A stretch of DNA of 64,000 bases. Source: Thauera sp. (GTDB lineage Bacteria > Pseudomonadota > Gammaproteobacteria > Burkholderiales > Rhodocyclaceae). Below, piece after piece: positions 1 to 64,000 of this stretch. How positions within the stretch are numbered: the stretch's first letter is position 1; each line of letters begins with the position of its first letter. Where the stretch lies: assembly GCA_024235615.1 (NCBI GenBank), contig JACKMB010000001.1, positions 868,001 through 932,000 of the forward strand. Reading direction: 5' to 3'. The position numbers and the translations under genes were made by a program. The notes under the pieces were generated by a model. The model had not been told where the DNA came from. It ran no database searches and was given only the letters and a program-made list of their open reading frames with translations.

Positions 1-939
1 GCGCTGGAAGCAACGCCCCGCCTCGATCCAGTGCGCGCGGTCGTCGCGCTCGGAGACGAACACGGCGATCCCGGCGGCGCTGCGGACGTGCCGCGCATAC
101 TTGTCGTTCTCGGCCTGCTCGGTGAAGAAGGCATCGAACAGCAGGCTGCCGAGCCAGGCTGGGGCGGTGGGGTTTCCGGACGCGCCTGCGAACAGGCCGT
201 CGCCCAGGCGCGCGGCGTCGCCGCCGTTGAAGCGGATCCACGCCTTGAGCTCGCGCACGAATGCGGGATCGCGCATCTGCGCCGTGTTGCCGGCGACGAC
301 GAACTCGAGCACGCGCTCCAGGTCCGGCGCCGCGGTGAGCAGGCGCACACGCACGCCCCTGCCCGTGCCGGCCGCCTCGAGCAGCCGCAGCTCCGCGTTC
401 GAGAGCGGCCGTGAGTCGAACTCGCCCCGGGTCGACTGGCGCAGCGGGATGGCCTCGAACAAGGCGCTTCGCCGACTCGCCGCAGGCGCCAGCGCGCAGA
501 GCACGGGGCCGCCTCCCTCGCCGGCCGGGGCGGTCTCATCGGCCTCGGTGACGAGCGCGGGCTCGCAGTGCAATCCCATCGCCGGCGCCGCCTGCACGAG
601 GTTCTCTGCGGCGCAGCCCAGGCTGACGAAGAGGTGGTGGTCGTCCGGATCCACGACCGGGCAGCGCCGCGCGTAGTCGGGAAAGATGGAAACCGCCCGC
701 TCGGCCAGCGCGAACTTCCAGCACTGCGTGTTGTGGCTGGACGGCGCGAGGGTGGCGTAGCGCACGAGCTCGCGCAGCACCGCGCGCGCGTCCCCCTGCA
801 AGGGCTCGCCATGGCGCCAGGTCGAATCCGCCGCCGCCTCGTACGCCGCTGCGCCGCGGACTTGGGACAGGTAGCCGGCCCCGCCCGCCACCCCCAGCCC
901 GGCGAGCGCCGCAGCGCCGATGAATCGTCTTCTCTCCAT
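1..939 (-). CDS. Acg-like nitroreductase family protein, Tat-exported (3' end outside window)
   Basis: The frame is open from an ATG at 939 to the window edge, giving 313 residues of a longer protein. The N-terminus MERRRFIGAAAL is a twin-arginine signal followed by a hydrophobic stretch, so export as a folded, cofactor-loaded protein is likely. Residues 65-74 read APSSHNTQCW, the FMN-binding signature of nitroreductases. The segment after it (RRCPVVDPDDHH, then SLGCAAENL) is typical of the Acg-type branch. The family binds FMN and reduces nitro or quinone-like compounds, but the substrate here is unknown. It is transcribed away from the dioxygenase gene that starts 175 bp to the right. The C-terminal part of the FMN site is not visible. 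Family assignment is firm; the role is not. Confidence 0.82.
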   Translation of the reverse strand, partial: MERRRFIGAAALAGLGVAGGAGYLSQVRGAAAYEAAADSTWRHGEPLQGDARAVLRELVRYATLAPSSHNTQCWKFALAERAVSIFPDYARRCPVVDPDDHHLFVSLGCAAENLVQAAPAMGLHCEPALVTEADETAPAGEGGGPVLCALAPAASRRSALFEAIPLRQSTRGEFDSRPLSNAELRLLEAAGTGRGVRVRLLTAAPDLERVLEFVVAGNTAQMRDPAFVRELKAWIRFNGGDAARLGDGLFAGASGNPTAPAWLGSLLFDAFFTEQAENDKYARHVRSAAGIAVFVSERDDRAHWIEAGRCFQR

Positions 940-1114
940 GCCCCGCCTCCGTCCTACCACCCGGTCTCCAGGGCAGTCTAGACGCGCCTGCGGGCTGGCG
1001 CGAGGCGGCCCGCGCCGCGTCGGACGCGAAGCCGTGCACGCCCGTGCGCGCCTGCGTGGAACCGCACCCCAGCGCCGCGGTCTCCACTGCATGCCCACCG
1101 CCGGAGCCGCAAGC

Positions 1115-1777
1115 ATGTCCTCCCATTCCGGACTCCGCCGCCGTCTCGTCCTCGGCGGCAGCGCCACGCTGCTCTCCGCGCCGCTCGCGGCGGCGCAGCG
1201 CGCGCTGACGCCGAGCCAGATGCTCGGCCCCTTCTACCCGGTCACGCCGCCGCTGCACCAGGACAACGACCTCACCCGGGTCGAAGGCCGCAGCGGTCGC
1301 GCCGCCGGACAGATCGTCGACCTCTCGGGCCGCGTGCTCGACTTCGACGGCCGCCCGCTGGCCGGCGTGCGCGTGGAGATCTGGCAGTGCGACGCCAACG
1401 GCCGCTACCGCCACCCGCGCGACCCCGGCGACGTCGAGGAAGACCCGAACTTCCAGGGCTTCGGCCACACCGTCACCGACGCCGACGGGCACTATCGCTT
1501 CCGCACCATCCGCCCGGTGCCCTACCCGGGGCGCACGCCGCACATCCACGCCGCGGTGATCCAGGAAGGCGCCCGCCCCTTCGTCACTCAGATCTACGTC
1601 GCCGGCGAGCCGCTCAACCTGCGCGACGGACTATTCATGCGTGTCCCCGAGGCGCTGCGTCCGCTGCTGCTCGCCGACTTCGTCCCGGCGAACGACCCGG
1701 TCGCGACGCTCTCGGCCTCGTTCGACTTCGTGCTGGCGCCGGTGCTGGCGGGGCTATTCGAGGCCCACACGGTCTGA
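1115..1777 (+). CDS. intradiol ring-cleavage dioxygenase (protocatechuate 3,4-dioxygenase-like), Tat-exported
   Basis: The 220-residue protein has a Tat-type N-terminus (LRRRLVLGGSA, then a hydrophobic stretch ending near residue 27). The intradiol fold follows: residues 71-100 hold the GRVLDFDGRPLAGV segment, and the expected Fe(III) ligands are Tyr98, Tyr137, His143 and His145 (PYPGRTPHIH). Enzymes of this family cleave catechol-type rings between the two hydroxyls. Exported versions with a Tat signal are known but their substrates are mostly undefined. I chose the ATG at 1115 because GGAG at 1103-1106 lies 8 nt upstream; an ATG at 1091 is in frame but would put extra residues before the signal. 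It is divergent from the exported nitroreductase, so the two may share regulation. It looks complete, with one enzyme subunit rather than a PcaG/PcaH pair. Confidence 0.85.
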   Translation: MSSHSGLRRRLVLGGSATLLSAPLAAAQRALTPSQMLGPFYPVTPPLHQDNDLTRVEGRSGRAAGQIVDLSGRVLDFDGRPLAGVRVEIWQCDANGRYRHPRDPGDVEEDPNFQGFGHTVTDADGHYRFRTIRPVPYPGRTPHIHAAVIQEGARPFVTQIYVAGEPLNLRDGLFMRVPEALRPLLLADFVPANDPVATLSASFDFVLAPVLAGLFEAHTV

Positions 1778-1787
1778 ATCCGCGCGA

Positions 1788-1868
1788 AATAGGGGACAGA
1801 CCACGATTTCGCGGCGGCTCAGCCGCTGCAGCGCGGCATGGCCCCAAAATCGTGGTCTGTCCTCTATT
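1788..1868. repeat. REP-like palindromic repeat, 22-bp arms
   Basis: The left arm (1788-1809) begins AATAGGGGACAGACCACG, and the right arm (1847-1868) is its reverse complement with a single mismatch. The 37-bp centre contains a smaller GC-rich hairpin. The arms resemble the AGGGGACAGACCACG palindromes that I recall scattered through betaproteobacterial genomes, often near REP-associated tyrosine transposases. No transposase is present in this window. The element starts 10 bp after the dioxygenase stop and its right end supplies the stop codon of the adjacent gene fragment. It could also act as a transcription terminator for the dioxygenase, although there is no T run. Confidence 0.8.
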
Positions 1869-1977
1869 ACCAGACGGCGCATCGCTCCAGGCTGAGGTAG
1901 GCCTCGACCTCATCCAGTCCCCCGAGGGAGACGAATTCGGAGGCCGAAAGAATGTCCTCGAACCTTGCGGTCACCAT
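1867..1977 (-). pseudogene. UPF0158-like gene, 5' fragment truncated by the palindromic repeat
   Basis: The 36-codon frame encodes MVTARFEDILSASEFVS and continues LGGLDEVEAYLSLE, which looks like the opening of UPF0158-family proteins (a small family of unknown function with a start of this type). It then ends in a few unrelated residues at a TAA. That stop lies at 1867-1869, exactly at the outer end of the palindromic repeat. The start is genuine-looking: GAGGA sits about 7 nt upstream of the ATG. The rest of the gene (normally well over 100 residues) is absent. I read this as a gene cut by insertion of, or deletion at, the repeat. It is divergent from purC. The family call rests on a short stretch and is tentative. 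Confidence 0.5.
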
Positions 1978-2126
1978 GATTTTTCCTCGCTCCGTGCTCC
2001 GGACCTGGGACCGATTTAAATCCGCCCCGTTCTCCCGTCCTGCACTCTGGCAAGGCCGCCGCAGGCATGGCCGGGAGTGGAAGCAAGGCGGTACGCGTAA
2101 ACCGGTGCGTCGCAACCCGCCTCCCC

Positions 2127-2132
2127 TATAAT
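2127..2132 (+). promoter_or_regulatory. -10 element for purC
   Basis: A perfect TATAAT lies 31 bp upstream of the purC GTG, in an otherwise GC-rich region. No good -35 hexamer is visible at 16-18 bp spacing, so the promoter probably relies on its -10 box or on an activator. Inferred from the hexamer only. Confidence 0.5.
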
Positions 2133-2163
2133 CCCGGCTTTGCCAGCAACCCGAGGCCCCACC

Positions 2164-3099
2164 GTGGCGACGCCCATCTTCGAGACTTCCATCCAGAGCC
2201 TGCCGCTGCTCGGCCGCGGCAAGGTGCGCGACATCTACGCCGTCGATGCCGACAAGCTGCTGATCGTGACCAGCGATCGCCTGTCGGCCTTCGACGTGAT
2301 CCTGCCCGACCCGATCCCCGACAAGGGCCGCGTGCTGGTGGCGCTGGCGAACTTCTGGTTCGACCGGCTCGGCCACATCCTGCCCAACCAGCTCACCGGC
2401 ATCGATCCCGAGACCGTGGTCGCCGCCGACGAGCGCGAGCAGGTGCGCGGCCGCGCGCTGGTGGTCAAGCGCCTCAAGCCGCTGCCGATCGAGGCGGTGG
2501 TGCGCGGCTACGTGATCGGCTCGGGCTGGAAGGACTACCAGGCCACCGGCGCCATCTGCGGCATCGCGCTGCCGGCGGGCCTGCAGCAGGCCGCCAAGCT
2601 GCCGGCGCCGATCTTCACGCCTTCGTCCAAGGCCGACATGGGCGAGCACGACGAGAACATCTCGTTCGAGCAGGCGCAGGCGCGCTGCGAGGCGCTGATG
2701 AAGGACGCGCTCGCCGGCACCGGCAAGACCGGCGCCCAGCTCGCCGAAGAGGCGCGCGCCGCGGCGATCGCGCTGTATTCCGAGGCGGCCGAGTTCGCCG
2801 CGACCCGCGGCATCCTCATCGCCGACACCAAGTTCGAGTTCGGCATCGACGCCGCCGGCACGCTGCACCTGATCGACGAGGCGCTGACCCCCGACTCCTC
2901 GCGCTTCTGGCCGGCGGACGGCTACCGCGAGGGCATCAGCCCGCCGTCCTTCGACAAGCAGTACGTGCGCGACTACCTGGAGACGCTGGACTGGAACAAG
3001 ACCGCGCCCGGCCCGAAGCTGCCGGCCCACGTCATCGAGCACACCGCCGCCAAGTACCGTGAGGCCTACGAGCGCCTGACCGGCCGCAAGCTGGACTGA
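2164..3099 (+). CDS. purC: phosphoribosylaminoimidazole-succinocarboxamide synthase (SAICAR synthetase)
   Basis: PurC joins CAIR and aspartate using ATP to form SAICAR in de novo purine synthesis, in the cytoplasm. The N-terminal stretch [14 protein letters not shown] is the family's nucleotide-binding start, and the signatures [14 protein letters not shown] and DTKFEFGID are present. The 311-residue length fits the longer form common in betaproteobacteria. I chose the GTG at 2164 because GAGG at 2153-2156 is 7 nt upstream; an in-frame TTG at 2140 lacks a ribosome binding site and falls close to the -10 box. It stands alone as a single-gene unit with its own promoter and a strong terminator. 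Other purine genes (purH, purD) are 27 kb away. Confidence 0.97.
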
Positions 3100-3125
3100 T
3101 CGCGCCTCTCGCCGCATCCCCAGAC

Positions 3126-3154
3126 AAGGGGCGCCCCACCGGCGCCCCTTTTTT
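3126..3154 (+). terminator. Rho-independent terminator of purC
   Basis: A perfect 10-bp stem (AAGGGGCGCC at 3126-3135, GGCGCCCCTT at 3141-3150) with a 5-nt loop runs into TTTT. It lies 27 bp after the purC stop. Confidence 0.9.
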
Positions 3155-3177
3155 CCGCCTCCAGCCTCCCGCCCCAT

Positions 3178-3245
3178 TGCCAATCCCTATCGACCAATTC
3201 CAATTCTCATCGACGAACCATTCCCATCCTCTTCGATCATAGATC
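3178..3245 (+). promoter_or_regulatory. possible LysR-type (OxyR-like) operator region upstream of the DUF2189 gene
   Basis: This AT-richer stretch carries three TCGA cores, at 3190-3193, 3210-3213 and 3233-3236. They are set within CCCTATCGACC, CTCATCGACG and CTTCGATCAT contexts, about two helical turns apart. The spacing and the CTAT/ATAG-like flanks recall OxyR-type sites, but the match is loose. It ends about 85 bp before the gene at 3332. This is inference from pattern only. Confidence 0.25.
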
Positions 3246-3331
3246 GCGTGACACCTGCATCCTGCCCGGCTCGGCCCCGCGGTCCCCGGAGCCCGCAGGC
3301 GTCCTTCCCGATCCGCAACGAGGAGTGAAAG

Positions 3332-4105
3332 ATGGACAAGCCCTACGGTTCGCTCGAGCAGCACTTCGACCTGCCCAAGATCCGCACGGTCGGCCACGAC
3401 CGTCCGCTGCAGTGGCTACGCGCCGGCTGGCGCGACCTGCGCGAGAACCTCGGCGCCAGCCTGGCCTACGGCATCCTCCTGTCGGCGATCGGCTACGCGA
3501 TCCTGGCCTATGCCGCGGATCGGCCCTATCTCTTCATCGCCGCGATCTCCGGCTTCATGCTGATCGGCCCGCTCGCCGCCGCCGGCCTCTACGAGCTCTC
3601 GCGCCGCAGTGAAGAAGGCGAGCGCATCGGTTTCCTCGGCTCGCTGCGCGGGCTGGCGCGCAACGCCGACAGCCTGGCTTTCTTCGGCGCCTTCCTGGCG
3701 ATCGCGCTGCTCGCCTGGGAGCGCCTGTCGGCGATCCTGTTCGCGCTGTTCTACCGCGGCGACGTGGACAACGTGACCAACTTCGTCGCCGGCGTCCTCG
3801 CCGCCAACGACAACCTGTACTTCGTCTTCGCCTACCTGATGGTGGGCGCGGTGCTCGCGCTGGTGGTGTTCTCGCTGTCGGCGATCGCGATTCCGATGCT
3901 GCTCGACCGCGACACCGACGCCTTTACCGCGGCAATGACCAGCCTGCGCGCGGTTCAGGTCAACTTCGACACCATGGCGCTGTGGGCGCTGCTGCTGGTG
4001 GCGATGATCGGCATCGGCTTCGCCACCATGATGATCGGCATGGTGATCCTGCTGCCACTCGCCGGCCACGCCACCTGGCACGCCTATCGCGAGCTGGTGC
4101 GCTGA
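3332..4105 (+). CDS. DUF2189 family integral membrane protein
   Basis: The 257-residue protein has a short charged N-terminus (LPKIRTVGHDRP is typical of the family) and then about six hydrophobic segments, roughly at residues 45-65, 66-85, 110-130, 150-180, 185-200 and 215-245. It matches the DUF2189 family of inner-membrane proteins found widely in alpha- and betaproteobacteria, whose function is unknown. The start is supported by GAGGAG about 8 nt upstream. It is a single-gene unit between the purC terminator and prlC. The upstream AT-rich region may hold an operator, so stress-linked expression is possible but unproven. Confidence 0.8.
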   Translation: MDKPYGSLEQHFDLPKIRTVGHDRPLQWLRAGWRDLRENLGASLAYGILLSAIGYAILAYAADRPYLFIAAISGFMLIGPLAAAGLYELSRRSEEGERIGFLGSLRGLARNADSLAFFGAFLAIALLAWERLSAILFALFYRGDVDNVTNFVAGVLAANDNLYFVFAYLMVGAVLALVVFSLSAIAIPMLLDRDTDAFTAAMTSLRAVQVNFDTMALWALLLVAMIGIGFATMMIGMVILLPLAGHATWHAYRELVR

Positions 4106-4214
4106 GGGCCTGGAGCCCCCTCGAAGCGGCGGGTGCAGACGCCCGCCGCGCGCTTTTGCGGCAGAATAGCCGCCTCTCGTCCGGCCGCGCCGGACCGCAA
4201 CGACAAGGTCGAAC

Positions 4215-6323
4215 ATGCAACAAGGCACCCGCCCCTCCCCCGCCAATCCCCTGCTCGACTTCGCCGGCATGCCGCGCTTCGCTGACATCCGGCCCGAGCA
4301 CGTCGAGCCCGCGATCCGCGGCCTCATCGACGAGAACCGCGCGCTCATCGAGCGCCTCACCGCCGACCCCGCCACCCCGAGCTGGGACCGCTTCGTGGCG
4401 CCGATGGAAGAGGCCGGCGAGCGCCTCGGCCGCGCCTGGGGCGTGGTCGGCCACCTGCACAGCGTGTTCGACGTGCCCGAGTGGCGCGAGGCCTACAACG
4501 CCATGCTGCCCGAGATCTCGCGCTTCTACGCCGAGGTCGGGCAGAACCTGACGCTGTTCGAGAAATACAAGGCGCTGCACGACAGCCCCGAGTTCGCCAC
4601 CCTGTCGGCGGTGCGCCAGCGCATCCTCGACCACGCCCTGCGCGACTTCCGCCTCTCCGGCGCCGAGCTGCCCGACGAACAGAAGCCGCGCTTCCAGGCC
4701 ATCCAGGAAGAGCAGTCCCAGCTCGCCGCCAAGTTCTCCGAGAACCTGCTCGACGCCACCAACGCGCACGCCGAGTGGATCGCCGACGAGGCCGGCCTTT
4801 CGGGGATTCCCGAGGATGCACGCGAGGCCGCCCGCGCCGCCGCCGAAGCCGAAGGCAAGCCGGGCTGGAAGTTCACCCTGCAGATGCCCTCCTACCTGCC
4901 GGTGCTGCAGTACGCCGATGACCGCGAGCTGCGTGCACGCATGTACCGCGCCTACGCCACCCGCGCCTCCGAGCTCGGCGACCCGGAGCTCGACAACGGC
5001 CCGCTGATCGGCCGCATCCTCGCGCTGCGCCATGAAGAGGCGCGCATGCTCGGCTACCGCAACTTCGCCGAGGTCTCGCTGGTGCCCAAGATGGCCGACA
5101 CGCCGGAGCAGGTGCTCGGCTTCCTGCACGACCTCGCCGCCAAGGCCAAGCCCTTCGCCGAGAAGGACCTGCAGGAGCTGAAGGTCTTCGCCAAGGCCGA
5201 GCTGGGGCTGGACACGCTTGAGCCCTGGGACGTGGCCTACGCCTCGGAGAAGCTGCGCGAACAGCGCTACGCCTACTCCGACCAGGAGGTGAAGCAGTAC
5301 TTCCCCGAGCCCAAGGTGCTCGACGGCCTGTTCGGCGTGATCCGCGCGCTGTATCGCGTCGACATCCTCCCCGACGAGGCGCCGAGCTGGGACCCCGATG
5401 TGCGCTTCTTCCGCATCGAGAAGGACAGCGCGAACGGCCCGGAACTCGTCGGCCACTTCTACCTCGACCTGCACGCGCGCAGCACCAAGCGCGGCGGCGC
5501 GTGGATGGACTCGGCGCGCAGCCGCCACCGCAACACCTGGGGTAGCGACACGCCGGTGGCCTACCTGGTGTGCAACTTCCCCGGCCCGGTCGGCGAGGGT
5601 ACGAAGAAGCGGCCCGCCACCTTCACCCACGACGACGTGCTCACCCTGTTCCACGAGTGCGGCCACGGCCTGCACCACCTGCTCACCCAGGTGGACGAGC
5701 TCGCGGTGTCGGGCATCCACGGCGTGGAGTGGGACGCGGTCGAGCTGCCCAGCCAGTTCATGGAGAACTTCTGCTGGGAGTGGGACGTGCTGCAGGGCAT
5801 GACCGCGCATGTCGACACCGGCGAGCCGCTGCCGCGCGCGCTCTACGACAAGATGATCGCCGCGAAGAACTTCCAGAGCGGCATGCAGACCGTACGCCAG
5901 CTCGAGTTCTCGATGTTCGACCTGCGTCTGCACGGCGAGGTGGACGCGTCCTCGGGTCCCGTCCCGATCGAGCGCGTGATGGCCCTGCTCGACGAGGTCC
6001 GCAAGGAGGTCGCGGTGATGATCCCGCCCGCCTGGCACCGCTTCCCGCACAGCTTCTCGCACATCTTCGCCGGCGGCTACGCGGCCGGCTACTACAGCTA
6101 CAAGTGGGCCGAGGTGCTGTCGGCCGACGCCTTCGAGGCCTTCGAGGAAGCCGGCGCGGGCAAGGGCAGCCTGCTCGACCCCGAGACCGGGGAGCGCTTC
6201 TGGCGCGAGATCCTGGCAGTGGGCGGCAGCCGCCCGGCGCTGGATTCGTTCAAGGCCTTCCGCGGCCGCGAACCTAAAGTAGATGCGCTGCTGCGCCACA
6301 GCGGGATGGTGGCGCAGGCCTGA
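4215..6323 (+). CDS. prlC: oligopeptidase A (M3 family zinc metallopeptidase)
   Basis: This 702-residue cytoplasmic enzyme degrades short peptides, including cleaved signal peptides. The zinc site HECGH is at residues 480-484 within TLFHECGHGLHH, and the third-ligand helix (VELPSQFMENFCWEW) follows about 28 residues later, as in M3 peptidases such as OpdA/PrlC. Length matches the family (about 680). The ATG at 4215 has an AAGG motif just upstream and gives the expected N-terminus, NPLLDFAGMPRF. It is a single gene, followed after 93 bp by the higBA pair. No oddities seen. Confidence 0.95.
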   Translation: MQQGTRPSPANPLLDFAGMPRFADIRPEHVEPAIRGLIDENRALIERLTADPATPSWDRFVAPMEEAGERLGRAWGVVGHLHSVFDVPEWREAYNAMLPEISRFYAEVGQNLTLFEKYKALHDSPEFATLSAVRQRILDHALRDFRLSGAELPDEQKPRFQAIQEEQSQLAAKFSENLLDATNAHAEWIADEAGLSGIPEDAREAARAAAEAEGKPGWKFTLQMPSYLPVLQYADDRELRARMYRAYATRASELGDPELDNGPLIGRILALRHEEARMLGYRNFAEVSLVPKMADTPEQVLGFLHDLAAKAKPFAEKDLQELKVFAKAELGLDTLEPWDVAYASEKLREQRYAYSDQEVKQYFPEPKVLDGLFGVIRALYRVDILPDEAPSWDPDVRFFRIEKDSANGPELVGHFYLDLHARSTKRGGAWMDSARSRHRNTWGSDTPVAYLVCNFPGPVGEGTKKRPATFTHDDVLTLFHECGHGLHHLLTQVDELAVSGIHGVEWDAVELPSQFMENFCWEWDVLQGMTAHVDTGEPLPRALYDKMIAAKNFQSGMQTVRQLEFSMFDLRLHGEVDASSGPVPIERVMALLDEVRKEVAVMIPPAWHRFPHSFSHIFAGGYAAGYYSYKWAEVLSADAFEAFEEAGAGKGSLLDPETGERFWREILAVGGSRPALDSFKAFRGREPKVDALLRHSGMVAQA

Positions 6324-6370
6324 AGTTCGGAATCGAAGGCCGAGCACACCGATCCGATAAAGGCAGGCTC

Positions 6371-6406
6371 TTATCGCAATTTGCTATTAATCGCAAATTG
6401 CGATAA
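6371..6406 (+). promoter_or_regulatory. palindromic operator of the higBA operon
   Basis: TTATCGCAATTTGC (6371-6384) and GCAAATTGCGATAA (6393-6406) are perfect 14-bp inverted arms around an 8-bp spacer. Each half also contains its own smaller dyad, ATCGCAAWTTGCGAT-like, with centres at 6380 and 6397 (17 bp apart). The left small dyad has one mismatch. The element ends 10 bp before the toxin start, so it must overlap the promoter. This is the usual arrangement for autoregulation by an Xre-type antitoxin or the toxin-antitoxin complex. The protein that binds is inferred. Confidence 0.8.
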
Positions 6407-6416
6407 CGTTGCCCCG

Positions 6417-6701
6417 ATGAAGCTGATCTCGAACAAGGCGCTGCGAGACTTCTCTGCGTGCCATGCTGACGCCGAGTGCCCACTGCAGGCCTTTCGGCAG
6501 CTGATCGAGAAAGGCCACTATCCGCACTTCGCTGCCCTGCGCGCCACGTTGCGTGGTGTCGACAAGGTCGGCGAGCGCTATGTGTTCAACATCGGCGGCA
6601 ACAAGTATCGCCTGATCGCGGCCATCGCCTTTACCCCGCAGCTGCTCTGGGTGAAGGCCGTGCTCACGCACGCAGACTACGACGAAGGAGACTGGAAATG
6701 A
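6417..6701 (+). CDS. higB: HigB family type II toxin (mRNA interferase)
   Basis: This 94-residue protein of the HigB/RelE-like fold reads KLISNKALRDFSACHADAE at its start and ends with WVKAVLTHADYDEGDWK. The latter is the conserved C-terminal signature of HigB toxins, which cleave mRNA on the ribosome. The ATG at 6417 is chosen because the upstream in-frame TTG at 6381 lies inside the operator. The toxin comes first and the antitoxin second, the order typical of higBA. Its stop overlaps the higA start (ATGA). It appears intact, so the system may be functional. Confidence 0.9.
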   Translation: MKLISNKALRDFSACHADAECPLQAFRQLIEKGHYPHFAALRATLRGVDKVGERYVFNIGGNKYRLIAAIAFTPQLLWVKAVLTHADYDEGDWK

Positions 6702-7105
6702 GCGTCACGGACGTCCTCGCCCCTTGGGCCGCCATCAATGACGCGCTTGGCTTGTCCGCGCCGATCCGCGACGAGGCGCATTACGCCGAATTGCTGGCCT
6801 TCGTCGACGAAGCCTTCGAACAGTTCGGCGGAAACGACGAGCACCCGATCTTCGGCCTGGTCTCGATCGTGGCCGACCGGATCCGCGAGTACGAGGCGCG
6901 CGTCCACCCCTGGCCGGAACTGCCGCCGTCCGAGTTGCTGCGCGAGTTGATGGCCGAGCACGGCATCCGCCAGAGCGACCTGCCCGAGGTCGGTACGCAG
7001 TCGGTCGTGTCCGAGGTCCTGGCGGGCAAGCGCGGGCTCAATCTGCGTCAGGTCAAGGCCTTGTCGGTACGCTTCAGGGTTCCGATGGAAGTGTTCGCAG
7101 CCTGA
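6698..7105 (+). CDS. higA: HigA family antitoxin, Xre-type helix-turn-helix
   Basis: This 135-residue protein has an acidic N-terminal half that probably contacts the toxin. The C-terminal helix-turn-helix spans about residues 78-133 (SELLRELMAEHGIRQSDLP, then SEVLAGKRGLNLRQVKALS). It neutralises HigB and represses the operon by binding the palindrome at 6371-6406. GAAGGAG at 6684-6690, inside higB, serves its ATG at 6698, and the 4-nt overlap suggests translational coupling. This is the long HigA form, in which the DNA-binding domain follows an extra N-terminal region. Confidence 0.9.
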   Translation: MSVTDVLAPWAAINDALGLSAPIRDEAHYAELLAFVDEAFEQFGGNDEHPIFGLVSIVADRIREYEARVHPWPELPPSELLRELMAEHGIRQSDLPEVGTQSVVSEVLAGKRGLNLRQVKALSVRFRVPMEVFAA

Positions 7106-7217
7106 TGCGGATGGCTTCGAGGATGCTCGGGGCGCCATTTTTCTCCATTGCCCTTCGGCATGCCCCTCGGGTCTGGTGACCAGATCGCCCCCTCCCGTTC
7201 GATAACAAAAGGCTTGC

Positions 7218-7982
7218 ATGAAAATCGCCACCTGGAACGTCAACTCCCTGAAGGTCCGCCTGCCCCACGTCCTCGACTGGCTGGCCGCCAACAAGCCCGA
7301 CGCGCTCTGCCTGCAGGAGCTCAAGCTCGAGGACAAGGCCTTCCCGGTCGCCGATCTCGAGGCCGCCGGCTACCACGCCGTCTTCATCGGCCAGAAGACC
7401 TACAACGGCGTCGCCATCCTGAGCCCACAGCCGATCGACGAGGCCAGCGTGGTGCGCAACATCCCCGGCTTCGAGGACGAGCAGAAGCGCATCATCGCCG
7501 CCACCATCGATAGCGTGCGCGTGGTGTGCGGCTACTTTCCCAACGGCCAGGCGGTGGGCTCGGACAAGTTCGAGTACAAGCTGCGCTGGCTCGCCGCGCT
7601 GACCGAATGGCTGCGCGAGGAACTCAAGACGCACGAGCGCCTGGTGCTGGCCGGTGACTTCAACATCGCCCCCGAAGACCGCGACGCCCACCCCGACTGG
7701 AAGGACGAGATCCACGTGTCGGCGCCCGAGCGCGCCGCCTTCCGCGCGCTGCAGGAACTCGGCCTGATCGACGCCTTCCGCCTCTTCGAGCAGCCCGAGC
7801 GCGCGTTCTCGTGGTGGGACTACCGGATGATGGCCTTCCGACGCAACTTCGGCCTGCGCATCGACCACCTGCTGGTGTCGCCCGCGCTGCGCGAGGCCTG
7901 CCGCAGCTGCAGCGTCGACAAGGAGCCGCGCCGGCTGGAGCGCCCCTCGGACCACGCACCGGTGGTGCTGGAACTGGCCTGA
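7218..7982 (+). CDS. xthA: exodeoxyribonuclease III / AP endonuclease
   Basis: XthA removes 3' blocks and cleaves at abasic sites in base-excision repair. The 254-residue sequence has all the expected motifs of the Mg-dependent endonuclease/exonuclease/phosphatase fold: [14 protein letters not shown] at the start, the LQELKLED glutamate, [11 protein letters not shown], and the terminal [10 protein letters not shown] with the catalytic Asp-His. The start follows an AAGG-containing leader. It is followed after 4 bp by a Crp/Fnr regulator, so the two may be cotranscribed. Confidence 0.96.
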
Positions 7983-7986
7983 AACG

Positions 7987-8673
7987 ATGAGCCCGAGCCT
8001 TTCCCCGACCGACACGACGCAGCTGGATGCCCGCTACCCGGTGCTGGCCGACCTTTCGGCGCCGGCGCGCACCCGCCTGCTGCACAGCGCGCAGTGGATG
8101 CGCGTGCCTGCGGGCGCGATGCTCTTCGACGACCGCCAGGCCTGCGAGGGCTTCCCCTTCGTGGTCGAGGGCTCGGTACGGGTGAGCAAGTGCGCGCCGA
8201 GCGGGCGCGAGCTGCCGCTCTACCGTGTCGGCCCGGGCGAGACCTGCATCATCTCCTCGTCCTGCCTGCTCGGCCACGAGGACTACAACGCACGCGGCGT
8301 CACCGAGTCCGACACCCTGCTGATGCTGCTGCCGAAGGCCGTGTTCGACGAGATGATGGGCGAGCGCCCCTTCCGCGACTTCGTCTTCCACCTCTTCGCC
8401 GAGCGTATCGCCGACCTGATGCAACTGATCGAGGAGGTCGCCTTCCGCAAGCTCGACCAGCGCCTCGCGGCCCTGCTGCTGGGGAAGGGCCGGGTACTCC
8501 ACGTCACCCACCAGCAACTCGCCGACGAGCTCGGCAGCGTGCGCGAGATCGTCAGCCGCCTGCTCAAGAGCTTCGCCGAGCAAGGCCTGGTGAAGCTCGC
8601 ACGCGAGCAGGTCGAGATCATCGACCCCTCCGGGCTGCGCCGCATGGCCTCCGAGGGCAAGGGCGCGGCCTGA
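7987..8673 (+). CDS. Crp/Fnr family transcriptional regulator
   Basis: The 228-residue protein has a cyclic-nucleotide-binding-like sensor domain (about 18-130), a long dimerisation helix (about 135-165) and a winged helix-turn-helix (about 172-205). It lacks the N-terminal cysteine cluster of oxygen-sensing Fnr; its cysteines are at 53, 69, 87 and 93, so a redox or other ligand is possible. The recognition helix SVREIVSRLL combines Arg186-Glu187 (Crp-like) with Ser190-Arg191 (Fnr-like). A dyad of the right size, TGTAA-N6-TTACA, lies between this gene and the downstream DUF2892 gene and is the obvious target. The effector is unknown. It follows xthA by 4 bp. Confidence 0.88.
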   Translation: MSPSLSPTDTTQLDARYPVLADLSAPARTRLLHSAQWMRVPAGAMLFDDRQACEGFPFVVEGSVRVSKCAPSGRELPLYRVGPGETCIISSSCLLGHEDYNARGVTESDTLLMLLPKAVFDEMMGERPFRDFVFHLFAERIADLMQLIEEVAFRKLDQRLAALLLGKGRVLHVTHQQLADELGSVREIVSRLLKSFAEQGLVKLAREQVEIIDPSGLRRMASEGKGAA

Positions 8674-8740
8674 GACACCGGCTCCCGGGGCGCCCGCTCG
8701 GGCACGGATGAGCGTAGCATTTCGGGCCGGACGCGGGCTG

Positions 8741-8756
8741 TGTAACCTCGGTTACA
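8741..8756 (+). promoter_or_regulatory. Crp/Fnr-type operator dyad upstream of the DUF2892 gene
   Basis: TGTAACC-TC-GGTTACA has perfect 7-bp arms and can be read as TGTAA-N6-TTACA, the 16-bp geometry of Crp/Fnr sites. It lies 68 bp after the regulator gene ends and 65 bp before the DUF2892 start codon, which is suitable for an activator near -41. Binding by the neighbouring regulator is inferred. Confidence 0.6.
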
Positions 8757-8821
8757 GACCGCAGCCGGCCGCGCGTGCTCCAATGCGGCCACTCACCTCA
8801 TCCGATCCAAGGAGAACAGAC

Positions 8822-9013
8822 ATGAAAACGAACGTTGGTGGCGCCGACAAGATCCTTCGCATCGTGGCCGGTATCGCGCTGCTCGCCTGGGCGGTGTTCG
8901 GCGGCCCGGTGTGGGCCTGGATCGGCATCGTCCCGCTCGCCACCGGCCTGCTCGGCTGGTGCCCGGCCTACACGATGCTCGGCATGAACACCTGCCCGCT
9001 CAGCAAGAAGTAA
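8822..9013 (+). CDS. DUF2892 family small membrane protein
   Basis: This 63-residue protein has two hydrophobic segments (about 10-28 and 30-50) and the typical DUF2892 pattern: NVGGADKILRIVAG at the start and WCPAYTMLGMNTCPL at the end. Two cysteines, Cys47 and Cys58, sit at the C-terminal side. In other bacteria this domain forms the membrane part of rhodanese proteins such as YgaP, and stand-alone copies are common near sulfur or redox genes. The start is set by AAGGAG at 8809-8814. A Crp/Fnr operator lies upstream and a bidirectional terminator follows, so this is a single-gene regulated unit. Confidence 0.85.
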   Translation: MKTNVGGADKILRIVAGIALLAWAVFGGPVWAWIGIVPLATGLLGWCPAYTMLGMNTCPLSKK

Positions 9014-9026
9014 GCGAGCCCCCACG

Positions 9027-9052
9027 AAAAAGCCGGCACCCGCCGGCTTTTT
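9027..9052. terminator. bidirectional terminator between the DUF2892 gene and rsmA
   Basis: An 11-bp perfect stem AAAAAGCCGGC / GCCGGCTTTTT with a 4-nt loop gives a T run on both strands. It separates the convergent DUF2892 gene and rsmA. Confidence 0.92.
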
Positions 9053-9058
9053 CACGCC

Positions 9059-9877
9059 TCACGCCTCACGCCCCGCGCACTCGTTCGCGATCGCGACGTA
9101 CTGCTCCACCGACAGCTTCTCGCCACGCAGCCCGGGGTCGATCCCCAGCGCCTGCAGCCCGGTCTCGTCGATGAACTCGCGCAAGGTGTTGCGCAGGGTC
9201 TTGCGGCGCTGGCCGAAGGCGGCGGCGACGATGCGCCCGAGCAAGGCCTCGTCGCGGGCGCCGAGCTGATCGGCCGGCAGCGGGGCCATGCGCACGATGC
9301 TCGACATGACCTTGGGCGCCGGGCGGAAGGCGCCCGGCGGCACGTCGAACAGCCGCCCCATGCGGAAGCGGTACTGCAGCATCACCGAAAGCCGCCCATA
9401 CTCCTCGGTGCCCGGCTCGGCCACCATGCGCATCACCACCTCCTTCTGCAGCATGAAGGTCATGTCCCTGACCTGGTCGGCGAAGCCGGCGAGGTGGAAC
9501 AGGATGGGGGTGGAGATGTTGTAGGGCAGGTTGCCGACGATGCGCAGGCTGCGCTCACCGCCCCCCTCGACACCGGCGCAAAGGCTGGCGAAGTCGAACT
9601 TCAGCGCATCGCCCTCATGCACCGTCAGTTGCTCGGCGGTGTAGCGCTCGTGCAGGCGGGCGATGAGGTCGCGGTCGATCTCGACCACGTGCAGGTGGCC
9701 GAGGCGCTCGATCAGGGGGTCGGTCATCGCCCCCAGGCCGGGGCCGATCTCGACCATGAGTTCGCCCGGCTGGGGGCGGATGCCGTCGATGATCTTGCGG
9801 ATGATGTTGGGGTCGGAGAGGAAATTCTGGCCGAAGCGCTTGCGCGCGCGATGGCCGTCGGTGTCGAAGTCGTGCAT
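9059..9877 (-). CDS. rsmA: 16S rRNA dimethyladenosine (m6-2A) methyltransferase
   Basis: RsmA (KsgA) dimethylates two adjacent adenosines near the 3' end of 16S rRNA during small-subunit maturation. The 272-residue protein shows FGQNFLSD at 15-22, the SAM-binding [10 protein letters not shown] at 43-52 and the catalytic NLPYN at 116-120. The start ATG at 9877 has AAAGGACT just upstream. It lies 44 bp after pdxA and closes the lptD-surA-pdxA-rsmA run, the same order as in enterobacteria; apaG, which often follows there, is absent. Confidence 0.97.
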
Positions 9878-9921
9878 GGGAGTCCTTTCGCCGGGGGCGG
9901 CCCGGCCTGGCTTCGCCGCGC

Positions 9922-10989
9922 TCAGGCGGCGGCGCGCGCCTGCGTCATCGCGATCGCGAGCTCGAGCGCGGCGAACAGGCTGCCCGGGTCGGCGCGGCCG
10001 CTGCCGGCGAGGTCGAGCGCGGTGCCGTGATCTACTGAGGTGCGGATGATGGGCAGGCCGAGCGTGACATTGACGCCGCCGCCGAAGCTGGCGTGCTTGA
10101 GCACCGGCAGGCCCTGGTCGTGGTACATGGCCAGCACCGCGTCGCCCTGCGCCAGCGTGTGCGGCACGAACAGGGTGTCGGCGGGCAGCGGGCCGACCAG
10201 CTGCATGCCCTCGGCACGCAGGCGCTCGAGCACCGGGATGATGACGTCGATCTCCTCGCGCCCCATGTGCCCGCCCTCGCCCGCGTGCGGGTTGAGGCCG
10301 GCGACCAGGATGCGCGGCGCAGCCAGGCCGAAGTGGCGGCGCAGGTCGGCGTGCAGGATGCGGAGGGTGTCCTCCAGCACCTGCGGCGTGATCGCCGCCG
10401 GCACCGCGGCGAGCGGCAGGTGGGTGGTCGCCAGCGCGACGCGCAGGCCGCCGCCCACCAGCATCATCACTACCCGCGACGTCCCGGTGTGCTCGGCGAG
10501 GTATTCGGTGTGGCCGGTGAAGGGCATGGTCTCACGGGCACCGAGGCCCTCGCAGATCACGCCCTTGTGCACCGGCGCGGTGACCATGGCGGCGAATTCG
10601 CCCTGCACGCAGCCGGCGATCGCGCGGTCGAGCAGTCGCAGCACGTAGGCGCCGTTGGCCGCGTCGAGCACCCCCGGCCGGGACGGCGCGGCGAGCGGCA
10701 GGTGCAGCACCTCGACCGTACCCGCGGGCGCAGGCCGCACGGGGTCGAACTCGACCACGCCCATGGCGCTGCCGAGCGCGGCGGCGCGCGCACGCATGAG
10801 CCCGAGGTCGGCGAGCACCACCGGGCGTAGCGGCCAGGCACGCTCGGCCAGGCGCAGACACAGCTCGGGGCCGACTCCCGCGGGTTCGCCGCTGGTGATG
10901 GCGACGAGCCCACACCCTGCGTGCGCGGCCGCGCTCAATGCCCCTCCGTCCCGTCGTTTCCCTTCCGGCAGCCGTGCGGGCGCGCTCAT
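9922..10989 (-). CDS. pdxA: 4-hydroxythreonine-4-phosphate dehydrogenase
   Basis: PdxA oxidises 4-phosphohydroxythreonine in the DXP-dependent route to pyridoxal phosphate. Family signatures include [12 protein letters not shown] near the start, a substrate- and metal-binding VTAPVHKG, the TGHTEYLA segment with its metal histidine, and the late [10 protein letters not shown]. At 355 residues it is slightly longer than the E. coli enzyme because of about 28 extra N-terminal residues before the first strand. The ATG at 10989 overlaps the surA stop (ATGA), which supports coupled translation. A later start would lose that overlap. Confidence 0.95.
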
Positions 10990-12302
10990 TCGCGCTCGAT
11001 GCGGTAGTCGACGTAGGTGCTGTCGCGCAGCTGGCGCACCCAGTCCTCGTAGGCCTGCTCGGCCTTGCGCTCGCGCAGGGCCTGGCGCGCGGCGGCGCGC
11101 TTGCGCTCGTCGGTGACGTCCTGCACGCGGCGTTCCATCACCTGGATCAGGTGCCAGCCGAAGGGCGAACGCACCGGCGCGCTGACCGCACCCGGCTGCA
11201 GCGCGTTCATGGCACGCTCGAACTCGGGCACGGTGTCGCCCGGGTTGAGCCAGCCGAGATCGCCGCCGCGGGCGGCGGAGAGGTCGGCCGAGCTCGCCTT
11301 GGCCAGCTCGGCGAAGTCGGCGCCATTGATCACGCGCTCGCGGATGCCCAGCAGGCGGGCCTCGGCGTCAGCGTCGGAGAGCACCTCGGAGGTCTTGATC
11401 AGGATGTGGCGGGCGCGCGTCTGCTCGAGCTGCTGCACCGCGGCCGCGCCGCCGCCGCGCACGTCAACCAGGCGCACGATGTGCAGCCCGGCGGCGCTGC
11501 GCAGCACCGGCGAGGTCTCGCCCGGGCGCATGCGGCGCACCGCGTCGGCGAACAGCGCCGGCAGACGGTCGAGCGGGCGCCAGCCCAGGCCGCCGCCCTG
11601 CAGGCCGTCGGGCGCGTCGGAGACTTCGGCAGCGACGCGGGCGAAGTCCTCGCCCGATCGCAGCCGCGCCATCACCTGCTCGGCACGCCTGGCCACCGCC
11701 TCGACCTGCTGCGGCGAGGCGCCCTCGGGCGTGCGCAGCAGGATGTGGGCGACGGCGAACTCCTGGCCGGAGAAGGCGTCTGGGTTGTTGGCGATGAAGT
11801 TGTCGATCTCGGCGTCGGTGACCACGATGCGGCTGTCCACCTCGCGCTCGCGCAGGCGGGTGAGCAGGATCTCGCTGCGGATCTCGTCGCGGAAGCGGCT
11901 CCAGGTGACGCCGTCCTTTTCCAGCGTCGCACGCAGCTGCTCGATCGAGAGCTTGTTGTTCGAGGCGATGCGCTCGATCGCACGGTCGAGCGTGGCGTCG
12001 TCCACCCGCAGCGAGGACTCGCGCGCGAGCTGTAGCTGGGCGCGCTCGACGATCAGGCGCTCGAGCAGCTGGCGCTGCAGCACGTCCTCGGGGGGCAGCT
12101 CGACGCCCTGGCGGGCGAGCTGGCGGCGGGTCTGCTCGATGCGCGAGCGCAGCTCGAGGCCGGTGATCACTTCGTTGTTGACGACCGCGACGATGCGGTC
12201 GACCTCGACCGCGCGTGGCGCAGCGTGTCCAGGCAGCGCGAGCGTGGCGGCCGCCAGGCCGATAGCGATGGCGACGCGGGTGCGGGAGAGGAGTTGTTTC
12301 AT
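10986..12302 (-). CDS. surA: periplasmic chaperone / peptidyl-prolyl isomerase SurA
   Basis: SurA escorts unfolded outer-membrane proteins, LptD included, to the Bam complex. The 438-residue protein starts at the ATG at 12302 with a Sec signal peptide (hydrophobic core 8-20, cleavage after the PGHA region near residue 27). Next come the SurA N-terminal domain beginning [14 protein letters not shown], and two parvulin domains at about 175-280 and 285-385 ([23 protein letters not shown]). An in-frame upstream start at 12383 would overlap lptD and precede the signal peptide, so I rejected it. It lies 31 bp downstream of lptD and overlaps pdxA. Confidence 0.95.
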
Positions 12303-12333
12303 GTCGTTGGGAGATGAATGCGCGGGATCAGCC

Positions 12334-14880
12334 TCAGTCTTCACCGAAGACGCGGTTGGCCGAGGAGTCGTTGATCTTGCCATAGCCGGGAACGCTGCGC
12401 TTGATGAGGCTGAGCGGGTTCGAGCCGATCCCGGCGAGGTCGTTCAGTTCCAGTTGCACGAAGATGGCGTTGGTGACGTCGTCCTCGTCGATCGCGAAGC
12501 GATGCACCGCGGTCCGGAACACCCAGCAGCCGCCGTCGTACTCGATGCCGGCGACCGCCTCGGTGATGCGGTCGTCCTTGAGCGAGTGGGTGACGCGACC
12601 GACACCGTACCAGTTGCGCGCGAGCGGCCACTGCCCGGAGACGTCGATGTCCTTGAGGCCCACGATGTCGTCGTCGACGCGCAGGTTGGGCGCATAGCGG
12701 TAGCTCAGGTTGAGCGTGCGCGCGAAGCCGGGCTGGTAGCGCACGCTGGCGTTGAGGCGCTCGGTGCGGCTGGTCTCGGTGTTGTACTGCGCGTAGGAGT
12801 CCACCGTCACCGTGCTGGTGACGCGTCCGCCGAGGCCGGCGAGAATCTCGTTGCCGGTGCCGGCACGGCGCAGCTCGTCCTCGTTGTAGAGATAGACTTC
12901 CTGGTCCGAGAAGTAGTAGCGCTGGCCGATCAGCGCGCGCAGGCGCTCGACCCCGGTCTCGGCATCGATGAAGCGCGTGGTGACCGCCGCGGTGAGGTCG
13001 TTGGCGTCGCCGATGCGGTCGCTGCCCGAATACCGGTTCTCGGCGAAGATCTGCGCGAAGCCGACGTCGAAGCGGTTGCTGTCGAAGAGGGGGATGTCGT
13101 CTTGGTTACGGCTCGGGACGCGCAGGTAGAAGAGCCGTGGCTCCAGCGTCTGCAGGTAGTCCTTGCCGAAGTAGTGCGACTCGCGCTCGAAGAACAGGCC
13201 GGAGTCGAGCGAGACGATCGGGACCGAGCGTGTGATCGAATCGGGCTTGCCCGCCTTGGGCACGGCACGGTCGATGTCGTAGCTGGTGTAATGCACGCCC
13301 GCCTTGGGCGTCACGAACCAGGCCGCGCCCTGCATCGGCAACGAGAGCTGAGGGTAGGCGACGAAGCGCGAGGCCTCGTCGCGGTCCGTCTCGCGATGGG
13401 CAAAGCGCACGAACTCGGTCTCGAGCAGTCCGGCCATCCCGCCGGCAAGGTCGGCGCGTGCGGCATCGAGGCGCAGCTGCGGCAGGCGGCGATAAGGCTC
13501 GACGTTGCGCACATCCGGATCCGGATTCAGGGTCTGGTAGCGCTGCGCCAGCGCGGAGGCGGTCCACCATCCGCCCGCGTAGATCAAGCGTCCCTCGCGC
13601 AGCAGGTTCACCCGCGAGGCCACGCCGATGCTCGACGAGAGATCCTCGAAGTAGGCATCGTCGGAGACCGCATTGAGGTCTAGCGTGCCATAGAAGTTGG
13701 GCGCGAAGCGATGCTGGTGCTGGATCGAGCCGAGCCTGCGCTCCTCGCCGGTGACCTTGTCGTTCGGCATCCACTCGAGGCGGGTCGTGCCCTGGTAGTC
13801 CTCGCCTAGATAGCGCAGCTCGCCGCCGAACTGGACGCCGCGGCGGGTCATGATGCGTGGCGCCAGGGTGGCGTCGTAGTTGGGTGCGATGTTCCAGTAA
13901 TAAGGCTGGGTGAAGTCCACCCCGGTCTTGTTCGACGAGCCGAAGGTGGGCGGCAGCAGGCCGGACTGGCGCTGTCCGCTGAGCGGGAACTCGGCCCAGG
14001 GCATCCAGAAGATCGGCGTATCCATGAACACGATCGAGCTGCCGCGCGCGGTGCCGACCTCGCGGTCGTAGTCGAGCTCGAGCTCGCGCGCCCTGATGTA
14101 CCAGTCCGGATCCTGCGGGCTGCAGGTGGTCCACGTCGCGTTGGCGAGGCGGTACTGGTTCTCGCCCTCCAGGCGCAGCAGGTCTGCCTCGCCGCTGCCG
14201 GCCACAGTGCGCGGGGCGTCGCCGGCGAGCGCGGGCGGACGCGCCCGCGAGAGCTCGTAGGTCGGTGTCTCGAAGCTGCCGACACGGTCGCCCACCACCA
14301 GCGTGGCCTTCGGCCCGCGGATCGTGTCGCCACCCCGGCTCAGCACCACGTCACCCTCGGCGAGCACCTCGTCGGTCGGCTCGCGGTAGGTGACGCGCTC
14401 CGCGGTCAGCACGGTGTCGTCGCGCTGGAGCTCGGCCTCACCCTCGGCGACCAGCTCGACCCCGCGCTCGCCATGGATGCGCAGCGCGCTGACCGCGGTC
14501 TCGCCCGGCGCGAGCGCGGGGCGCTCGGCCGCGGGCGGGGCGGCAGGCGGAGCGGCAGTGGCCCGTGCGACGTCCTTGGTGGCGGTGGCGGTCACGGGCG
14601 GCGTCGGCGTCGCGGCAGGCTGTGGCGTCGGCGCAGCCACCGGCGCCGGACCGGGAGCGGGAACTGGAGCGAGAGCGGGAACGGACATGGGCTCCGGAGC
14701 GGGCGCCTTCGAGGCCGGCGCAGCGGAGGCCGGGGTCACGGCGCGCGCAGGCGTGGCCGTCGGGGCCGGACGCAGCAGATCGGGCGCCACCTGGAGCGTC
14801 GGCAGGGATTGCGCGAAAGCGGCACCCGACAGGCCCAGCAGAAGCAGCGGAATCAGACGAATGCGCGTAGTCGGAAGCAT
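12334..14880 (-). CDS. lptD: LPS-assembly outer-membrane protein LptD
   Basis: LptD is the outer-membrane barrel that, with LptE, inserts lipopolysaccharide in the outer leaflet. The 848 residues comprise a signal peptide (1-24, cleavage after GAAFA), a Pro/Ala-rich linker of about 100 residues (25-125), an LptA/OstA-like jellyroll (about 130-260, EAELQRDDTVLTAERVTY) and a large C-terminal beta-barrel. A Cys-containing TWTTCSPQDPDWYIRA segment corresponds to the conserved disulfide region. The low-complexity linker makes it longer than most homologues. It is first in the lptD-surA-pdxA-rsmA operon and divergent from amgK. Confidence 0.95.
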   Translation of the reverse strand: MLPTTRIRLIPLLLLGLSGAAFAQSLPTLQVAPDLLRPAPTATPARAVTPASAAPASKAPAPEPMSVPALAPVPAPGPAPVAAPTPQPAATPTPPVTATATKDVARATAAPPAAPPAAERPALAPGETAVSALRIHGERGVELVAEGEAELQRDDTVLTAERVTYREPTDEVLAEGDVVLSRGGDTIRGPKATLVVGDRVGSFETPTYELSRARPPALAGDAPRTVAGSGEADLLRLEGENQYRLANATWTTCSPQDPDWYIRARELELDYDREVGTARGSSIVFMDTPIFWMPWAEFPLSGQRQSGLLPPTFGSSNKTGVDFTQPYYWNIAPNYDATLAPRIMTRRGVQFGGELRYLGEDYQGTTRLEWMPNDKVTGEERRLGSIQHQHRFAPNFYGTLDLNAVSDDAYFEDLSSSIGVASRVNLLREGRLIYAGGWWTASALAQRYQTLNPDPDVRNVEPYRRLPQLRLDAARADLAGGMAGLLETEFVRFAHRETDRDEASRFVAYPQLSLPMQGAAWFVTPKAGVHYTSYDIDRAVPKAGKPDSITRSVPIVSLDSGLFFERESHYFGKDYLQTLEPRLFYLRVPSRNQDDIPLFDSNRFDVGFAQIFAENRYSGSDRIGDANDLTAAVTTRFIDAETGVERLRALIGQRYYFSDQEVYLYNEDELRRAGTGNEILAGLGGRVTSTVTVDSYAQYNTETSRTERLNASVRYQPGFARTLNLSYRYAPNLRVDDDIVGLKDIDVSGQWPLARNWYGVGRVTHSLKDDRITEAVAGIEYDGGCWVFRTAVHRFAIDEDDVTNAIFVQLELNDLAGIGSNPLSLIKRSVPGYGKINDSSANRVFGED

Positions 14881-14982
14881 GCGGATCGAGCCCTTGCCGT
14901 CGTTCGCGATGCGCGTGCGCCCACCCGAACCACCGTATTGATAAACTCGCGGATTCTACACGAACCCCTGCGGAGATCCGGT

Positions 14983-16023
14983 TTGCATCGCCTAGAACAA
15001 CTCAGGACCTGGCTCGCCGCCACCCTGCCCGGCCAGTCCTTCGAACTCGCCCCGGCCTCGGCGGACGCCAGCTTCCGCCGCTACTTCCGCGCCACCTTCG
15101 CCGACGGCAGCCCCTCGCGCGTGGTCATGGACGCCCCGCCCGAAAAGGAGGACGTACGCCCCTGGCTGCACGTGGCCGGGCTCTTCGGCGCCGCCGGCGC
15201 CCATGTGCCCGAGGTGCTCGCGCAGGACCTCGACCAAGGCTTCCTGCTGCTCTCCGACCTCGGCTCGACGACCTACCTGCAAGCGCTGAAGGCGCACGAC
15301 GATCCGCAGCAAGCCGCCCGGACCGCACATCACCTGTACGCGGACGCGCTCGGCGCGCTCGCCGCCATCCAGTGCGCCAGCCGCCCCAGCGTGCTGCCCG
15401 AGTACGATCGCGCGCTGCTGCTGCGCGAGCTGCAGCTCTTCCCCGAGTGGTACATCGCCCGCCACAAGGGCGTCACCCTCACCGAGGCCGAGACCGCGAT
15501 GCTGAACACCGCGTTCGAGCGCATCCTCGCGGTGAACCTCGCCGAGCCGCAGGTCTTCGTGCATCGCGACTACCACTCGCGCAACCTGATGCTGCTCGAG
15601 CCCGCCGAGGGCCGCGGCGCCAACCCCGGCATCATCGACTTCCAGGACGCCGTCTACGGCCCGATCAGCTACGACCTCGTGTCGCTGTTCAAGGACGCCT
15701 ACATCCGCTGGGACGAGGAGTTCATCCTCGACCTGCTGATCCGCTACTGGGAGACCGCGAAGAAGCTCGGCCTGCCGGTGCGCGCGGAGTTCGCCGACTT
15801 CCATCGCGACTTCGAGTGGATGGGCGTGCAGCGCCACATCAAGGTGCTCGGCATCTTCGCCCGCCTGTACCACCGCGACGGCAAGGACGGCTACCTCGCC
15901 GACATGCCGCTGGTGATGGACTACCTGCGCCGGGCCTGCAAGCGCTGGCGCGACCTCGGCCCGCTGCTCAAGCTGCTCGATCGCCTCGAGCCCGAGAACG
16001 TCCAGGTCGGCTACACCTTCTGA
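14983..16023 (+). CDS. amgK: N-acetylmuramate/N-acetylglucosamine anomeric kinase AmgK
   Basis: AmgK phosphorylates MurNAc (and GlcNAc) at C1, the first step of the recycling route that bypasses de novo UDP-MurNAc synthesis and gives intrinsic fosfomycin tolerance in Pseudomonas. The 346-residue protein has the aminoglycoside-phosphotransferase fold: SADASFRRYFR at the N-terminus, the catalytic VHRDYHSRNLML loop and IDFQDAVYGP as the metal-binding DFG-equivalent. The start is an unusual TTG at 14983, chosen because GGAG at 14972-14975 is 7 nt upstream and homologues begin at this point. Its stop overlaps the murU start by one base. It is divergent from lptD with about 100 bp between them. Confidence 0.92.
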   Translation: MHRLEQLRTWLAATLPGQSFELAPASADASFRRYFRATFADGSPSRVVMDAPPEKEDVRPWLHVAGLFGAAGAHVPEVLAQDLDQGFLLLSDLGSTTYLQALKAHDDPQQAARTAHHLYADALGALAAIQCASRPSVLPEYDRALLLRELQLFPEWYIARHKGVTLTEAETAMLNTAFERILAVNLAEPQVFVHRDYHSRNLMLLEPAEGRGANPGIIDFQDAVYGPISYDLVSLFKDAYIRWDEEFILDLLIRYWETAKKLGLPVRAEFADFHRDFEWMGVQRHIKVLGIFARLYHRDGKDGYLADMPLVMDYLRRACKRWRDLGPLLKLLDRLEPENVQVGYTF

Positions 16024-16727
16024 TGGCACAGATCCGCGCGATGATCCTCGCCGCCGGTCGTGGCGAGCGCATGCGCCCGCTCACCGACCACACCCCCAAG
16101 CCGCTGCTGTCGGTGGGCGGCAAGCCCCTGATCGTATGGCACATCGAGCGCCTGCGCGCGTCCGGCTTCCGCGAGCTCGTGATCAACCACGCCCACCTCG
16201 GCCACCGGCTCGAAGAAGCGCTCGGCGACGGCACGGCCTTCGGCGTCCGCATCGCGTGGTCGCCCGAGGCCAGCGCACTGGAGACCGCCGGCGGCATCCG
16301 CCACGCCCTGCCGCTGCTCGGCGACCAGCCCTTCGTCGTGGTCAACGGCGATGTGTTCTGCGACGCCGACTTCACGTCCCTGCGCGCCGCCGCCGAAGGC
16401 CTGCACGCCGACGGCCCGCTCGCCCACCTGCTGCTGGTGGACAACCCCGAGCACCACCCGGAAGGTGACTTCCACCTCGATGCCGCCGGCCTGCTCCACG
16501 CCGAAGGCGCCCCACGGCTCACCTTCTCCGGGCTCGGCGCCTACCATCCCGCCCTGTTCGCCGCCCTCGCCGACGACACCCCCGCCAAACTCGCCCCCCT
16601 GCTGCGCGCGGCGATGAACGCGGGCCAGGTCACCGGCCGGCACCACGCCGGGCGCTGGATCGACGTTGGCACCCCGCGGCGCCTGGCGGACCTCGACTGC
16701 GAGCTCCAACACAAGAGGCCCTCTTGA
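16023..16727 (+). CDS. murU: N-acetylmuramate-1-phosphate uridylyltransferase MurU
   Basis: MurU converts MurNAc-1-phosphate plus UTP to UDP-MurNAc, the second step after AmgK. The 234-residue sequence is a compact sugar nucleotidyltransferase: MILAAGRGERMRPLTDHTPK is the signature NTP-binding start, LETAGGI follows, and VVNGDVFCD holds a metal-binding aspartate. The ATG overlaps the amgK TGA (TGATG). Strict adjacency with amgK separates it from glucose-1-phosphate thymidylyltransferase-like relatives. The next gene, mprF, overlaps its end by 4 nt. Confidence 0.92.
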   Translation: MAQIRAMILAAGRGERMRPLTDHTPKPLLSVGGKPLIVWHIERLRASGFRELVINHAHLGHRLEEALGDGTAFGVRIAWSPEASALETAGGIRHALPLLGDQPFVVVNGDVFCDADFTSLRAAAEGLHADGPLAHLLLVDNPEHHPEGDFHLDAAGLLHAEGAPRLTFSGLGAYHPALFAALADDTPAKLAPLLRAAMNAGQVTGRHHAGRWIDVGTPRRLADLDCELQHKRPS

Positions 16728-19309
16728 ACACCGATAAAGCCAAGCGCCTGATCGAGACCGTGCTCGATCAAGCCAGACGCATCCGCCCGGCCGTGGTCCC
16801 CGCCCTGGCCGTGCTCGTCCTCGCGCTCGCTTGGACGGCCGTCAGCCACCTCGTCGGCGAGGTGTCGTATGCCGAGGTCGCGGCGGCACTCGCCGCGACG
16901 CCGGACCGGGCGCTCGCCATCGCGCTCGGCTGCACCCTGCTCAGCTTCGTCGCCCTGATGGTGTACGACCTCGGCGCGCTCGACTTCATCGACCGCAAGG
17001 TCCCGCGCAACGTCGTTGCGCTGACCTCGTTCTGCGCCTACTCGGTGGGCAACACGGTCGGCTTCGGGCCGCTGACCGCCGGCGCGATCCGCTACCGCTT
17101 CTACACGCCCTACGGCCTAGAGCCCGACGAGGTCGCCCGCATCGTCGCCTTCGTCACCGCCGCCTTCGCGATCGGGCTGGCGGCGACGGCGGCCATCGGC
17201 CTGCTCGTCGCCGCCGATGAACTGGCCATGCTGTCGGTCGCGCCGTTCGTGCTGCAGCTGATCGGCGGCGGCATGCTGGCCGCCTTCGTGGCGCTCTGCC
17301 TGGCCGCTGGAGAGGGCAGGACGGTGAGCCTGTTCGGCTCTCCTGCGCGCCTGCCCTCGTGGCGCCAGATGGTCCGCCAGCTGGTCGCGACCATCGTCGA
17401 CATCGGCGCCTCGGCCACCGTGCTGTGGGTGCTGCTGCCCGCCGGCAGCATCGACCTGCCGGCCTTCGTCGCGATCTACGCGGTCGCCGTCGGCCTCGGC
17501 GTGGTGAGCCACGTGCCGGCCGGCCTGGGGGTGTTCGAGACGGTGATCGTCGCCGCGCTGAGCGGACGCCTGCCGATCGACCAGATCCTGAGCGCACTCA
17601 TCCTCTACCGCGTGATCTACCACCTGGTGCCGCTGATCCTGGCGGTGCTGCTGATCACTGGGCTGGAGCTGCGCAAGGCGGCCCGGACGCCGCTGATGGC
17701 CGCGGCCCTGAAGGCCGGGCACCGCCTGGCGCCCCCCTTGATCGGCGCATTCACCCTGGTGCTCGGCGCGGTGCTGGTGTTCTCGGGGGTCACCCCGGCG
17801 AGCGAGGAGGCCCTGGACGTGCTGAGCGACGTCGTGCCGCTGCCGCTGCTCGAAGGCGCCCACTTCCTCGGCAGCGTGCTCGGCATGGCCTTGCTGATCA
17901 TAGCGCGCGGGCTGGTGTACCGCCTCGACGGCGCCTGGTGGCTGGCGGTGATCGTCGTTCCGCTGTCGGCCATCCTGGCCTTCTTCAAGGGCCTGGCCCT
18001 CGGCGAGGCCCTCATGTTGACGGCCCTGTTCGCGGCCCTGCTCGCCTCGCGGCGCGCCTTCTCGCGCCACGCCTCGCTACTCCATCAGGCGATGGCGCCG
18101 GGCTGGCTCGCCGCGATGGGCGTGCTGCTGGTGACGGCGGTCGCGATCCTGCTGTTCGTCTACAAGGACGTGGATTACAGCCACTCGCTGTGGTGGCAGT
18201 TCGAGTTCTACAGCGAGGCACCGCGCAGCCTGCGGGCGCTGATCGGCATCACGCTCACCGCCGGCCTGGGCGCATGGTGGACGCTGATGAAGCCGGTCGG
18301 GGTGCGCTCGGCCCTGCCGGACGAAGAAGCGCTCGAGCGCGCCCGCCGGATCGTCGCCGCCCAAGCCCACGTCGACGCGGGCCTGGTCGCCATGGGCGAC
18401 AAGCGTCTGCTGTTTTCCGAGGATGGCCGCGCCTTCATCATGTACGCGATCCAGGGGCGTTCCTGGGTCGCCCTGTCCGATCCGGTCGGCCCGCGCGAGA
18501 CCTGGCCGGAGCTGGTGTGGAACTTCGCCGAACTGGCCCGTCATGCCGGCGGTCGTGCGGTCTTCTACCAGGTCGCCCCCGAATCGCTCGGCCTCTACGC
18601 GGATGCCGGCCTGATGGCGTTCAAGCTCGGCGAGGAGGCGCGCGTCCGACTCTCCGAGTTCGACCTCAAGGGCGGCAAGCGCGCCAGCCTGCGACAATCG
18701 CTCAACCGCGCCGAGCGCATGGGCCTGAGCTTCGAGATCCTTGCCGGACCGGCGCTGGACGCCTGCATGGACGAGCTCTCCGCACTCTCGGGCGCGTGGC
18801 TCGCGCAGCACAAGGCGCGCGAGAAGCGCTTCTCGCTCGGCGCCTTCGACCCGGCCTACGTGCGCCGCCAGCCCGTCGCCCTGCTGCGCCAGGCAGGGCG
18901 CGTCGTGGCCTTCGCCAACGTGCTGCTCACCGACCTCAAGCAGGAGGCCACCGTCGACATGATGCGCTTTTCCGCCGACGCGCCCAACGGCGCGATGGAG
19001 GCGCTGCTGCTGCACCTGATCCTGCACTTCCAGCGCGAAGGCTACGAATGGTTCCTGCTCGGCATGGCACCGCTGTCCGGCCTGTCGGCGAGCGCGGCCG
19101 CGCCGATCTGGCACCGCGTCGGCAGGACGGTGTTCGAGCACGGCGAACGCTTCTACAACTTCAGCGGCCTGCGCGCCTTCAAGGCCAAGTTCCTGCCCGA
19201 GTGGCAGCCCCGCTATCTTGCGGTGGCGGGTGGCATCAACCCCATGCTCGCGCTGGCGGACATCACCGTGCTGATCAGCGGCGGGCTCAAGGGAGTGATC
19301 GGCAAATGA
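16724..19309 (+). CDS. mprF: bifunctional phosphatidylglycerol lysyltransferase/flippase MprF
   Basis: MprF-type proteins transfer an amino acid from aminoacyl-tRNA to phosphatidylglycerol and flip the product outward, lowering envelope negative charge and raising resistance to cationic peptides and acid. The 861 residues hold about 14 membrane segments in the first 530 (flippase part, including TVGFGPLTAGAIRYRFY) and a C-terminal GNAT-like DUF2156 synthase domain (about 540-850, with WVALSDPVGPRETW and FYNFSGLRAFKAKFLPEW). The start is a TTG at 16724 overlapping the murU stop; no better start exists nearby. Which amino acid is transferred cannot be read from sequence. The next gene overlaps by 4 nt and is a likely product-specific hydrolase. 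Confidence 0.93.
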   Translation: MNTDKAKRLIETVLDQARRIRPAVVPALAVLVLALAWTAVSHLVGEVSYAEVAAALAATPDRALAIALGCTLLSFVALMVYDLGALDFIDRKVPRNVVALTSFCAYSVGNTVGFGPLTAGAIRYRFYTPYGLEPDEVARIVAFVTAAFAIGLAATAAIGLLVAADELAMLSVAPFVLQLIGGGMLAAFVALCLAAGEGRTVSLFGSPARLPSWRQMVRQLVATIVDIGASATVLWVLLPAGSIDLPAFVAIYAVAVGLGVVSHVPAGLGVFETVIVAALSGRLPIDQILSALILYRVIYHLVPLILAVLLITGLELRKAARTPLMAAALKAGHRLAPPLIGAFTLVLGAVLVFSGVTPASEEALDVLSDVVPLPLLEGAHFLGSVLGMALLIIARGLVYRLDGAWWLAVIVVPLSAILAFFKGLALGEALMLTALFAALLASRRAFSRHASLLHQAMAPGWLAAMGVLLVTAVAILLFVYKDVDYSHSLWWQFEFYSEAPRSLRALIGITLTAGLGAWWTLMKPVGVRSALPDEEALERARRIVAAQAHVDAGLVAMGDKRLLFSEDGRAFIMYAIQGRSWVALSDPVGPRETWPELVWNFAELARHAGGRAVFYQVAPESLGLYADAGLMAFKLGEEARVRLSEFDLKGGKRASLRQSLNRAERMGLSFEILAGPALDACMDELSALSGAWLAQHKAREKRFSLGAFDPAYVRRQPVALLRQAGRVVAFANVLLTDLKQEATVDMMRFSADAPNGAMEALLLHLILHFQREGYEWFLLGMAPLSGLSASAAAPIWHRVGRTVFEHGERFYNFSGLRAFKAKFLPEWQPRYLAVAGGINPMLALADITVLISGGLKGVIGK

Positions 19310-20652
19310 CCCTGCCCCATCGATTCCTCGCGTCCCTCGCCCTGGCCGCCATGCTGTCCGCAGGCGCGCCGGGCACGTCCGCCGCGGATCCCGAGATGAC
19401 GATCGGCGCGCCGCTGAAGATCCTCCCCGCCACGCCGCCCACCGGCGCCGTGGTGCTGTTCTCGGACGCGGACGGCTGGGACGGCCCCGAGCGCGGCGCG
19501 GCGGAGGCGCTGGCGAAGCAGGGCCTCGTGGTGATCGGCATCGACCTGGAAGGCGTGATGCGACGCATGCGGGCGCGCCACGACGACTGCAGCATCCTGA
19601 TCGGCGAGATCGAGGCGGTCAGCCACGAACTCCAGCGCCAGACGGGCGCCCATGCCTACCATTTCCCGGTGCTGGCGGGGGTCGGCGAAGGCGGGACGAT
19701 GGCGCTCGCGGTCGCCGACCAGGCTGCGGCCGCGACCCTCGCCGGAGCGGTCGCGGTCGACCCGCTGCCCGCAGCCGCACTGCGCCGGGCACTGTGCGGC
19801 CACGACGGCCGGCCGACCGACGGCACCGCAAGGCTGATGCCGCCGCCCCTGCCCTTCTCGGTGGAATTGATCGCCAGCACGGACGCGGGCCAAGCCGCAC
19901 ACACGCTCGTCGCCCGGCTCGCGGCGGGGCGGCACGACGTGCAGGTCACCGACAGCCCCGAAAAGCCCGCCGCCGCGCTGCTGGCCGGAGTCGGTCGCGC
20001 CGGGCATCCACGCCAGGACGACGCGCTCGGCGACCTGCCGCTGATCGAACTCCCCGCACTCGGCCCGGGCACGGGCGCCTTCGCCATCCTCTACTCGGGC
20101 GACGGCGGCTGGCGGGACCTCGACAAGGACGTCGCCGCGCTGCTGCAACGCGAGGGCTTGCCGGTGGTAGGCGTGGACGTGCTGCGCTACTTCTGGTCGC
20201 AGCGCTCGCCCGAACAGGGCGCGCGCGATCTCGCCCGCATCATCGACGCCTACGCCAGGCGGTGGAAGGCCACGCGCGTCGTGCTGATCGGCTACTCCTT
20301 CGGCGCGGACGTCCTTCCCGCGCTCTACAACCGCCTGCCGGCCGACATGAAGGGTCGCGTCGCGCAGATCTCGCTGCTCGGGTTCGCAACCCGCGCGAGC
20401 TTCGAGGTCACGGTCTCCGAATGGCTCGGCCACGCGCGCGAGGACAGCGTGCCGACCCTGCCCGAAGCGCTGCGCATCGATCAGCGCCTGCTGCAGTGCT
20501 TCCAGGGCGACGAAGACGACGAGGCCGCTTGCACGGGCCTGGGCGCCGGGGCGGAGATCATCCGCACCAGCGGCGGACACCATTTCGACGGCGACTACGA
20601 AGCCCTCGCCCGCCGCATCCTGCACGGCGTGGAGCGGCGTTCGCCGCATTAG
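19306..20652 (+). CDS. VirJ/AcvB family periplasmic protein (probable aminoacyl-phosphatidylglycerol hydrolase)
   Basis: The 448-residue protein has a Sec signal (1-27) and two alpha/beta-hydrolase-like halves, as in AcvB. The C-terminal half (about 255-440) is the VirJ domain, with the nucleophile motif GYSFG at 329-333 (Ser331) and the C-terminal HHFDGDY (His425/426). The N-terminal half has GVGEGG at 125-130 where a GxSxG would be, so it lacks the nucleophile and is probably structural. Characterised AcvB/AtvA proteins of rhizobia and agrobacteria hydrolyse lysyl-phosphatidylglycerol and sit beside the MprF homologue LpiA. The 4-nt overlap with mprF here supports the same function. Substrate is inferred. 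Confidence 0.88.
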   Translation: MTLPHRFLASLALAAMLSAGAPGTSAADPEMTIGAPLKILPATPPTGAVVLFSDADGWDGPERGAAEALAKQGLVVIGIDLEGVMRRMRARHDDCSILIGEIEAVSHELQRQTGAHAYHFPVLAGVGEGGTMALAVADQAAAATLAGAVAVDPLPAAALRRALCGHDGRPTDGTARLMPPPLPFSVELIASTDAGQAAHTLVARLAAGRHDVQVTDSPEKPAAALLAGVGRAGHPRQDDALGDLPLIELPALGPGTGAFAILYSGDGGWRDLDKDVAALLQREGLPVVGVDVLRYFWSQRSPEQGARDLARIIDAYARRWKATRVVLIGYSFGADVLPALYNRLPADMKGRVAQISLLGFATRASFEVTVSEWLGHAREDSVPTLPEALRIDQRLLQCFQGDEDDEAACTGLGAGAEIIRTSGGHHFDGDYEALARRILHGVERRSPH

Positions 20653-20682
20653 GCGCAAGCGGCCCGCGGCGTCGCCGCGTGA

Positions 20683-20688
20683 CATAAT
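20683..20688 (+). promoter_or_regulatory. -10-like element immediately before pepP
   Basis: CATAAT ends 7 bp before the pepP ATG, in the only AT-rich spot of the 43-bp gap after the virJ-like gene. If it is used, transcription would begin at or next to the start codon, giving a leaderless message. No Shine-Dalgarno sequence is visible. No convincing -35 box is present. Confidence 0.35.
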
Positions 20689-20695
20689 TCCGCCC

Positions 20696-22039
20696 ATGAA
20701 CGCACCCGGCACCGCCCCCATGGACACCCCCCCCTTCCGCGCCCGCCGCGCCCGCCTGCTGCAGCGCATGCAGGCCGCCGGCGGCGGCGTCGCCATCCTG
20801 CCCACCGCCCCCGAGCGCGTGCGCAACCGCGACGCCCACTACGCCTACCGCCACGACAGCTACTTCTACTACCTCACCGCCTTCCGCGAACCCGAGGCCG
20901 TGGTCGTGCTGGTGGCGGGCAAGGAGACGAAGCAGATCCTCTTCTGCCGCGAGAAGAACGAGGAACGCGAGATCTGGGACGGCTACCGCTGGGGCCCCGA
21001 CGCGGCGCGCGAGGCCTTCGGCTTCGACGAGGCGTGGACCATCGGCGACCTCGAGAAGCGCCTCCCCGACACCCTCGCCGACCAGCCCCTGCTGTGGACC
21101 AGCCTCGGCTACGACAACGACTGGGACGCGAAGGTACTCGGCGCGCTCAACGCCGTGCGCGACAAGGCCCGCACCGGCCTCACCCCGCCGCACTCGGTGC
21201 GCGACCTGCGCGCCGAACTCGACGAGATGCGTCTCGTCAAGGACGCTTCCGAGCTCGCCACCATGCGCCGCGCCGCCCGCATCTCGGCCGACGCCCACGG
21301 CCGCGCCATGCGCGCCACCCGCCCGGGGCGCTTCGAATACGAGATCGAGGCCGAGCTGCTGCACGCCTTCCGCGCCGCTGGCAGCCAGGCCCCCGCCTAC
21401 ACCAGCATCGTCGCCGGCGGCGCCAACGCCTGCGTGCTGCACTACGTCGACAACGACCAGCGCCTGAAGGACGGCGACCTGCTGCTGATCGACGCCGGCT
21501 GCGAGCTCGACGGCTACGCGTCCGACATCACCCGCAGCTTCCCGGTGAACGGCCGCTTCTCCGGCGCGCAGCGCGACGTGTATGAGCTCGTGCTCGCCGC
21601 CCAGGTCGCCGCGCGCGAGGCCACCCGCCCCGGCGCGCACTGGAACCAGCCGCACGACGCCGCGGTGAAGGTGCTCGCCCAGGGCATGCTCGACCTCGGC
21701 CTCCTCCAGGGCAGCCTCGACGGCGTGCTCGAGAGCGGCGACTACCGCCGCTTCTACATGCACCGCACCGGCCACTGGCTGGGCATGGACGTGCACGACG
21801 CCGGCGAATACAAGCTCGGTGGCGAGTGGCGGCCGCTCGTCGAGGGCATGGTGCTGACCATCGAGCCGGGCTGCTACATCCGCCCCGCCGACGACGTGCC
21901 CGAGGCCTTCTGGAACATCGGCATCCGCATCGAGGACGACGCGGTGGTCACGGCCGGAGGCTGCGAGCTGATCACCGAGGACGTGCCCAAGGCGATCACG
22001 GAGATCGAGGCCCTGATGCGAGACACGCGCCATGCCTGA
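20696..22039 (+). CDS. pepP: Xaa-Pro aminopeptidase P
   Basis: PepP removes N-terminal residues that precede proline. The 447-residue protein has an N-terminal creatinase-like domain (YAYRHDSYFYYLTAFREPEA) and a C-terminal pita-bread metallopeptidase domain. The dinuclear metal ligands are visible: Asp in LIDAGCELDGYASD, then a second Asp, His in HRTGHWLGMDVHD, Glu in TIEPGCY and Glu in IRIEDD. It starts at 20696; an in-frame ATG 24 nt later is an alternative, since neither has a clear ribosome binding site. It overlaps ubiH by 8 nt, the pepP-ubiH order of other proteobacteria. Confidence 0.95.
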   Translation: MNAPGTAPMDTPPFRARRARLLQRMQAAGGGVAILPTAPERVRNRDAHYAYRHDSYFYYLTAFREPEAVVVLVAGKETKQILFCREKNEEREIWDGYRWGPDAAREAFGFDEAWTIGDLEKRLPDTLADQPLLWTSLGYDNDWDAKVLGALNAVRDKARTGLTPPHSVRDLRAELDEMRLVKDASELATMRRAARISADAHGRAMRATRPGRFEYEIEAELLHAFRAAGSQAPAYTSIVAGGANACVLHYVDNDQRLKDGDLLLIDAGCELDGYASDITRSFPVNGRFSGAQRDVYELVLAAQVAAREATRPGAHWNQPHDAAVKVLAQGMLDLGLLQGSLDGVLESGDYRRFYMHRTGHWLGMDVHDAGEYKLGGEWRPLVEGMVLTIEPGCYIRPADDVPEAFWNIGIRIEDDAVVTAGGCELITEDVPKAITEIEALMRDTRHA

Positions 22040-23243
22040 GAACGCTCCCGAGCGCGTCCATGACCTGCTGATCGTCGGCGCCGGCCCGGTCGGCCTCGCG
22101 CTGGCGCTCGCGCTCAAGGACGCCGGCCTCGACATCGTGCTCGCCGACGCGCGCGCCCGTGAAGCGGTGACGAAGGACCCGCGCGACCTCGCGCTCGCCC
22201 ACGGCACCCGGCTCACGCTGCAGCGCCTCGGCGTCTGGAACACGCTGCCGCGCACCGCGATCGAGCACATCCATATCTCGCATCAGGGCGGGCTCGGCCG
22301 CACCCTGATCGACGCCGCCGAACACGGTCTGCCCGCGCTCGGCTACGTCGCCTCCGCCGGCGCGCTCGCCGCGGCCCTGCGCGAGGCGGTCGATGCAGCG
22401 GGCATCCCCGTGTTCGACGAGACCGAGATCACCAACCTGGCCGCGGGCGAGGAAGACGTGATCGCCAGCCTCGCCGGCGCCGGCCGCCCCGCGCCGACGC
22501 TGCGCGCGCGGCTCGCCGCCTGCGCCGAGGGCGGCCTGCGCGCGGGCGACCCCAACGTGGTCGAGCACGACTACGGCCAGCACGCACTGATCGCCGACGT
22601 GCAGGTCGCCGGCGGCCACCGCCACACCGCCTTCGAGCGCTTCACCCCGCAGGGCCCGGTGGCGCTGCTGCCCAAGGGCGACGGCTACGCGCTGGTGCAT
22701 GTCGCCCATCCCGACACCGCCGACGAGTTGCTTGCGCTCGACGATGCCGCCTACCTCGCCCGCCTGCAGGCCCACATCGGCGGCCGCGCGCGGCTCACCG
22801 GCGTCGGCCCGCGCCTGCGCTATCCGCTGGTGCTGCGCTACCGGCGCTCGACCATCGCGCAGCGCACAGTGTGGCTCGGCAATGCGGCGCAGACCCTGCA
22901 TCCGGTCGCCGGCCAGGGCTTCAACCTGGCGCTGCGCGATGTGTGGGCGCTGGCCGACGCGCTGCTGCGTGCGCGCGAGGCGGCTCGGCGGGGTGCGGCC
23001 GACACTGCACCGGGCCCCTTCGACGCCGGCGCCGCTACCGTCCTCGCACGCTATGCGAACGCCCGCGGCCTGGACCGCCTCGGCACGATCCGCTTCACCG
23101 ACACCCTGGTGCGGGTGTTCAGCAACGACTTCGCCCCGCTGCGCCACGCGCGCGGCGCCGCGCTGCTCGCGCTCGACCTGATCCCGCCGCTGCGCAACTT
23201 CCTCGCGCGCCGCATGATGTTCGGCGCCCGCGCGTGGCCCTGA
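22032..23243 (+). CDS. ubiH: UbiH/UbiF/COQ6 family FAD-dependent hydroxylase (ubiquinone biosynthesis)
   Basis: This 403-residue flavoprotein monooxygenase is probably for a ring hydroxylation step of ubiquinone synthesis. It shows the N-terminal dinucleotide fold LIVGAGPVGLALALAL, a central RYPLVLRYRR segment and the second FAD motif WLGNAAQTLHPVAGQGFNLALRD, which is diagnostic of the family. Which ring position it attacks cannot be fixed from sequence, because ubiquinone hydroxylases in proteobacteria have overlapping specificities. The symbol rests on the pepP-ubiH linkage. The start overlaps the end of pepP. Confidence 0.8.
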   Translation: MPENAPERVHDLLIVGAGPVGLALALALKDAGLDIVLADARAREAVTKDPRDLALAHGTRLTLQRLGVWNTLPRTAIEHIHISHQGGLGRTLIDAAEHGLPALGYVASAGALAAALREAVDAAGIPVFDETEITNLAAGEEDVIASLAGAGRPAPTLRARLAACAEGGLRAGDPNVVEHDYGQHALIADVQVAGGHRHTAFERFTPQGPVALLPKGDGYALVHVAHPDTADELLALDDAAYLARLQAHIGGRARLTGVGPRLRYPLVLRYRRSTIAQRTVWLGNAAQTLHPVAGQGFNLALRDVWALADALLRAREAARRGAADTAPGPFDAGAATVLARYANARGLDRLGTIRFTDTLVRVFSNDFAPLRHARGAALLALDLIPPLRNFLARRMMFGARAWP

Positions 23244-23412
23244 GCCGCCGGCGTGGCGCACGTCGGCCGACGGTCTAGACTGAGAGCGTGAGGCGCAGGT
23301 TGCGCCAAACCCGGGAGGGGGCATGGAGTCGAATCGACCGCGGCGGCGCGGGCGAGTTCACCCAGGCGCAGCAGTCGCAATGCGCGAACAAGCGGCTTGA
23401 TTCGAGGCCGCA

Positions 23413-24504
23413 ATGGACACGTCCGCCTCCACCGGTAACTCCGACGACCTGCGTGACAAGTTCCGTCAAGGCCTGCGCGAGCTCTCGCCCGCCTATTTCG
23501 GCATGGCGATGGCGACCGGCATCGTTTCCCTTTCCGCGCACATGCAGGGCTGGAAGTGGCTCGCGACCACGCTGTTCTGGATCAATGCCAGCCTCTATGG
23601 CGTACTCTGGCTCCTGCTGCTGCTGCGGATCGCCTGGCATCCAGGCGCGGTGCGCACCGATCTGCTCGATCATCTGCGCGCGCCCGGCTTCTTCACCACG
23701 GTGGCGGCCAGCGGTGTGCTCGGCACGCAATGCCTGGTGGTTGCGGACAGCCTGGGGGGCGCGATCACGCTCTGGTGCGTGGCGCTGGTGCTCTGGCTGC
23801 TGCTGACCTACACGATCTTCACCATGCTGGTGGTCAAGGCGGAAAAACCTCCTCTCGACCAAGGCATCAACGGCGGCTGGCTGCTCGCGGTCGTCGCGAC
23901 GCAGGCGGTCGCGGTGCTGGGCACCCTGATCGCGACCCGCATCCCGCAGCCCTATCGGCTCGAACTCAATTTCTTCGCGCTGTCGATGTGGCTGTGGGGC
24001 GGCATGCTCTACATCTGGATGATGTCGCTGATCTTCTACCGCTACACCTTCTTCCGCTTCTCGCCCGCCGATCTGTCGCCGCCCTACTGGATCAACATGG
24101 GCGCGATGGCGATCTCGACGCTGGCCGGCAGTCAGCTGATCCTGAACGCCCCGCACGCCCCCTTCCTCGAGTCGCTGCTGCCCTTCATCAAGGGCTTCAC
24201 GGTGTTCTACTGGGCGACCGGAAGCTGGTGGATCCCGATGCTGATCGTGCTCGCGGCATGGCGCCACGGCGTGATGCGCTTCCCGCTGCGCTACGACCCC
24301 CTGTACTGGGGTGCCGTGTTCCCGATCGGCATGTACTCGGCGTGCACACTGCGCCTGCACGAGGCGATGGCCCTGCCCTTCCTCGACCGTATTCCGCCGG
24401 TCTTCCTCGTCATCGCCCTGTGCGCGTGGGCACTCGCATTCACCGGGCTCGTACTCGACCTGCTCGCCCGCGTGCGCGCCCCGGCACGCGCGACGCGGGC
24501 TTGA
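23413..24504 (+). CDS. TDT family transporter (tellurite-resistance/C4-dicarboxylate type, SLAC1/TehA fold)
   Basis: The 363-residue protein has about ten hydrophobic segments from residue 28 onward and matches the TDT (TehA/SLAC1) family of anion-channel-like permeases. The opening LSPAYFGMAMATGIVSL is characteristic, and the middle has WGGMLYIWMMSLIFYRYTFF. Members move C4-dicarboxylates, sulfite or other anions; tellurite resistance is only a historical label. Upstream, 23292-23306 forms a short GC-rich hairpin. It is convergent with metQ, with only 10 bp between stops. Substrate unknown. Confidence 0.82.
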   Translation: MDTSASTGNSDDLRDKFRQGLRELSPAYFGMAMATGIVSLSAHMQGWKWLATTLFWINASLYGVLWLLLLLRIAWHPGAVRTDLLDHLRAPGFFTTVAASGVLGTQCLVVADSLGGAITLWCVALVLWLLLTYTIFTMLVVKAEKPPLDQGINGGWLLAVVATQAVAVLGTLIATRIPQPYRLELNFFALSMWLWGGMLYIWMMSLIFYRYTFFRFSPADLSPPYWINMGAMAISTLAGSQLILNAPHAPFLESLLPFIKGFTVFYWATGSWWIPMLIVLAAWRHGVMRFPLRYDPLYWGAVFPIGMYSACTLRLHEAMALPFLDRIPPVFLVIALCAWALAFTGLVLDLLARVRAPARATRA

Positions 24505-24514
24505 GACACGACGA

Positions 24515-25315
24515 TCAGAACGCCGGCACCACCGCGCCCTGGTACTTGTCGGCGAGGAACTGCTTCACCTCCGGCGAGTTCAGCGCGGCGGCGAGCTTCC
24601 TGATCGCCGGACTGTTCGCGTTGTCGTCGCGCGCCACCAGCAGGTTGGCGTAGGGCGAGCTGGCGTCCTCGATGAAGAGCGAGTCCTTCAGCGGGTTCAG
24701 CTTGGCCTCGATCGCGTAGTTGGTGTTGATCACCGCCAGGTCGACCTGGTTCAGCACGCGCGGCAGGGTCGCGGCCTCGAGCTCGCGGATCCTGAGCTTC
24801 CTCGGGTTCTCGGCGATGTCCTTCTGGGTGGCCGAGATGTTGTTCAGATCCTTGAGCTTCAGCAGCCCGTTCTTCGCCATCAGCAGCAGCGCGCGGCCGG
24901 AGTTGGACGGGTCGTTCGGGATCGCCACGGTCGCGCCCTCGGGGATGTCCGCCACCGCCTTGTGCTTGCCGGAGTAGGCACCCAGCGGCTCGACGTGCAC
25001 CTTGGTCACCACGGTCTGGATGTCGTTCTTCTGCTTCTGCTTGAACGCGTCGAGGTAGGGCTGGTGCAGGAAGAAGTTGCCGTCGACGCGCTTCTCGTTG
25101 GTCTGCATCGAGGGCTGCACATAGTCGGTGAACACCTTCACCTCGAGCTCCACGCCTTCCTTGGCCAGCATCGGCTTGACGAACTCGAGGATCTCGGCGT
25201 GCGGCACCGGGGTGGCGGCGATGACCAGGCGGTCGGCGGCGACCGCGGCGTTGCCGGCAGCGAGGGCGAGCGTGCCGAAAGCGGCGGCGAACAGTTTGCG
25301 CAGGGTAAACGACAT
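24515..25315 (-). CDS. metQ: methionine ABC transporter substrate-binding protein (MetQ/NlpA family)
   Basis: The 266-residue periplasmic binding protein of the methionine importer begins DRLVIAATPVPHAEILEFV after a signal peptide. The family features YVQPSMQTNEKRVDGNFF and PNDPSNSGRALLL are clear. The ATG at 25315 is selected because AAGGAGACTT lies directly upstream. The signal peptide ends in AVAAD and contains no cysteine, so unlike E. coli MetQ it should be a soluble periplasmic protein, not a lipoprotein. It is third in the metN-metI-metQ operon; D- or L-methionine, or methionine-containing peptides, are the expected ligands. Confidence 0.9.
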   Translation of the reverse strand: MSFTLRKLFAAAFGTLALAAGNAAVAADRLVIAATPVPHAEILEFVKPMLAKEGVELEVKVFTDYVQPSMQTNEKRVDGNFFLHQPYLDAFKQKQKNDIQTVVTKVHVEPLGAYSGKHKAVADIPEGATVAIPNDPSNSGRALLLMAKNGLLKLKDLNNISATQKDIAENPRKLRIRELEAATLPRVLNQVDLAVINTNYAIEAKLNPLKDSLFIEDASSPYANLLVARDDNANSPAIRKLAAALNSPEVKQFLADKYQGAVVPAF

Positions 25316-25338
25316 CGTTGAAGTCTCCTTCGTGGGGA

Positions 25339-25998
25339 TCACTTGCGGGTGAAATACAGCACCAGGCGGTCGCCCGAGTACTGGATGATCTGGACGAGCA
25401 CGACCAGCAGGGCGACGGTGATCACCATCACCTCGGTCTGGAAGCGCTGATAGCCGAAACGGATCGCGAGGTCGCCGAGGCCACCGCCGCCGATCACGCC
25501 GGACATCGCAGCATAGGACATCAAGGTGATCGCCGTCACCGTGACCGCGGCGATCAGCCCGGGCAGGGCCTCGGGCAGCAGCGCGCCGAAGATGATGCGC
25601 GAGGTGCGGATGCCCATCGCCTGGCAGGCCTCGATCACGCCGCGGTCGACCTCGCGCAGCACGTTCTCGACCAGGCGCGCGAAGAAGGGCGCGGTGCCCA
25701 CCACCAGCGGCGGGATCGCGCCCTCGACGCCGAGCGAGGTGCCGATCAGGATCACCGTGACCGGGATCATCACGATCAGCAGGATCAGGAAGGGCACCGA
25801 GCGCAGCACGTTGACCACGAACGAGAGCACCGTATAGACGAGGCCCTGCTCGAGCAGCTGGCGCTTGGCGGTGACGAACAGCAGGATTCCCAGCGGCAGG
25901 CCGAGCAGGATGGTGAAGAACAGCGACACCCCGGTCATGACCAGGGTCTCCCAGGTCGCGATCCAGATGTCGCTCCAGTCGATGACGGACAGGTCCAT
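25339..25998 (-). CDS. metI: methionine ABC transporter permease
   Basis: The 219-residue inner-membrane permease has five hydrophobic segments. The cytoplasmic EAA loop, where the ATPase docks, is visible as EACQAMGIRTSRIIFGALLPEALPG split across a conserved Gly. It forms the channel of the methionine importer with MetN and MetQ. Its ATG overlaps the metN stop by one base, and metQ starts 23 bp downstream. Confidence 0.94.
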   Translation of the reverse strand: MDLSVIDWSDIWIATWETLVMTGVSLFFTILLGLPLGILLFVTAKRQLLEQGLVYTVLSFVVNVLRSVPFLILLIVMIPVTVILIGTSLGVEGAIPPLVVGTAPFFARLVENVLREVDRGVIEACQAMGIRTSRIIFGALLPEALPGLIAAVTVTAITLMSYAAMSGVIGGGGLGDLAIRFGYQRFQTEVMVITVALLVVLVQIIQYSGDRLVLYFTRK

Positions 25999-27026
25999 TA
26001 CTGCAGCACCTCGTGGTGGATCTGGTGGCGGTCGAGCTCGGCGAACACCGCGCGGATGTCGTCCTCGCCGCCCTCGAGCTCGAGCAGCAGCTGGCCGAAG
26101 GGCACGTCCTTGATGCTGGAGACCTCGCCCTGCAGGATCGTGACCTGCACCCTGGCGCCGGCCATGATGCGGCTGAGGATGGGCTGGTAGGTCACGTCGC
26201 CGATGTAGGTCAGCCGCACCAGCGTGCCGCGCAGCTTGTCCTTCATGTAGGCGTGCGCCGGATCGAAGCTCGCCGCGGCGAGCGCGTCGCTCTGCGCCAC
26301 CATGCTGCGGGTGACCGGGTGCTGCGGGTGCAGGAACACGTCGGCCACCCGGCCAGACTCGACGATGCGCCCGCCGTCGATCACCGCGACGCGGTCGCAG
26401 ATGGTGCGGATGACCTGCATCTCGTGGGTAATGAGCACGATGGTGAGGCCGAGCTGGCGGTTGATGTCGAGCAGCAGGCGCAGGATGGACTGCGTGGTCT
26501 CGGGGTCGAGCGCCGAGGTGGCCTCGTCGCAGAGCAGGATCTGCGGACGGTTCGCGAGCGCGCGCGCGATGCCCACGCGCTGCTTCTGCCCGCCCGAGAG
26601 CTGCGACGGGTACTTGTGGCCGTGCTCGGACAGCCCGACCAGGTCCAGCAACTCCCTGACCCGCGCCGCGCGCTCGGCGGCGTTGCCGTGCCCGGTGGCC
26701 TTGAGCGGCCAGTCGATGTTGTCGGCGACGGTCTTGGCGTTGAGCAGGTTGAAATGCTGGAAGATCATGCCGACGCGGCGGCGCAGCGCGTACAGGCCCT
26801 CGCTGTCGAGTTGCGTGATGTCCTCGCCGTCGATCAGCACGCGCCCGGCCGAGGGGCGCTCGAGCAGGTTCAGGGTGCGGATCAGCGTGCTCTTGCCGGC
26901 ACCCGAGCGGCCGATGATGCCGAACACTTCGCCGGCGCCAATCTCGAGGTCGATGTCGGCGAGCGCCTCCACCTCGCGGCCGTCGGCGGCACGGTAGGTC
27001 TTGCGCAGGTTTTCGATGCGGATCAA
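25998..27026 (-). CDS. metN: methionine ABC transporter ATP-binding protein
   Basis: The 342-residue ATPase carries Walker [11 protein letters not shown], the Q-loop, the signature [15 protein letters not shown], Walker [13 protein letters not shown] and the switch histidine in LITHEMQV. The C-terminal 90 residues form the NIL domain ([13 protein letters not shown]), which in MetN binds methionine and inhibits transport when the cell is replete. It is first gene of metNIQ, divergent from the metC-like gene across a 140-bp intergenic region. A weak TAAAAT -10 box for this strand is at 27058-27063. Confidence 0.95.
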
Positions 27027-27166
27027 GGCGGCTTTCCGGGCTGGAAAAAAACCCGTGATTTTACCCGCAGGCCGGACTCGACACCACTACGGGGAACTTG
27101 TAGGCTCGCCGGCACCCTGGCAGCCGCCCCCTCATCCTCACCGCTCCGCCCGAAGGACCGCGCCTC

Positions 27167-28315
27167 ATGCAGCACGACGACACGCTCTCCCCCGCCACCC
27201 TCGCCGCCCAGGGCCTGGGCACCATCCCGATGCCGCACCGCGACATCGTGCCGCCGATCCATATGGCGACCACCTTCGAGCGCGCAGAGGACGGCAGCCT
27301 GCCCGGCGGGCGCATCTACGCGCGCGACGCCAGCCCGGCATACGACCCCGCCGAAGCCCTCTTGTGCAGGCTCGAAGGCGGCGCCGCCGCGGCGCTGTTC
27401 GCCTCCGGCATGGCCGCGGCCTCCGCGGTGCTGCTGGCCTTGAAGCCCGGCGCGCGCGTCGTCGCCCCGCACGACATGTACTGGTCGCTGCGCAACTGGA
27501 TGATCGGCTTCGCGGCCAACTGGCAGATCACACTGGATTTCTACGCCGACGCAGAAGAGCTTGCCGCGCTGCTGCAGCGACCGGCCGACCTGGTGTGGGC
27601 AGAGACGCCCGCCAACCCGACCTGGGAGATCCTCGACATCGCGCGCGCAGCCGAGCTCGCCCACGCCGCCGGCGCCCGCCTGGTGGTCGACTCCACCGTG
27701 CCGACCCCGGTATTTACCCGCCCGCTCGCGCTCGGCGCCGACGTGGTGATGCATTCAGCCACCAAGTACCTCAACGGCCACTCCGACGTGATCGCCGGCG
27801 TGCTGGTGACGCGCGCCGAGGACGACTTGTGGGCGCGCATCAAGACCGCGCGTGCCGCGGGCGGTGCCGTGCTTGGCCCCTTCGAGGCCTGGCTGCTCAA
27901 CCGCGGCCTGCGCACCCTCTTCCCGCGCGTGCGCACCGCAGCCGCCTCGGCACTGTGCATCGCGCAGCACTTCGAGCATCACCCGGCGCTGCTCGCCGTA
28001 CGCTACCCCGGCCTGCCCTCTCACCCCGGCCACGACATCGCCTGCCGGCAGATGGATGGCGGCTTCGGCGCCATGCTGTCGATGCGGGTCAAAGGCGGTG
28101 AAGCGGCCGCACGCCGGGTCGCCGGCGCCGTCAGGATCTTCCGCCGCGCCACCTCCCTCGGCTCGGTCGAGAGCCTGATCGAGCACCGCGGCCCGATCGA
28201 AGGCCCGGGCACACGCTGCCCGCTCGACCTGCTGCGCCTGTCGGTGGGCATCGAGGACACCGCCGACCTGATCGCCGACCTCGAACAGGCACTGCAGAAA
28301 GCGAACGAGCGCTGA
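27167..28315 (+). CDS. metC: PLP-dependent transsulfuration enzyme (cystathionine lyase/synthase family, MetC-like)
   Basis: The 382-residue protein of the Cys/Met metabolism PLP family has LEGGAAAALFASGMAA as substrate/phosphate site, VVDSTVPTPVFTRPL, and the PLP lysine in HSATKYLNGHSD. Members split cystathionine (MetC), form it (MetB) or make methanethiol from methionine; these cannot be separated safely by eye, so the symbol is provisional. Divergence from the methionine importer supports a role in methionine or cystathionine metabolism. The GAAGGA upstream of ATG 27167 is a plausible ribosome binding site. Confidence 0.75.
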   Translation: MQHDDTLSPATLAAQGLGTIPMPHRDIVPPIHMATTFERAEDGSLPGGRIYARDASPAYDPAEALLCRLEGGAAAALFASGMAAASAVLLALKPGARVVAPHDMYWSLRNWMIGFAANWQITLDFYADAEELAALLQRPADLVWAETPANPTWEILDIARAAELAHAAGARLVVDSTVPTPVFTRPLALGADVVMHSATKYLNGHSDVIAGVLVTRAEDDLWARIKTARAAGGAVLGPFEAWLLNRGLRTLFPRVRTAAASALCIAQHFEHHPALLAVRYPGLPSHPGHDIACRQMDGGFGAMLSMRVKGGEAAARRVAGAVRIFRRATSLGSVESLIEHRGPIEGPGTRCPLDLLRLSVGIEDTADLIADLEQALQKANER

Positions 28316-28405
28316 AGTCCCAAAGGATTTCACCCCCAGCCCGGCCCACGACCCCGCGTCGTCGCCCGCGTGGCGGCGCTGCGACACGGGCAAGAGTCGA
28401 TAGGG

Positions 28406-28411
28406 TAAAAT
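28406..28411 (+). promoter_or_regulatory. -10 element of dusB-fis
   Basis: TAAAAT lies 27 bp upstream of the dusB start in a short AT-richer patch. The -35 region is not a clear match. Inferred by position. Confidence 0.4.
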
Positions 28412-28438
28412 GTTGCGTTTTCGCCTGCCATTCACGCC

Positions 28439-29479
28439 ATGCAGTTTGCCGGCTTCACCTTGCGCAACAATCTCTTCGTCGCCCCCATGGCCGGGGTGAC
28501 GGACCGTCCTTTCCGCCAGTTGTGCAAGAAGCTCGGCGCAGGCGTGGCCGTGTCGGAGATGGTCACCTCCAACTCGCTGCTCTATGGCAGCGAGAAGACC
28601 CGCCGTCGCGCCGACCACACCGGCGAGGTCGATCCGATCTCGGTGCAGATCGCCGGCGCCGACCCTGCGATGATGGGCGAAGCCGCCAGGTACAACGCCG
28701 ACAACGGCGCGCAGATCATCGACATCAACATGGGCTGCCCGGCCAAGAAGGTGTGCAACGTCATGGCCGGCTCGGCGCTGATGCAGGACGAGCCCCTGGT
28801 CGCGCGCATCCTCGAGGCGGTGGTGAAGGCCGTGCCCGATACCCCGGTCACGCTCAAGTTCCGCACCGGCTGGAACCGCGCCAACAGGAACGCCCCCACG
28901 ATCGCCCGTATCGCCGAAAACTCCGGCATCCGCGCCATCGCCATCCACGGCCGCACGCGCGCCGACCAGTACATGGGCGAGGCCGAGTACGACACCATCG
29001 CCCACGTCAAGACGCTGGTGAAGATCCCGGTGATCGCCAACGGCGACATCGGCAGCCCGCAAAAGGCCAGGCAGGTGCTCGACTACACCGGCGCCGACGG
29101 CGTCATGATCGGGCGCGCGGCACAGGGCCGGCCGTGGATCTTCCGCGAGATCGAGCACTTCCTCGCCACCGGCGAGCTGCTGCCGCCGCCGCTGGTGAGC
29201 GAGATCCACCAGGTTTGCCGCGAGCACCTCGCCGACCTGTACGCCTTCTACGGCGACGATCGCGGCGTGAAGATCGCGCGCAAGCACATCTCCTGGTACA
29301 CCAAGGGCCTCGTAGGCTCGGCGGCCTTCCGCCGCGCGATGAACCAGATCCCCGACATTCCCGCCCAGCTCGCCGCCGTCGACGACTTCTTCGGCCAGCT
29401 CGCCGAGGCCGGCACCCGCCTGAGCTACGAGCACGAGCGCGAGGCGCACGCCGAATATCCGCAGGAACTCGCAGCATGA
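28439..29479 (+). CDS. dusB: tRNA-dihydrouridine synthase B
   Basis: DusB reduces U17 in tRNA D-loops using FMN. The 346-residue protein shows APMAGVTDRPFRQL at the start, INMGCPAKKVCN with the catalytic cysteine, the AIHGRTRADQYMGEA segment and IPVIANGDIGSP. The start is ATG 28439. It overlaps fis by 4 nt, the universal proteobacterial dusB-fis arrangement, so fis expression depends on this leader. Confidence 0.95.
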   Translation: MQFAGFTLRNNLFVAPMAGVTDRPFRQLCKKLGAGVAVSEMVTSNSLLYGSEKTRRRADHTGEVDPISVQIAGADPAMMGEAARYNADNGAQIIDINMGCPAKKVCNVMAGSALMQDEPLVARILEAVVKAVPDTPVTLKFRTGWNRANRNAPTIARIAENSGIRAIAIHGRTRADQYMGEAEYDTIAHVKTLVKIPVIANGDIGSPQKARQVLDYTGADGVMIGRAAQGRPWIFREIEHFLATGELLPPPLVSEIHQVCREHLADLYAFYGDDRGVKIARKHISWYTKGLVGSAAFRRAMNQIPDIPAQLAAVDDFFGQLAEAGTRLSYEHEREAHAEYPQELAA

Positions 29480-29712
29480 GCCGCAGCAACGAGATCGCGG
29501 ACGCCGTCGTCCGCACCCTCGACCAGTATTTCCGCGACCTCGACGGCGAGAAGCCGGCGGCCATCCACGACATGGTGATCCGCAACGTCGAGCGTCCGAT
29601 GCTGGCCTTCGTCCTCCAGCAGGCCCGAGGCAACCAGACCGTGGCCGCGGAGATGCTCGGCATCAACCGCAACACCCTGCGGCGCAAGCTGACCGAATAC
29701 GACCTGCTCTGA
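29476..29712 (+). CDS. fis: nucleoid-associated regulator Fis
   Basis: This 78-residue DNA-bending protein is shorter than the 98-residue enterobacterial form, as is usual in betaproteobacteria: the N-terminal beta-hairpin arm is abbreviated. The C-terminal helix-turn-helix is intact (QARGNQTVAAEMLGINRNTL, followed by RRKLTEYDLL). Its ATG overlaps the dusB stop. It influences rRNA transcription and chromosome organisation in model species; here the role is by homology. Confidence 0.95.
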   Translation: MSRSNEIADAVVRTLDQYFRDLDGEKPAAIHDMVIRNVERPMLAFVLQQARGNQTVAAEMLGINRNTLRRKLTEYDLL

Positions 29713-29757
29713 GCGGGTGCATCCCTTTTTCTCCATCCCTCCGCTTCCGGCCCAACG

Positions 29758-31347
29758 ATGAACGTGACCCAAGCCCTGATCAGCGTCTCCGACAAACGCG
29801 GCGTGCTCGACTTCGCCCGTGAGCTCTCCGCCCTCGGCATCAAGCTGCTGTCGACCGGCGGCACCGCCAGCCTGCTGCGCGAGGCCGGCCTGCCGGTGAC
29901 CGACGTCTCCGAGCACACCGGCTTCCCCGAGATGCTCGACGGCCGCGTCAAGACCCTGCATCCGAAGGTGCACGGCGGCATCCTCGCCCGCCGCGACCTC
30001 GCCGAGCACATGGACACCATCGCCGCGCACGACATCGGCCGCATCGACCTCGTGGTGGTGAACCTCTACCCCTTCCAGCAGACCGTGGCCAAGCCCGACT
30101 GCACGCTGGAAGACGCGATCGAGAACATCGACATCGGCGGCCCCACCATGGTGCGCGCCGCGGCCAAGAATCACGGCAACGAACAGGGCGGCGTCGGCAT
30201 CGTCACCGACCCCGAGGACTACGGCTGCATCGTCGACGAGCTCAAGGCCAACGCCGGCAAGCTCAGCCACAAGACCCGCTTCGCGCTCGCGGTGAAGGCC
30301 TTCACCCACACCGCGCGCTACGACTCGGCGATCTCCAACTACCTCACCGCGCTGGTCACCAACGCGGCCGGCGACGTGTCGCTGCAGACCTACCCCGAGC
30401 GCCTGCAGCTCGCCTTCGACAAGGTGCAGGACCTGCGCTACGGCGAAAACCCGCACCAGACCGCGGCCTTCTACCGCCAGCCCGGCGCGCCCGAGGGCGG
30501 CGTGGCCGGCTACACTCAGCTGCAGGGCAAGGAACTGTCGTACAACAACATCGCCGACGCCGACGCGGCGTGGGAGTGCGTGAAGGCCTTCGACAGCTCG
30601 GCCGCCGCCTGCGTCATCGTCAAGCACGCCAACCCCTGTGGGGTGGCCGTCGCGGCCAGCGCGCTCGAGGCCTACAGGAAGGCCTTCTCCACCGACCCGA
30701 CCTCGGCCTTCGGCGGCATCATCGCCTTCAACGGCGAGGTCGACCGCGCCGCCGCCGAGGCCGTCTCGGCGCAGTTCCTCGAGGTGCTGATCGCCCCGTC
30801 CTACACCGCCGACGCGCTCGAGCTGCTCGCCGGCAAGAAGAACGTGCGCGTGCTCACCTGCCCGCTCGGTCAGCCCGCCGGCGCCTTCGACTACAAGCGC
30901 GTGGGTGGCGGCCTGCTGGTGCAGAGCGCCGACGAGGCGCGCATCCAGGTCGCCGACCTCAAGGTCGTGACCCAGCGTGCGCCGACGGAAGCCGAGATGC
31001 GCGACATGCTGTTCGCCTGGCGCGTGGCCAAGTACGTCAAGTCAAACGCCATCGTTTACTGCAAGGACGGCATGACCGTCGGCGTCGGCGCCGGCCAGAT
31101 GAGCCGCGTCGACTCCGCACGCATCGCCAAGATCAAGGCCGAGAACGCCGGCCTGCAGATCGCCGGCTGCGTGGTGGCTTCGGACGCCTTCTTCCCCTTC
31201 CGCGACGGCCTCGACGTGCTCGCCCAGGCCGGCGCCACCGCGGTGATCCAGCCCGGCGGCTCGATGCGCGACGAGGAGGTGATCGCCGCCGCCAACGAGC
31301 AGAACATCGCCATGGTCTTCACCGGCTTCCGCCACTTCCGCCACTAA
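29758..31347 (+). CDS. purH: bifunctional AICAR formyltransferase / IMP cyclohydrolase
   Basis: PurH catalyses the last two steps to IMP. The 529-residue protein has an N-terminal MGS-like cyclohydrolase domain ([34 protein letters not shown]) and the formyltransferase domain from about 200 onward. The catalytic KHANPCGVA lies at residue 290 or so, and the end reads GFRHFRH. It follows fis by 45 bp and is followed by purD after 34 bp, a purH-purD unit. Confidence 0.97.
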
Positions 31348-31381
31348 GCACGACCACCCCAGCAGAGCTTCGGAGCAGCAC

Positions 31382-32674
31382 ATGAAAGTCCTCGTCATCG
31401 GTTCCGGCGGCCGCGAACACGCGCTGGCCTGGAAACTCGCCCAGTCGCCCAAGGTTACCCGCGTGCTGGTCGCGCCGGGCAACCCCGGCACCGCTGCCGA
31501 GAAGCTGCTGCAGAACGTGCCGGTCACCGACATCAAGGTGCTGGTCGAGCTGGCCAGGCGCGAGCAGGTCGCCTTCACCGTGGTCGGCCCCGAGGCCCCG
31601 CTGGCCGCCGGCGTGGTCGATGCCTTCCGCGCCGCCGGCCTGCCGATCTTCGGCCCGACCCAGGCCGCCGCCCAGCTCGAGAGCTCCAAGGACTTCGCCA
31701 AGCAGTTCCTCGTCCGCCACAACATCCCGACCGCGAAGTACCGCACGTTCTCGGATGCGGCCGAGGCGCACGCCTACATCGACGCCGAGGGCGCGCCGAT
31801 CGTGATCAAGGCCGACGGCCTCGCCGCGGGCAAGGGCGTGGTGGTGGCGATGACGGCCGACGAGGCGCACGCCGCGATCGACATGATGCTGCTCGACAAC
31901 AAGATGGGAGTGCAGTACACCGAGGCAGGCGCGCGCGTCGTCATCGAGGAGTTCATGGAAGGCGAGGAAGCCAGCTTCATCGTCATGGCCGACGGCAAAC
32001 ACGCGCTCGCGCTCGCCACCAGCCAGGACCACAAGCGCCTCAAGGATGGCGACCAGGGCCCCAACACCGGCGGCATGGGCGCCTACTCGCCCGCGCCGGT
32101 GGTCACCCCCGACGTGCATGCGCGCGTGATGCGCGAAGTCATCAACCCGACGCTGGCCGGCATGGCGGCCGAGGGCCTGCCCTACACCGGCTTCCTCTAC
32201 GCCGGCCTGATGATCGACGGCGAGGGCAAGCCGCGCGTGGTCGAGTTCAACTGCCGCATGGGCGACCCCGAGACGCAGCCCATCATGATGCGGCTGAAGA
32301 CCGACCTCGCCGACCTCGTCGAGGCCGCGATCGCCGGCAAGCTCGACCAGACCGAGGCCGAGTGGGATCGTCGCTTCGCGCTCGGCGTGGTGCTGGCCGC
32401 CGCCGGCTATCCCGAGAGCCCGCGCAAGGGCGACGTCATCACCAATCTGCCTGCGACCGAGCACGAGGACGTGCACGTGTTCCACGCCGGCACCGCGCTG
32501 CAGGACGGCCAGGTCGTCACCGCGGGCGGTCGCGTGCTGTGCGTGACCGCGCTCGGCGACAACGTGCGCAGCGCGCAGAAGCGCGCCTACGAGGTCGCCG
32601 ACGGCATCCTCTTCGAAGGCCGCCAGTACCGCCGCGACATCGGCCATCGCGCGATCGGACGCAAGACCGCCTGA
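31382..32674 (+). CDS. purD: phosphoribosylamine-glycine ligase (GAR synthetase)
   Basis: PurD makes glycinamide ribonucleotide from phosphoribosylamine, glycine and ATP, step two of purine synthesis. The 430-residue ATP-grasp enzyme starts [19 protein letters not shown], with the ATP-binding [32 protein letters not shown] and [12 protein letters not shown] segments all present. Length is standard. It is cotranscribed with purH. Confidence 0.97.
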
Positions 32675-32742
32675 TCGCCGGGCGCCGTCCAGGCGCCCCC
32701 ATCGCCGTCTCCACCCCTGCGCGAGACGGCCCTTGCACTTGA

Positions 32743-33723
<981 letters not shown>

Positions 33724-33756
33724 TCCACGGAACCGAAGGTAGCTGCACCGCCGTAG

Positions 33757-33780
33757 AAAAAACGGGGCCTCGCGGCCCCG
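33757..33780 (-). terminator. terminator of the hemCDXY operon
   Basis: On the minus strand CGGGGCC-GCGA-GGCCCCG is followed by six Ts (33757-33762). The hairpin starts 22 bp beyond the hemY stop. On the plus strand no T run follows, so it serves hemY and not hemF. Confidence 0.85.
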
Positions 33781-33802
33781 GTTCTCATTGCGTCTGCCTT
33801 GT

Positions 33803-34996
33803 TCAGGCCAGCGCGCCGACCGCCATCTTCTCGGCCGCGGCACGGTAGTGGCGCTGCGCCTCGTCGCGACGCTCCAGGGTCTCGAACAGATGCGCGAGCG
33901 CCAGATGGGTGCCCACCTGCGGATCCGCGCTGAGCGAGGCCTCGAGGTAACTCTGCGCCTTGCCCCACAGTTCGACCCGCCGGCAGAGCTGGCCGAGGGC
34001 GAACAGCAGCCCCGCGTCGCGCGGCTGCTTCTCCAGCCACGCTTCCGCCTTGTGCAGGCAGGCGTTGGCGTCGTCCATCGTGTTGGCGCAGCTCGCGTAG
34101 AGACGCGCCAGATCGCTGTCCCACTGCTCGTCGAGCAGGGTCTCGGTCTGCGCACGCACGTGCATCGCTTGCCCAGCGCGCGCCATCAGCGGCAGCACCT
34201 CCTTGATCAGGCCACGATCGGCGAGTTCCTCGGAGGGGATCTCCTGCCAGTACCCGAGCAAGGCGGACGGGTCGCCGACGAGCTGGCGCATGCGCTCGGC
34301 GTGGGCACGGCGCAGCGCGGGCGCGGCCTGCTCGGCGGTCAAAGCCTTGTGCTTGCGCAGCTGGCGGACGTTGTTCACCAGCTCCTCCCAGCGCCCGAGC
34401 TCGAACGCGACCTTGCTCTCGAGGCGCAGCATCGCGATGTGCTTGTGCCCGGTCTCGCGCAGCTGCCCGAGGCGGGCCGCCGCGAGCTCGAACTGGCGGG
34501 CATCGATCGCGAGCTCCGCCTCGGTCATCAGGCGGGCGACCTCGCTCTCCTTGCCCTGCTCGGCAGCGTGATCCAGCCACTCGCGATAGCGCGTGTCGTC
34601 CTGCAGACCGTAGGCCGCGCGCGCCGCGACCAGCGCGGCCATCGGCGAGCCATCGCTCGCGGAGTAGGCGGTCGACGCCGACTTCAGCGCCTCGGAGAAA
34701 CGCCCCTCGAAGAGGGCGGTCACCGAGCCGTGAAGCGCGCGGTCAGCCTTGTCGCGACGGCGGCGTTCGCGCCAGCGCGCCACCCGGCCGGGCAGCTGCA
34801 CCGTACGGGTGAACATCCGCAGCAGCAGGTGGATCAGGGCCACGCCCACCACCAGCACCACGATGAAGAGGTTCAGTGAAACCTGGGCTCGCCACGGTGA
34901 CAGCACGACGAGCACGTAGCCGTCATTCACGCCGGCCAGCATGGTCACGCCGACGGCGAGGGCGAAGATGCCGATCAGCCAGATCAGTGCGCGCAT
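33803..34996 (-). CDS. hemY: HemY family TPR membrane protein
   Basis: The 397-residue protein has two N-terminal transmembrane helices (about 3-21 and 42-62) followed by a HemY_N region and tetratricopeptide-like helical repeats to the end. It belongs to the proteobacterial HemY family at the end of hemCDXY operons, thought to assist late haem synthesis, and is unrelated to the Gram-positive HemY oxidase. I chose the ATG at 34996 (MRALIWLIGIFALAVG); an upstream start at 35035 would add a charged stretch before the first helix. The gap to the likely hemX stop at 35007 is only 10 bp. Confidence 0.9.
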   Translation of the reverse strand: MRALIWLIGIFALAVGVTMLAGVNDGYVLVVLSPWRAQVSLNLFIVVLVVGVALIHLLLRMFTRTVQLPGRVARWRERRRRDKADRALHGSVTALFEGRFSEALKSASTAYSASDGSPMAALVAARAAYGLQDDTRYREWLDHAAEQGKESEVARLMTEAELAIDARQFELAAARLGQLRETGHKHIAMLRLESKVAFELGRWEELVNNVRQLRKHKALTAEQAAPALRRAHAERMRQLVGDPSALLGYWQEIPSEELADRGLIKEVLPLMARAGQAMHVRAQTETLLDEQWDSDLARLYASCANTMDDANACLHKAEAWLEKQPRDAGLLFALGQLCRRVELWGKAQSYLEASLSADPQVGTHLALAHLFETLERRDEAQRHYRAAAEKMAVGALA

Positions 34997-35038
34997 CGTT
35001 CGGCCCTCACTGGCTCGCCGCCGGGGCGGCAGCATCGG

Positions 35039-36556
35039 TCACGGCAGGAGCAGGCGACTGCTCGGCGGGCGCAGCGGACGGCGCGTCGGCAGCGGCGGCC
35101 TCGGCCGGCGCCGCCGGGGCTTCGGGCTGGGTGGCGGGCGCCGCGCTCTCGGCTGCGGCGGGCGCTGCCTCGCTGCCCGGCTGCGGGCAGCGGCCTCGAC
35201 GGCAGGGGGCGGGGGGCTTCGGCAGCCGCCGGCGCCGCGGTTGCAGCGGCAGCGGGCGGCGGGCGCGGCCTGGGCCGGCGCCGCGGTCTCGCTCGCACGC
35301 GCAGCGCCACTGCTGCGGCCGGCGCGCGACTGCACGCTGCGCAGCGCACTGAAGGTCTCGCTCAGATCGGGCGGCTCGTAGCGCACCTTCACCGCCTCGA
35401 GTTCCTTCAGCTCGCCGAGCGCGGCCTTGACGCGCTCGTCGCGCAGATCGTAGAAGCGCTCCACCCACTGGCGGGCCTGGGCGAGGTCGGCGCCGTAGCT
35501 GCGGCCGTCGCGCGCCATCAGCGCGAGACGCGCGCTCAACAGCCGGAGCTTGAGGTTCTCGCGCAGGAAGGTGTTCTGCTCGGGCGCGAGCAGCACCGGG
35601 TCCGCCTGGTCGAGACGCTCGACGCGGATCAGGGTGCGGATCTCGCTCCAGGCGTCGGCCGCCACGTTCTGGGCGAAGCGCCACACGCCGGCCATCCAGC
35701 CCACGAAGCCGCCTGCATCCGCAGGCCCCATCTCCGCGCCCACCGCGGCCGCGGCCGGCAAGGTGCTCTCGAAGCCGAGCGGCAGCGTGTCGGCGCGCTC
35801 GAGCATCAGTTCGAGGCGCAGGCTGAGGCCGGAGACGTCCAGCACCGGCAGCAGGCGCAGTTCCTCGATGTCGCGCACCAGCGCGCGGCGAAGGGTGGCG
35901 AGCTGGCCGCGATCATGGATCGCCAGCCGGGCCTCGGCCTCCTGCAGGCCGATCAGCGCGGCCTCGACGTTTCCGGCGATCTGCAGCTGCTGCGACGCCA
36001 GCGCGACCGCCTGCTCCACCTCGGCGAGCACGCCGTCCTCGCGGCTGCGCGAGAACTCCTGGTACAGGGCCTCCAGCGCCTCGGCCTGGCCCTGAGTGGT
36101 CTCGACCTTGGACTCGAGCGCACCGAGCTTGCCCTGCAGCGAGGCGATGACTTCCTGCTGCTGCCGCATCATGCCGCGTGCCTCGGTGGCGATGGTCTCG
36201 CCCTCGGAAATACGGCTGGCGATCTCCTCGCGCAGCTGGCCCGTCTGCATGCGCATCTCGCGCGCCTGCCAGATCGACCAGCCCGCCACGCCGACGGCGA
36301 TCAGCGCCAGCAGCAGCGCCCACCACGCGGCCACGCTGCGGCCGGGCTGCTCCTCGGCTACGGCCGCGGTCGACACGGCGGGGGCGACCGGATCGCCCTC
36401 GTTCGCGGTGCTGCGGGCCGCAGCATCGCCCTCGGCAACGGGCGGCGACGTCTCGGGCACGCCGACCTCCTCGATGACGGGTCGGGTCTCCTCCGGGGCC
36501 GGCGATGCGGACGTCGGCGGCGGCGGCTGGGTCAGAGCGGGATTTTCTTGTCTCAT
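35039..36556 (-). CDS. hemX: HemX-like membrane protein, C-terminal tail apparently frameshifted
   Basis: The protein has a Pro/Glu-rich cytoplasmic start (1-70), one transmembrane helix (about 75-96), a coiled-coil-like stretch (about 97-170) and the HemX domain to about 430. HemX accompanies HemC/HemD and HemY; its enzymatic role is doubtful. The frame continues for 505 residues, but from about 35255 its translation switches from Ala/Pro-rich to Arg/Cys/Pro-rich. Meanwhile the other two frames read AATAAPAAAEAP and then GSEAAPAAAESAAPATQPEAP, ending in a TGA at 35007, next to hemY. I infer two or three indels between 35255 and 35175, either sequencing error in G/C runs or real drift in a dispensable tail. 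The true end is probably 35007. ATG 36556 is preferred over TTG 36574. Confidence 0.8.
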   Translation of the reverse strand: MRQENPALTQPPPPTSASPAPEETRPVIEEVGVPETSPPVAEGDAAARSTANEGDPVAPAVSTAAVAEEQPGRSVAAWWALLLALIAVGVAGWSIWQAREMRMQTGQLREEIASRISEGETIATEARGMMRQQQEVIASLQGKLGALESKVETTQGQAEALEALYQEFSRSREDGVLAEVEQAVALASQQLQIAGNVEAALIGLQEAEARLAIHDRGQLATLRRALVRDIEELRLLPVLDVSGLSLRLELMLERADTLPLGFESTLPAAAAVGAEMGPADAGGFVGWMAGVWRFAQNVAADAWSEIRTLIRVERLDQADPVLLAPEQNTFLRENLKLRLLSARLALMARDGRSYGADLAQARQWVERFYDLRDERVKAALGELKELEAVKVRYEPPDLSETFSALRSVQSRAGRSSGAARASETAAPAQAAPAARCRCNRGAGGCRSPPPPAVEAAARSRAARQRPPQPRARRPPPSPKPRRRRPRPPLPTRRPLRPPSSRLLLP

Positions 36557-36566
36557 GGTTCCACGT

Positions 36567-37370
36567 CTAGGCAAAGTGGCTTTCTAGGGCCTGCATCAAA
36601 CCGTCATCTCCGGCCGGCGTCTCGACCACCCGTTCGAAACCGGCCGCTCGCGCCTGCGCGACGATGCGCGGGTGCGTGGCAAACACCGTCACGGCGCGCA
36701 GGGCGGCAAGCCCCTCCGTGCCGAGCATGCATTCCAGATTGCGTACGCCCTCGCTGCTGGTCAGCAGCAGGCCGTCGAGCTCGCCACGCGCCGCCGGGCC
36801 GAGCAGGAGCTGCGGCTCGGCCTCGGGACAGTAGCGTCGGTAACAGGTGACATATTCCACGCTCGCGCCGCGTTCGCGCAAGGTGTCGGCAAGCAGCTCG
36901 CGACCGCCGTCGCCGCGGAAGATCAGTACCTTGCGCCCGCGCACCGCCTCGGCGGCGAACTCGGGCAGCGCGATCACGGCTTCGCTGTCGAAGCCGTCCT
37001 GCGGTGCGATGACCTCGGCAAAGCCCCAGCCGTGCATCACGCGCTGGCTGCCCTTGCCCACGGTGGCGACCCGCAGGCGGGCAGGCCAGGCGCGCTGCGG
37101 CAGGATCGCGCGCATGGCGTGGTCGACCGCGTTGGGGCTGACGAAGAAGGCGAGATCGAACTCGTCGAGGCGGCCGACGATGGCCTGCAGCGGCGCCGGA
37201 TCGAGCGCCGGACCGACCGCGATCACCGGGAAGCGCAGCGCATGCCCGCCCGCGGCCTCGATCCGCGCGCACAGACTCTCGGCCTGCTCTCGCGGTCGCA
37301 TTACGACGAGGCTACGCCCGGCGAGAGGGCGCAGGGACTGGAGATCGGAAGCTGCTGCCGGGGTCGTCAC
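36567..37370 (-). CDS. hemD: uroporphyrinogen-III synthase
   Basis: HemD cyclises hydroxymethylbilane with inversion of ring D. The 267-residue protein shows the weakly conserved family pattern: a VVMRPREQAESL opening, FVSPNAVDHAM in the first lobe, VLIFRGDGGRELLADTLRERG in the hinge and LLTSSEGVRNL near the active cleft. The start is GTG 37370, identified by a strong GGGAGG 6 nt upstream. It is 23 bp downstream of hemC and 10 bp upstream of hemX, within the hemC-D-X-Y operon. Confidence 0.92.
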   Translation of the reverse strand: MTTPAAASDLQSLRPLAGRSLVVMRPREQAESLCARIEAAGGHALRFPVIAVGPALDPAPLQAIVGRLDEFDLAFFVSPNAVDHAMRAILPQRAWPARLRVATVGKGSQRVMHGWGFAEVIAPQDGFDSEAVIALPEFAAEAVRGRKVLIFRGDGGRELLADTLRERGASVEYVTCYRRYCPEAEPQLLLGPAARGELDGLLLTSSEGVRNLECMLGTEGLAALRAVTVFATHPRIVAQARAAGFERVVETPAGDDGLMQALESHFA

Positions 37371-37393
37371 CGCGCGCCTCCCTTGCCGTCCGT

Positions 37394-38326
37394 TCAGCCG
37401 AGCTCGGCGAGGATCGCTTCCGCGCCCTGCGCCCGCAGGTCGTCGGCGAGCGCACGGCCGAGCGCCTCGGCCTCGGCGGGCGCGCCCTCGCGCTCGGCGC
37501 GCACGATGGTGCTGCCGTCGGGGCGGGCAACGAAGCCACGCAGCCACAGCCGGCCCTCGCGCATCACCGCATAGGCGCCCAGCGGCACCTCGCAGCTGCC
37601 GGCAAGCGCACGGGCGACCGCACGCTCGGCGAGGACGCAGGCGGTGGTGTCGGCATCGACCAGCGGCTGCAGCCAGCCGATCACGTCGGCGCGCGCGGCA
37701 AGGCATTCGATGCCGAGCGCCCCCTGCCCGGCCGCGGGCAACGAGACCTCGGCCGGCATCACCGAGCGGATGCGCTCGCCCAGGCCGAGCCGGGTAAGGC
37801 CCGCGGCGGCGAGGATGATGGCGTCGTACTGGCCCTCGTCGAGCTTGCGCAGGCGGGTATCGAGGTTGCCGCGCAGGCTGGTCACGCCCAGGAAGGGGTA
37901 CTGCGCGTGGATCTGCGATTCGCGGCGCAGCGAGGAGGTGCCGACCACGGCGCCCGGGGGCATGTCGGCGAGGCTCTCGTAGCGACTGGAGACGAAGGCG
38001 TCGAGCGGGACCTCGCGCGCGGTGATGCAGGGCAGCGCGAACTCGGGCTCCATCACCATCGGCACGTCCTTCATCGAATGCACCGCGATGTCGGCGCGGC
38101 CGTCGAGCAGCGCGGTCTCGAGTTCCTTGACGAACAGGCCTTTGCCGCCGACCTTGGCGAGCGGACGGTCGAGGATCTGGTCGCCACGCGTGGTCATGCC
38201 CAGCAGCTCGACCCGGCAGCCGGGATGGAGCGCCTCGAGGCGGGCCTTGATGTGTTCGGCCTGCCACAGGGCGAGACGGCTTTCACGGGTTGCGATGACG
38301 ATGCGCTCGGGGCTGCTTTGACTCAC
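37394..38326 (-). CDS. hemC: porphobilinogen deaminase (hydroxymethylbilane synthase)
   Basis: HemC polymerises four porphobilinogens to hydroxymethylbilane. The 310-residue enzyme has the catalytic Asp87 in HSMKDVP and the dipyrromethane-cofactor Cys245 in [12 protein letters not shown]; the cofactor-binding arginines lie in [10 protein letters not shown] and [13 protein letters not shown]. It is first gene of hemCDXY. A 255-bp region separates it from the divergent ppc. I see no clear promoter or AlgR-type site there, though the two-component pair next to ppc is of AlgZ/AlgR type. Confidence 0.97.
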
Positions 38327-38581
38327 GATCGGGATTCACCTGGAAAACGGGGGCACAGGTGCGGAGGCGCCAGGCGCCGGGATGATGCATCGCAACATGA
38401 CAGAATGCTGAATGCGTCCGCACGACTCGGCGCATTCTAGCACGGGGGCCGGCCGCGCCGCCTCCCACGGGCAGCCGGCAGGAAGGAGGGCAAGCTCCCG
38501 GATCGACCCGAAACGGGCAGGAAAGCGAGCGGCTTGCGGTAAGCTCCACCCTCCCCTCCCATCGAATTCCGAAACGAAAGA

Positions 38582-41344
<2,763 letters not shown>

Positions 41345-41350
41345 GCCGGC

Positions 41351-42157
41351 CTAGATGCCGAGCGCCTGCCGCACCGCCGGCCACTGCCGGCGGCTCACCG
41401 GCAGGCGCTCGGGCAGGTCGCGCAGCAGCACCTCCCAGTGCGGCTCGACCTCGCGCTCGCCCTCTTTCTGTCCATCGCGCTCCGCCGCCCGTTCGACGCC
41501 GGCCACCGCGGCGAGCGCGACCAGGCAGTTGCGGTGCAGGCGCAGGAAGCGACGCGGGAACTCCTGCTCGATCTGCACCAGCGATTCGTCGAGCACGTAC
41601 TCGCGCGCGGCAGTGCGCGCGGTGACGTACTTGAGCTCGGCACGCAGATAGAGCACCTCGGCCACCGGCACCAGCAGGATGCGGCCGCGCTCGGCTACGC
41701 TGAAGTGGCCGCGCTCGCCCGCCGCCAGCGTGGCGAGCGCCTCCGCGGCCGGCGGCACGCGGCGCACCCGCACGCGCTCGAGCGCCTCGGCGAGGCGCTG
41801 CGCGCGCACCGGCTTGAGCAGGTAGTCCACCGCGGCAAGCTCGAAGGCCTGCACCGCGTACTGGTCGTAGGCGGTCACGAACACCAGCGCCGGCGGCTCG
41901 GGCAGGCGGGCGAGGTGGCGCGCGAGCTCCACCCCGTCCATCACCGGCATGCGGATGTCGGCCAGGACCACGTCCGCCGCCGCATCCTCGAGCAGCCGCA
42001 GGGCCTCGACGCCGTTGGCCGCCATGCCGACGAGCGCGTTCGGCTGCTGCCCGGCGACGTCGCCGAGCAGGTCGCGCAGGCGTGCCCGCGCCGGCGCCTC
42101 GTCGTCGACGACGAGAACGCGCAGCGGCCCGGCGGCAAGCGATGCGGCCTCGTTCAT
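41351..42157 (-). CDS. LytTR response regulator (AlgR-like)
   Basis: The 268-residue regulator has a receiver domain (13-130; acidic pair in VVDDE, phosphoacceptor Asp67 in LADIRMP, Lys in LLKPV) and a C-terminal LytTR DNA-binding domain (about 155-265, with LRAELKYVTART and RRFLRLHRNCLVAL). AlgR in Pseudomonas controls alginate, twitching motility and virulence. The gene order argH/AlgZ-like/AlgR-like near hemC matches that locus, so orthology is likely, though targets may differ. A small charged insertion (RAAERDGQKEGEREVE) sits within the LytTR domain. AAGGAGAC precedes the ATG, which overlaps the kinase stop by 4 nt. Confidence 0.9.
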   Translation of the reverse strand: MNEAASLAAGPLRVLVVDDEAPARARLRDLLGDVAGQQPNALVGMAANGVEALRLLEDAAADVVLADIRMPVMDGVELARHLARLPEPPALVFVTAYDQYAVQAFELAAVDYLLKPVRAQRLAEALERVRVRRVPPAAEALATLAAGERGHFSVAERGRILLVPVAEVLYLRAELKYVTARTAAREYVLDESLVQIEQEFPRRFLRLHRNCLVALAAVAGVERAAERDGQKEGEREVEPHWEVLLRDLPERLPVSRRQWPAVRQALGI

Positions 42158-43224
42158 GTTGTCTCCTTTTTCCAGGGCAGGCGGATGCGCACCCGGTAGC
42201 GCCCGTCCGCCTCGTCGATCTCGAGCCGCGCCTCGAGGTCGTGGAACAGCATCAGGCGCTCGCGGATGTTGTCCAGCGCCATGCGGTTGCCGACATGGTG
42301 CGCCCCCTGCGCGGCGACCGGGTTGTCCACCTCGATGAGAAGCTCCTTGCCGTGCCGGGCGATGCGGACGACCACCTCGCCAGCCCCGGCGGCGGGTTCG
42401 ATGCCGTGGTAGACGGCATTCTCGAGCAAGGGCTGAAGCAGCAACGAGGGGACGCGGGCGCGCAGCAGCTCGGCCCGCCTGCCGGTCCCGCCGGCCTCCC
42501 CGCGCCCACTCTCGTGTTCCGGCCCGTCCTCACCGAACTCCCAGCGCACCATCAGGCGCTCGCCAAGCCGCAGGCGCTCCAGGCCCAGGTAGCGTTCGGC
42601 GAGCTCGACCTCCTCGGCCAGGCTCACGCGCTCGCGGCCGTCCTGCATCAGCGCGCGGAACAGCTCCGCGAGCTCCTCCAGCGCCTGCTCGGCACGGCGC
42701 GGCTCGGAGCGGATCACGCCGAGCACACCGTTCAGGCAGTTGAAGAAGAAGTGCGGGCGCATGCGCGCGGTGAGGGCGATCAGCCGCGCCTCGGCGAGTG
42801 CCGGCGACAGGCGCCTGCTGCGCCAGTCGAAATACGCCAGACAGAGCGCGGTGGCGAGCCCGGCCCAGCCCAGCGGCCGCCACCACTCGGCCACGGGCAC
42901 GGCGGCCAGCAGGCTGGCGGCAACCGCCGCCAGGCCGGCGAGCGCGAGCACCCCGACACGCCCGGCCGCGACCGGCAGCCCGCCCAGCCAGGGCGCGCCG
43001 AGGTAGAGCAGGAGCAGGCTCAGCAGCAGCGGCAGCTCGACCCGCCCGGCCATCAGCGCGAGTTCCTCGACGAGCCGGCCGGGTGCATCGAGCCGCATCG
43101 CCACGGTGAGCGCGGCGAAGAGGTTCACCGCCAGCAGCACGCGCAGCATGACCCCCAGGTTGCGGAAGTCGGGCAGGCCGGGCGCGCCGAGCGCGGGGGG
43201 CTTTTGCTTTATACTTTCGGCCAT
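42154..43224 (-). CDS. LytS/AlgZ-type sensor histidine kinase
   Basis: This 356-residue membrane kinase of the His_kinase (LytS/YehU/AlgZ) family has four hydrophobic segments between about 25 and 130, no periplasmic sensor domain, and the phospho-accepting His158 in [12 protein letters not shown]. An ATPase domain follows ([19 protein letters not shown]; a degenerate G box near [12 protein letters not shown]). It should phosphorylate the AlgR-like regulator with which it overlaps. I chose ATG 43224 because the upstream frame runs through the argH promoter region. The signal is unknown. Confidence 0.88.
43210..43215 (+). promoter_or_regulatory. -10 element of argH
   Basis: TATACT lies in the AT-rich TTTGCTTTATACTTTCGG about 104 bp upstream of argH and overlaps the first codons of the divergent sensor kinase. 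No good -35 is visible. Inferred from composition. Confidence 0.4.
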
Positions 43225-43318
43225 CCTTGCGCACCGCCCGGGCGGCGCCCTCTCCCTTGATCGTCCCATGCCGGGCCGGCACAGCAGGTCCGGCCCTCCC
43301 GTTTCCAACGCCCCGATT

Positions 43319-44764
<1,446 letters not shown>

Positions 44765-44780
44765 TCCCGGCTCGACGCCC

Positions 44781-46076
44781 GTGAGCGCAGCGGCGGCCGA
44801 ACGCATCGGCAAGTACGAGGTCCTCCGCCGCATCGGCATGGGCGCCACGAGCAGCGTCCACCTCGCCTGGGACCCCTTCCGCCAGGTCGAGGTGGCGATC
44901 AAGCGCCTGCGCCGCGAGATCCTCGCCGATCCACAGCGCGGGCGCCTGCTGCGCCAGCTCTTCCTCAACGAGGCTGCGCTCGCCGGCAAGCTGAACCACC
45001 CGCACATCGTGCGCATCCATGACGCGCTGGTCACCGACGAGGATGCCTGGCTGGTCATGGACCACGTGCCGGGCGGCACGCTCGAGGACATCGCGACGCC
45101 GGCGACGCTGGCGCCCTTCGAGCGCGTCATCGAGATCGTCTTCAAGGCCACACGCGCGCTCGACTACGCCTTCCACCAAGGCATCACCCACCGCGACATC
45201 AAGCCCGCCAACATCCTGCTGATGGTCTCCGGCGGCAGCGACATCCGCATCTCCGATTTCGGTGCCGCGCTGCACTCGGCACGCGAGACCACGCAGATCG
45301 CCGGCGTCGGCTCGCCCGCCTACATGTCGCCGCAGCAGGTGCGCGAGGTGCCGCTCGACCACCGCACCGACATCTACTCGCTCGGCGTGGTGACGTTCCA
45401 GCTCCTCACCGGCCACCTGCCCTTCGAGCACGAGAACAGCTACAGCCTGCTCTACAGCATCGCCCACGACACCCCGCCGCCGCCCTCCGAGCTGCGCCCC
45501 GATGTTCCCGAGGCGCTCGACGCGATCGTACGCCGCGCCACCGAGAAGGACATCGAGCGCCGCTACCAGAGCTGGAGCGAGTTCTCCCACGACCTCGCGC
45601 TCGCCTTCCGCAACCGCAGCCTCGCGCTTGCCCCCGACCGCCTCGGCGACACCGGCAAGTTCGGGGCCCTGCGCACGATGCGTTTCTTCCGCCGCTTCGC
45701 CGACGCCGAGCTGTGGGAGGTGATCGGGCTGTCGCGCTTCGACCGCGCGCTCGCCGGCACCGTGATCATCAAGGAAGGCGAGCGCGGCGACGCCATCTGC
45801 TTCGTGCTCGCCGGCGAGGCGCGGGTGAGCAAGCAGGGCCGCCTGCTCGAAGTACTCAACCCCGGCGACTGCTTCGGCGAGATCGCAGTGTTCTCCACCG
45901 CCTCAGGGTTGCGCTCGGCCTCGGTCGAGGCCGCCGCCGACACCGAGCTGGTGACGATCCGCGCACGCGCCCTCGAACGTGCCAGCGAGACCCTGCGCAT
46001 GCACTTCTACCAGGCCTTCCTCGAGGTGCTGGCAACGCGGCTCTCGCTCGCCAGCGCCCGCATCGCGAACCTATGA
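44781..46076 (+). CDS. Hanks-type Ser/Thr protein kinase fused to a cyclic-nucleotide-binding-like domain
   Basis: The 431-residue cytoplasmic protein has a complete kinase domain (8-275): glycine loop RIGMGATSSVHLAW, Lys41 in VAIKRL, Glu64, HRDIKPAN at 137-144 with catalytic Asp139, and DFG at 159-161. SPAYMSPQQV serves as the APE-equivalent. The C-terminal part (about 300-425) is a Crp-like cNMP-binding fold with FGEIAVFSTASGLRSASVEA, which resembles the phosphate-binding cassette but has Gly-Leu-Arg-Ser-Ala in place of the canonical Arg-Ser-Ala core. No transmembrane helix is seen. The start is GTG 44781. It overlaps the downstream fructosamine-kinase-like gene by 4 nt. The ligand and targets are unknown. 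Confidence 0.88.
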   Translation: MSAAAAERIGKYEVLRRIGMGATSSVHLAWDPFRQVEVAIKRLRREILADPQRGRLLRQLFLNEAALAGKLNHPHIVRIHDALVTDEDAWLVMDHVPGGTLEDIATPATLAPFERVIEIVFKATRALDYAFHQGITHRDIKPANILLMVSGGSDIRISDFGAALHSARETTQIAGVGSPAYMSPQQVREVPLDHRTDIYSLGVVTFQLLTGHLPFEHENSYSLLYSIAHDTPPPPSELRPDVPEALDAIVRRATEKDIERRYQSWSEFSHDLALAFRNRSLALAPDRLGDTGKFGALRTMRFFRRFADAELWEVIGLSRFDRALAGTVIIKEGERGDAICFVLAGEARVSKQGRLLEVLNPGDCFGEIAVFSTASGLRSASVEAAADTELVTIRARALERASETLRMHFYQAFLEVLATRLSLASARIANL

Positions 46077-46996
46077 ACGAACCGGCCAGCCTTAATCCCG
46101 CCCTGCCCGCCGTCGAGGCCACCCTGCGCACCGCACTGGGCGAGCACCTGCGCATCGTCTCGGCAGACCCGGTCGGCGGCGGCAGCATCCACACCGCGCT
46201 ACGTCTCCAGGACGCCAGCGGCGCGCGCTTCTTCGCCAAGCTCGCCCCTGCCGCCCAGGCGCCGATGTTCGAGGCCGAGGCCGACGGCCTCGCCGCGATC
46301 GCGGCCAGCGGCAGCCTGCGCACCCCTGCGGTGATCGCCCTGGGCGCGGACGACGCGCACGCCTTCCTGGTGCTGGAATGGCTCGATCTGCAGCCGCTCA
46401 CCAGCGCGACCGACGGCGCCCGCTTCGCCGAGGCGCTGGTGGCGCTGCACCGCAACGTCGGCGAGCACTTCGGCTGGCCGCGCGACAACTTCATCGGGCG
46501 CACCCCGCAGGCGAACGCCGAGCGCGACAACTGGGCGCGCTTCTTCGTCGAGCAGCGCCTGCGCCCGCAGTTCGCGCGCGCCCGCGCGCAGGGCTTCGAC
46601 GTCGAGCTGCAGCGCCAGGCCGATCGCCTGCTCGACCGCGTCCCTGCGCTCTTCCTCGACTACCGCCCGCCCGAGAGCCTGCTGCATGGCGACCTCTGGC
46701 ACGGCAACGCGGCGGTGCTCGCCGACGGCACGCCGGTGGTCTTCGACCCCGCGGTTCACCGCGGCGACCGCGAATCCGACCTCGCCATGAGCGAGCTCTT
46801 CGGCGGCTTCCCCGCCGCCTTCTACGCTGCCTACCGCTGCGCCTGGCCGCTGCACGAGGACTACGAGCAGCGCAAGCCGCTGTACAGCCTCTATCACGTG
46901 CTCAACCACCTCAACCTGTTCGGCCGAGCGTACCTGCGCGAGTCCTTGCGCCTGGCGACGCGGCTCAACGAGGAACTGGGGCGGCGGCGGGAGTGA
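46073..46996 (+). CDS. fructosamine kinase family protein
   Basis: The 307-residue protein of the FN3K/YniA family has the APH-like kinase fold: VGGGSIHTALRLQD, FFAKLAP with the ATP lysine, FEAEADGLAAIA, the WPRDNFIGRTPQAN segment diagnostic of fructosamine kinases, the catalytic LLHGDLWHGN and the metal-binding VFDPAVHRGDRESDLA. Members phosphorylate ketosamines on glycated proteins or free ribulosamines, which then break down. Overlap with the Ser/Thr kinase gene suggests joint expression. It is followed by a 227-bp gap before the Tat-signal protein. Confidence 0.88.
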   Translation: MNEPASLNPALPAVEATLRTALGEHLRIVSADPVGGGSIHTALRLQDASGARFFAKLAPAAQAPMFEAEADGLAAIAASGSLRTPAVIALGADDAHAFLVLEWLDLQPLTSATDGARFAEALVALHRNVGEHFGWPRDNFIGRTPQANAERDNWARFFVEQRLRPQFARARAQGFDVELQRQADRLLDRVPALFLDYRPPESLLHGDLWHGNAAVLADGTPVVFDPAVHRGDRESDLAMSELFGGFPAAFYAAYRCAWPLHEDYEQRKPLYSLYHVLNHLNLFGRAYLRESLRLATRLNEELGRRRE

Positions 46997-47023
46997 GTCC
47001 TGTCGCACTGGAGCGCGGCGGCG

Positions 47024-47040
47024 TGTCGGAATTTCTTACA
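47024..47040 (+). promoter_or_regulatory. imperfect dyad TGTCGG-N5-CTTACA upstream of the Tat-protein operon
   Basis: TGTCGGAATTTCTTACA is an imperfect inverted repeat (TGTNNG / CNNACA) in the 227-bp region before the gene at 47224, 183 bp from its start. It resembles motifs I recall upstream of exported-protein genes in betaproteobacteria that carry exosortase systems, but I cannot verify that here. It could be an enhancer-type regulator site. Confidence 0.35.
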
Positions 47041-47176
47041 CTGCGCCCTTTTCGCGATCCGTCCCGCCGAGCCATAGGCACGCCAAATCAGGCACTTGCC
47101 GTGTCGATTGAACTCCGGGCGTGAAATTTGCTACTAAAGGCCTGAAGTATCGGAAAGTCGGCTGAAGTTGCGCGGC

Positions 47177-47182
47177 TATAAT
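47177..47182 (+). promoter_or_regulatory. -10 element of the Tat-protein/HPr-rel-A operon
   Basis: A perfect TATAAT lies 41 bp upstream of the ATG at 47224. The region from 47110 to 47182 is AT-richer than its surroundings. The -35 region at the expected spacing reads poorly, suggesting an activated promoter. Confidence 0.5.
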
Positions 47183-47223
47183 CTGAACGTAGTCGCCATC
47201 GCGCGCATTGAAGAGGTTTCCCC

Positions 47224-47793
47224 ATGTCCAACTCCCTGCCCGAAAATTCGGTCGAACGCCGCCGAAAGGTCCTCAAGGGTGCGCTCGCCGCATCCGGCGT
47301 GGTGACCATGGGCTACAGCGGGTCGGCGCTGGCGTCGTTCAACTGCATCCAGAAGACGACCCTGGAGGCGCCGTTCAATGGCCGCCAGCTCGTCCAGGTG
47401 ATCCCGGAGGCGTACCTCGGCTGGAAGTGGCAGTCGATCACCGTCAGCGCAGACGGCGACGCCGACGGTTCGCATACAGGGTGGTTCAATTACCTCGGGG
47501 TGAATTACAGCGTTGCGTTGAACAAGCTTGGTAGTGCCTGGAGCGCGACCAGCAACCCGGAGCAGGCCTCGACGACGCCCCCGATCAGCCCGACGCTTGT
47601 CCCGATGTTCTTGCTGGTTCTGTACGACACGTCGGGCTCGGGCTACTCCCCAGCGACCCCCTCCCCCTACGTTGCCGGTGCCGCTGCCACCCCGGGCGGT
47701 AACCTGCCCGCGGAATTGCCGCAACCCATCACCGACTCCTGCCACGCCTCGCTCAACCCGGGCACGAGCGGTGGCGGAACCAGCGGAGGCTGA
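47224..47793 (+). CDS. small Tat-signal protein of unknown function, possible substrate of the downstream modification genes
   Basis: I do not recognise a domain in this 189-residue protein. It has a twin-arginine signal (ERRRKVLKG at 11-19, hydrophobic core, likely cleavage after ALA at 37). The mature body has two cysteines: Cys41 just after the cleavage site, and Cys173 in ITDSCHASLNPG. The end is GTSGGGTSGG. The middle is Ser/Thr/Pro/Gly-rich with YLGVNYSVALN and FLLVLYDTSGSGYSP. Codon third positions are less uniformly G or C than in neighbours, which hints at transfer or low constraint. It is the first gene after a TATAAT promoter, with the PqqD-like gene 7 bp downstream. A role as precursor or target of the modification system is inference from position. 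Confidence 0.7.
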   Translation: MSNSLPENSVERRRKVLKGALAASGVVTMGYSGSALASFNCIQKTTLEAPFNGRQLVQVIPEAYLGWKWQSITVSADGDADGSHTGWFNYLGVNYSVALNKLGSAWSATSNPEQASTTPPISPTLVPMFLLVLYDTSGSGYSPATPSPYVAGAAATPGGNLPAELPQPITDSCHASLNPGTSGGGTSGG

Positions 47794-47800
47794 AGCGGGG

Positions 47801-48085
47801 GTGCAAGCAACCGTCGCCCCCTCGCCGCTGCGCTGGTTGGAAGACTACTGCCTGTCCATGGACGGGCAGTTCGTTTTTCTGGACCCCGTCTCCTGGCAGA
47901 CCCACCTTCTCACCGAAGGCGCCGCGCTGGTGTTGCGCGAGGCCGCGCTGGCGATCGAGGAGGCGCGCTTCGACGCCTTCCGGGACGAGGTCGTCGAGGC
48001 CGGCGGCTGGCCGCCCGCGCTGGAGCAGCTCGCCAATACGCTGAACAGCCTGCACCACCATCCGGGCGGACGCGCGCACGGATGA
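47801..48085 (+). CDS. PqqD-like peptide chaperone, HPr-rel-A type
   Basis: The 94-residue protein has the short winged-helix-like pattern of PqqD/RiPP-recognition proteins: WLEDYCLSMDGQFVFLDPVSWQTHLLTEGAALVL split over residues 12-45, then two helices (ALAIEEARFDAFRDEVVEA; ALEQLANTLNSL). PqqD proteins bind a leader peptide and present it to modifying enzymes. The version beside an HprK-related kinase has its own family (HPr-rel-A, as I recall from TIGRFAM/NCBI naming). The start is GTG 47801, with GGAGG at 47785-47789 eleven nt upstream inside the preceding gene. The stop overlaps the kinase ATG (ATGA). Confidence 0.8.
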   Translation: MQATVAPSPLRWLEDYCLSMDGQFVFLDPVSWQTHLLTEGAALVLREAALAIEEARFDAFRDEVVEAGGWPPALEQLANTLNSLHHHPGGRAHG

Positions 48086-48954
48086 TCGAGGCCACGCCCT
48101 ATCGGGTGCTCGACGTCGGCGCGGCGAAGCTCGCGCTGCATTCGCCGATCGAGCGCCTGCACGCCGACCTCGACCGCGTCTATCCGCATCTCCCCGGGAC
48201 CACCGACAGCGGCTTCGCCGACGTGCGCGTGTCGCTGCTGCCCGGCTCGCCCCTGCGCCTGCGCGGCCGCCAGGTGAGCCTGTGGTCCGAGGGCGAGCGC
48301 CCCTTCGAACCCTACCCGATCCACAGCGCCCTGCCGCTCTTCGAGTGGGGCAGCAACTACCTGCTGAGCCAGCGCCTGAACGCCTACCTGCTGCTGCACG
48401 CGGGCGTGGTGGCCCGCGACGATCTGGCGCTGATCCTGCCCGCCTCCCCCGGCTCGGGCAAGACCACGCTCACCTGCGCGCTCAATCTGGCCGGGTGGCG
48501 CTTCCTCTCCGACGAGTTCGCGGTCATCGACCCGGACACCGGCGAGGTGCTGCCCATGGTCCGCCCCGCCCCGCTCAAGAACCGCTCGATCGCGGTGATC
48601 GGCGAGCGCGACGCCGCGGTGCTCGGCCCGCTCTATCCGGGCACACGCAAGGGCGACGTCGCCCACTTCGTCCCCGACCGCGACAGCACGCTCGCCCGGC
48701 ACCGCCGCGCGCGCCCGCGGGCGGTTATGTTCCCGCGCTTCGAAGCGGGCGCGCGCCTGCACTGCAAACCGCTCGACAGCGCCACGGCGGTGATGCGCCT
48801 GGGCTTGAACAGCTTCAACTACCGCGCCCTCGGCCCGGTCGGCTTTCACGCCGCCGTCGAACTCGCGCGCCGGACAAAGGCCTGGGAGCTGCACTACGGC
48901 GATCTCGACGAGGCGATCGCCTGCATCGAAACCCTGTTCGCGAGCCTGCCATGA
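48082..48954 (+). CDS. HprK-related kinase A
   Basis: The 290-residue protein resembles the C-terminal catalytic domain of HPr kinase/phosphorylase. LLHAGVVARDDLALIL leads to the P-loop ASPGSGKTT at 121-129, then WRFLSDEFAVID (139-150) supplies the acidic Walker B-like site, followed by RPAPLKNRSI. It lacks the HprK N-terminal domain, and no HPr or PTS gene is nearby, so HPr is unlikely to be the target. Members of this group occur with a PqqD-like protein and a nucleotidyltransferase. The likely reaction is phosphorylation of a peptide or protein presented by the chaperone; that is inference. It overlaps both neighbours by 4 nt. Confidence 0.85.
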   Translation: MIEATPYRVLDVGAAKLALHSPIERLHADLDRVYPHLPGTTDSGFADVRVSLLPGSPLRLRGRQVSLWSEGERPFEPYPIHSALPLFEWGSNYLLSQRLNAYLLLHAGVVARDDLALILPASPGSGKTTLTCALNLAGWRFLSDEFAVIDPDTGEVLPMVRPAPLKNRSIAVIGERDAAVLGPLYPGTRKGDVAHFVPDRDSTLARHRRARPRAVMFPRFEAGARLHCKPLDSATAVMRLGLNSFNYRALGPVGFHAAVELARRTKAWELHYGDLDEAIACIETLFASLP

Positions 48955-50054
48955 GCCCCCGCGCATCCGCCGAGACCGCCTTGCTGCTGCGCGCCCTGCA
49001 TGCGCCGATCGAACTCGACGAGCCGGGCTGGGACAGCTTGCTGCGGCGCGCTCGCGCCAGCGGGCTGCACGCGCGGCTGGCGGCAGCACAGGCCGCCACG
49101 CCGGGGCTTCCCGATGTGGTGCGCCGTCACTTTCTCTCGGCCACCCGGATTGCGGCCTACCGGCGCAAGCTGATGGAGGCGGAGCTGTTCCAGCTCGCTG
49201 CGCTGTGCGACACCGGCTTTCCGGTCGTCCTGCTCAAGGGCGCCGCCTACGCCCTGCAGCGACGTCGCATGGCCACCGGCCGCTTCGTCTCGGATGTCGA
49301 TCTGCTCGTCCCGGCCGCCCATCTGCGCACGATGGAGCAGGCCTTGCGTGCCGCCGGCTGGCGCAGCGAAGCGCTTTCGCCCTACGACGAGCGCTACTAC
49401 CGTGACTGGAGCCACGAGACGCCACCGCTGCGCTTTCCCGGGCACAGCCTGGAGCTCGACCTGCACCACGCCATCACCCCGGTCACCGGCAGCCTCGCCT
49501 TCGACCCCGCGCCGCTGTTTGCGCGCGCCGAGCCGATCGCCGGTACGCCCTTCCATGCGCTCGCCACCGAGGATCAGGTCCTGCACGCCTGCGTACACTG
49601 CTTCCACGATGGCGATCTCGCCCTGCGCGTGCGCGAAGTGGTGGATATCGACGGCCTCCTGCGCGAGCTGGCCGGCCAGGCCGGATTCTGGGACCGGTTG
49701 CTGGCGCGCGCAGCCGAACTCGGCCTGCAGCGCCCGCTCTGGTATGGGCTGCATTTCGCCCGTGCGTGGCTGGACTGCCCGGTTCCCGGCGCCGTCCTCG
49801 CCGCCCTGCCCCCGCCGGCGGCGCCGCTGCGCAGGATCATGGACACGCTCGTCGCGCTGACGATGCTCCCCGGCGACCTGGACGGCCCGCCTTCGCCGGG
49901 CGTGCGCCTTGCCCGCGCGGCGATGCTCGCGCGCTACCACCGCCTGCGCATGCCGGCGCACCTGCTGCTGCCGCATCTCGTGCGCAAGACCCTGCTGCGC
50001 CTGCGCGCAAGCGTCGCAGCCAAAAAAGAAGCGCCCGACGCGGGCGCTCCCTGA
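48951..50054 (+). CDS. nucleotidyltransferase family protein (NTP_transf_5-like) of the HPr-rel-A locus
   Basis: The 367-residue protein has an all-helical start (1-80), then PVVLLKGAAYALQ (91-103) and GRFVSDVDLLVPAAHL (110-125) with the catalytic-looking Asp115 and Asp117. LELDLHHAI, which may hold the third acidic residue, follows later. This is the pattern of the NTP_transf_5 group. Such enzymes transfer a nucleotide, and here the acceptor may be the same peptide or protein handled by the kinase and chaperone. The ATG overlaps the kinase stop. The last nine codons contain the terminator of the convergent grxD gene, which fixes an AKKEAPDAGAP tail of probable non-functional character. Confidence 0.82.
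   Translation: MSPRASAETALLLRALHAPIELDEPGWDSLLRRARASGLHARLAAAQAATPGLPDVVRRHFLSATRIAAYRRKLMEAELFQLAALCDTGFPVVLLKGAAYALQRRRMATGRFVSDVDLLVPAAHLRTMEQALRAAGWRSEALSPYDERYYRDWSHETPPLRFPGHSLELDLHHAITPVTGSLAFDPAPLFARAEPIAGTPFHALATEDQVLHACVHCFHDGDLALRVREVVDIDGLLRELAGQAGFWDRLLARAAELGLQRPLWYGLHFARAWLDCPVPGAVLAALPPPAAPLRRIMDTLVALTMLPGDLDGPPSPGVRLARAAMLARYHRLRMPAHLLLPHLVRKTLLRLRASVAAKKEAPDAGAP
50022..50048 (-). terminator. grxD terminator embedded in the 3' end of the nucleotidyltransferase gene
   Basis: On the minus strand an 8-bp stem AGCGCCCG / CGGGCGCT with a 3-nt loop is followed, after TC, by a run of six Ts (50022-50027). It lies 31 bp past the grxD stop and overlaps the last codons of the plus-strand gene ending at 50054. 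Confidence 0.85.
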
Positions 50055-50078
50055 TCCTTCCTGCCACCGACGCCGAAA

Positions 50079-50402
50079 TCACTCGGCGACGCCGGCGTCC
50101 TTCAGCATCTGCTGCAGCTCGCCGCTGTCGTACATCTCGCGCATGATGTCACTGCCACCGACGAACTCGCCCTTGACGTAGAGCTGCGGAATGGTCGGCC
50201 AGTTGGAGAAATCCTTGATGCCCTGGCGGATCTCGGGGTCGGCGAGCACATTGACCGCGAGCACCTCGCGCACGCCGCAGCCCTTGAGGATCTGCACCGC
50301 GGTGGAGGAGAAGCCGCACTGCGGGAACTGGGGCGTGCCCTTCATGTAGAGCACCACGGCGTTGTTGGTGACCTGATCGCGGATGACGTCCTGGATGTCC
50401 AT
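50079..50402 (-). CDS. grxD: monothiol glutaredoxin, CGFS type
   Basis: The 107-residue Grx4-type glutaredoxin has CGFS at 29-32 in QFPQCGFSS, the cis-proline loop [19 protein letters not shown] and the glutathione-binding GG-D motif. CGFS glutaredoxins carry and transfer [2Fe-2S] clusters, often with BolA. It is last in the hemA-prfA-prmC-grxD run, 64 bp after prmC. The ATG at 50402 gives the expected N-terminus [11 protein letters not shown]. Confidence 0.96.
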
Positions 50403-50466
50403 GCTGGAAACCTGAAAAAGTTGAGTTAAACAGTCGGGAAATAATAGGGGTTGGGCGGCGGCAGCG

Positions 50467-51336
50467 TCAACGCGATTCGCGCGTTTTTCGTCCCAGCCAG
50501 CGCCCGCCCGAGACACGCTCGATGCCGGCGAGGTCTGCCCACGAGGCGATCGCGGCGAAGCCGGCGTCGGCGAGCAGACCACGCGCCGACGCAGCCTGGT
50601 CGTAACCGTGCTCGAGAAACAGCCAGCCACCGTCCACCAGGCGCGCCGGCGCACCGGCGATGATCTCGGCGAGGTCGTCGAGACCCTGCGGTCCGGCGGC
50701 GAGCGCGCCGCGCGGCTCGAAGCGCACGTCGCCCTGCTCCAGGTGCGGGTCGCCCGCGGCCACATAGGGCGGATTGGAGACGATGAGCTCGAAGTGCTCG
50801 TCGCCGAGCGCGCCGAACCAGTCGCTCTGCACGAAGGAGACGCTCGCCCCCAGCCTGGCGGCGTTGGCCATCGCCACCCACAGCGCCTCGCGCGAGCGGT
50901 CGAGCGCGACCACCTCGGCCGCCTCGAGCTCGAGCGCCAGCGTCACCGCGAGCGCGCCGCTGCCGGTGCCGAGGTCGAGCACGCGCAGGCCGCGGCGGGC
51001 GGGAAAGTGGGCGAGCGCGAGCTCGACCAGCAGCTCGGTCTCCGGGCGCGGGATCAGCACCGCCGGGGTGACGAGGAACTCGCGCCCGTAGAACTCGCGC
51101 GTGCCGGTGAGATAGGCCACCGGCTCGCCGGCGGCGCGACGTTCGACGAGGGCGCGATATTCGGCCCAGTCCTCGGTGGCGAGCGTCTGCTCGGGCCACG
51201 CCACCAGGCGCGCGGCCGGGCACTGCAGCACGTGGCGCAGCAGCACGCGCGCGTCCATCTGGTCGATGCGCGCGCGCGCCCAGGCGAGCGCGCCGGCGAT
51301 GTCGGTCGCGTCGGCGGAGGGCGCCGCAGGGCTCAT
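50467..51336 (-). CDS. prmC: peptide chain release factor N5-glutamine methyltransferase
   Basis: PrmC methylates the glutamine of the GGQ motif in release factors RF1 and RF2. The 289-residue enzyme has an N-terminal helical domain, [24 protein letters not shown], the SAM-binding [17 protein letters not shown] and the catalytic SNPPYV. The ATG at 51336 overlaps the prfA stop (ATGA), pairing the methylase with its substrate. Confidence 0.96.
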
Positions 51337-52415
51337 GCCTCCTCCCCGAGCGCCGCGAGCAGCTCGGCCTGGTGCTCGAGCACGAGCGCGTCGACGATTT
51401 CGTCGAGCTCGCCCTGCATCACCGCGTCGAGCTTGTAGAGGGTGAGGTTGATGCGATGGTCGGTGACGCGCCCCTGCGGGAAGTTGTAGGTGCGGATGCG
51501 CTCGGAGCGGTCGCCGCTGCCCACCAGGCTCTTGCGCTGCGCGGCCTCGGCGCTCTGCTGCGCGCGCACCCTGGCGTCGTAGAGGCGTGCGGCGAGCACC
51601 GCCATCGCCTGCGCCTTGTTGCGGTGCTGCGAGCGGTCGTCCTGGCACTCGACGACGATGCCGGTCGGGATGTGCGTGATGCGCACCGCCGAGTCGGTCT
51701 TGTTGATGTGCTGACCGCCCGCCCCCGAGGCGCGGAAGGTGTCGATGCGCAGGTCGGCGGGGTTGATGTCCACCGCCTCGACCTCGTCGGCCTCGGGCAG
51801 CACGGCGACGGTGCATGCGGAGGTGTGGATGCGCCCCTGGGTCTCGGTGACCGGGATGCGCTGCACGCGGTGACCGCCGGATTCGAACTTGAGCCGGGAG
51901 TAGGCGCCGTTGCCCACCACGCGGGCGATGACCTCCTTGTAGCCGCCGAGGTCGGATTCGCTCGCCGACACGATCTCCACCTTCCAGCGCTGGCGCTCGG
52001 CGTAGCGGGTGTACATGCGCAGCAGGTCGCCGGCGAACAGCGCCGCCTCGTCGCCGCCGGTGCCGGCGCGGATCTCCAGGAAGAGGTTGCGTTCGTCGTT
52101 GGGGTCGCGCGGCAGCAGCGCGCGCTGCAGCTCGGCCTCGAGCGCCCCGATGCGCGCCTCGCCGTCGGCGAGCTCGAGCTCGCCGAGCTCGCGCATCTCG
52201 GGGTCGGCGAGCAGCTCGCGCGCGGTGGCGCAGTCGGCCTCGGCCTGGCGATGCTCGCGGTACAGCGCCACCACCGGCTCGATCTCGGCGCGCTCGCGCG
52301 AGAGCTCGCGGAAGACGTTCATGTCGCGCGCGCCGTCCTCGGAGGCGAGCGTGCGGTCGAGCTCTTCGAGCCGGTTGGCGAGGTGTTCGAGTTTGTCGCG
52401 GATGCTCTGCTTCAT
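51333..52415 (-). CDS. prfA: peptide chain release factor 1
   Basis: RF1 ends translation at UAA and UAG. The 360-residue protein has the anticodon-like PxT tripeptide region ([20 protein letters not shown], containing PVT) and the catalytic GGQ in [15 protein letters not shown]. The length is standard. It is 57 bp downstream of hemA and translationally coupled to prmC, the conserved hemA-prfA-prmC order. Confidence 0.97.
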
Positions 52416-52472
52416 GGCGGTGGACGGAGGCGCGCGCGCCGCGCGCGGGCGGCGGCCGACGCAGCCGTTCGG

Positions 52473-53729
52473 CTAGTGGGGGTCGCGGGACAGGTTGAAG
52501 AGCTCGCGCACCACACGGCCGGCTTCGACCTTGTGCTCGCCCTCGGCCTGGTTCAGGAAGCGGGTGGGACCGTGCATCAGCTTGTTGGTGAGACCGTGCG
52601 AGAGCGCCTCGAGCACGCGCTGGGGATCCTCGCCCTTGGCGAGCAGGCGCACCGCGCGCTCGAGCTCGGCCTGGCGCAGGCTCTCGGCGTGCTCGCGCAG
52701 CGAGCGGATCACCGGCACCGTCTCGCGCGCCGACATCCAGTGCAGGAAGCCGTCGACCCGGGTGATGATGATCTGCTCGGCCTCGATCACCGCCTGCTGG
52801 CGCGACTCCATTCCGGCCTCGACCACCTGGGCGAGGTCGTCCACCGTGTACAGGAAGATGTCGTCGAGTTCGGAGATCTCGGGCTCGATGTCACGCGGCA
52901 CGGCGAGATCGACCATCACCATCGGGCGATGGCGGCGCGCCTTGACCGCGCGCTCGACCATGCCCAGGCCGACGATCGGCAGCGGCGCGGCCGTACAGGA
53001 GACCACCACGTCGAAGCGCGGCAGCGCGTCGCCGATCTGGTCGATGCGCATGGTGCTGGCGCCGAAGCGGTCCGCCAGGGCCTTGGCGCGCTCCTCGGTG
53101 CGGTTGGCCACCGTCATCGACTTCGGCCGGGCGCCGCCGAAGTGGGCGGCGCAGAGCTCGATCATCTCGCCGGCGCCGATGAACAGCACGTGCTGGTCGG
53201 AGACGCGCTCGAAGATGCGCTCGGTCAGGTGCACCGCGGCCGCGGCCATCGACACCGTGTTGGCGCCGATCGCGGTGGTCGAGCGCACCTCCTTGGCCAC
53301 CGCGAAGGTATTCTGGAACAGCTTGTGCAGCAGCACGCCCAGGGTGCCTGCCTCCTCGGCGTAGCGCGCGGCGTCCTTGACCTGGCCGAGGATCTGCGGC
53401 TCGCCGATCACCATCGAGTCGAGCCCGCTCGCTACCCGGAAAACATGGCGGATGGCGTCGCGCTGCGGGTAGGAATACAGGTAGGGCGAGACCTCGGCGA
53501 GCGCGAGGCGATGGAAGCGCGCCAGCCAGTCGGCCGCATGCTGCGGCTGCTCGGCGGCGAAATAGAGCTCGGTGCGGTTGCAGGTCGACAGGATCGCCGC
53601 CTCGCGCACCGAATCCGTGTGAGCCAGATCGTGCAGCGCCTGCCCCATGCGCTCGGGCTGGAACGCGACGCGTTCGCGGATGGCGAGCGGCGCGGTGTGG
53701 TGGTTCAAGCCGAGGGCGAAGAGTTGCAT
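52473..53729 (-). CDS. hemA: glutamyl-tRNA reductase
   Basis: HemA reduces glutamyl-tRNA to glutamate-1-semialdehyde, the first committed step of tetrapyrrole synthesis. The 418-residue protein has catalytic Cys50 in [21 protein letters not shown], the NADPH-binding [16 protein letters not shown] and the C-terminal dimerisation helix. I selected ATG 53729 ([15 protein letters not shown], the universal N-terminus); the frame open upstream crosses the tRNA gene. It is first of hemA-prfA-prmC-grxD. Confidence 0.97.
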
Positions 53730-53835
53730 GCGGGAGGGGGGTGGGACGGAGCGAGCCGGATTATAACACCGCGCCTGCGCCCCAAAATTGAGCCGGAACA
53801 GCGACTTCTGGCCGCAATTTGACGCCGCAAAGCAG

Positions 53836-53860
53836 ATGGGCCGACACTCGGTCGGCCCAT
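53836..53860 (-). terminator. hairpin downstream of tRNA-Phe, possible terminator
   Basis: A perfect 10-bp stem ATGGGCCGAC / GTCGGCCCAT with a 5-nt loop lies 9 bp after the tRNA 3' end. There is no strong T run on the minus strand, so it may be a processing or weak termination signal before hemA. Confidence 0.55.
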
Positions 53861-53869
53861 CGGGATTCT

Positions 53870-53945
53870 TGGTGGCCAGTCGCGGAATCGAACCACGGAC
53901 ACGCGGATTTTCAATCCGCTGCTCTACCAACTGAGCTAACTGGCC
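53870..53945 (-). tRNA. tRNA-Phe (anticodon GAA)
   Basis: The 76-nt gene includes the encoded CCA. The acceptor arm is GGCCAGT / ACTGGCC, the D-arm GCTC-AGTTGGTA-GAGC, and the anticodon stem GCGGA / TCCGC closing TTGAAAA (GAA). The variable loop is GTGTC and the T-arm CGTGG-TTCGATT-CCGCG. All stems pair perfectly. It is on the same strand as hemA, 140 bp upstream of its start. Confidence 0.97.
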
Positions 53946-54011
53946 AACGAGGTCCGCATTATAGCCAGTCTTTTTCCCTTGTCAAAGGCTTTTCCAAAAA
54001 ATCGCCTCGGC

Positions 54012-55511
54012 TCAGCCCAGCGCGTCGTGATCACCCTGCACTCGGGCCGGCGGCTGCAGGTGGCTGCGCGGGAAGACCACGCGGGCCAGCGTTCCGCGCC
54101 CGCCGGGGCCGGCGTCCAGGGTGACCGTGCCGCGGTGCAGTTCGGCGATCTCGCGCACGATCGGCAGGCCGAGGCCCGAGCCGTCGACGCCGCTGCCGAG
54201 CACGCGGTAGAAGCGCTCGAACACGCGCTCGCGGTCGGCCTCGGGGATGCCCGGGCCGCTGTCCTCGACCTCGAAGACCGGCGAGCCGGCGTAGCGGGTG
54301 CGCGCGGTGACGCTGCCGCCGCGCGGGGTGTACTTGATCGCGTTGTCGACCAGGTTCTTGAGCATCTCGCGCAGCAGCACCGGGTTGCCCTCCACGCGCA
54401 GGGCCTGGTCGCCGGCCTCGACGCCGAGGTCGATCTGCTTGGCCTGCGCGCGCGGGTAGAGCTCGAGCGCCACCTCGCGCACGATCGCATCGAGGTCCAC
54501 CGTCTCCACCGCATAGAGCTTCTCGAAGCTCGCCTCGGCCCGCGCGAGCGACAAGAGCTGGTTGATGAGGTGGGCAGCGCGGTCGGTGCTCTCGGCGATG
54601 CGGGTGAGCGACTGGCGCAGCTGGTCGGGGTCGGTCTCGTGCATGGCGAGGTCGGTCTGCATCTTGAGACCGGTCAGCGGCGTGCGCATCTGGTGCGCGG
54701 CGTCGGCGATGAAGCGCTGCTGCGCCTGCAGGTTCTCCTCCAGGCGCGCCATCATGTCGTTGTAGGCGATGATGAGCGGGCGCACCTCCTCGGGCACGCT
54801 GGAGGGCTCGACCGGCGACAGGTCGGTGGGGCGACGGCGGCGGATCAGGCTCTGCAGCCGATTCAGCGGCGCGATGCCGCGGCTCAGGCCCACCCACACC
54901 AGCACCACGGCGAGCGGGATGATGGCGAACTGCGGCAGCAGTACCCCGGTGACCACACGCGAGGCGAGGTCGGTGCGCTTGTTGCGCGTCTCGGCAACCT
55001 GCACGAGCACGAAGCGATCGGCCTGCGCGGCATCGGGACGCACGAAGCGCCAGGCGATGCGCACCTCCTCGCCATGGATCATGCCGTCGCGCAGCTGCAC
55101 CTCCTCACCCTCCTGCGCGGACGAGGTCGGCATCGGCGGGATCTCTGCATCGCCGCTCACGGTGACGCCATTGACGTCGGCCACCTGGAAATACACGACG
55201 TCGTCCTGGTCGGCGCGGAACAGCGCGCGCGGCGGCGCGGGAAAGCGCACCACGATCTGCTCGTCCTCGACCTCGACCAAGCGCGCGAGCGCACGCACGC
55301 CGTCGGCGAGCGCGAGGTCGTAGGGCTGGTTGGCGATGCTGTCGGCAACGTTGTGGGTGACGATGATCGAGATCGGCCACAGGAACAGCAGCGGCGCGAG
55401 CATCCAGTCGAGGATCTCGCCGAACAGCGAGTTCGGCGGCCCGGACTTGCGCGGCGGGTTGGCGCCGCGCGGCGCGCGCTCAGGCCTGGACTTTCGCCGC
55501 AGGGGCAGCAT
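54012..55511 (-). CDS. TctE/QseC-like sensor histidine kinase
   Basis: The 499-residue inner-membrane kinase has transmembrane helices at about 38-52 and 189-209 flanking a periplasmic domain of the 2CSK_N type (about 55-185). It continues with a HAMP-like linker, the H-box AAHQMRTPLTGLK with His273, an N-box in LKNLVDNAIKYTP and the G-boxes DSGPGIP and GSGLGLPIV. The 2CSK_N domain is typical of kinases such as TctE that sense organic acids, but the ligand is unknown. The start at 55511 overlaps the regulator gene by 32 nt. A later start before the first helix is possible. Confidence 0.88.
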   Translation of the reverse strand: MLPLRRKSRPERAPRGANPPRKSGPPNSLFGEILDWMLAPLLFLWPISIIVTHNVADSIANQPYDLALADGVRALARLVEVEDEQIVVRFPAPPRALFRADQDDVVYFQVADVNGVTVSGDAEIPPMPTSSAQEGEEVQLRDGMIHGEEVRIAWRFVRPDAAQADRFVLVQVAETRNKRTDLASRVVTGVLLPQFAIIPLAVVLVWVGLSRGIAPLNRLQSLIRRRRPTDLSPVEPSSVPEEVRPLIIAYNDMMARLEENLQAQQRFIADAAHQMRTPLTGLKMQTDLAMHETDPDQLRQSLTRIAESTDRAAHLINQLLSLARAEASFEKLYAVETVDLDAIVREVALELYPRAQAKQIDLGVEAGDQALRVEGNPVLLREMLKNLVDNAIKYTPRGGSVTARTRYAGSPVFEVEDSGPGIPEADRERVFERFYRVLGSGVDGSGLGLPIVREIAELHRGTVTLDAGPGGRGTLARVVFPRSHLQPPARVQGDHDALG

Positions 55512-56172
55512 CGGGGTTTTCCAGGCAGTACCCCAGGCCACGCACGGTCACGATGCGCACCCCGCTGTCCTCGAGCTTCTTGCGCAGGCGATGGACATAG
55601 ACCTCGATGGCGTTGCTCGACACTTCCTCGCCCCAGCCGCACAGGTGGTCGACGAGCTGGTCCTTGCTGACCAGGCGGCCGACGCGCAGCAGGAAGATCT
55701 CGAGCAGGCCGATCTCGCGCGCCGACAGCTCGACCAGCTGGCCGCCGATCTTGACCACGCGGTCGGCCTGGTCGTAGCTCAGCTGGCCGATCTCGATGCA
55801 GCGCGGCTGGCCGGTGCCGCGGCGGGTGAGCGCGCGCACGCGCGCCTCCAGCTCGGGCAGGGCGAAGGGCTTGGTGAGGTAGTCGTCGGCACCGGCGTCG
55901 AGCCCGCGCACACGGTCGTCGACACCGTCCTGCGCGGTCAGGATCAGCACCGGCTGGGCCGACTTGCGCGTGCGCAGGCGCTTGAGCACCTCGATGCCGT
56001 TCATGCGCGGCAGGCCGAGGTCGAGGATGAGCAGGTCGTAGCCCTGCCCCGCGAGGGCGGCGTCCGCCTCCATGCCGTCCGCCACGTGATCGACCGCGCA
56101 GCCGCCGCGCCGCAGGGCGCGACAGATGCCGTCGGCGATCACCGGATCGTCTTCCGCCAACAGGATACGCAT
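55480..56172 (-). CDS. OmpR-family response regulator (TctD/QseB-like)
   Basis: The 230-residue regulator has a receiver domain (AEDDP acidic pair, phosphoacceptor Asp51 in LILDLGLPRMNG, Lys in LTKPF) and an OmpR winged helix (about 130-222, VELSAREIGLLEIFLL and SNAIEVYVHRLRKKLE). It is paired with the overlapping kinase. Two copies of CTTACAA 11 bp apart lie just upstream of its start, which suits tandem binding by an OmpR-type dimer and hence autoregulation. No clear Shine-Dalgarno sequence precedes the ATG. Confidence 0.92.
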   Translation of the reverse strand: MRILLAEDDPVIADGICRALRRGGCAVDHVADGMEADAALAGQGYDLLILDLGLPRMNGIEVLKRLRTRKSAQPVLILTAQDGVDDRVRGLDAGADDYLTKPFALPELEARVRALTRRGTGQPRCIEIGQLSYDQADRVVKIGGQLVELSAREIGLLEIFLLRVGRLVSKDQLVDHLCGWGEEVSSNAIEVYVHRLRKKLEDSGVRIVTVRGLGYCLENPDAAPAAKVQA

Positions 56173-56182
56173 AGCATTCCGG

Positions 56183-56200
56183 TTGTAAGTTGCTTGTAAG
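56183..56200 (-). promoter_or_regulatory. tandem CTTACAA direct repeats, probable response-regulator binding site
   Basis: On the minus strand CTTACAA occurs twice (56200-56194 and 56189-56183) with an exact 11-bp period, one helical turn, as in OmpR/PmrA/QseB-type boxes. The nearer copy ends 10 bp before the regulator start codon, so occupancy would interfere with transcription start or the leader. Binding is inferred. Confidence 0.5.
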
Positions 56201-56426
56201 CGGAGATTCCGAGAATGGCTCCGCTGTTCTCCTTTTGCTCGGTCTCCGGGGGCGTGGCTGCCTTGCGCAGCAGCGTTCCGGGGAGCGCCCGCCCGCCTGG
56301 GACGTGGCGCTCCCCACCGACTTTTACTCCCCGAATCGCGCCATTATCCCACGCTTCATGCGCCTGCAGGCAGGCCCTGGCAGCCCCGGGGCGGGCTGCG
56401 CGCGCCATTCCGGCGCCGCCGGACGC

Positions 56427-56465
56427 AAAAAGGCCTCGCCGAGATGTTTCCCCGGCGAGGCCTTT
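56427..56465 (-). terminator. groESL terminator
   Basis: A perfect 13-bp stem AAAGGCCTCGCCG / CGGCGAGGCCTTT with an 11-nt loop is followed on the minus strand by a T run (complement of A at 56427-56431). It lies about 53 bp past the groEL stop. Confidence 0.92.
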
Positions 56466-56517
56466 CTTGTTTGCAGCAGGCGGGAGGTCCGGCGAACCGG
56501 CCCTCCCGGGCGGGCAA

Positions 56518-58170
<1,653 letters not shown>

Positions 58171-58225
58171 TCAAAACTCCGGAATGGTTTGCGGTTCGCG
58201 TTCGTGCTTCAGGATCGGGGGAGGC

Positions 58226-58516
58226 TCAGGCCTCGACCACGCCCATGATGTCTTCCTCGCGCATGACGAGGAGCTCTTCACCTTCGACCTTCACGGTCTG
58301 GCCGGCGTACTTGCCGAACAGCACCTTGTCGCCCACCTTGACGGCCATCGGACGGACCTTGCCGTCATCGAGGATCTTGCCGTTGCCGACCGCGAGGACT
58401 TCGCCCTGATCGGGCTTCTCGCCGGCGCTGTCCGGGATCACGATGCCGCTGGCGGTCTTGCGTTCGGCTTCGAGGCGCTTGACGATCACACGATCATGCA
58501 GGGGACGAATCTTCAT
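58226..58516 (-). CDS. groES: 10-kDa co-chaperonin GroES
   Basis: The 96-residue GroES starts [18 protein letters not shown]. It has the mobile loop [16 protein letters not shown] equivalent ([17 protein letters not shown]) that docks on GroEL, and ends [12 protein letters not shown]. It is first gene of the operon, 118 bp downstream of the CIRCE element. Confidence 0.98.
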
Positions 58517-58633
58517 CGAGTTCTCTCCTAACTGAGTTTCAACTGTCTGGGTTGATGGAAGATGCGGAACCAGTCCGCGAAAAACGGATCTGCAGTGGCT
58601 TCGGACGGGTTCGCACCCGTCGATCGAGGCTTG

Positions 58634-58660
58634 TTAGCACTCACCGCCAACGAGTGCTAA
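58634..58660 (-). promoter_or_regulatory. CIRCE operator (HrcA binding site)
   Basis: TTAGCACTC at 58634-58642 and GAGTGCTAA at 58652-58660 are perfect consensus arms with the canonical 9-bp spacer. The element abuts the groES -10 box, so HrcA binding would block groESL transcription under non-stress conditions. Confidence 0.97.
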
Positions 58661-58689
58661 TAATAGGGACGGGTCCCGGGGATTTCAAG
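58660..58689 (-). promoter_or_regulatory. groESL promoter, overlapping sigma-70 and heat-shock sigma elements
   Basis: On the minus strand TTGAAA (58688-58683), a 17-bp spacer and TATTAT (58665-58660) form a sigma-70 promoter. The same bases read CTTGAAA, 14 bp, CCCTATTAT, close to the sigma-32 consensus. The -10 box touches CIRCE, and the outermost base of the -35 box is the first base of the GTG start of the divergent gene. Confidence 0.8.
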
Positions 58690-59891
58690 TGCGCTTCCTG
58701 TTAACTTTTTTCTGCGCCGTGATCGCTTTCGGCGCAGCTCCCCTGCACGCAGCCCCCGCGGACGCGAAGTGGAAGGGCGCCGCCTTCGAGGGTGATCGCG
58801 CCAGCCTCGTCCGCCTCGCCGCCGCGGGCGCCAGGGTGGTGCGCGTCTACCGCCAATCCGACGCCTGGGTGCTCGACGAGGCGCAGCGCCTCGGCCTCAA
58901 GGTGGTGATGGGGCTGTGGCTGGAGCATCCGCGCCATGGCTTCGACTACGCCGACGCGCGGGCGGTGCGGGCGCAGGAAGACGCCGTGCTCGACTTCGTC
59001 GCCCGCTACCGCCACCATCCCGCCCTGCTCGCCTGGGGCGTGGGCAACGAGATCGAGACCGCCGTTGCCGACCCCCTGCCGCTGTGGCGCGAAGTGGATC
59101 GGCTGGCCAGCCGGATCAGGCGCCTCGACCCCGAGCACCCCACCATGATGGTGGTCGCCGACACCGGCATGGACGCCTTCCGCGCGCTCGCCGGCTGCTG
59201 TCCGAATGTGGATCTGCTCGGCATCAACGTCTATGCAGGCGCCGTGTTCGACCTGCCGCAGCGCCTGCGCGACGCCGGCATCGCCAAGCCGGTGGTGATC
59301 GCCGAGCTCGGCCCGCTCGGGCAGTGGCAGGCCGGACGCAAGCCCTGGGGCGCGCCGGTCGAGCTCACCAGCACCGAGAAGGCGCGCTTCTTCACCGAGG
59401 CGCTCGCCTTCCTCGACCGGCAGGCGCAGATCCGCGGCGTCTTCCCCTTCCTGTGGGGGGCCAAGCAGGAGCAGACCGCGACCTGGCATGGGCTGCTGCT
59501 CGCCGACGGCAGCGCCACCGCGATGAGCGACGCGCTCGCCGCGGCCTGGGGGCGGCCGGTGGCAAGGCCTGCGCCGCACATCCGCGGCATCGGCATCGGC
59601 GCCGACGAGTTCGCCCCTGGCGCGGAGATCGGCGCCGGCGTCGATGCCGTGGCGCACGACGGCGGCGCGCTCGCCACCGAGTGGGTCGTGCATGCCGAAG
59701 CCACCGACCTGCGCAAGGGCGGCGACGCCGAGCGCCCGCCGGCGCGCATCGACGTGCGCGTGCTGCACGCCGACGCCGCCAGCGTGCGCTTCGTCGCCCC
59801 GACGCAACCCGGCGCCTACCGCCTCTTCATCACCGTGCGCGACCGCGACGGCAAGGCGGCGACGGCGAACCTCCCGTTCCGGGTGCGCTGA
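58689..59891 (+). CDS. secreted glycoside-hydrolase-like protein (TIM-barrel, GH2/cellulase-superfamily type)
   Basis: The 400-residue protein has a Sec signal (MRFLLTFFCAVIAFG, cleavage after LHA near residue 21) and a TIM-barrel domain to about residue 285. Paired catalytic-looking glutamates are Glu121 in WGVGNEIE (acid/base position) and Glu206 in VVIAELGPLG (nucleophile position). This layout is that of clan GH-A glycosidases. The C-terminal 100 residues look like a small beta-sandwich. The substrate is unknown; periplasmic or extracellular glycan is likely. GTG 58689 is taken because the signal peptide begins there. It has little room for its own promoter, since the groES promoter occupies the same bases. 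Confidence 0.72.
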   Translation: MRFLLTFFCAVIAFGAAPLHAAPADAKWKGAAFEGDRASLVRLAAAGARVVRVYRQSDAWVLDEAQRLGLKVVMGLWLEHPRHGFDYADARAVRAQEDAVLDFVARYRHHPALLAWGVGNEIETAVADPLPLWREVDRLASRIRRLDPEHPTMMVVADTGMDAFRALAGCCPNVDLLGINVYAGAVFDLPQRLRDAGIAKPVVIAELGPLGQWQAGRKPWGAPVELTSTEKARFFTEALAFLDRQAQIRGVFPFLWGAKQEQTATWHGLLLADGSATAMSDALAAAWGRPVARPAPHIRGIGIGADEFAPGAEIGAGVDAVAHDGGALATEWVVHAEATDLRKGGDAERPPARIDVRVLHADAASVRFVAPTQPGAYRLFITVRDRDGKAATANLPFRVR

Positions 59892-60034
59892 GCGAGACAT
59901 CGCCCGCGCCGGCTTCGCCTGCCTCGCACCGGCCCCGTCCGCACTCGCCGGCCCGCCCTTCCTGGCTTGGCCCGCCGCCCCGCCCCGGGGGTAAGATGCC
60001 CCGCACGAGAACCCCCAGCCCAGGAGGCGCGCCC

Positions 60035-62446
60035 ATGTCCGCTCCACTCACGCCGCCGGCGCCCTTGCCGGCCGAGCGCCTGGTGGCCCGCTGCGACCCG
60101 GCGTTGCTCGGCATCGGATCCTCCGCCGAGCTGCCCGAGCTCGACGTCGCCCGCATCCACGGCCGCGCGGTGGATGCGATCCGGCTCGGCCTCGACATCC
60201 GCGCCGAGGGCTACAACCTGTTCGTGCTCGGCGACCCTGGCAGCGGCCGCCACGAGCTCGTCCGCCGCCTCCTCGAGGACGTGCGCGGCCGCGGAGAAGC
60301 GCCCGCGGACTGGTGCTACGCGTGGAACTTCGCCAACGCTTCCCAGCCACGGCTGCTGCGCCTGCCCTGCGGCCGCGGCCCGGCGCTGCGCGACGACCTC
60401 GCGCGTTTCGTCGAGGAGCTGGTGCCGGCGATCGGCGCGGTGTTCGAGAGCGAGGAGCACCGCAACCGCATCGAGGCCTTGCAGGAAGAGGCCAAGACGC
60501 GCGAGGAGAGCGCCCTGCGCAGCCTCGGCGACGAGGCCCAGAGGCTCGGCGTGGCGCTGCTGCGCACACCGCACGGCTTCGCCTTCCTGCCGATGAAGGA
60601 CGAGGGCAGCACGCTCACCCAGGAGGAGTTCGAGAAGCTGCCCGAGCCTCGCCAGCACGAGCTCGGCGAGCACATCCGCGCGCTGCACGAGCGCCTGCAC
60701 CGCCTGATGGGCGACTTCCCGCGCTGGCGGCACGAGTTGCAGAACCGCATGCGCGACGCCGGGCGCGAGGCCATCCGCGCCACCGTCACCCACATGGTCG
60801 ACGAGCTCAAGGTCCGCCACGCCAACCTGCCCGAGGTGTGCGCGCATCTGGACGCGGTGCTCGTCGACGTCGTCGCCAGCGGCGAGTCGCTGCGCGCGAC
60901 GCCGCACACCGACGAGGACAGCGAGTCGCTGACCTACACCGGCAGCATCAGCGTGCAGCGCTACCTGGTGAACCTGCTCGTCGGCAACCCCGCCGACGGC
61001 GCCCGGCCGATGGTGTACGAGGACCACCCCACGCTGCAGAACCTGGTCGGGCGCATCGACCACCTGGTGCACATGGGCACGCTGGTCAGCAACTTCACCC
61101 TGATCCGCGCCGGCGCCCTGCACCGCGCCAACGGCGGCTTCCTGGTGCTCGACGCGCTCAAGCTGCTGTCCCAGCCCTTCGCCTGGGAGGGGCTCAAGCG
61201 CGCGCTCCAGTCGGAGCGCCTGCGCATCGAGTCGCTCTCCGAGCTGATCGGCGTGACCGGTTCGGTGCAGCTCGAGCCCGAGCCCATGCCGCTCGAGCTC
61301 AAGGTCGTGCTGATCGGTGATCGCCTCACCTACTACCTGCTCGGCCAGTACGACCCCGAGTTCGCCGCCCTCTTCCGCATCAACGCCGACATGGAGAGCG
61401 AGATCGAGCGCTCGGCGGACAACACCGCCGCCTACGCCCGCCTGCTCGCCGACCTGGCGCGGCGCGCAGGCCTGCCGCCCTTGTCGGCGCCGGCGCTGGC
61501 GCGGCTGATCGAGCACGCGGCGCGCCTCGCCGCCGACGCCGAGCGCCTGAGCACGCGCACCCAGCCGCTCGACGACCGCCTGCGCGAGGCGGCCCACTTC
61601 GCCCTCGCCGCCGGCGCCGCGCGCATCGAGCGCGAGCACGTCGACGCCGCGATCGCGGCCCATCGCCGCCGTCACGAGCGCATCCGCCTGAGCCACCTCG
61701 ACCAGATCCTGCGCGGACAGTGGCTGATCGACACCGCCGGCAGCCACGTCGGCCAGGTCAACGGCCTGGCGGTGGTGCCGCTCGGCGAGGACCGCTTCGC
61801 CCACCCGCAGCGCATCACCGCCACGGTGCGCGCCGGCGCTGGCGAGATCATCGACATCGAGCGCGAGGTCAAGCTCGGCGGGCCGATCCACTCCAAGGGC
61901 GTGCTGATCCTGTCCGCCTTCCTCGCCGCGCGCTTCGGCTGGATGCTGCCGCTCTCGCTCAAGGCGAGCCTGGTCTTCGAGCAGTCCTACGGCGGCGTCG
62001 AGGGCGACAGCGCCTCGCTCGCCGAGCTGGTGGCCTTGCTGTCGGCGCTCTCGGGCGTGGCGGTGAAGCAGTCGCTCGCGGTGACCGGCTCGGTGAACCA
62101 GTTCGGCGTCGTGCAGCCGGTGGGCGGCATCAACGAGAAGATCGAGGGCTTCTTCGAGCTGTGCGCCGCGCGCGGCCTCGACGGCGGGCAAGGGGTGCTG
62201 ATCCCGCGCGCCAACGTCTGCCACCTGATGCTGCGCGACGAGGTGGTCGAGGCGGTCCGGGCCGGGCGCTTCGCGGTGTGGGCGGTGGCCGACGCCGACG
62301 AGGCGGTGGAGCTGCTCACCGGCCTGCCCGCCGGCCAGCCGGCGGCCGACGGCAGCATGCCGGCAGGTACCGTCAATGCGCGCGCCGTGGACGGCCTGCG
62401 CAAGCTGGCCGCGCTGCACCGCCGCGGCAAGCCCCGCGACGGCTGA
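60035..62446 (+). CDS. Lon-like ATP-dependent protease (S16 family, AAA+)
   Basis: The 803-residue cytoplasmic protein lacks the Lon N-terminal substrate domain. An N-terminal GDPGSGRH (66-73) is a Walker A with Arg72 in place of the usual lysine, as seen in YcbZ-type relatives. A long helical insertion (about 130-280) and the AAA+ core follow (RANGGFLVLDALKLL as Walker B; ALFRINADME). The C-terminal S16 protease domain has the Ser659-Lys702 dyad in GDSASLAELVALL and INEKIEGFFE, 43 residues apart as in Lon. The start is set by AGGAGG at 60022-60027. Substrates are unknown. It is convergent with tamA, with 9 bp between stops. Confidence 0.9.
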   Translation: MSAPLTPPAPLPAERLVARCDPALLGIGSSAELPELDVARIHGRAVDAIRLGLDIRAEGYNLFVLGDPGSGRHELVRRLLEDVRGRGEAPADWCYAWNFANASQPRLLRLPCGRGPALRDDLARFVEELVPAIGAVFESEEHRNRIEALQEEAKTREESALRSLGDEAQRLGVALLRTPHGFAFLPMKDEGSTLTQEEFEKLPEPRQHELGEHIRALHERLHRLMGDFPRWRHELQNRMRDAGREAIRATVTHMVDELKVRHANLPEVCAHLDAVLVDVVASGESLRATPHTDEDSESLTYTGSISVQRYLVNLLVGNPADGARPMVYEDHPTLQNLVGRIDHLVHMGTLVSNFTLIRAGALHRANGGFLVLDALKLLSQPFAWEGLKRALQSERLRIESLSELIGVTGSVQLEPEPMPLELKVVLIGDRLTYYLLGQYDPEFAALFRINADMESEIERSADNTAAYARLLADLARRAGLPPLSAPALARLIEHAARLAADAERLSTRTQPLDDRLREAAHFALAAGAARIEREHVDAAIAAHRRRHERIRLSHLDQILRGQWLIDTAGSHVGQVNGLAVVPLGEDRFAHPQRITATVRAGAGEIIDIEREVKLGGPIHSKGVLILSAFLAARFGWMLPLSLKASLVFEQSYGGVEGDSASLAELVALLSALSGVAVKQSLAVTGSVNQFGVVQPVGGINEKIEGFFELCAARGLDGGQGVLIPRANVCHLMLRDEVVEAVRAGRFAVWAVADADEAVELLTGLPAGQPAADGSMPAGTVNARAVDGLRKLAALHRRGKPRDG

Positions 62447-62455
62447 GCGCCAGGC

Positions 62456-64000
62456 TCAGAACGCCACCGCGACGCCGAAGTGCAGCCGCAGGCTGCGCTC
62501 CTGGTGGCCCCAGGCGAGATCGATCGCGAGCGGACCCGCGGGGCTGCGCCAGCGCGCACCGACGCCGTAGCCGACGCGCAGGTCGTAGTCCGCGCGGGTG
62601 TCGGCGGCATCCCCCGCATCGACGAAGGCGGCCGCGCCCCACTGCGGCTGGAACCAGCGCACGTACTCGGCGCTCGCGGTCGCGAGGTAGCGGCCACCGA
62701 CCGTGGCGTTGCCCTCCTTCACGCCCAGGCTCTGGTAGTCGTAGCCGCGCACCGACTGCGCGCCGCCGCTGCGGAAGAGGAAGTCTTGCGGCACGCCCTC
62801 GCGGCTGTCGGCCAGGGTCACGCCGGCCTCGCCGCGCAGGATGAACACGTCGGTGCCGCGCACCGGCTGGTAGCGCGCGACGCGCGAGTAGAGACGCAGG
62901 AAGTCCTGGTCGGAGAGCAGCGTCTTGCTGCCGCCGCCGACCTGGAACTCCAGCACGTAGCCGCTCGTGGGGTCGAGCACGTTGTCGACCGCGCGCTTCT
63001 TCCACGTCCAGTTCGCGCTCAGGGTGTTGGTCGAGCGCGAGGGGGCGCCGGCCGGCTCGATGTTCTCGTGTTGCAGGCGCAGCGCGAGCTGGGTCTCGAT
63101 GTCGCCGCGCAGCGTGGTGCGCGCGGCGCCGAGCGCCTGGGAGTCGATCTTGAGGCCTTCGAGGTCGCTCGCCTCGTAGAGCGCGCCGAAGCTGTCGCGG
63201 TCGCGCCCGCGCGGAGGCAGGAAGACATCCGCGAACAGCGCCTGGCGGCGCTCCTCGATGCGCAGGCCGGAGGAGAACTCCCAGCCGCGCTTGCGCAGGT
63301 TGGAGTCGCGGTAGCTGAGCTCGACGCGCGCGCCGGTGTTGGTCGAATAGCCCGCACCCGCGCCGGCATAACGCGGCAGCGCCTCGGTGACCCTCACCCG
63401 CACCGGCACCGCGGCCGACAGCGCCGGGTCGCGCTCGATGTCGACGATCACCGAACCGAAGTGCGGGGTGTTCTGCAGCTCGGTCTGGAAGGCGAGCAGC
63501 GCCTCGCGGTCGTAGGGCGAGCCGGGCTCGAGCTGGCTGTAGCGCTCGACGAGGTCGGCGGGCAGGTGCTCCAGGCCCTCGACGTCGAGCTCGCCGAGGT
63601 AGAACGTCGGTCCGCTGTCGATGCGCACGCGCAGGGTGGCGCGCGCGCTCTCGGGGTCGATCTCGGCGCGGCTGTCGACGATGCGCGCCGCGGCATAGCG
63701 GCGTGCCGCGACCGCATCGAGCAGCGCCTGCTTGGCCCCGTCCCAGCCACCCTGGCTGAAGGGCGCGCCGACCGGCAGGCTCCAGCCCGCGCGCAGCAGG
63801 TCCAGGTACGCGCTGCCGCCGGGCCCGGAGGTGGCGATCTCGCCGACGAACTGCAGCTCGACCTGGGCGATCTCGGTGCGCGGGCCGGGCTCCACCTCGA
63901 GCAGCCAGTCGCGCGCGTCGCTGCGATCGAAGCGCACCCGCGGCGAGAAGTAGCCCTCGGTGGCGAGCAGGCCCGCCACCTCGCGACGCGCGCGCCGGGT
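62456..64000 (-). CDS. tamA: TamA-like Omp85 family outer-membrane assembly protein (5' end outside window)
   Basis: The frame remains open to the window edge, so the 514 residues seen are the C-terminal part. They comprise POTRA-like domains (FYLGELDVEGLEHLPADLVERY; TPHFGSVIVDIERDP) and the 16-strand barrel with YSTNTGARVELSYRDSNL, the VRGYDYQSLG segment of lid loop L6 and a final strand ending FGVAVAF with a terminal Phe. TamA works with inner-membrane TamB in outer-membrane protein insertion and lipid transport. tamB, if adjacent as usual, would be expected downstream (on the left), but that place is taken by the convergent Lon-like gene, so it is not next to this copy. Confidence 0.88.
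   Translation of the reverse strand, partial: TRRARREVAGLLATEGYFSPRVRFDRSDARDWLLEVEPGPRTEIAQVELQFVGEIATSGPGGSAYLDLLRAGWSLPVGAPFSQGGWDGAKQALLDAVAARRYAAARIVDSRAEIDPESARATLRVRIDSGPTFYLGELDVEGLEHLPADLVERYSQLEPGSPYDREALLAFQTELQNTPHFGSVIVDIERDPALSAAVPVRVRVTEALPRYAGAGAGYSTNTGARVELSYRDSNLRKRGWEFSSGLRIEERRQALFADVFLPPRGRDRDSFGALYEASDLEGLKIDSQALGAARTTLRGDIETQLALRLQHENIEPAGAPSRSTNTLSANWTWKKRAVDNVLDPTSGYVLEFQVGGGSKTLLSDQDFLRLYSRVARYQPVRGTDVFILRGEAGVTLADSREGVPQDFLFRSGGAQSVRGYDYQSLGVKEGNATVGGRYLATASAEYVRWFQPQWGAAAFVDAGDAADTRADYDLRVGYGVGARWRSPAGPLAIDLAWGHQERSLRLHFGVAVAF

Follow-up and report, generated by a model that had tools for sequence, protein, structure and literature searches.

A putative protein-modification cassette with a Tat-signal client, linked to the PEP-CTERM matrix regulon, in Thauera and related bacteria

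Introduction

The closest described relatives of the enzymes considered here come from lasso-peptide biosynthesis, in which the HprK-like kinases PadeK/ThcoK and PsmK act on a serine of a gene-encoded substrate. A nucleotidyltransferase, PsmN in the case of pseudomycoidin, acts after the kinase, and a PqqD-type protein is part of the cluster (PMC9266682, PMC8498205, PMC7533575). A similar gene set is named in the family models of the HPr-rel-A cassette (TIGR04352, TIGR04353 and PF14907), which give no substrate, and our literature search on the names of this system found no paper. A further point of reference is XrtA/PEP-CTERM sorting (Haft et al. 2006), although the text of that paper mentions none of HPr, HprK, PqqD and nucleotidyltransferase. 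Promoters of the PEP-CTERM type consist of a 17-nt motif ending in TTTACA, a spacer of 32-92 nt and a sigma-54 box (PMC1569441).

Here we describe an operon in a 64,000-nt stretch of DNA from Thauera sp. (assembly GCA_024235615.1, contig JACKMB010000001.1, positions 868,001 to 932,000), referred to below as the window. We consider it somewhat more probable than not that this operon belongs to the XrtA/PEP-CTERM matrix regulon and encodes a cassette for protein modification, tagging a serine of an exported Tat client. With the lasso-peptide systems it shares an HprK-like kinase, a nucleotidyltransferase and a PqqD-type protein; unlike them, it has a full-size Tat-signal client of 189 aa in place of a short precursor, an internal Ser-x3-Ser site and predicted control by a PEP-CTERM-type promoter. 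With XrtA/PEP-CTERM sorting it shares the promoter type, co-occurrence with PrsT and a frequent neighbourhood, but its client is marked by a Tat signal and lacks the PEP-CTERM tail. What is new over the named HPr-rel-A models is the set of Tat client families and the link to a regulon.

Loci compared

The 132 kinase loci on which the counts are based include the window and 49 other loci over the TIGR04352 cut-off from the order sample (300 genomes of Burkholderiales); seven named loci taken by similarity to the window kinase, without TIGR04352 scoring; 40 regions from 39 of 102 further over-cut-off genomes of the family (Rhodocyclaceae), hand-chosen to represent each genus about once, with six congeners added; and 35 of 55 further over-cut-off genomes of the phylum (Pseudomonadota). 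The partial match L094 and the below-cut-off loci L170-L174 and L081-L086 were left out. Because a Tat scan allowing no Pro in the hydrophobic core overlooked many clients, the counts given here come from its replacement.

Operon structure and cassette enzymes

Four co-directional genes on the forward strand form a tight operon. They encode a Tat-signal protein, hereafter the client (47224..47793, 189 aa), a PqqD-like protein (47801..48085, 94 aa, GTG start), an HprK-related kinase A (48082..48954, 290 aa) and an NTP_transf_5 nucleotidyltransferase-like protein (48951..50054, 367 aa). The last three genes are joined by 4-nt overlaps, and 7 nt separate the client stop from the PqqD start. The layout, lengths and overlaps given in the initial annotation are borne out by the ORF coordinates, and the residues it had pointed to are all present, namely C41, C173 and the GTSGGGTSGG end of the client, the kinase P-loop ending in K127-T128-T129, and D115 and D117 of the transferase. 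The annotated flanking genes are argH, a Ser/Thr kinase gene with a cNMP domain, a fructosamine kinase gene, grxD, prmC, prfA and hemA; among these seven, which set the scope of the test, it also holds that no PTS protein lies nearby. The leader protease and macrolactam cyclase of lasso clusters were likewise not found among the four operon genes and these seven neighbours. An anti-phage system was considered and dropped, since none of the four proteins had a match in PADLOC at E 0.01.

The window kinase passes TIGR04352 (328.2 bits against a cut-off of 200), and H106, K127, D144 and E145 are retained in 132 of 132 kinases. The kinase profile aligns with the HPr kinase 1jb1 over about 55 residues (E 6e-4), and the His, the P-loop Lys and the first Asp align with those of HPr(Ser) kinase/phosphorylase (1jb1, 2qmh, 1ko7). 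In contrast, the second acidic active-site position is Glu in every one of the 132 cassette kinases, where the HPr(Ser) kinase pattern is Asp-Asp; the substrate is probably not HPr. The motif H-K-D-E also differs from the H-K-D-D described in the literature for lasso kinases.

The window transferase passes PF14907 (190.2 bits, gathering cut-off 31.2, E 6e-56), and its D115, D117 and D170 are retained in all 128 transferases matched. The locus is like the HPr-rel-A cassette in gene set and order, with kinase and transferase over their cut-offs, and unlike it in its PqqD-like protein, which reaches 17.7-17.8 bits against TIGR04353 and fails the cut-off of 35. All seven PqqD proteins scored from other loci exceed this cut-off, and a recognisable PqqD-like ORF is missing from 13 of the 132 loci. 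A TIGR04352 kinase over the cut-off occurs in 50 of 300 genomes of the order and 108 of 249 of the family.

The Tat-signal client

The signal of the window client (VERRRKVLKGALAASGVVTMG) has a twin-arginine pair (R13-R14) and a hydrophobic stretch, as in Tat substrates. Its C-terminus (NPGTSGGGTSGG) lacks the Pro-Glu-Pro motif, hydrophobic stretch and basic end of a PEP-CTERM protein, so it is not one of these. A comparison with NCBIfam and Pfam gave no credible match (a single NCBIfam match, E 0.016, lay far under its cut-off). Clients across the loci fall into several sequence families, none known to the libraries searched, the largest of which, family A, makes up about half (64 of 126).

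The initial annotation had proposed that loci with this kinase be searched for a nearby Tat protein. Such a client lies beside the kinase in 126 of the 132 loci, and for five others a client was predicted and subsequently recovered from another part of the same genome; at one kinase locus, L151, no client was found. In the region control, 44 of 49 upstream regions contained a Tat-like ORF against 6/49, 8/47 and 8/47 control regions, which rules out the client as a chance neighbour. The kinase tree tracks client family, with 12 changes against 62.1 when shuffled, although this co-inheritance could also stem from shared ancestry. The pairing of a Tat client with the cassette (131 of 132 loci) speaks for the earlier suggestion that the Tat protein is its substrate; phosphorylation or nucleotidylation, the chemical part of that suggestion, is a prediction from sequence.

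Candidate modification site

Conservation marks S172-C173-H174-A175-S176-L177 of the window client (47737..47754, forward strand) as the candidate modification site. Nearly all clients retain its Ser-x3-Ser (S172-C-H-A-S176 in the window) among their best conserved residues; the client of L034 lacks the site, and in that of L134 Thr replaces the second Ser. S172, C173 and S176 are invariant across eight Thauera-like clients, and S172 and S176 are near-invariant across 24 family-B0 clients. In families A and B0 alike, hardly any residues besides those of Ser-x3-Ser are invariant or near-invariant; in family B1, C-W-x-S is invariant. Conserved C-terminal residues had been expected; this applies to the window's client family, whose site lies near the C-terminus with a hypervariable remainder, but not to family A, in which the site lies near the mature N-terminus and precedes a longer domain in which further Cys, Gly, Trp and Asn residues are conserved. 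The GTSGGGTSGG tail, highlighted earlier, was rejected as a signature, only its final Gly being invariant in the eight Thauera-like clients; the conserved site is instead the S-C-x-x-S just upstream.

For the families other than A, we relied on a shuffle control: in three families the C-terminal pattern was present in 27/30, 12/12 and 9/9 clients, and shuffling gave 0.033, 0.021 and 0.002, respectively. Leave-one-family-out ranking placed 54 of 56 sites of these other families first, a figure that is partly circular because the sites were chosen by rules favouring Cys and Trp. For family A, it put 10 of 64 sites in first place, with a median rank of 9.5 among about 170, and with Ser masked the result, 12 of 61 against 8.1 expected, was no better than chance. 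Because the other-family model fails to pick the family-A site, family A shares only the Ser spacing with the other families; that its site is the same motif was discarded, as this test supports the spacing at most.

Promoter and regulon

Upstream of the client gene lies an enhancer motif of the PrsR type (TGTCGGAATTTCTTACA, 47024..47040, forward strand), corresponding to motif 1 of PEP-CTERM promoters. It ends in CTTACA and has one mismatch to TGTCGG-N5-TTTACA. Of this pattern, TTTACA comes from PMC1569441 but TGTCGG was taken from the window itself, so that this single match is not independent. A sigma-54-type box, GG-N10-GC, follows 76 nt past motif 1 (47117..47132, forward strand; three mismatches to TGGCACG-N4-TTGCT), and together the two have the make-up of a PrsR/sigma-54 PEP-CTERM promoter. 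A promoter of this type precedes 75 of 124 clients, the window's included, and of 24 sites of this kind in this genome, 17 lie in front of PEP-CTERM ORFs.

PrsT was found in 50 of 50 kinase-positive and 27 of 250 other Burkholderiales genomes, absences, as in the other genome searches, being soft because a limited number of candidates was scored per genome. Across the phylum, a PF09721 exosortase is present in 32 of 61 kinase-positive genomes against 49 of 337 others. The cassette is frequently situated among exopolysaccharide genes. By its predicted regulation, the cassette is part of the XrtA/PEP-CTERM matrix system, a link that the initial annotation did not contain. The link is not universal, because 12/12 B1 and 9/9 Sphingomonad-type clients lack motif 1 even when one mismatch is allowed and the PF09721 exosortase was not found in 29 of the 61 kinase-positive phylum genomes. 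The exosortase was accordingly set aside as a strict partner.

Proposed mechanism and alternatives

Comparison of this and related genomes supports the gene set, the client, the conserved site, kinase-client co-inheritance and the regulon; for the phosphorylated residue, the nature of the second group, the succession of steps, the role of PqqD, export and the role outside the cell, we infer the following scheme. PrsR and sigma-54 would turn on the client gene jointly with its three modifying proteins. In the cytoplasm, the PqqD-like protein would deliver the client to the HprK-like kinase, which would phosphorylate a serine of Ser-x3-Ser, the second one (S176 in the window) being the most likely target. 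The nucleotidyltransferase may then attach a second group to the phosphoserine, either a nucleotide or, by comparison with pseudomycoidin, a hexose. The Tat system would export the modified client, which may act in the exopolysaccharide/PEP-CTERM matrix.

The same enzymes might instead make a small product, the Tat protein being a long precursor whose C-terminal S-C-x-x-S core undergoes phosphorylation or nucleotidylation and is then cleaved off and released. The recurrence of PqqD, HprK-like kinase and nucleotidyltransferase in lasso-peptide clusters fits such a RiPP, as does the near-C-terminal site of the window's client family. We nevertheless think it quite improbable, given the longer domain behind the N-terminal site in family A and the finding of no protease or cyclase of the lasso type among the operon genes and the seven annotated neighbours. 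It is also improbable, though somewhat less so, that the true substrate is some other protein, a sugar intermediate or a small molecule, the client being no more than a co-regulated matrix protein. Exopolysaccharide genes often surround the cassette, and PEP-CTERM proteins, which are not substrates of the cassette, have promoters of the same type; against this stand the position of the client next to the kinase in several families that otherwise differ, the conserved Ser pair, the agreement of kinase tree and client family, and the clients recovered elsewhere in the genome for the five loci that lacked one.

Nor do we expect the conserved residues to be chiefly structural, with a disulfide between an N-terminal Cys and the motif Cys at the centre rather than a modification site, a reading that seems very improbable. 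In families B0, B1 and Sph the two Cys are indeed present together in 49 of 51 clients and absent together from the other two (L049 and L050), yet these two keep both site Ser, and in family A both Ser exceed every other residue in conservation, the Cys included.

Significance

Under the preferred reading, that of a cassette tagging an exported client, an activated or sugar-bearing phosphoserine might make the client serve outside the cell as a protein anchor or primer, joining exopolysaccharide or exosortase-released PEP-CTERM proteins to the matrix. We regard this extension as unlikely, though worth stating. If true, it would mean a phosphoserine-linked protein-polysaccharide bond in bacteria, and cassette-bearing genomes would gain a candidate for the periplasmic nucleophile that a figure legend in Haft et al. 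does not specify; the client could not be the sole acceptor, because 27 PrsT-positive genomes lack the kinase.

If the main proposal is right, the client would be the target that has been missing for an enzyme set both widespread and unexplained. Given a family of substrates, a candidate serine and a promoter indicating when to look, these orphan enzymes would become a simple mass-spectrometry question.

Gene content of the cassette

The initial annotation proposed a tightly packed set of four genes, and the set is real: the reading frames were located at 47224-47793, 47801-48085, 48082-48954 and 48951-50054. The first encodes a Tat-signal protein (hereafter the client) with no credible NCBIfam or Pfam match, and the second a PqqD-like protein that scores under the cut-off of TIGR04353, a cut-off passed by all seven PqqD proteins tested from other loci. 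The third and fourth are clear members of TIGR04352 (HprK-related kinase A) and PF14907 (NTP_transf_5 transferase), respectively. The source genome belongs to a Thauera relative, the kinase of T. phenylacetica being 95% identical to that of the window, and one kinase over the cut-off and one client copy were found in it. On the minus strand, grxD, prmC, prfA and hemA (50082-53729) converge towards the cassette, and in 12 of the 50 order loci, the window counted, open reading frames (ORFs) of the prfA/hemA clusters are found no more than 6 kb from the cassette. A G+C-rich inverted repeat, recognized by eye at the end of the transferase gene (50030-50048), may be a terminator common to the transferase and the convergent grxD.

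Distribution and association of the client

Members of the kinase family score above its cut-off in 50 of the 300 genomes sampled from the order, in 108 of 249 from the family and in 61 of 398 from the phylum. The gene content of 132 kinase loci was examined. The transferase was matched in 128 of them (not in loci L143, L146, L168 and L169), and in 49/49 other order loci it lies on the same stretch, about 1 kb or less from the kinase. A PqqD-like ORF was recognized directly 5' of the kinase in 119/132. The Tat-signal client lies upstream in 120 loci and downstream of the transferase in six; the expectation that a Tat protein would be encoded near the kinase/PqqD pair in most loci is thus borne out (126/132). 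In five of the six loci without a local client (L142, L143, L147, L165 and L169), one was found elsewhere in the same genome by searching with a profile for the client type predicted from the kinase of that locus; all five have a twin-Arg signal together with the C-terminal motif expected of their type. No client was found for L151. Under the same ORF rules, 44 of 49 upstream regions contain a Tat-like ORF, whereas control regions gave 6/49, 8/47 and 8/47; with a Ser-x3-Ser-type motif also present, the counts are 41 of 49 versus 0, 3 and 2.

Client families and the conserved site

Clustering of the mature parts of 126 clients gave family A (64), B0 (30, including the window), B1 (12), a Sphingomonad type (9), C (5), A2 (4) and two singletons. 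What recurs is a pair of serines spaced Ser-x3-Ser, in the window S172-C173-H174-A175-S176. Eight Thauera-like clients (the window and L087-L093) share, after the signal, only C41, P50, G152, P168, S172, C173, S176 and G189; the last two residues are Gly-Gly in seven of them and Asp-Gly in the other. The near-invariant columns of B0 are an early Cys, a Trp and both site Ser (24 of 30 clients aligned, chosen by hand), and C-W-x-S is invariant at the C-terminus of all 12 B1 clients. Close to the C-terminus, 27/30 B0, 12/12 B1 and 9/9 Sphingomonad-type clients carry the pattern [ST]-C-x-x-S-h, where shuffled sequences would give 0.033, 0.021 and 0.002. The rules for motif and site were adjusted on this same data set; the alignments and the shuffle and region controls are the safer evidence.

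The earlier suggestion of conserved C-terminal residues holds in B0, B1 and the Sphingomonad type and not in family A, whose Ser-x3-Ser is N-terminal. Among 21 of the 64 family-A clients, only its two Ser, one Trp and one Phe are invariant; with all 64 aligned, Ser stands in 63 and 62 at the two site columns, the highest of any column, and a looser pattern matches 55/64 versus 3.5 expected. A model trained on the other families found the family-A site no better than chance, so this site is tied to the others by Ser spacing alone. One client (L034) has no site, and another (L134) has Thr in place of the second Ser. The motif Cys is absent from the L049, L050 and family C clients. In B0, B1 and the Sphingomonad type, the N-terminal and motif Cys are both present in 49/51 clients and both absent in 2/51, which may point to a disulfide that forms once the client is exported. 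The related L049 and L050 clients have lost both Cys and retain both site Ser.

The family-A profile gave 36 matches in the 300 order genomes. Thirty span the site and one begins directly behind it; judged by their coordinates, all 31 are at cassettes. The other five begin past the site and belong to ORFs 1046-3467 residues long, two of which come from genomes that gave no kinase match. In the window's genome, a 3467-residue ORF (L225, G000:C2:190452-200853) gives a match to the family-A client domain that does not take in the Ser-x3-Ser segment.

Kinase and transferase

H106, K127, T129, D144 and E145 are conserved in 132/132 kinases. The best PDB match of a 29-kinase profile is HPr kinase (1jb1 and others, E 6e-4), with whose His, P-loop Lys and Asp pair positions the cassette profile aligns. 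In the transferase, K96, G97, R111, D115, D117, Y149, H155, D170 and H172 are conserved in 128/128. Mapped on the kinase tree, client family requires 12 changes, versus 62.1 with shuffled labels (0/200 as low); the B0 kinases form one side of a branch (support 100/98), while A takes four changes and B1 five. This pattern shows co-inheritance and is not proof of binding, because shared ancestry alone would likewise cluster the labels.

Link to the XrtA/PEP-CTERM matrix system

Genes of XrtA/PEP-CTERM exopolysaccharide systems lie near some cassettes: PrsT (L033, L037), with a nucleotide-sugar dehydrogenase also at L033, an EpsB-type transferase (L040), and PrsK with an EpsB-type transferase (L046). 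The PrsT-holding ORF cluster is represented at 14/50 order loci. The window cassette is not within an exopolysaccharide locus, PrsT being about 194 kb away. Across the same 300 genomes, PrsT scores over its cut-off in 50/50 kinase-positive genomes (17 families) versus 27/250 others (Fisher 1.4e-37, kinship not corrected for). Upstream of the L046 cassette, an asparagine-synthase-like amidotransferase (L046:2739-4880) matches the XrtA-system amidotransferase and, weakly, lasso cyclase, both under the cut-offs.

PEP-CTERM genes are preceded, according to Haft et al. 2006 (PMC1569441), by a 17-nt motif that ends in TTTACA and, across a spacer of 32-92 nt, by a sigma-54 box. With up to one mismatch allowed, TGTCGG-N5-TTTACA (motif 1) is present in the 420 nt upstream of 75/124 testable clients, where the remainder of these loci predicts 0.004 per 420-nt stretch. 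At a median spacer of 75 nt, it is followed by a sigma-54-like box (at most three mismatches) in 66/75, versus 2/75 on the opposite side. The window's genome has 24 TGTCGR-N5-YTTACA sites, versus one when the pattern is reversed. Of the 24, 17 stand before ORFs whose end was recognized by eye as PEP-CTERM, one precedes the window client and six precede neither. Two motif-1 sites also lie about 400-500 nt 5' of the first start codon of L225, and this ORF may therefore belong to the PEP-CTERM regulon. The link does not extend to two of the client families: none of the 12 B1 or nine Sphingomonad-type clients is preceded by motif 1, even with one mismatch allowed. A PF09721 exosortase match was not found in 29/61 kinase-positive phylum genomes.

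Proposed mechanism

In the open-licence literature, we found no paper pairing an HprK-related kinase with PqqD, naming HPr-rel-A, HprK-related kinase A, TIGR04352 or TIGR04353, or bringing together three or more of exosortase, PEP-CTERM, HprK, Tat signal and nucleotidyltransferase, or of exosortase, PEP-CTERM, HprK, HPr kinase and PqqD, which is not proof of absence. On HPr kinase, PqqD, nucleotidyltransferase and RiPP, that literature includes lasso-peptide papers. Work on these peptides (PMC9266682, PMC8498205, PMC7533575) describes HprK homologues that phosphorylate the precursor's C-terminal Ser, and a nucleotidyltransferase homologue, PsmN of pseudomycoidin, associated with the attachment of one or two hexoses at this phosphate; whether PsmN itself adds them is left undecided in the review. 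By analogy with these enzymes, the cassette kinase would phosphorylate a Ser of the client site, and the transferase would then put a nucleotide or sugar on. Modification that depends on ATP or another NTP is necessarily cytoplasmic, and Tat exports folded proteins. That would account for the Tat signals on the clients, which would be modified in the cytoplasm and then exported by Tat.
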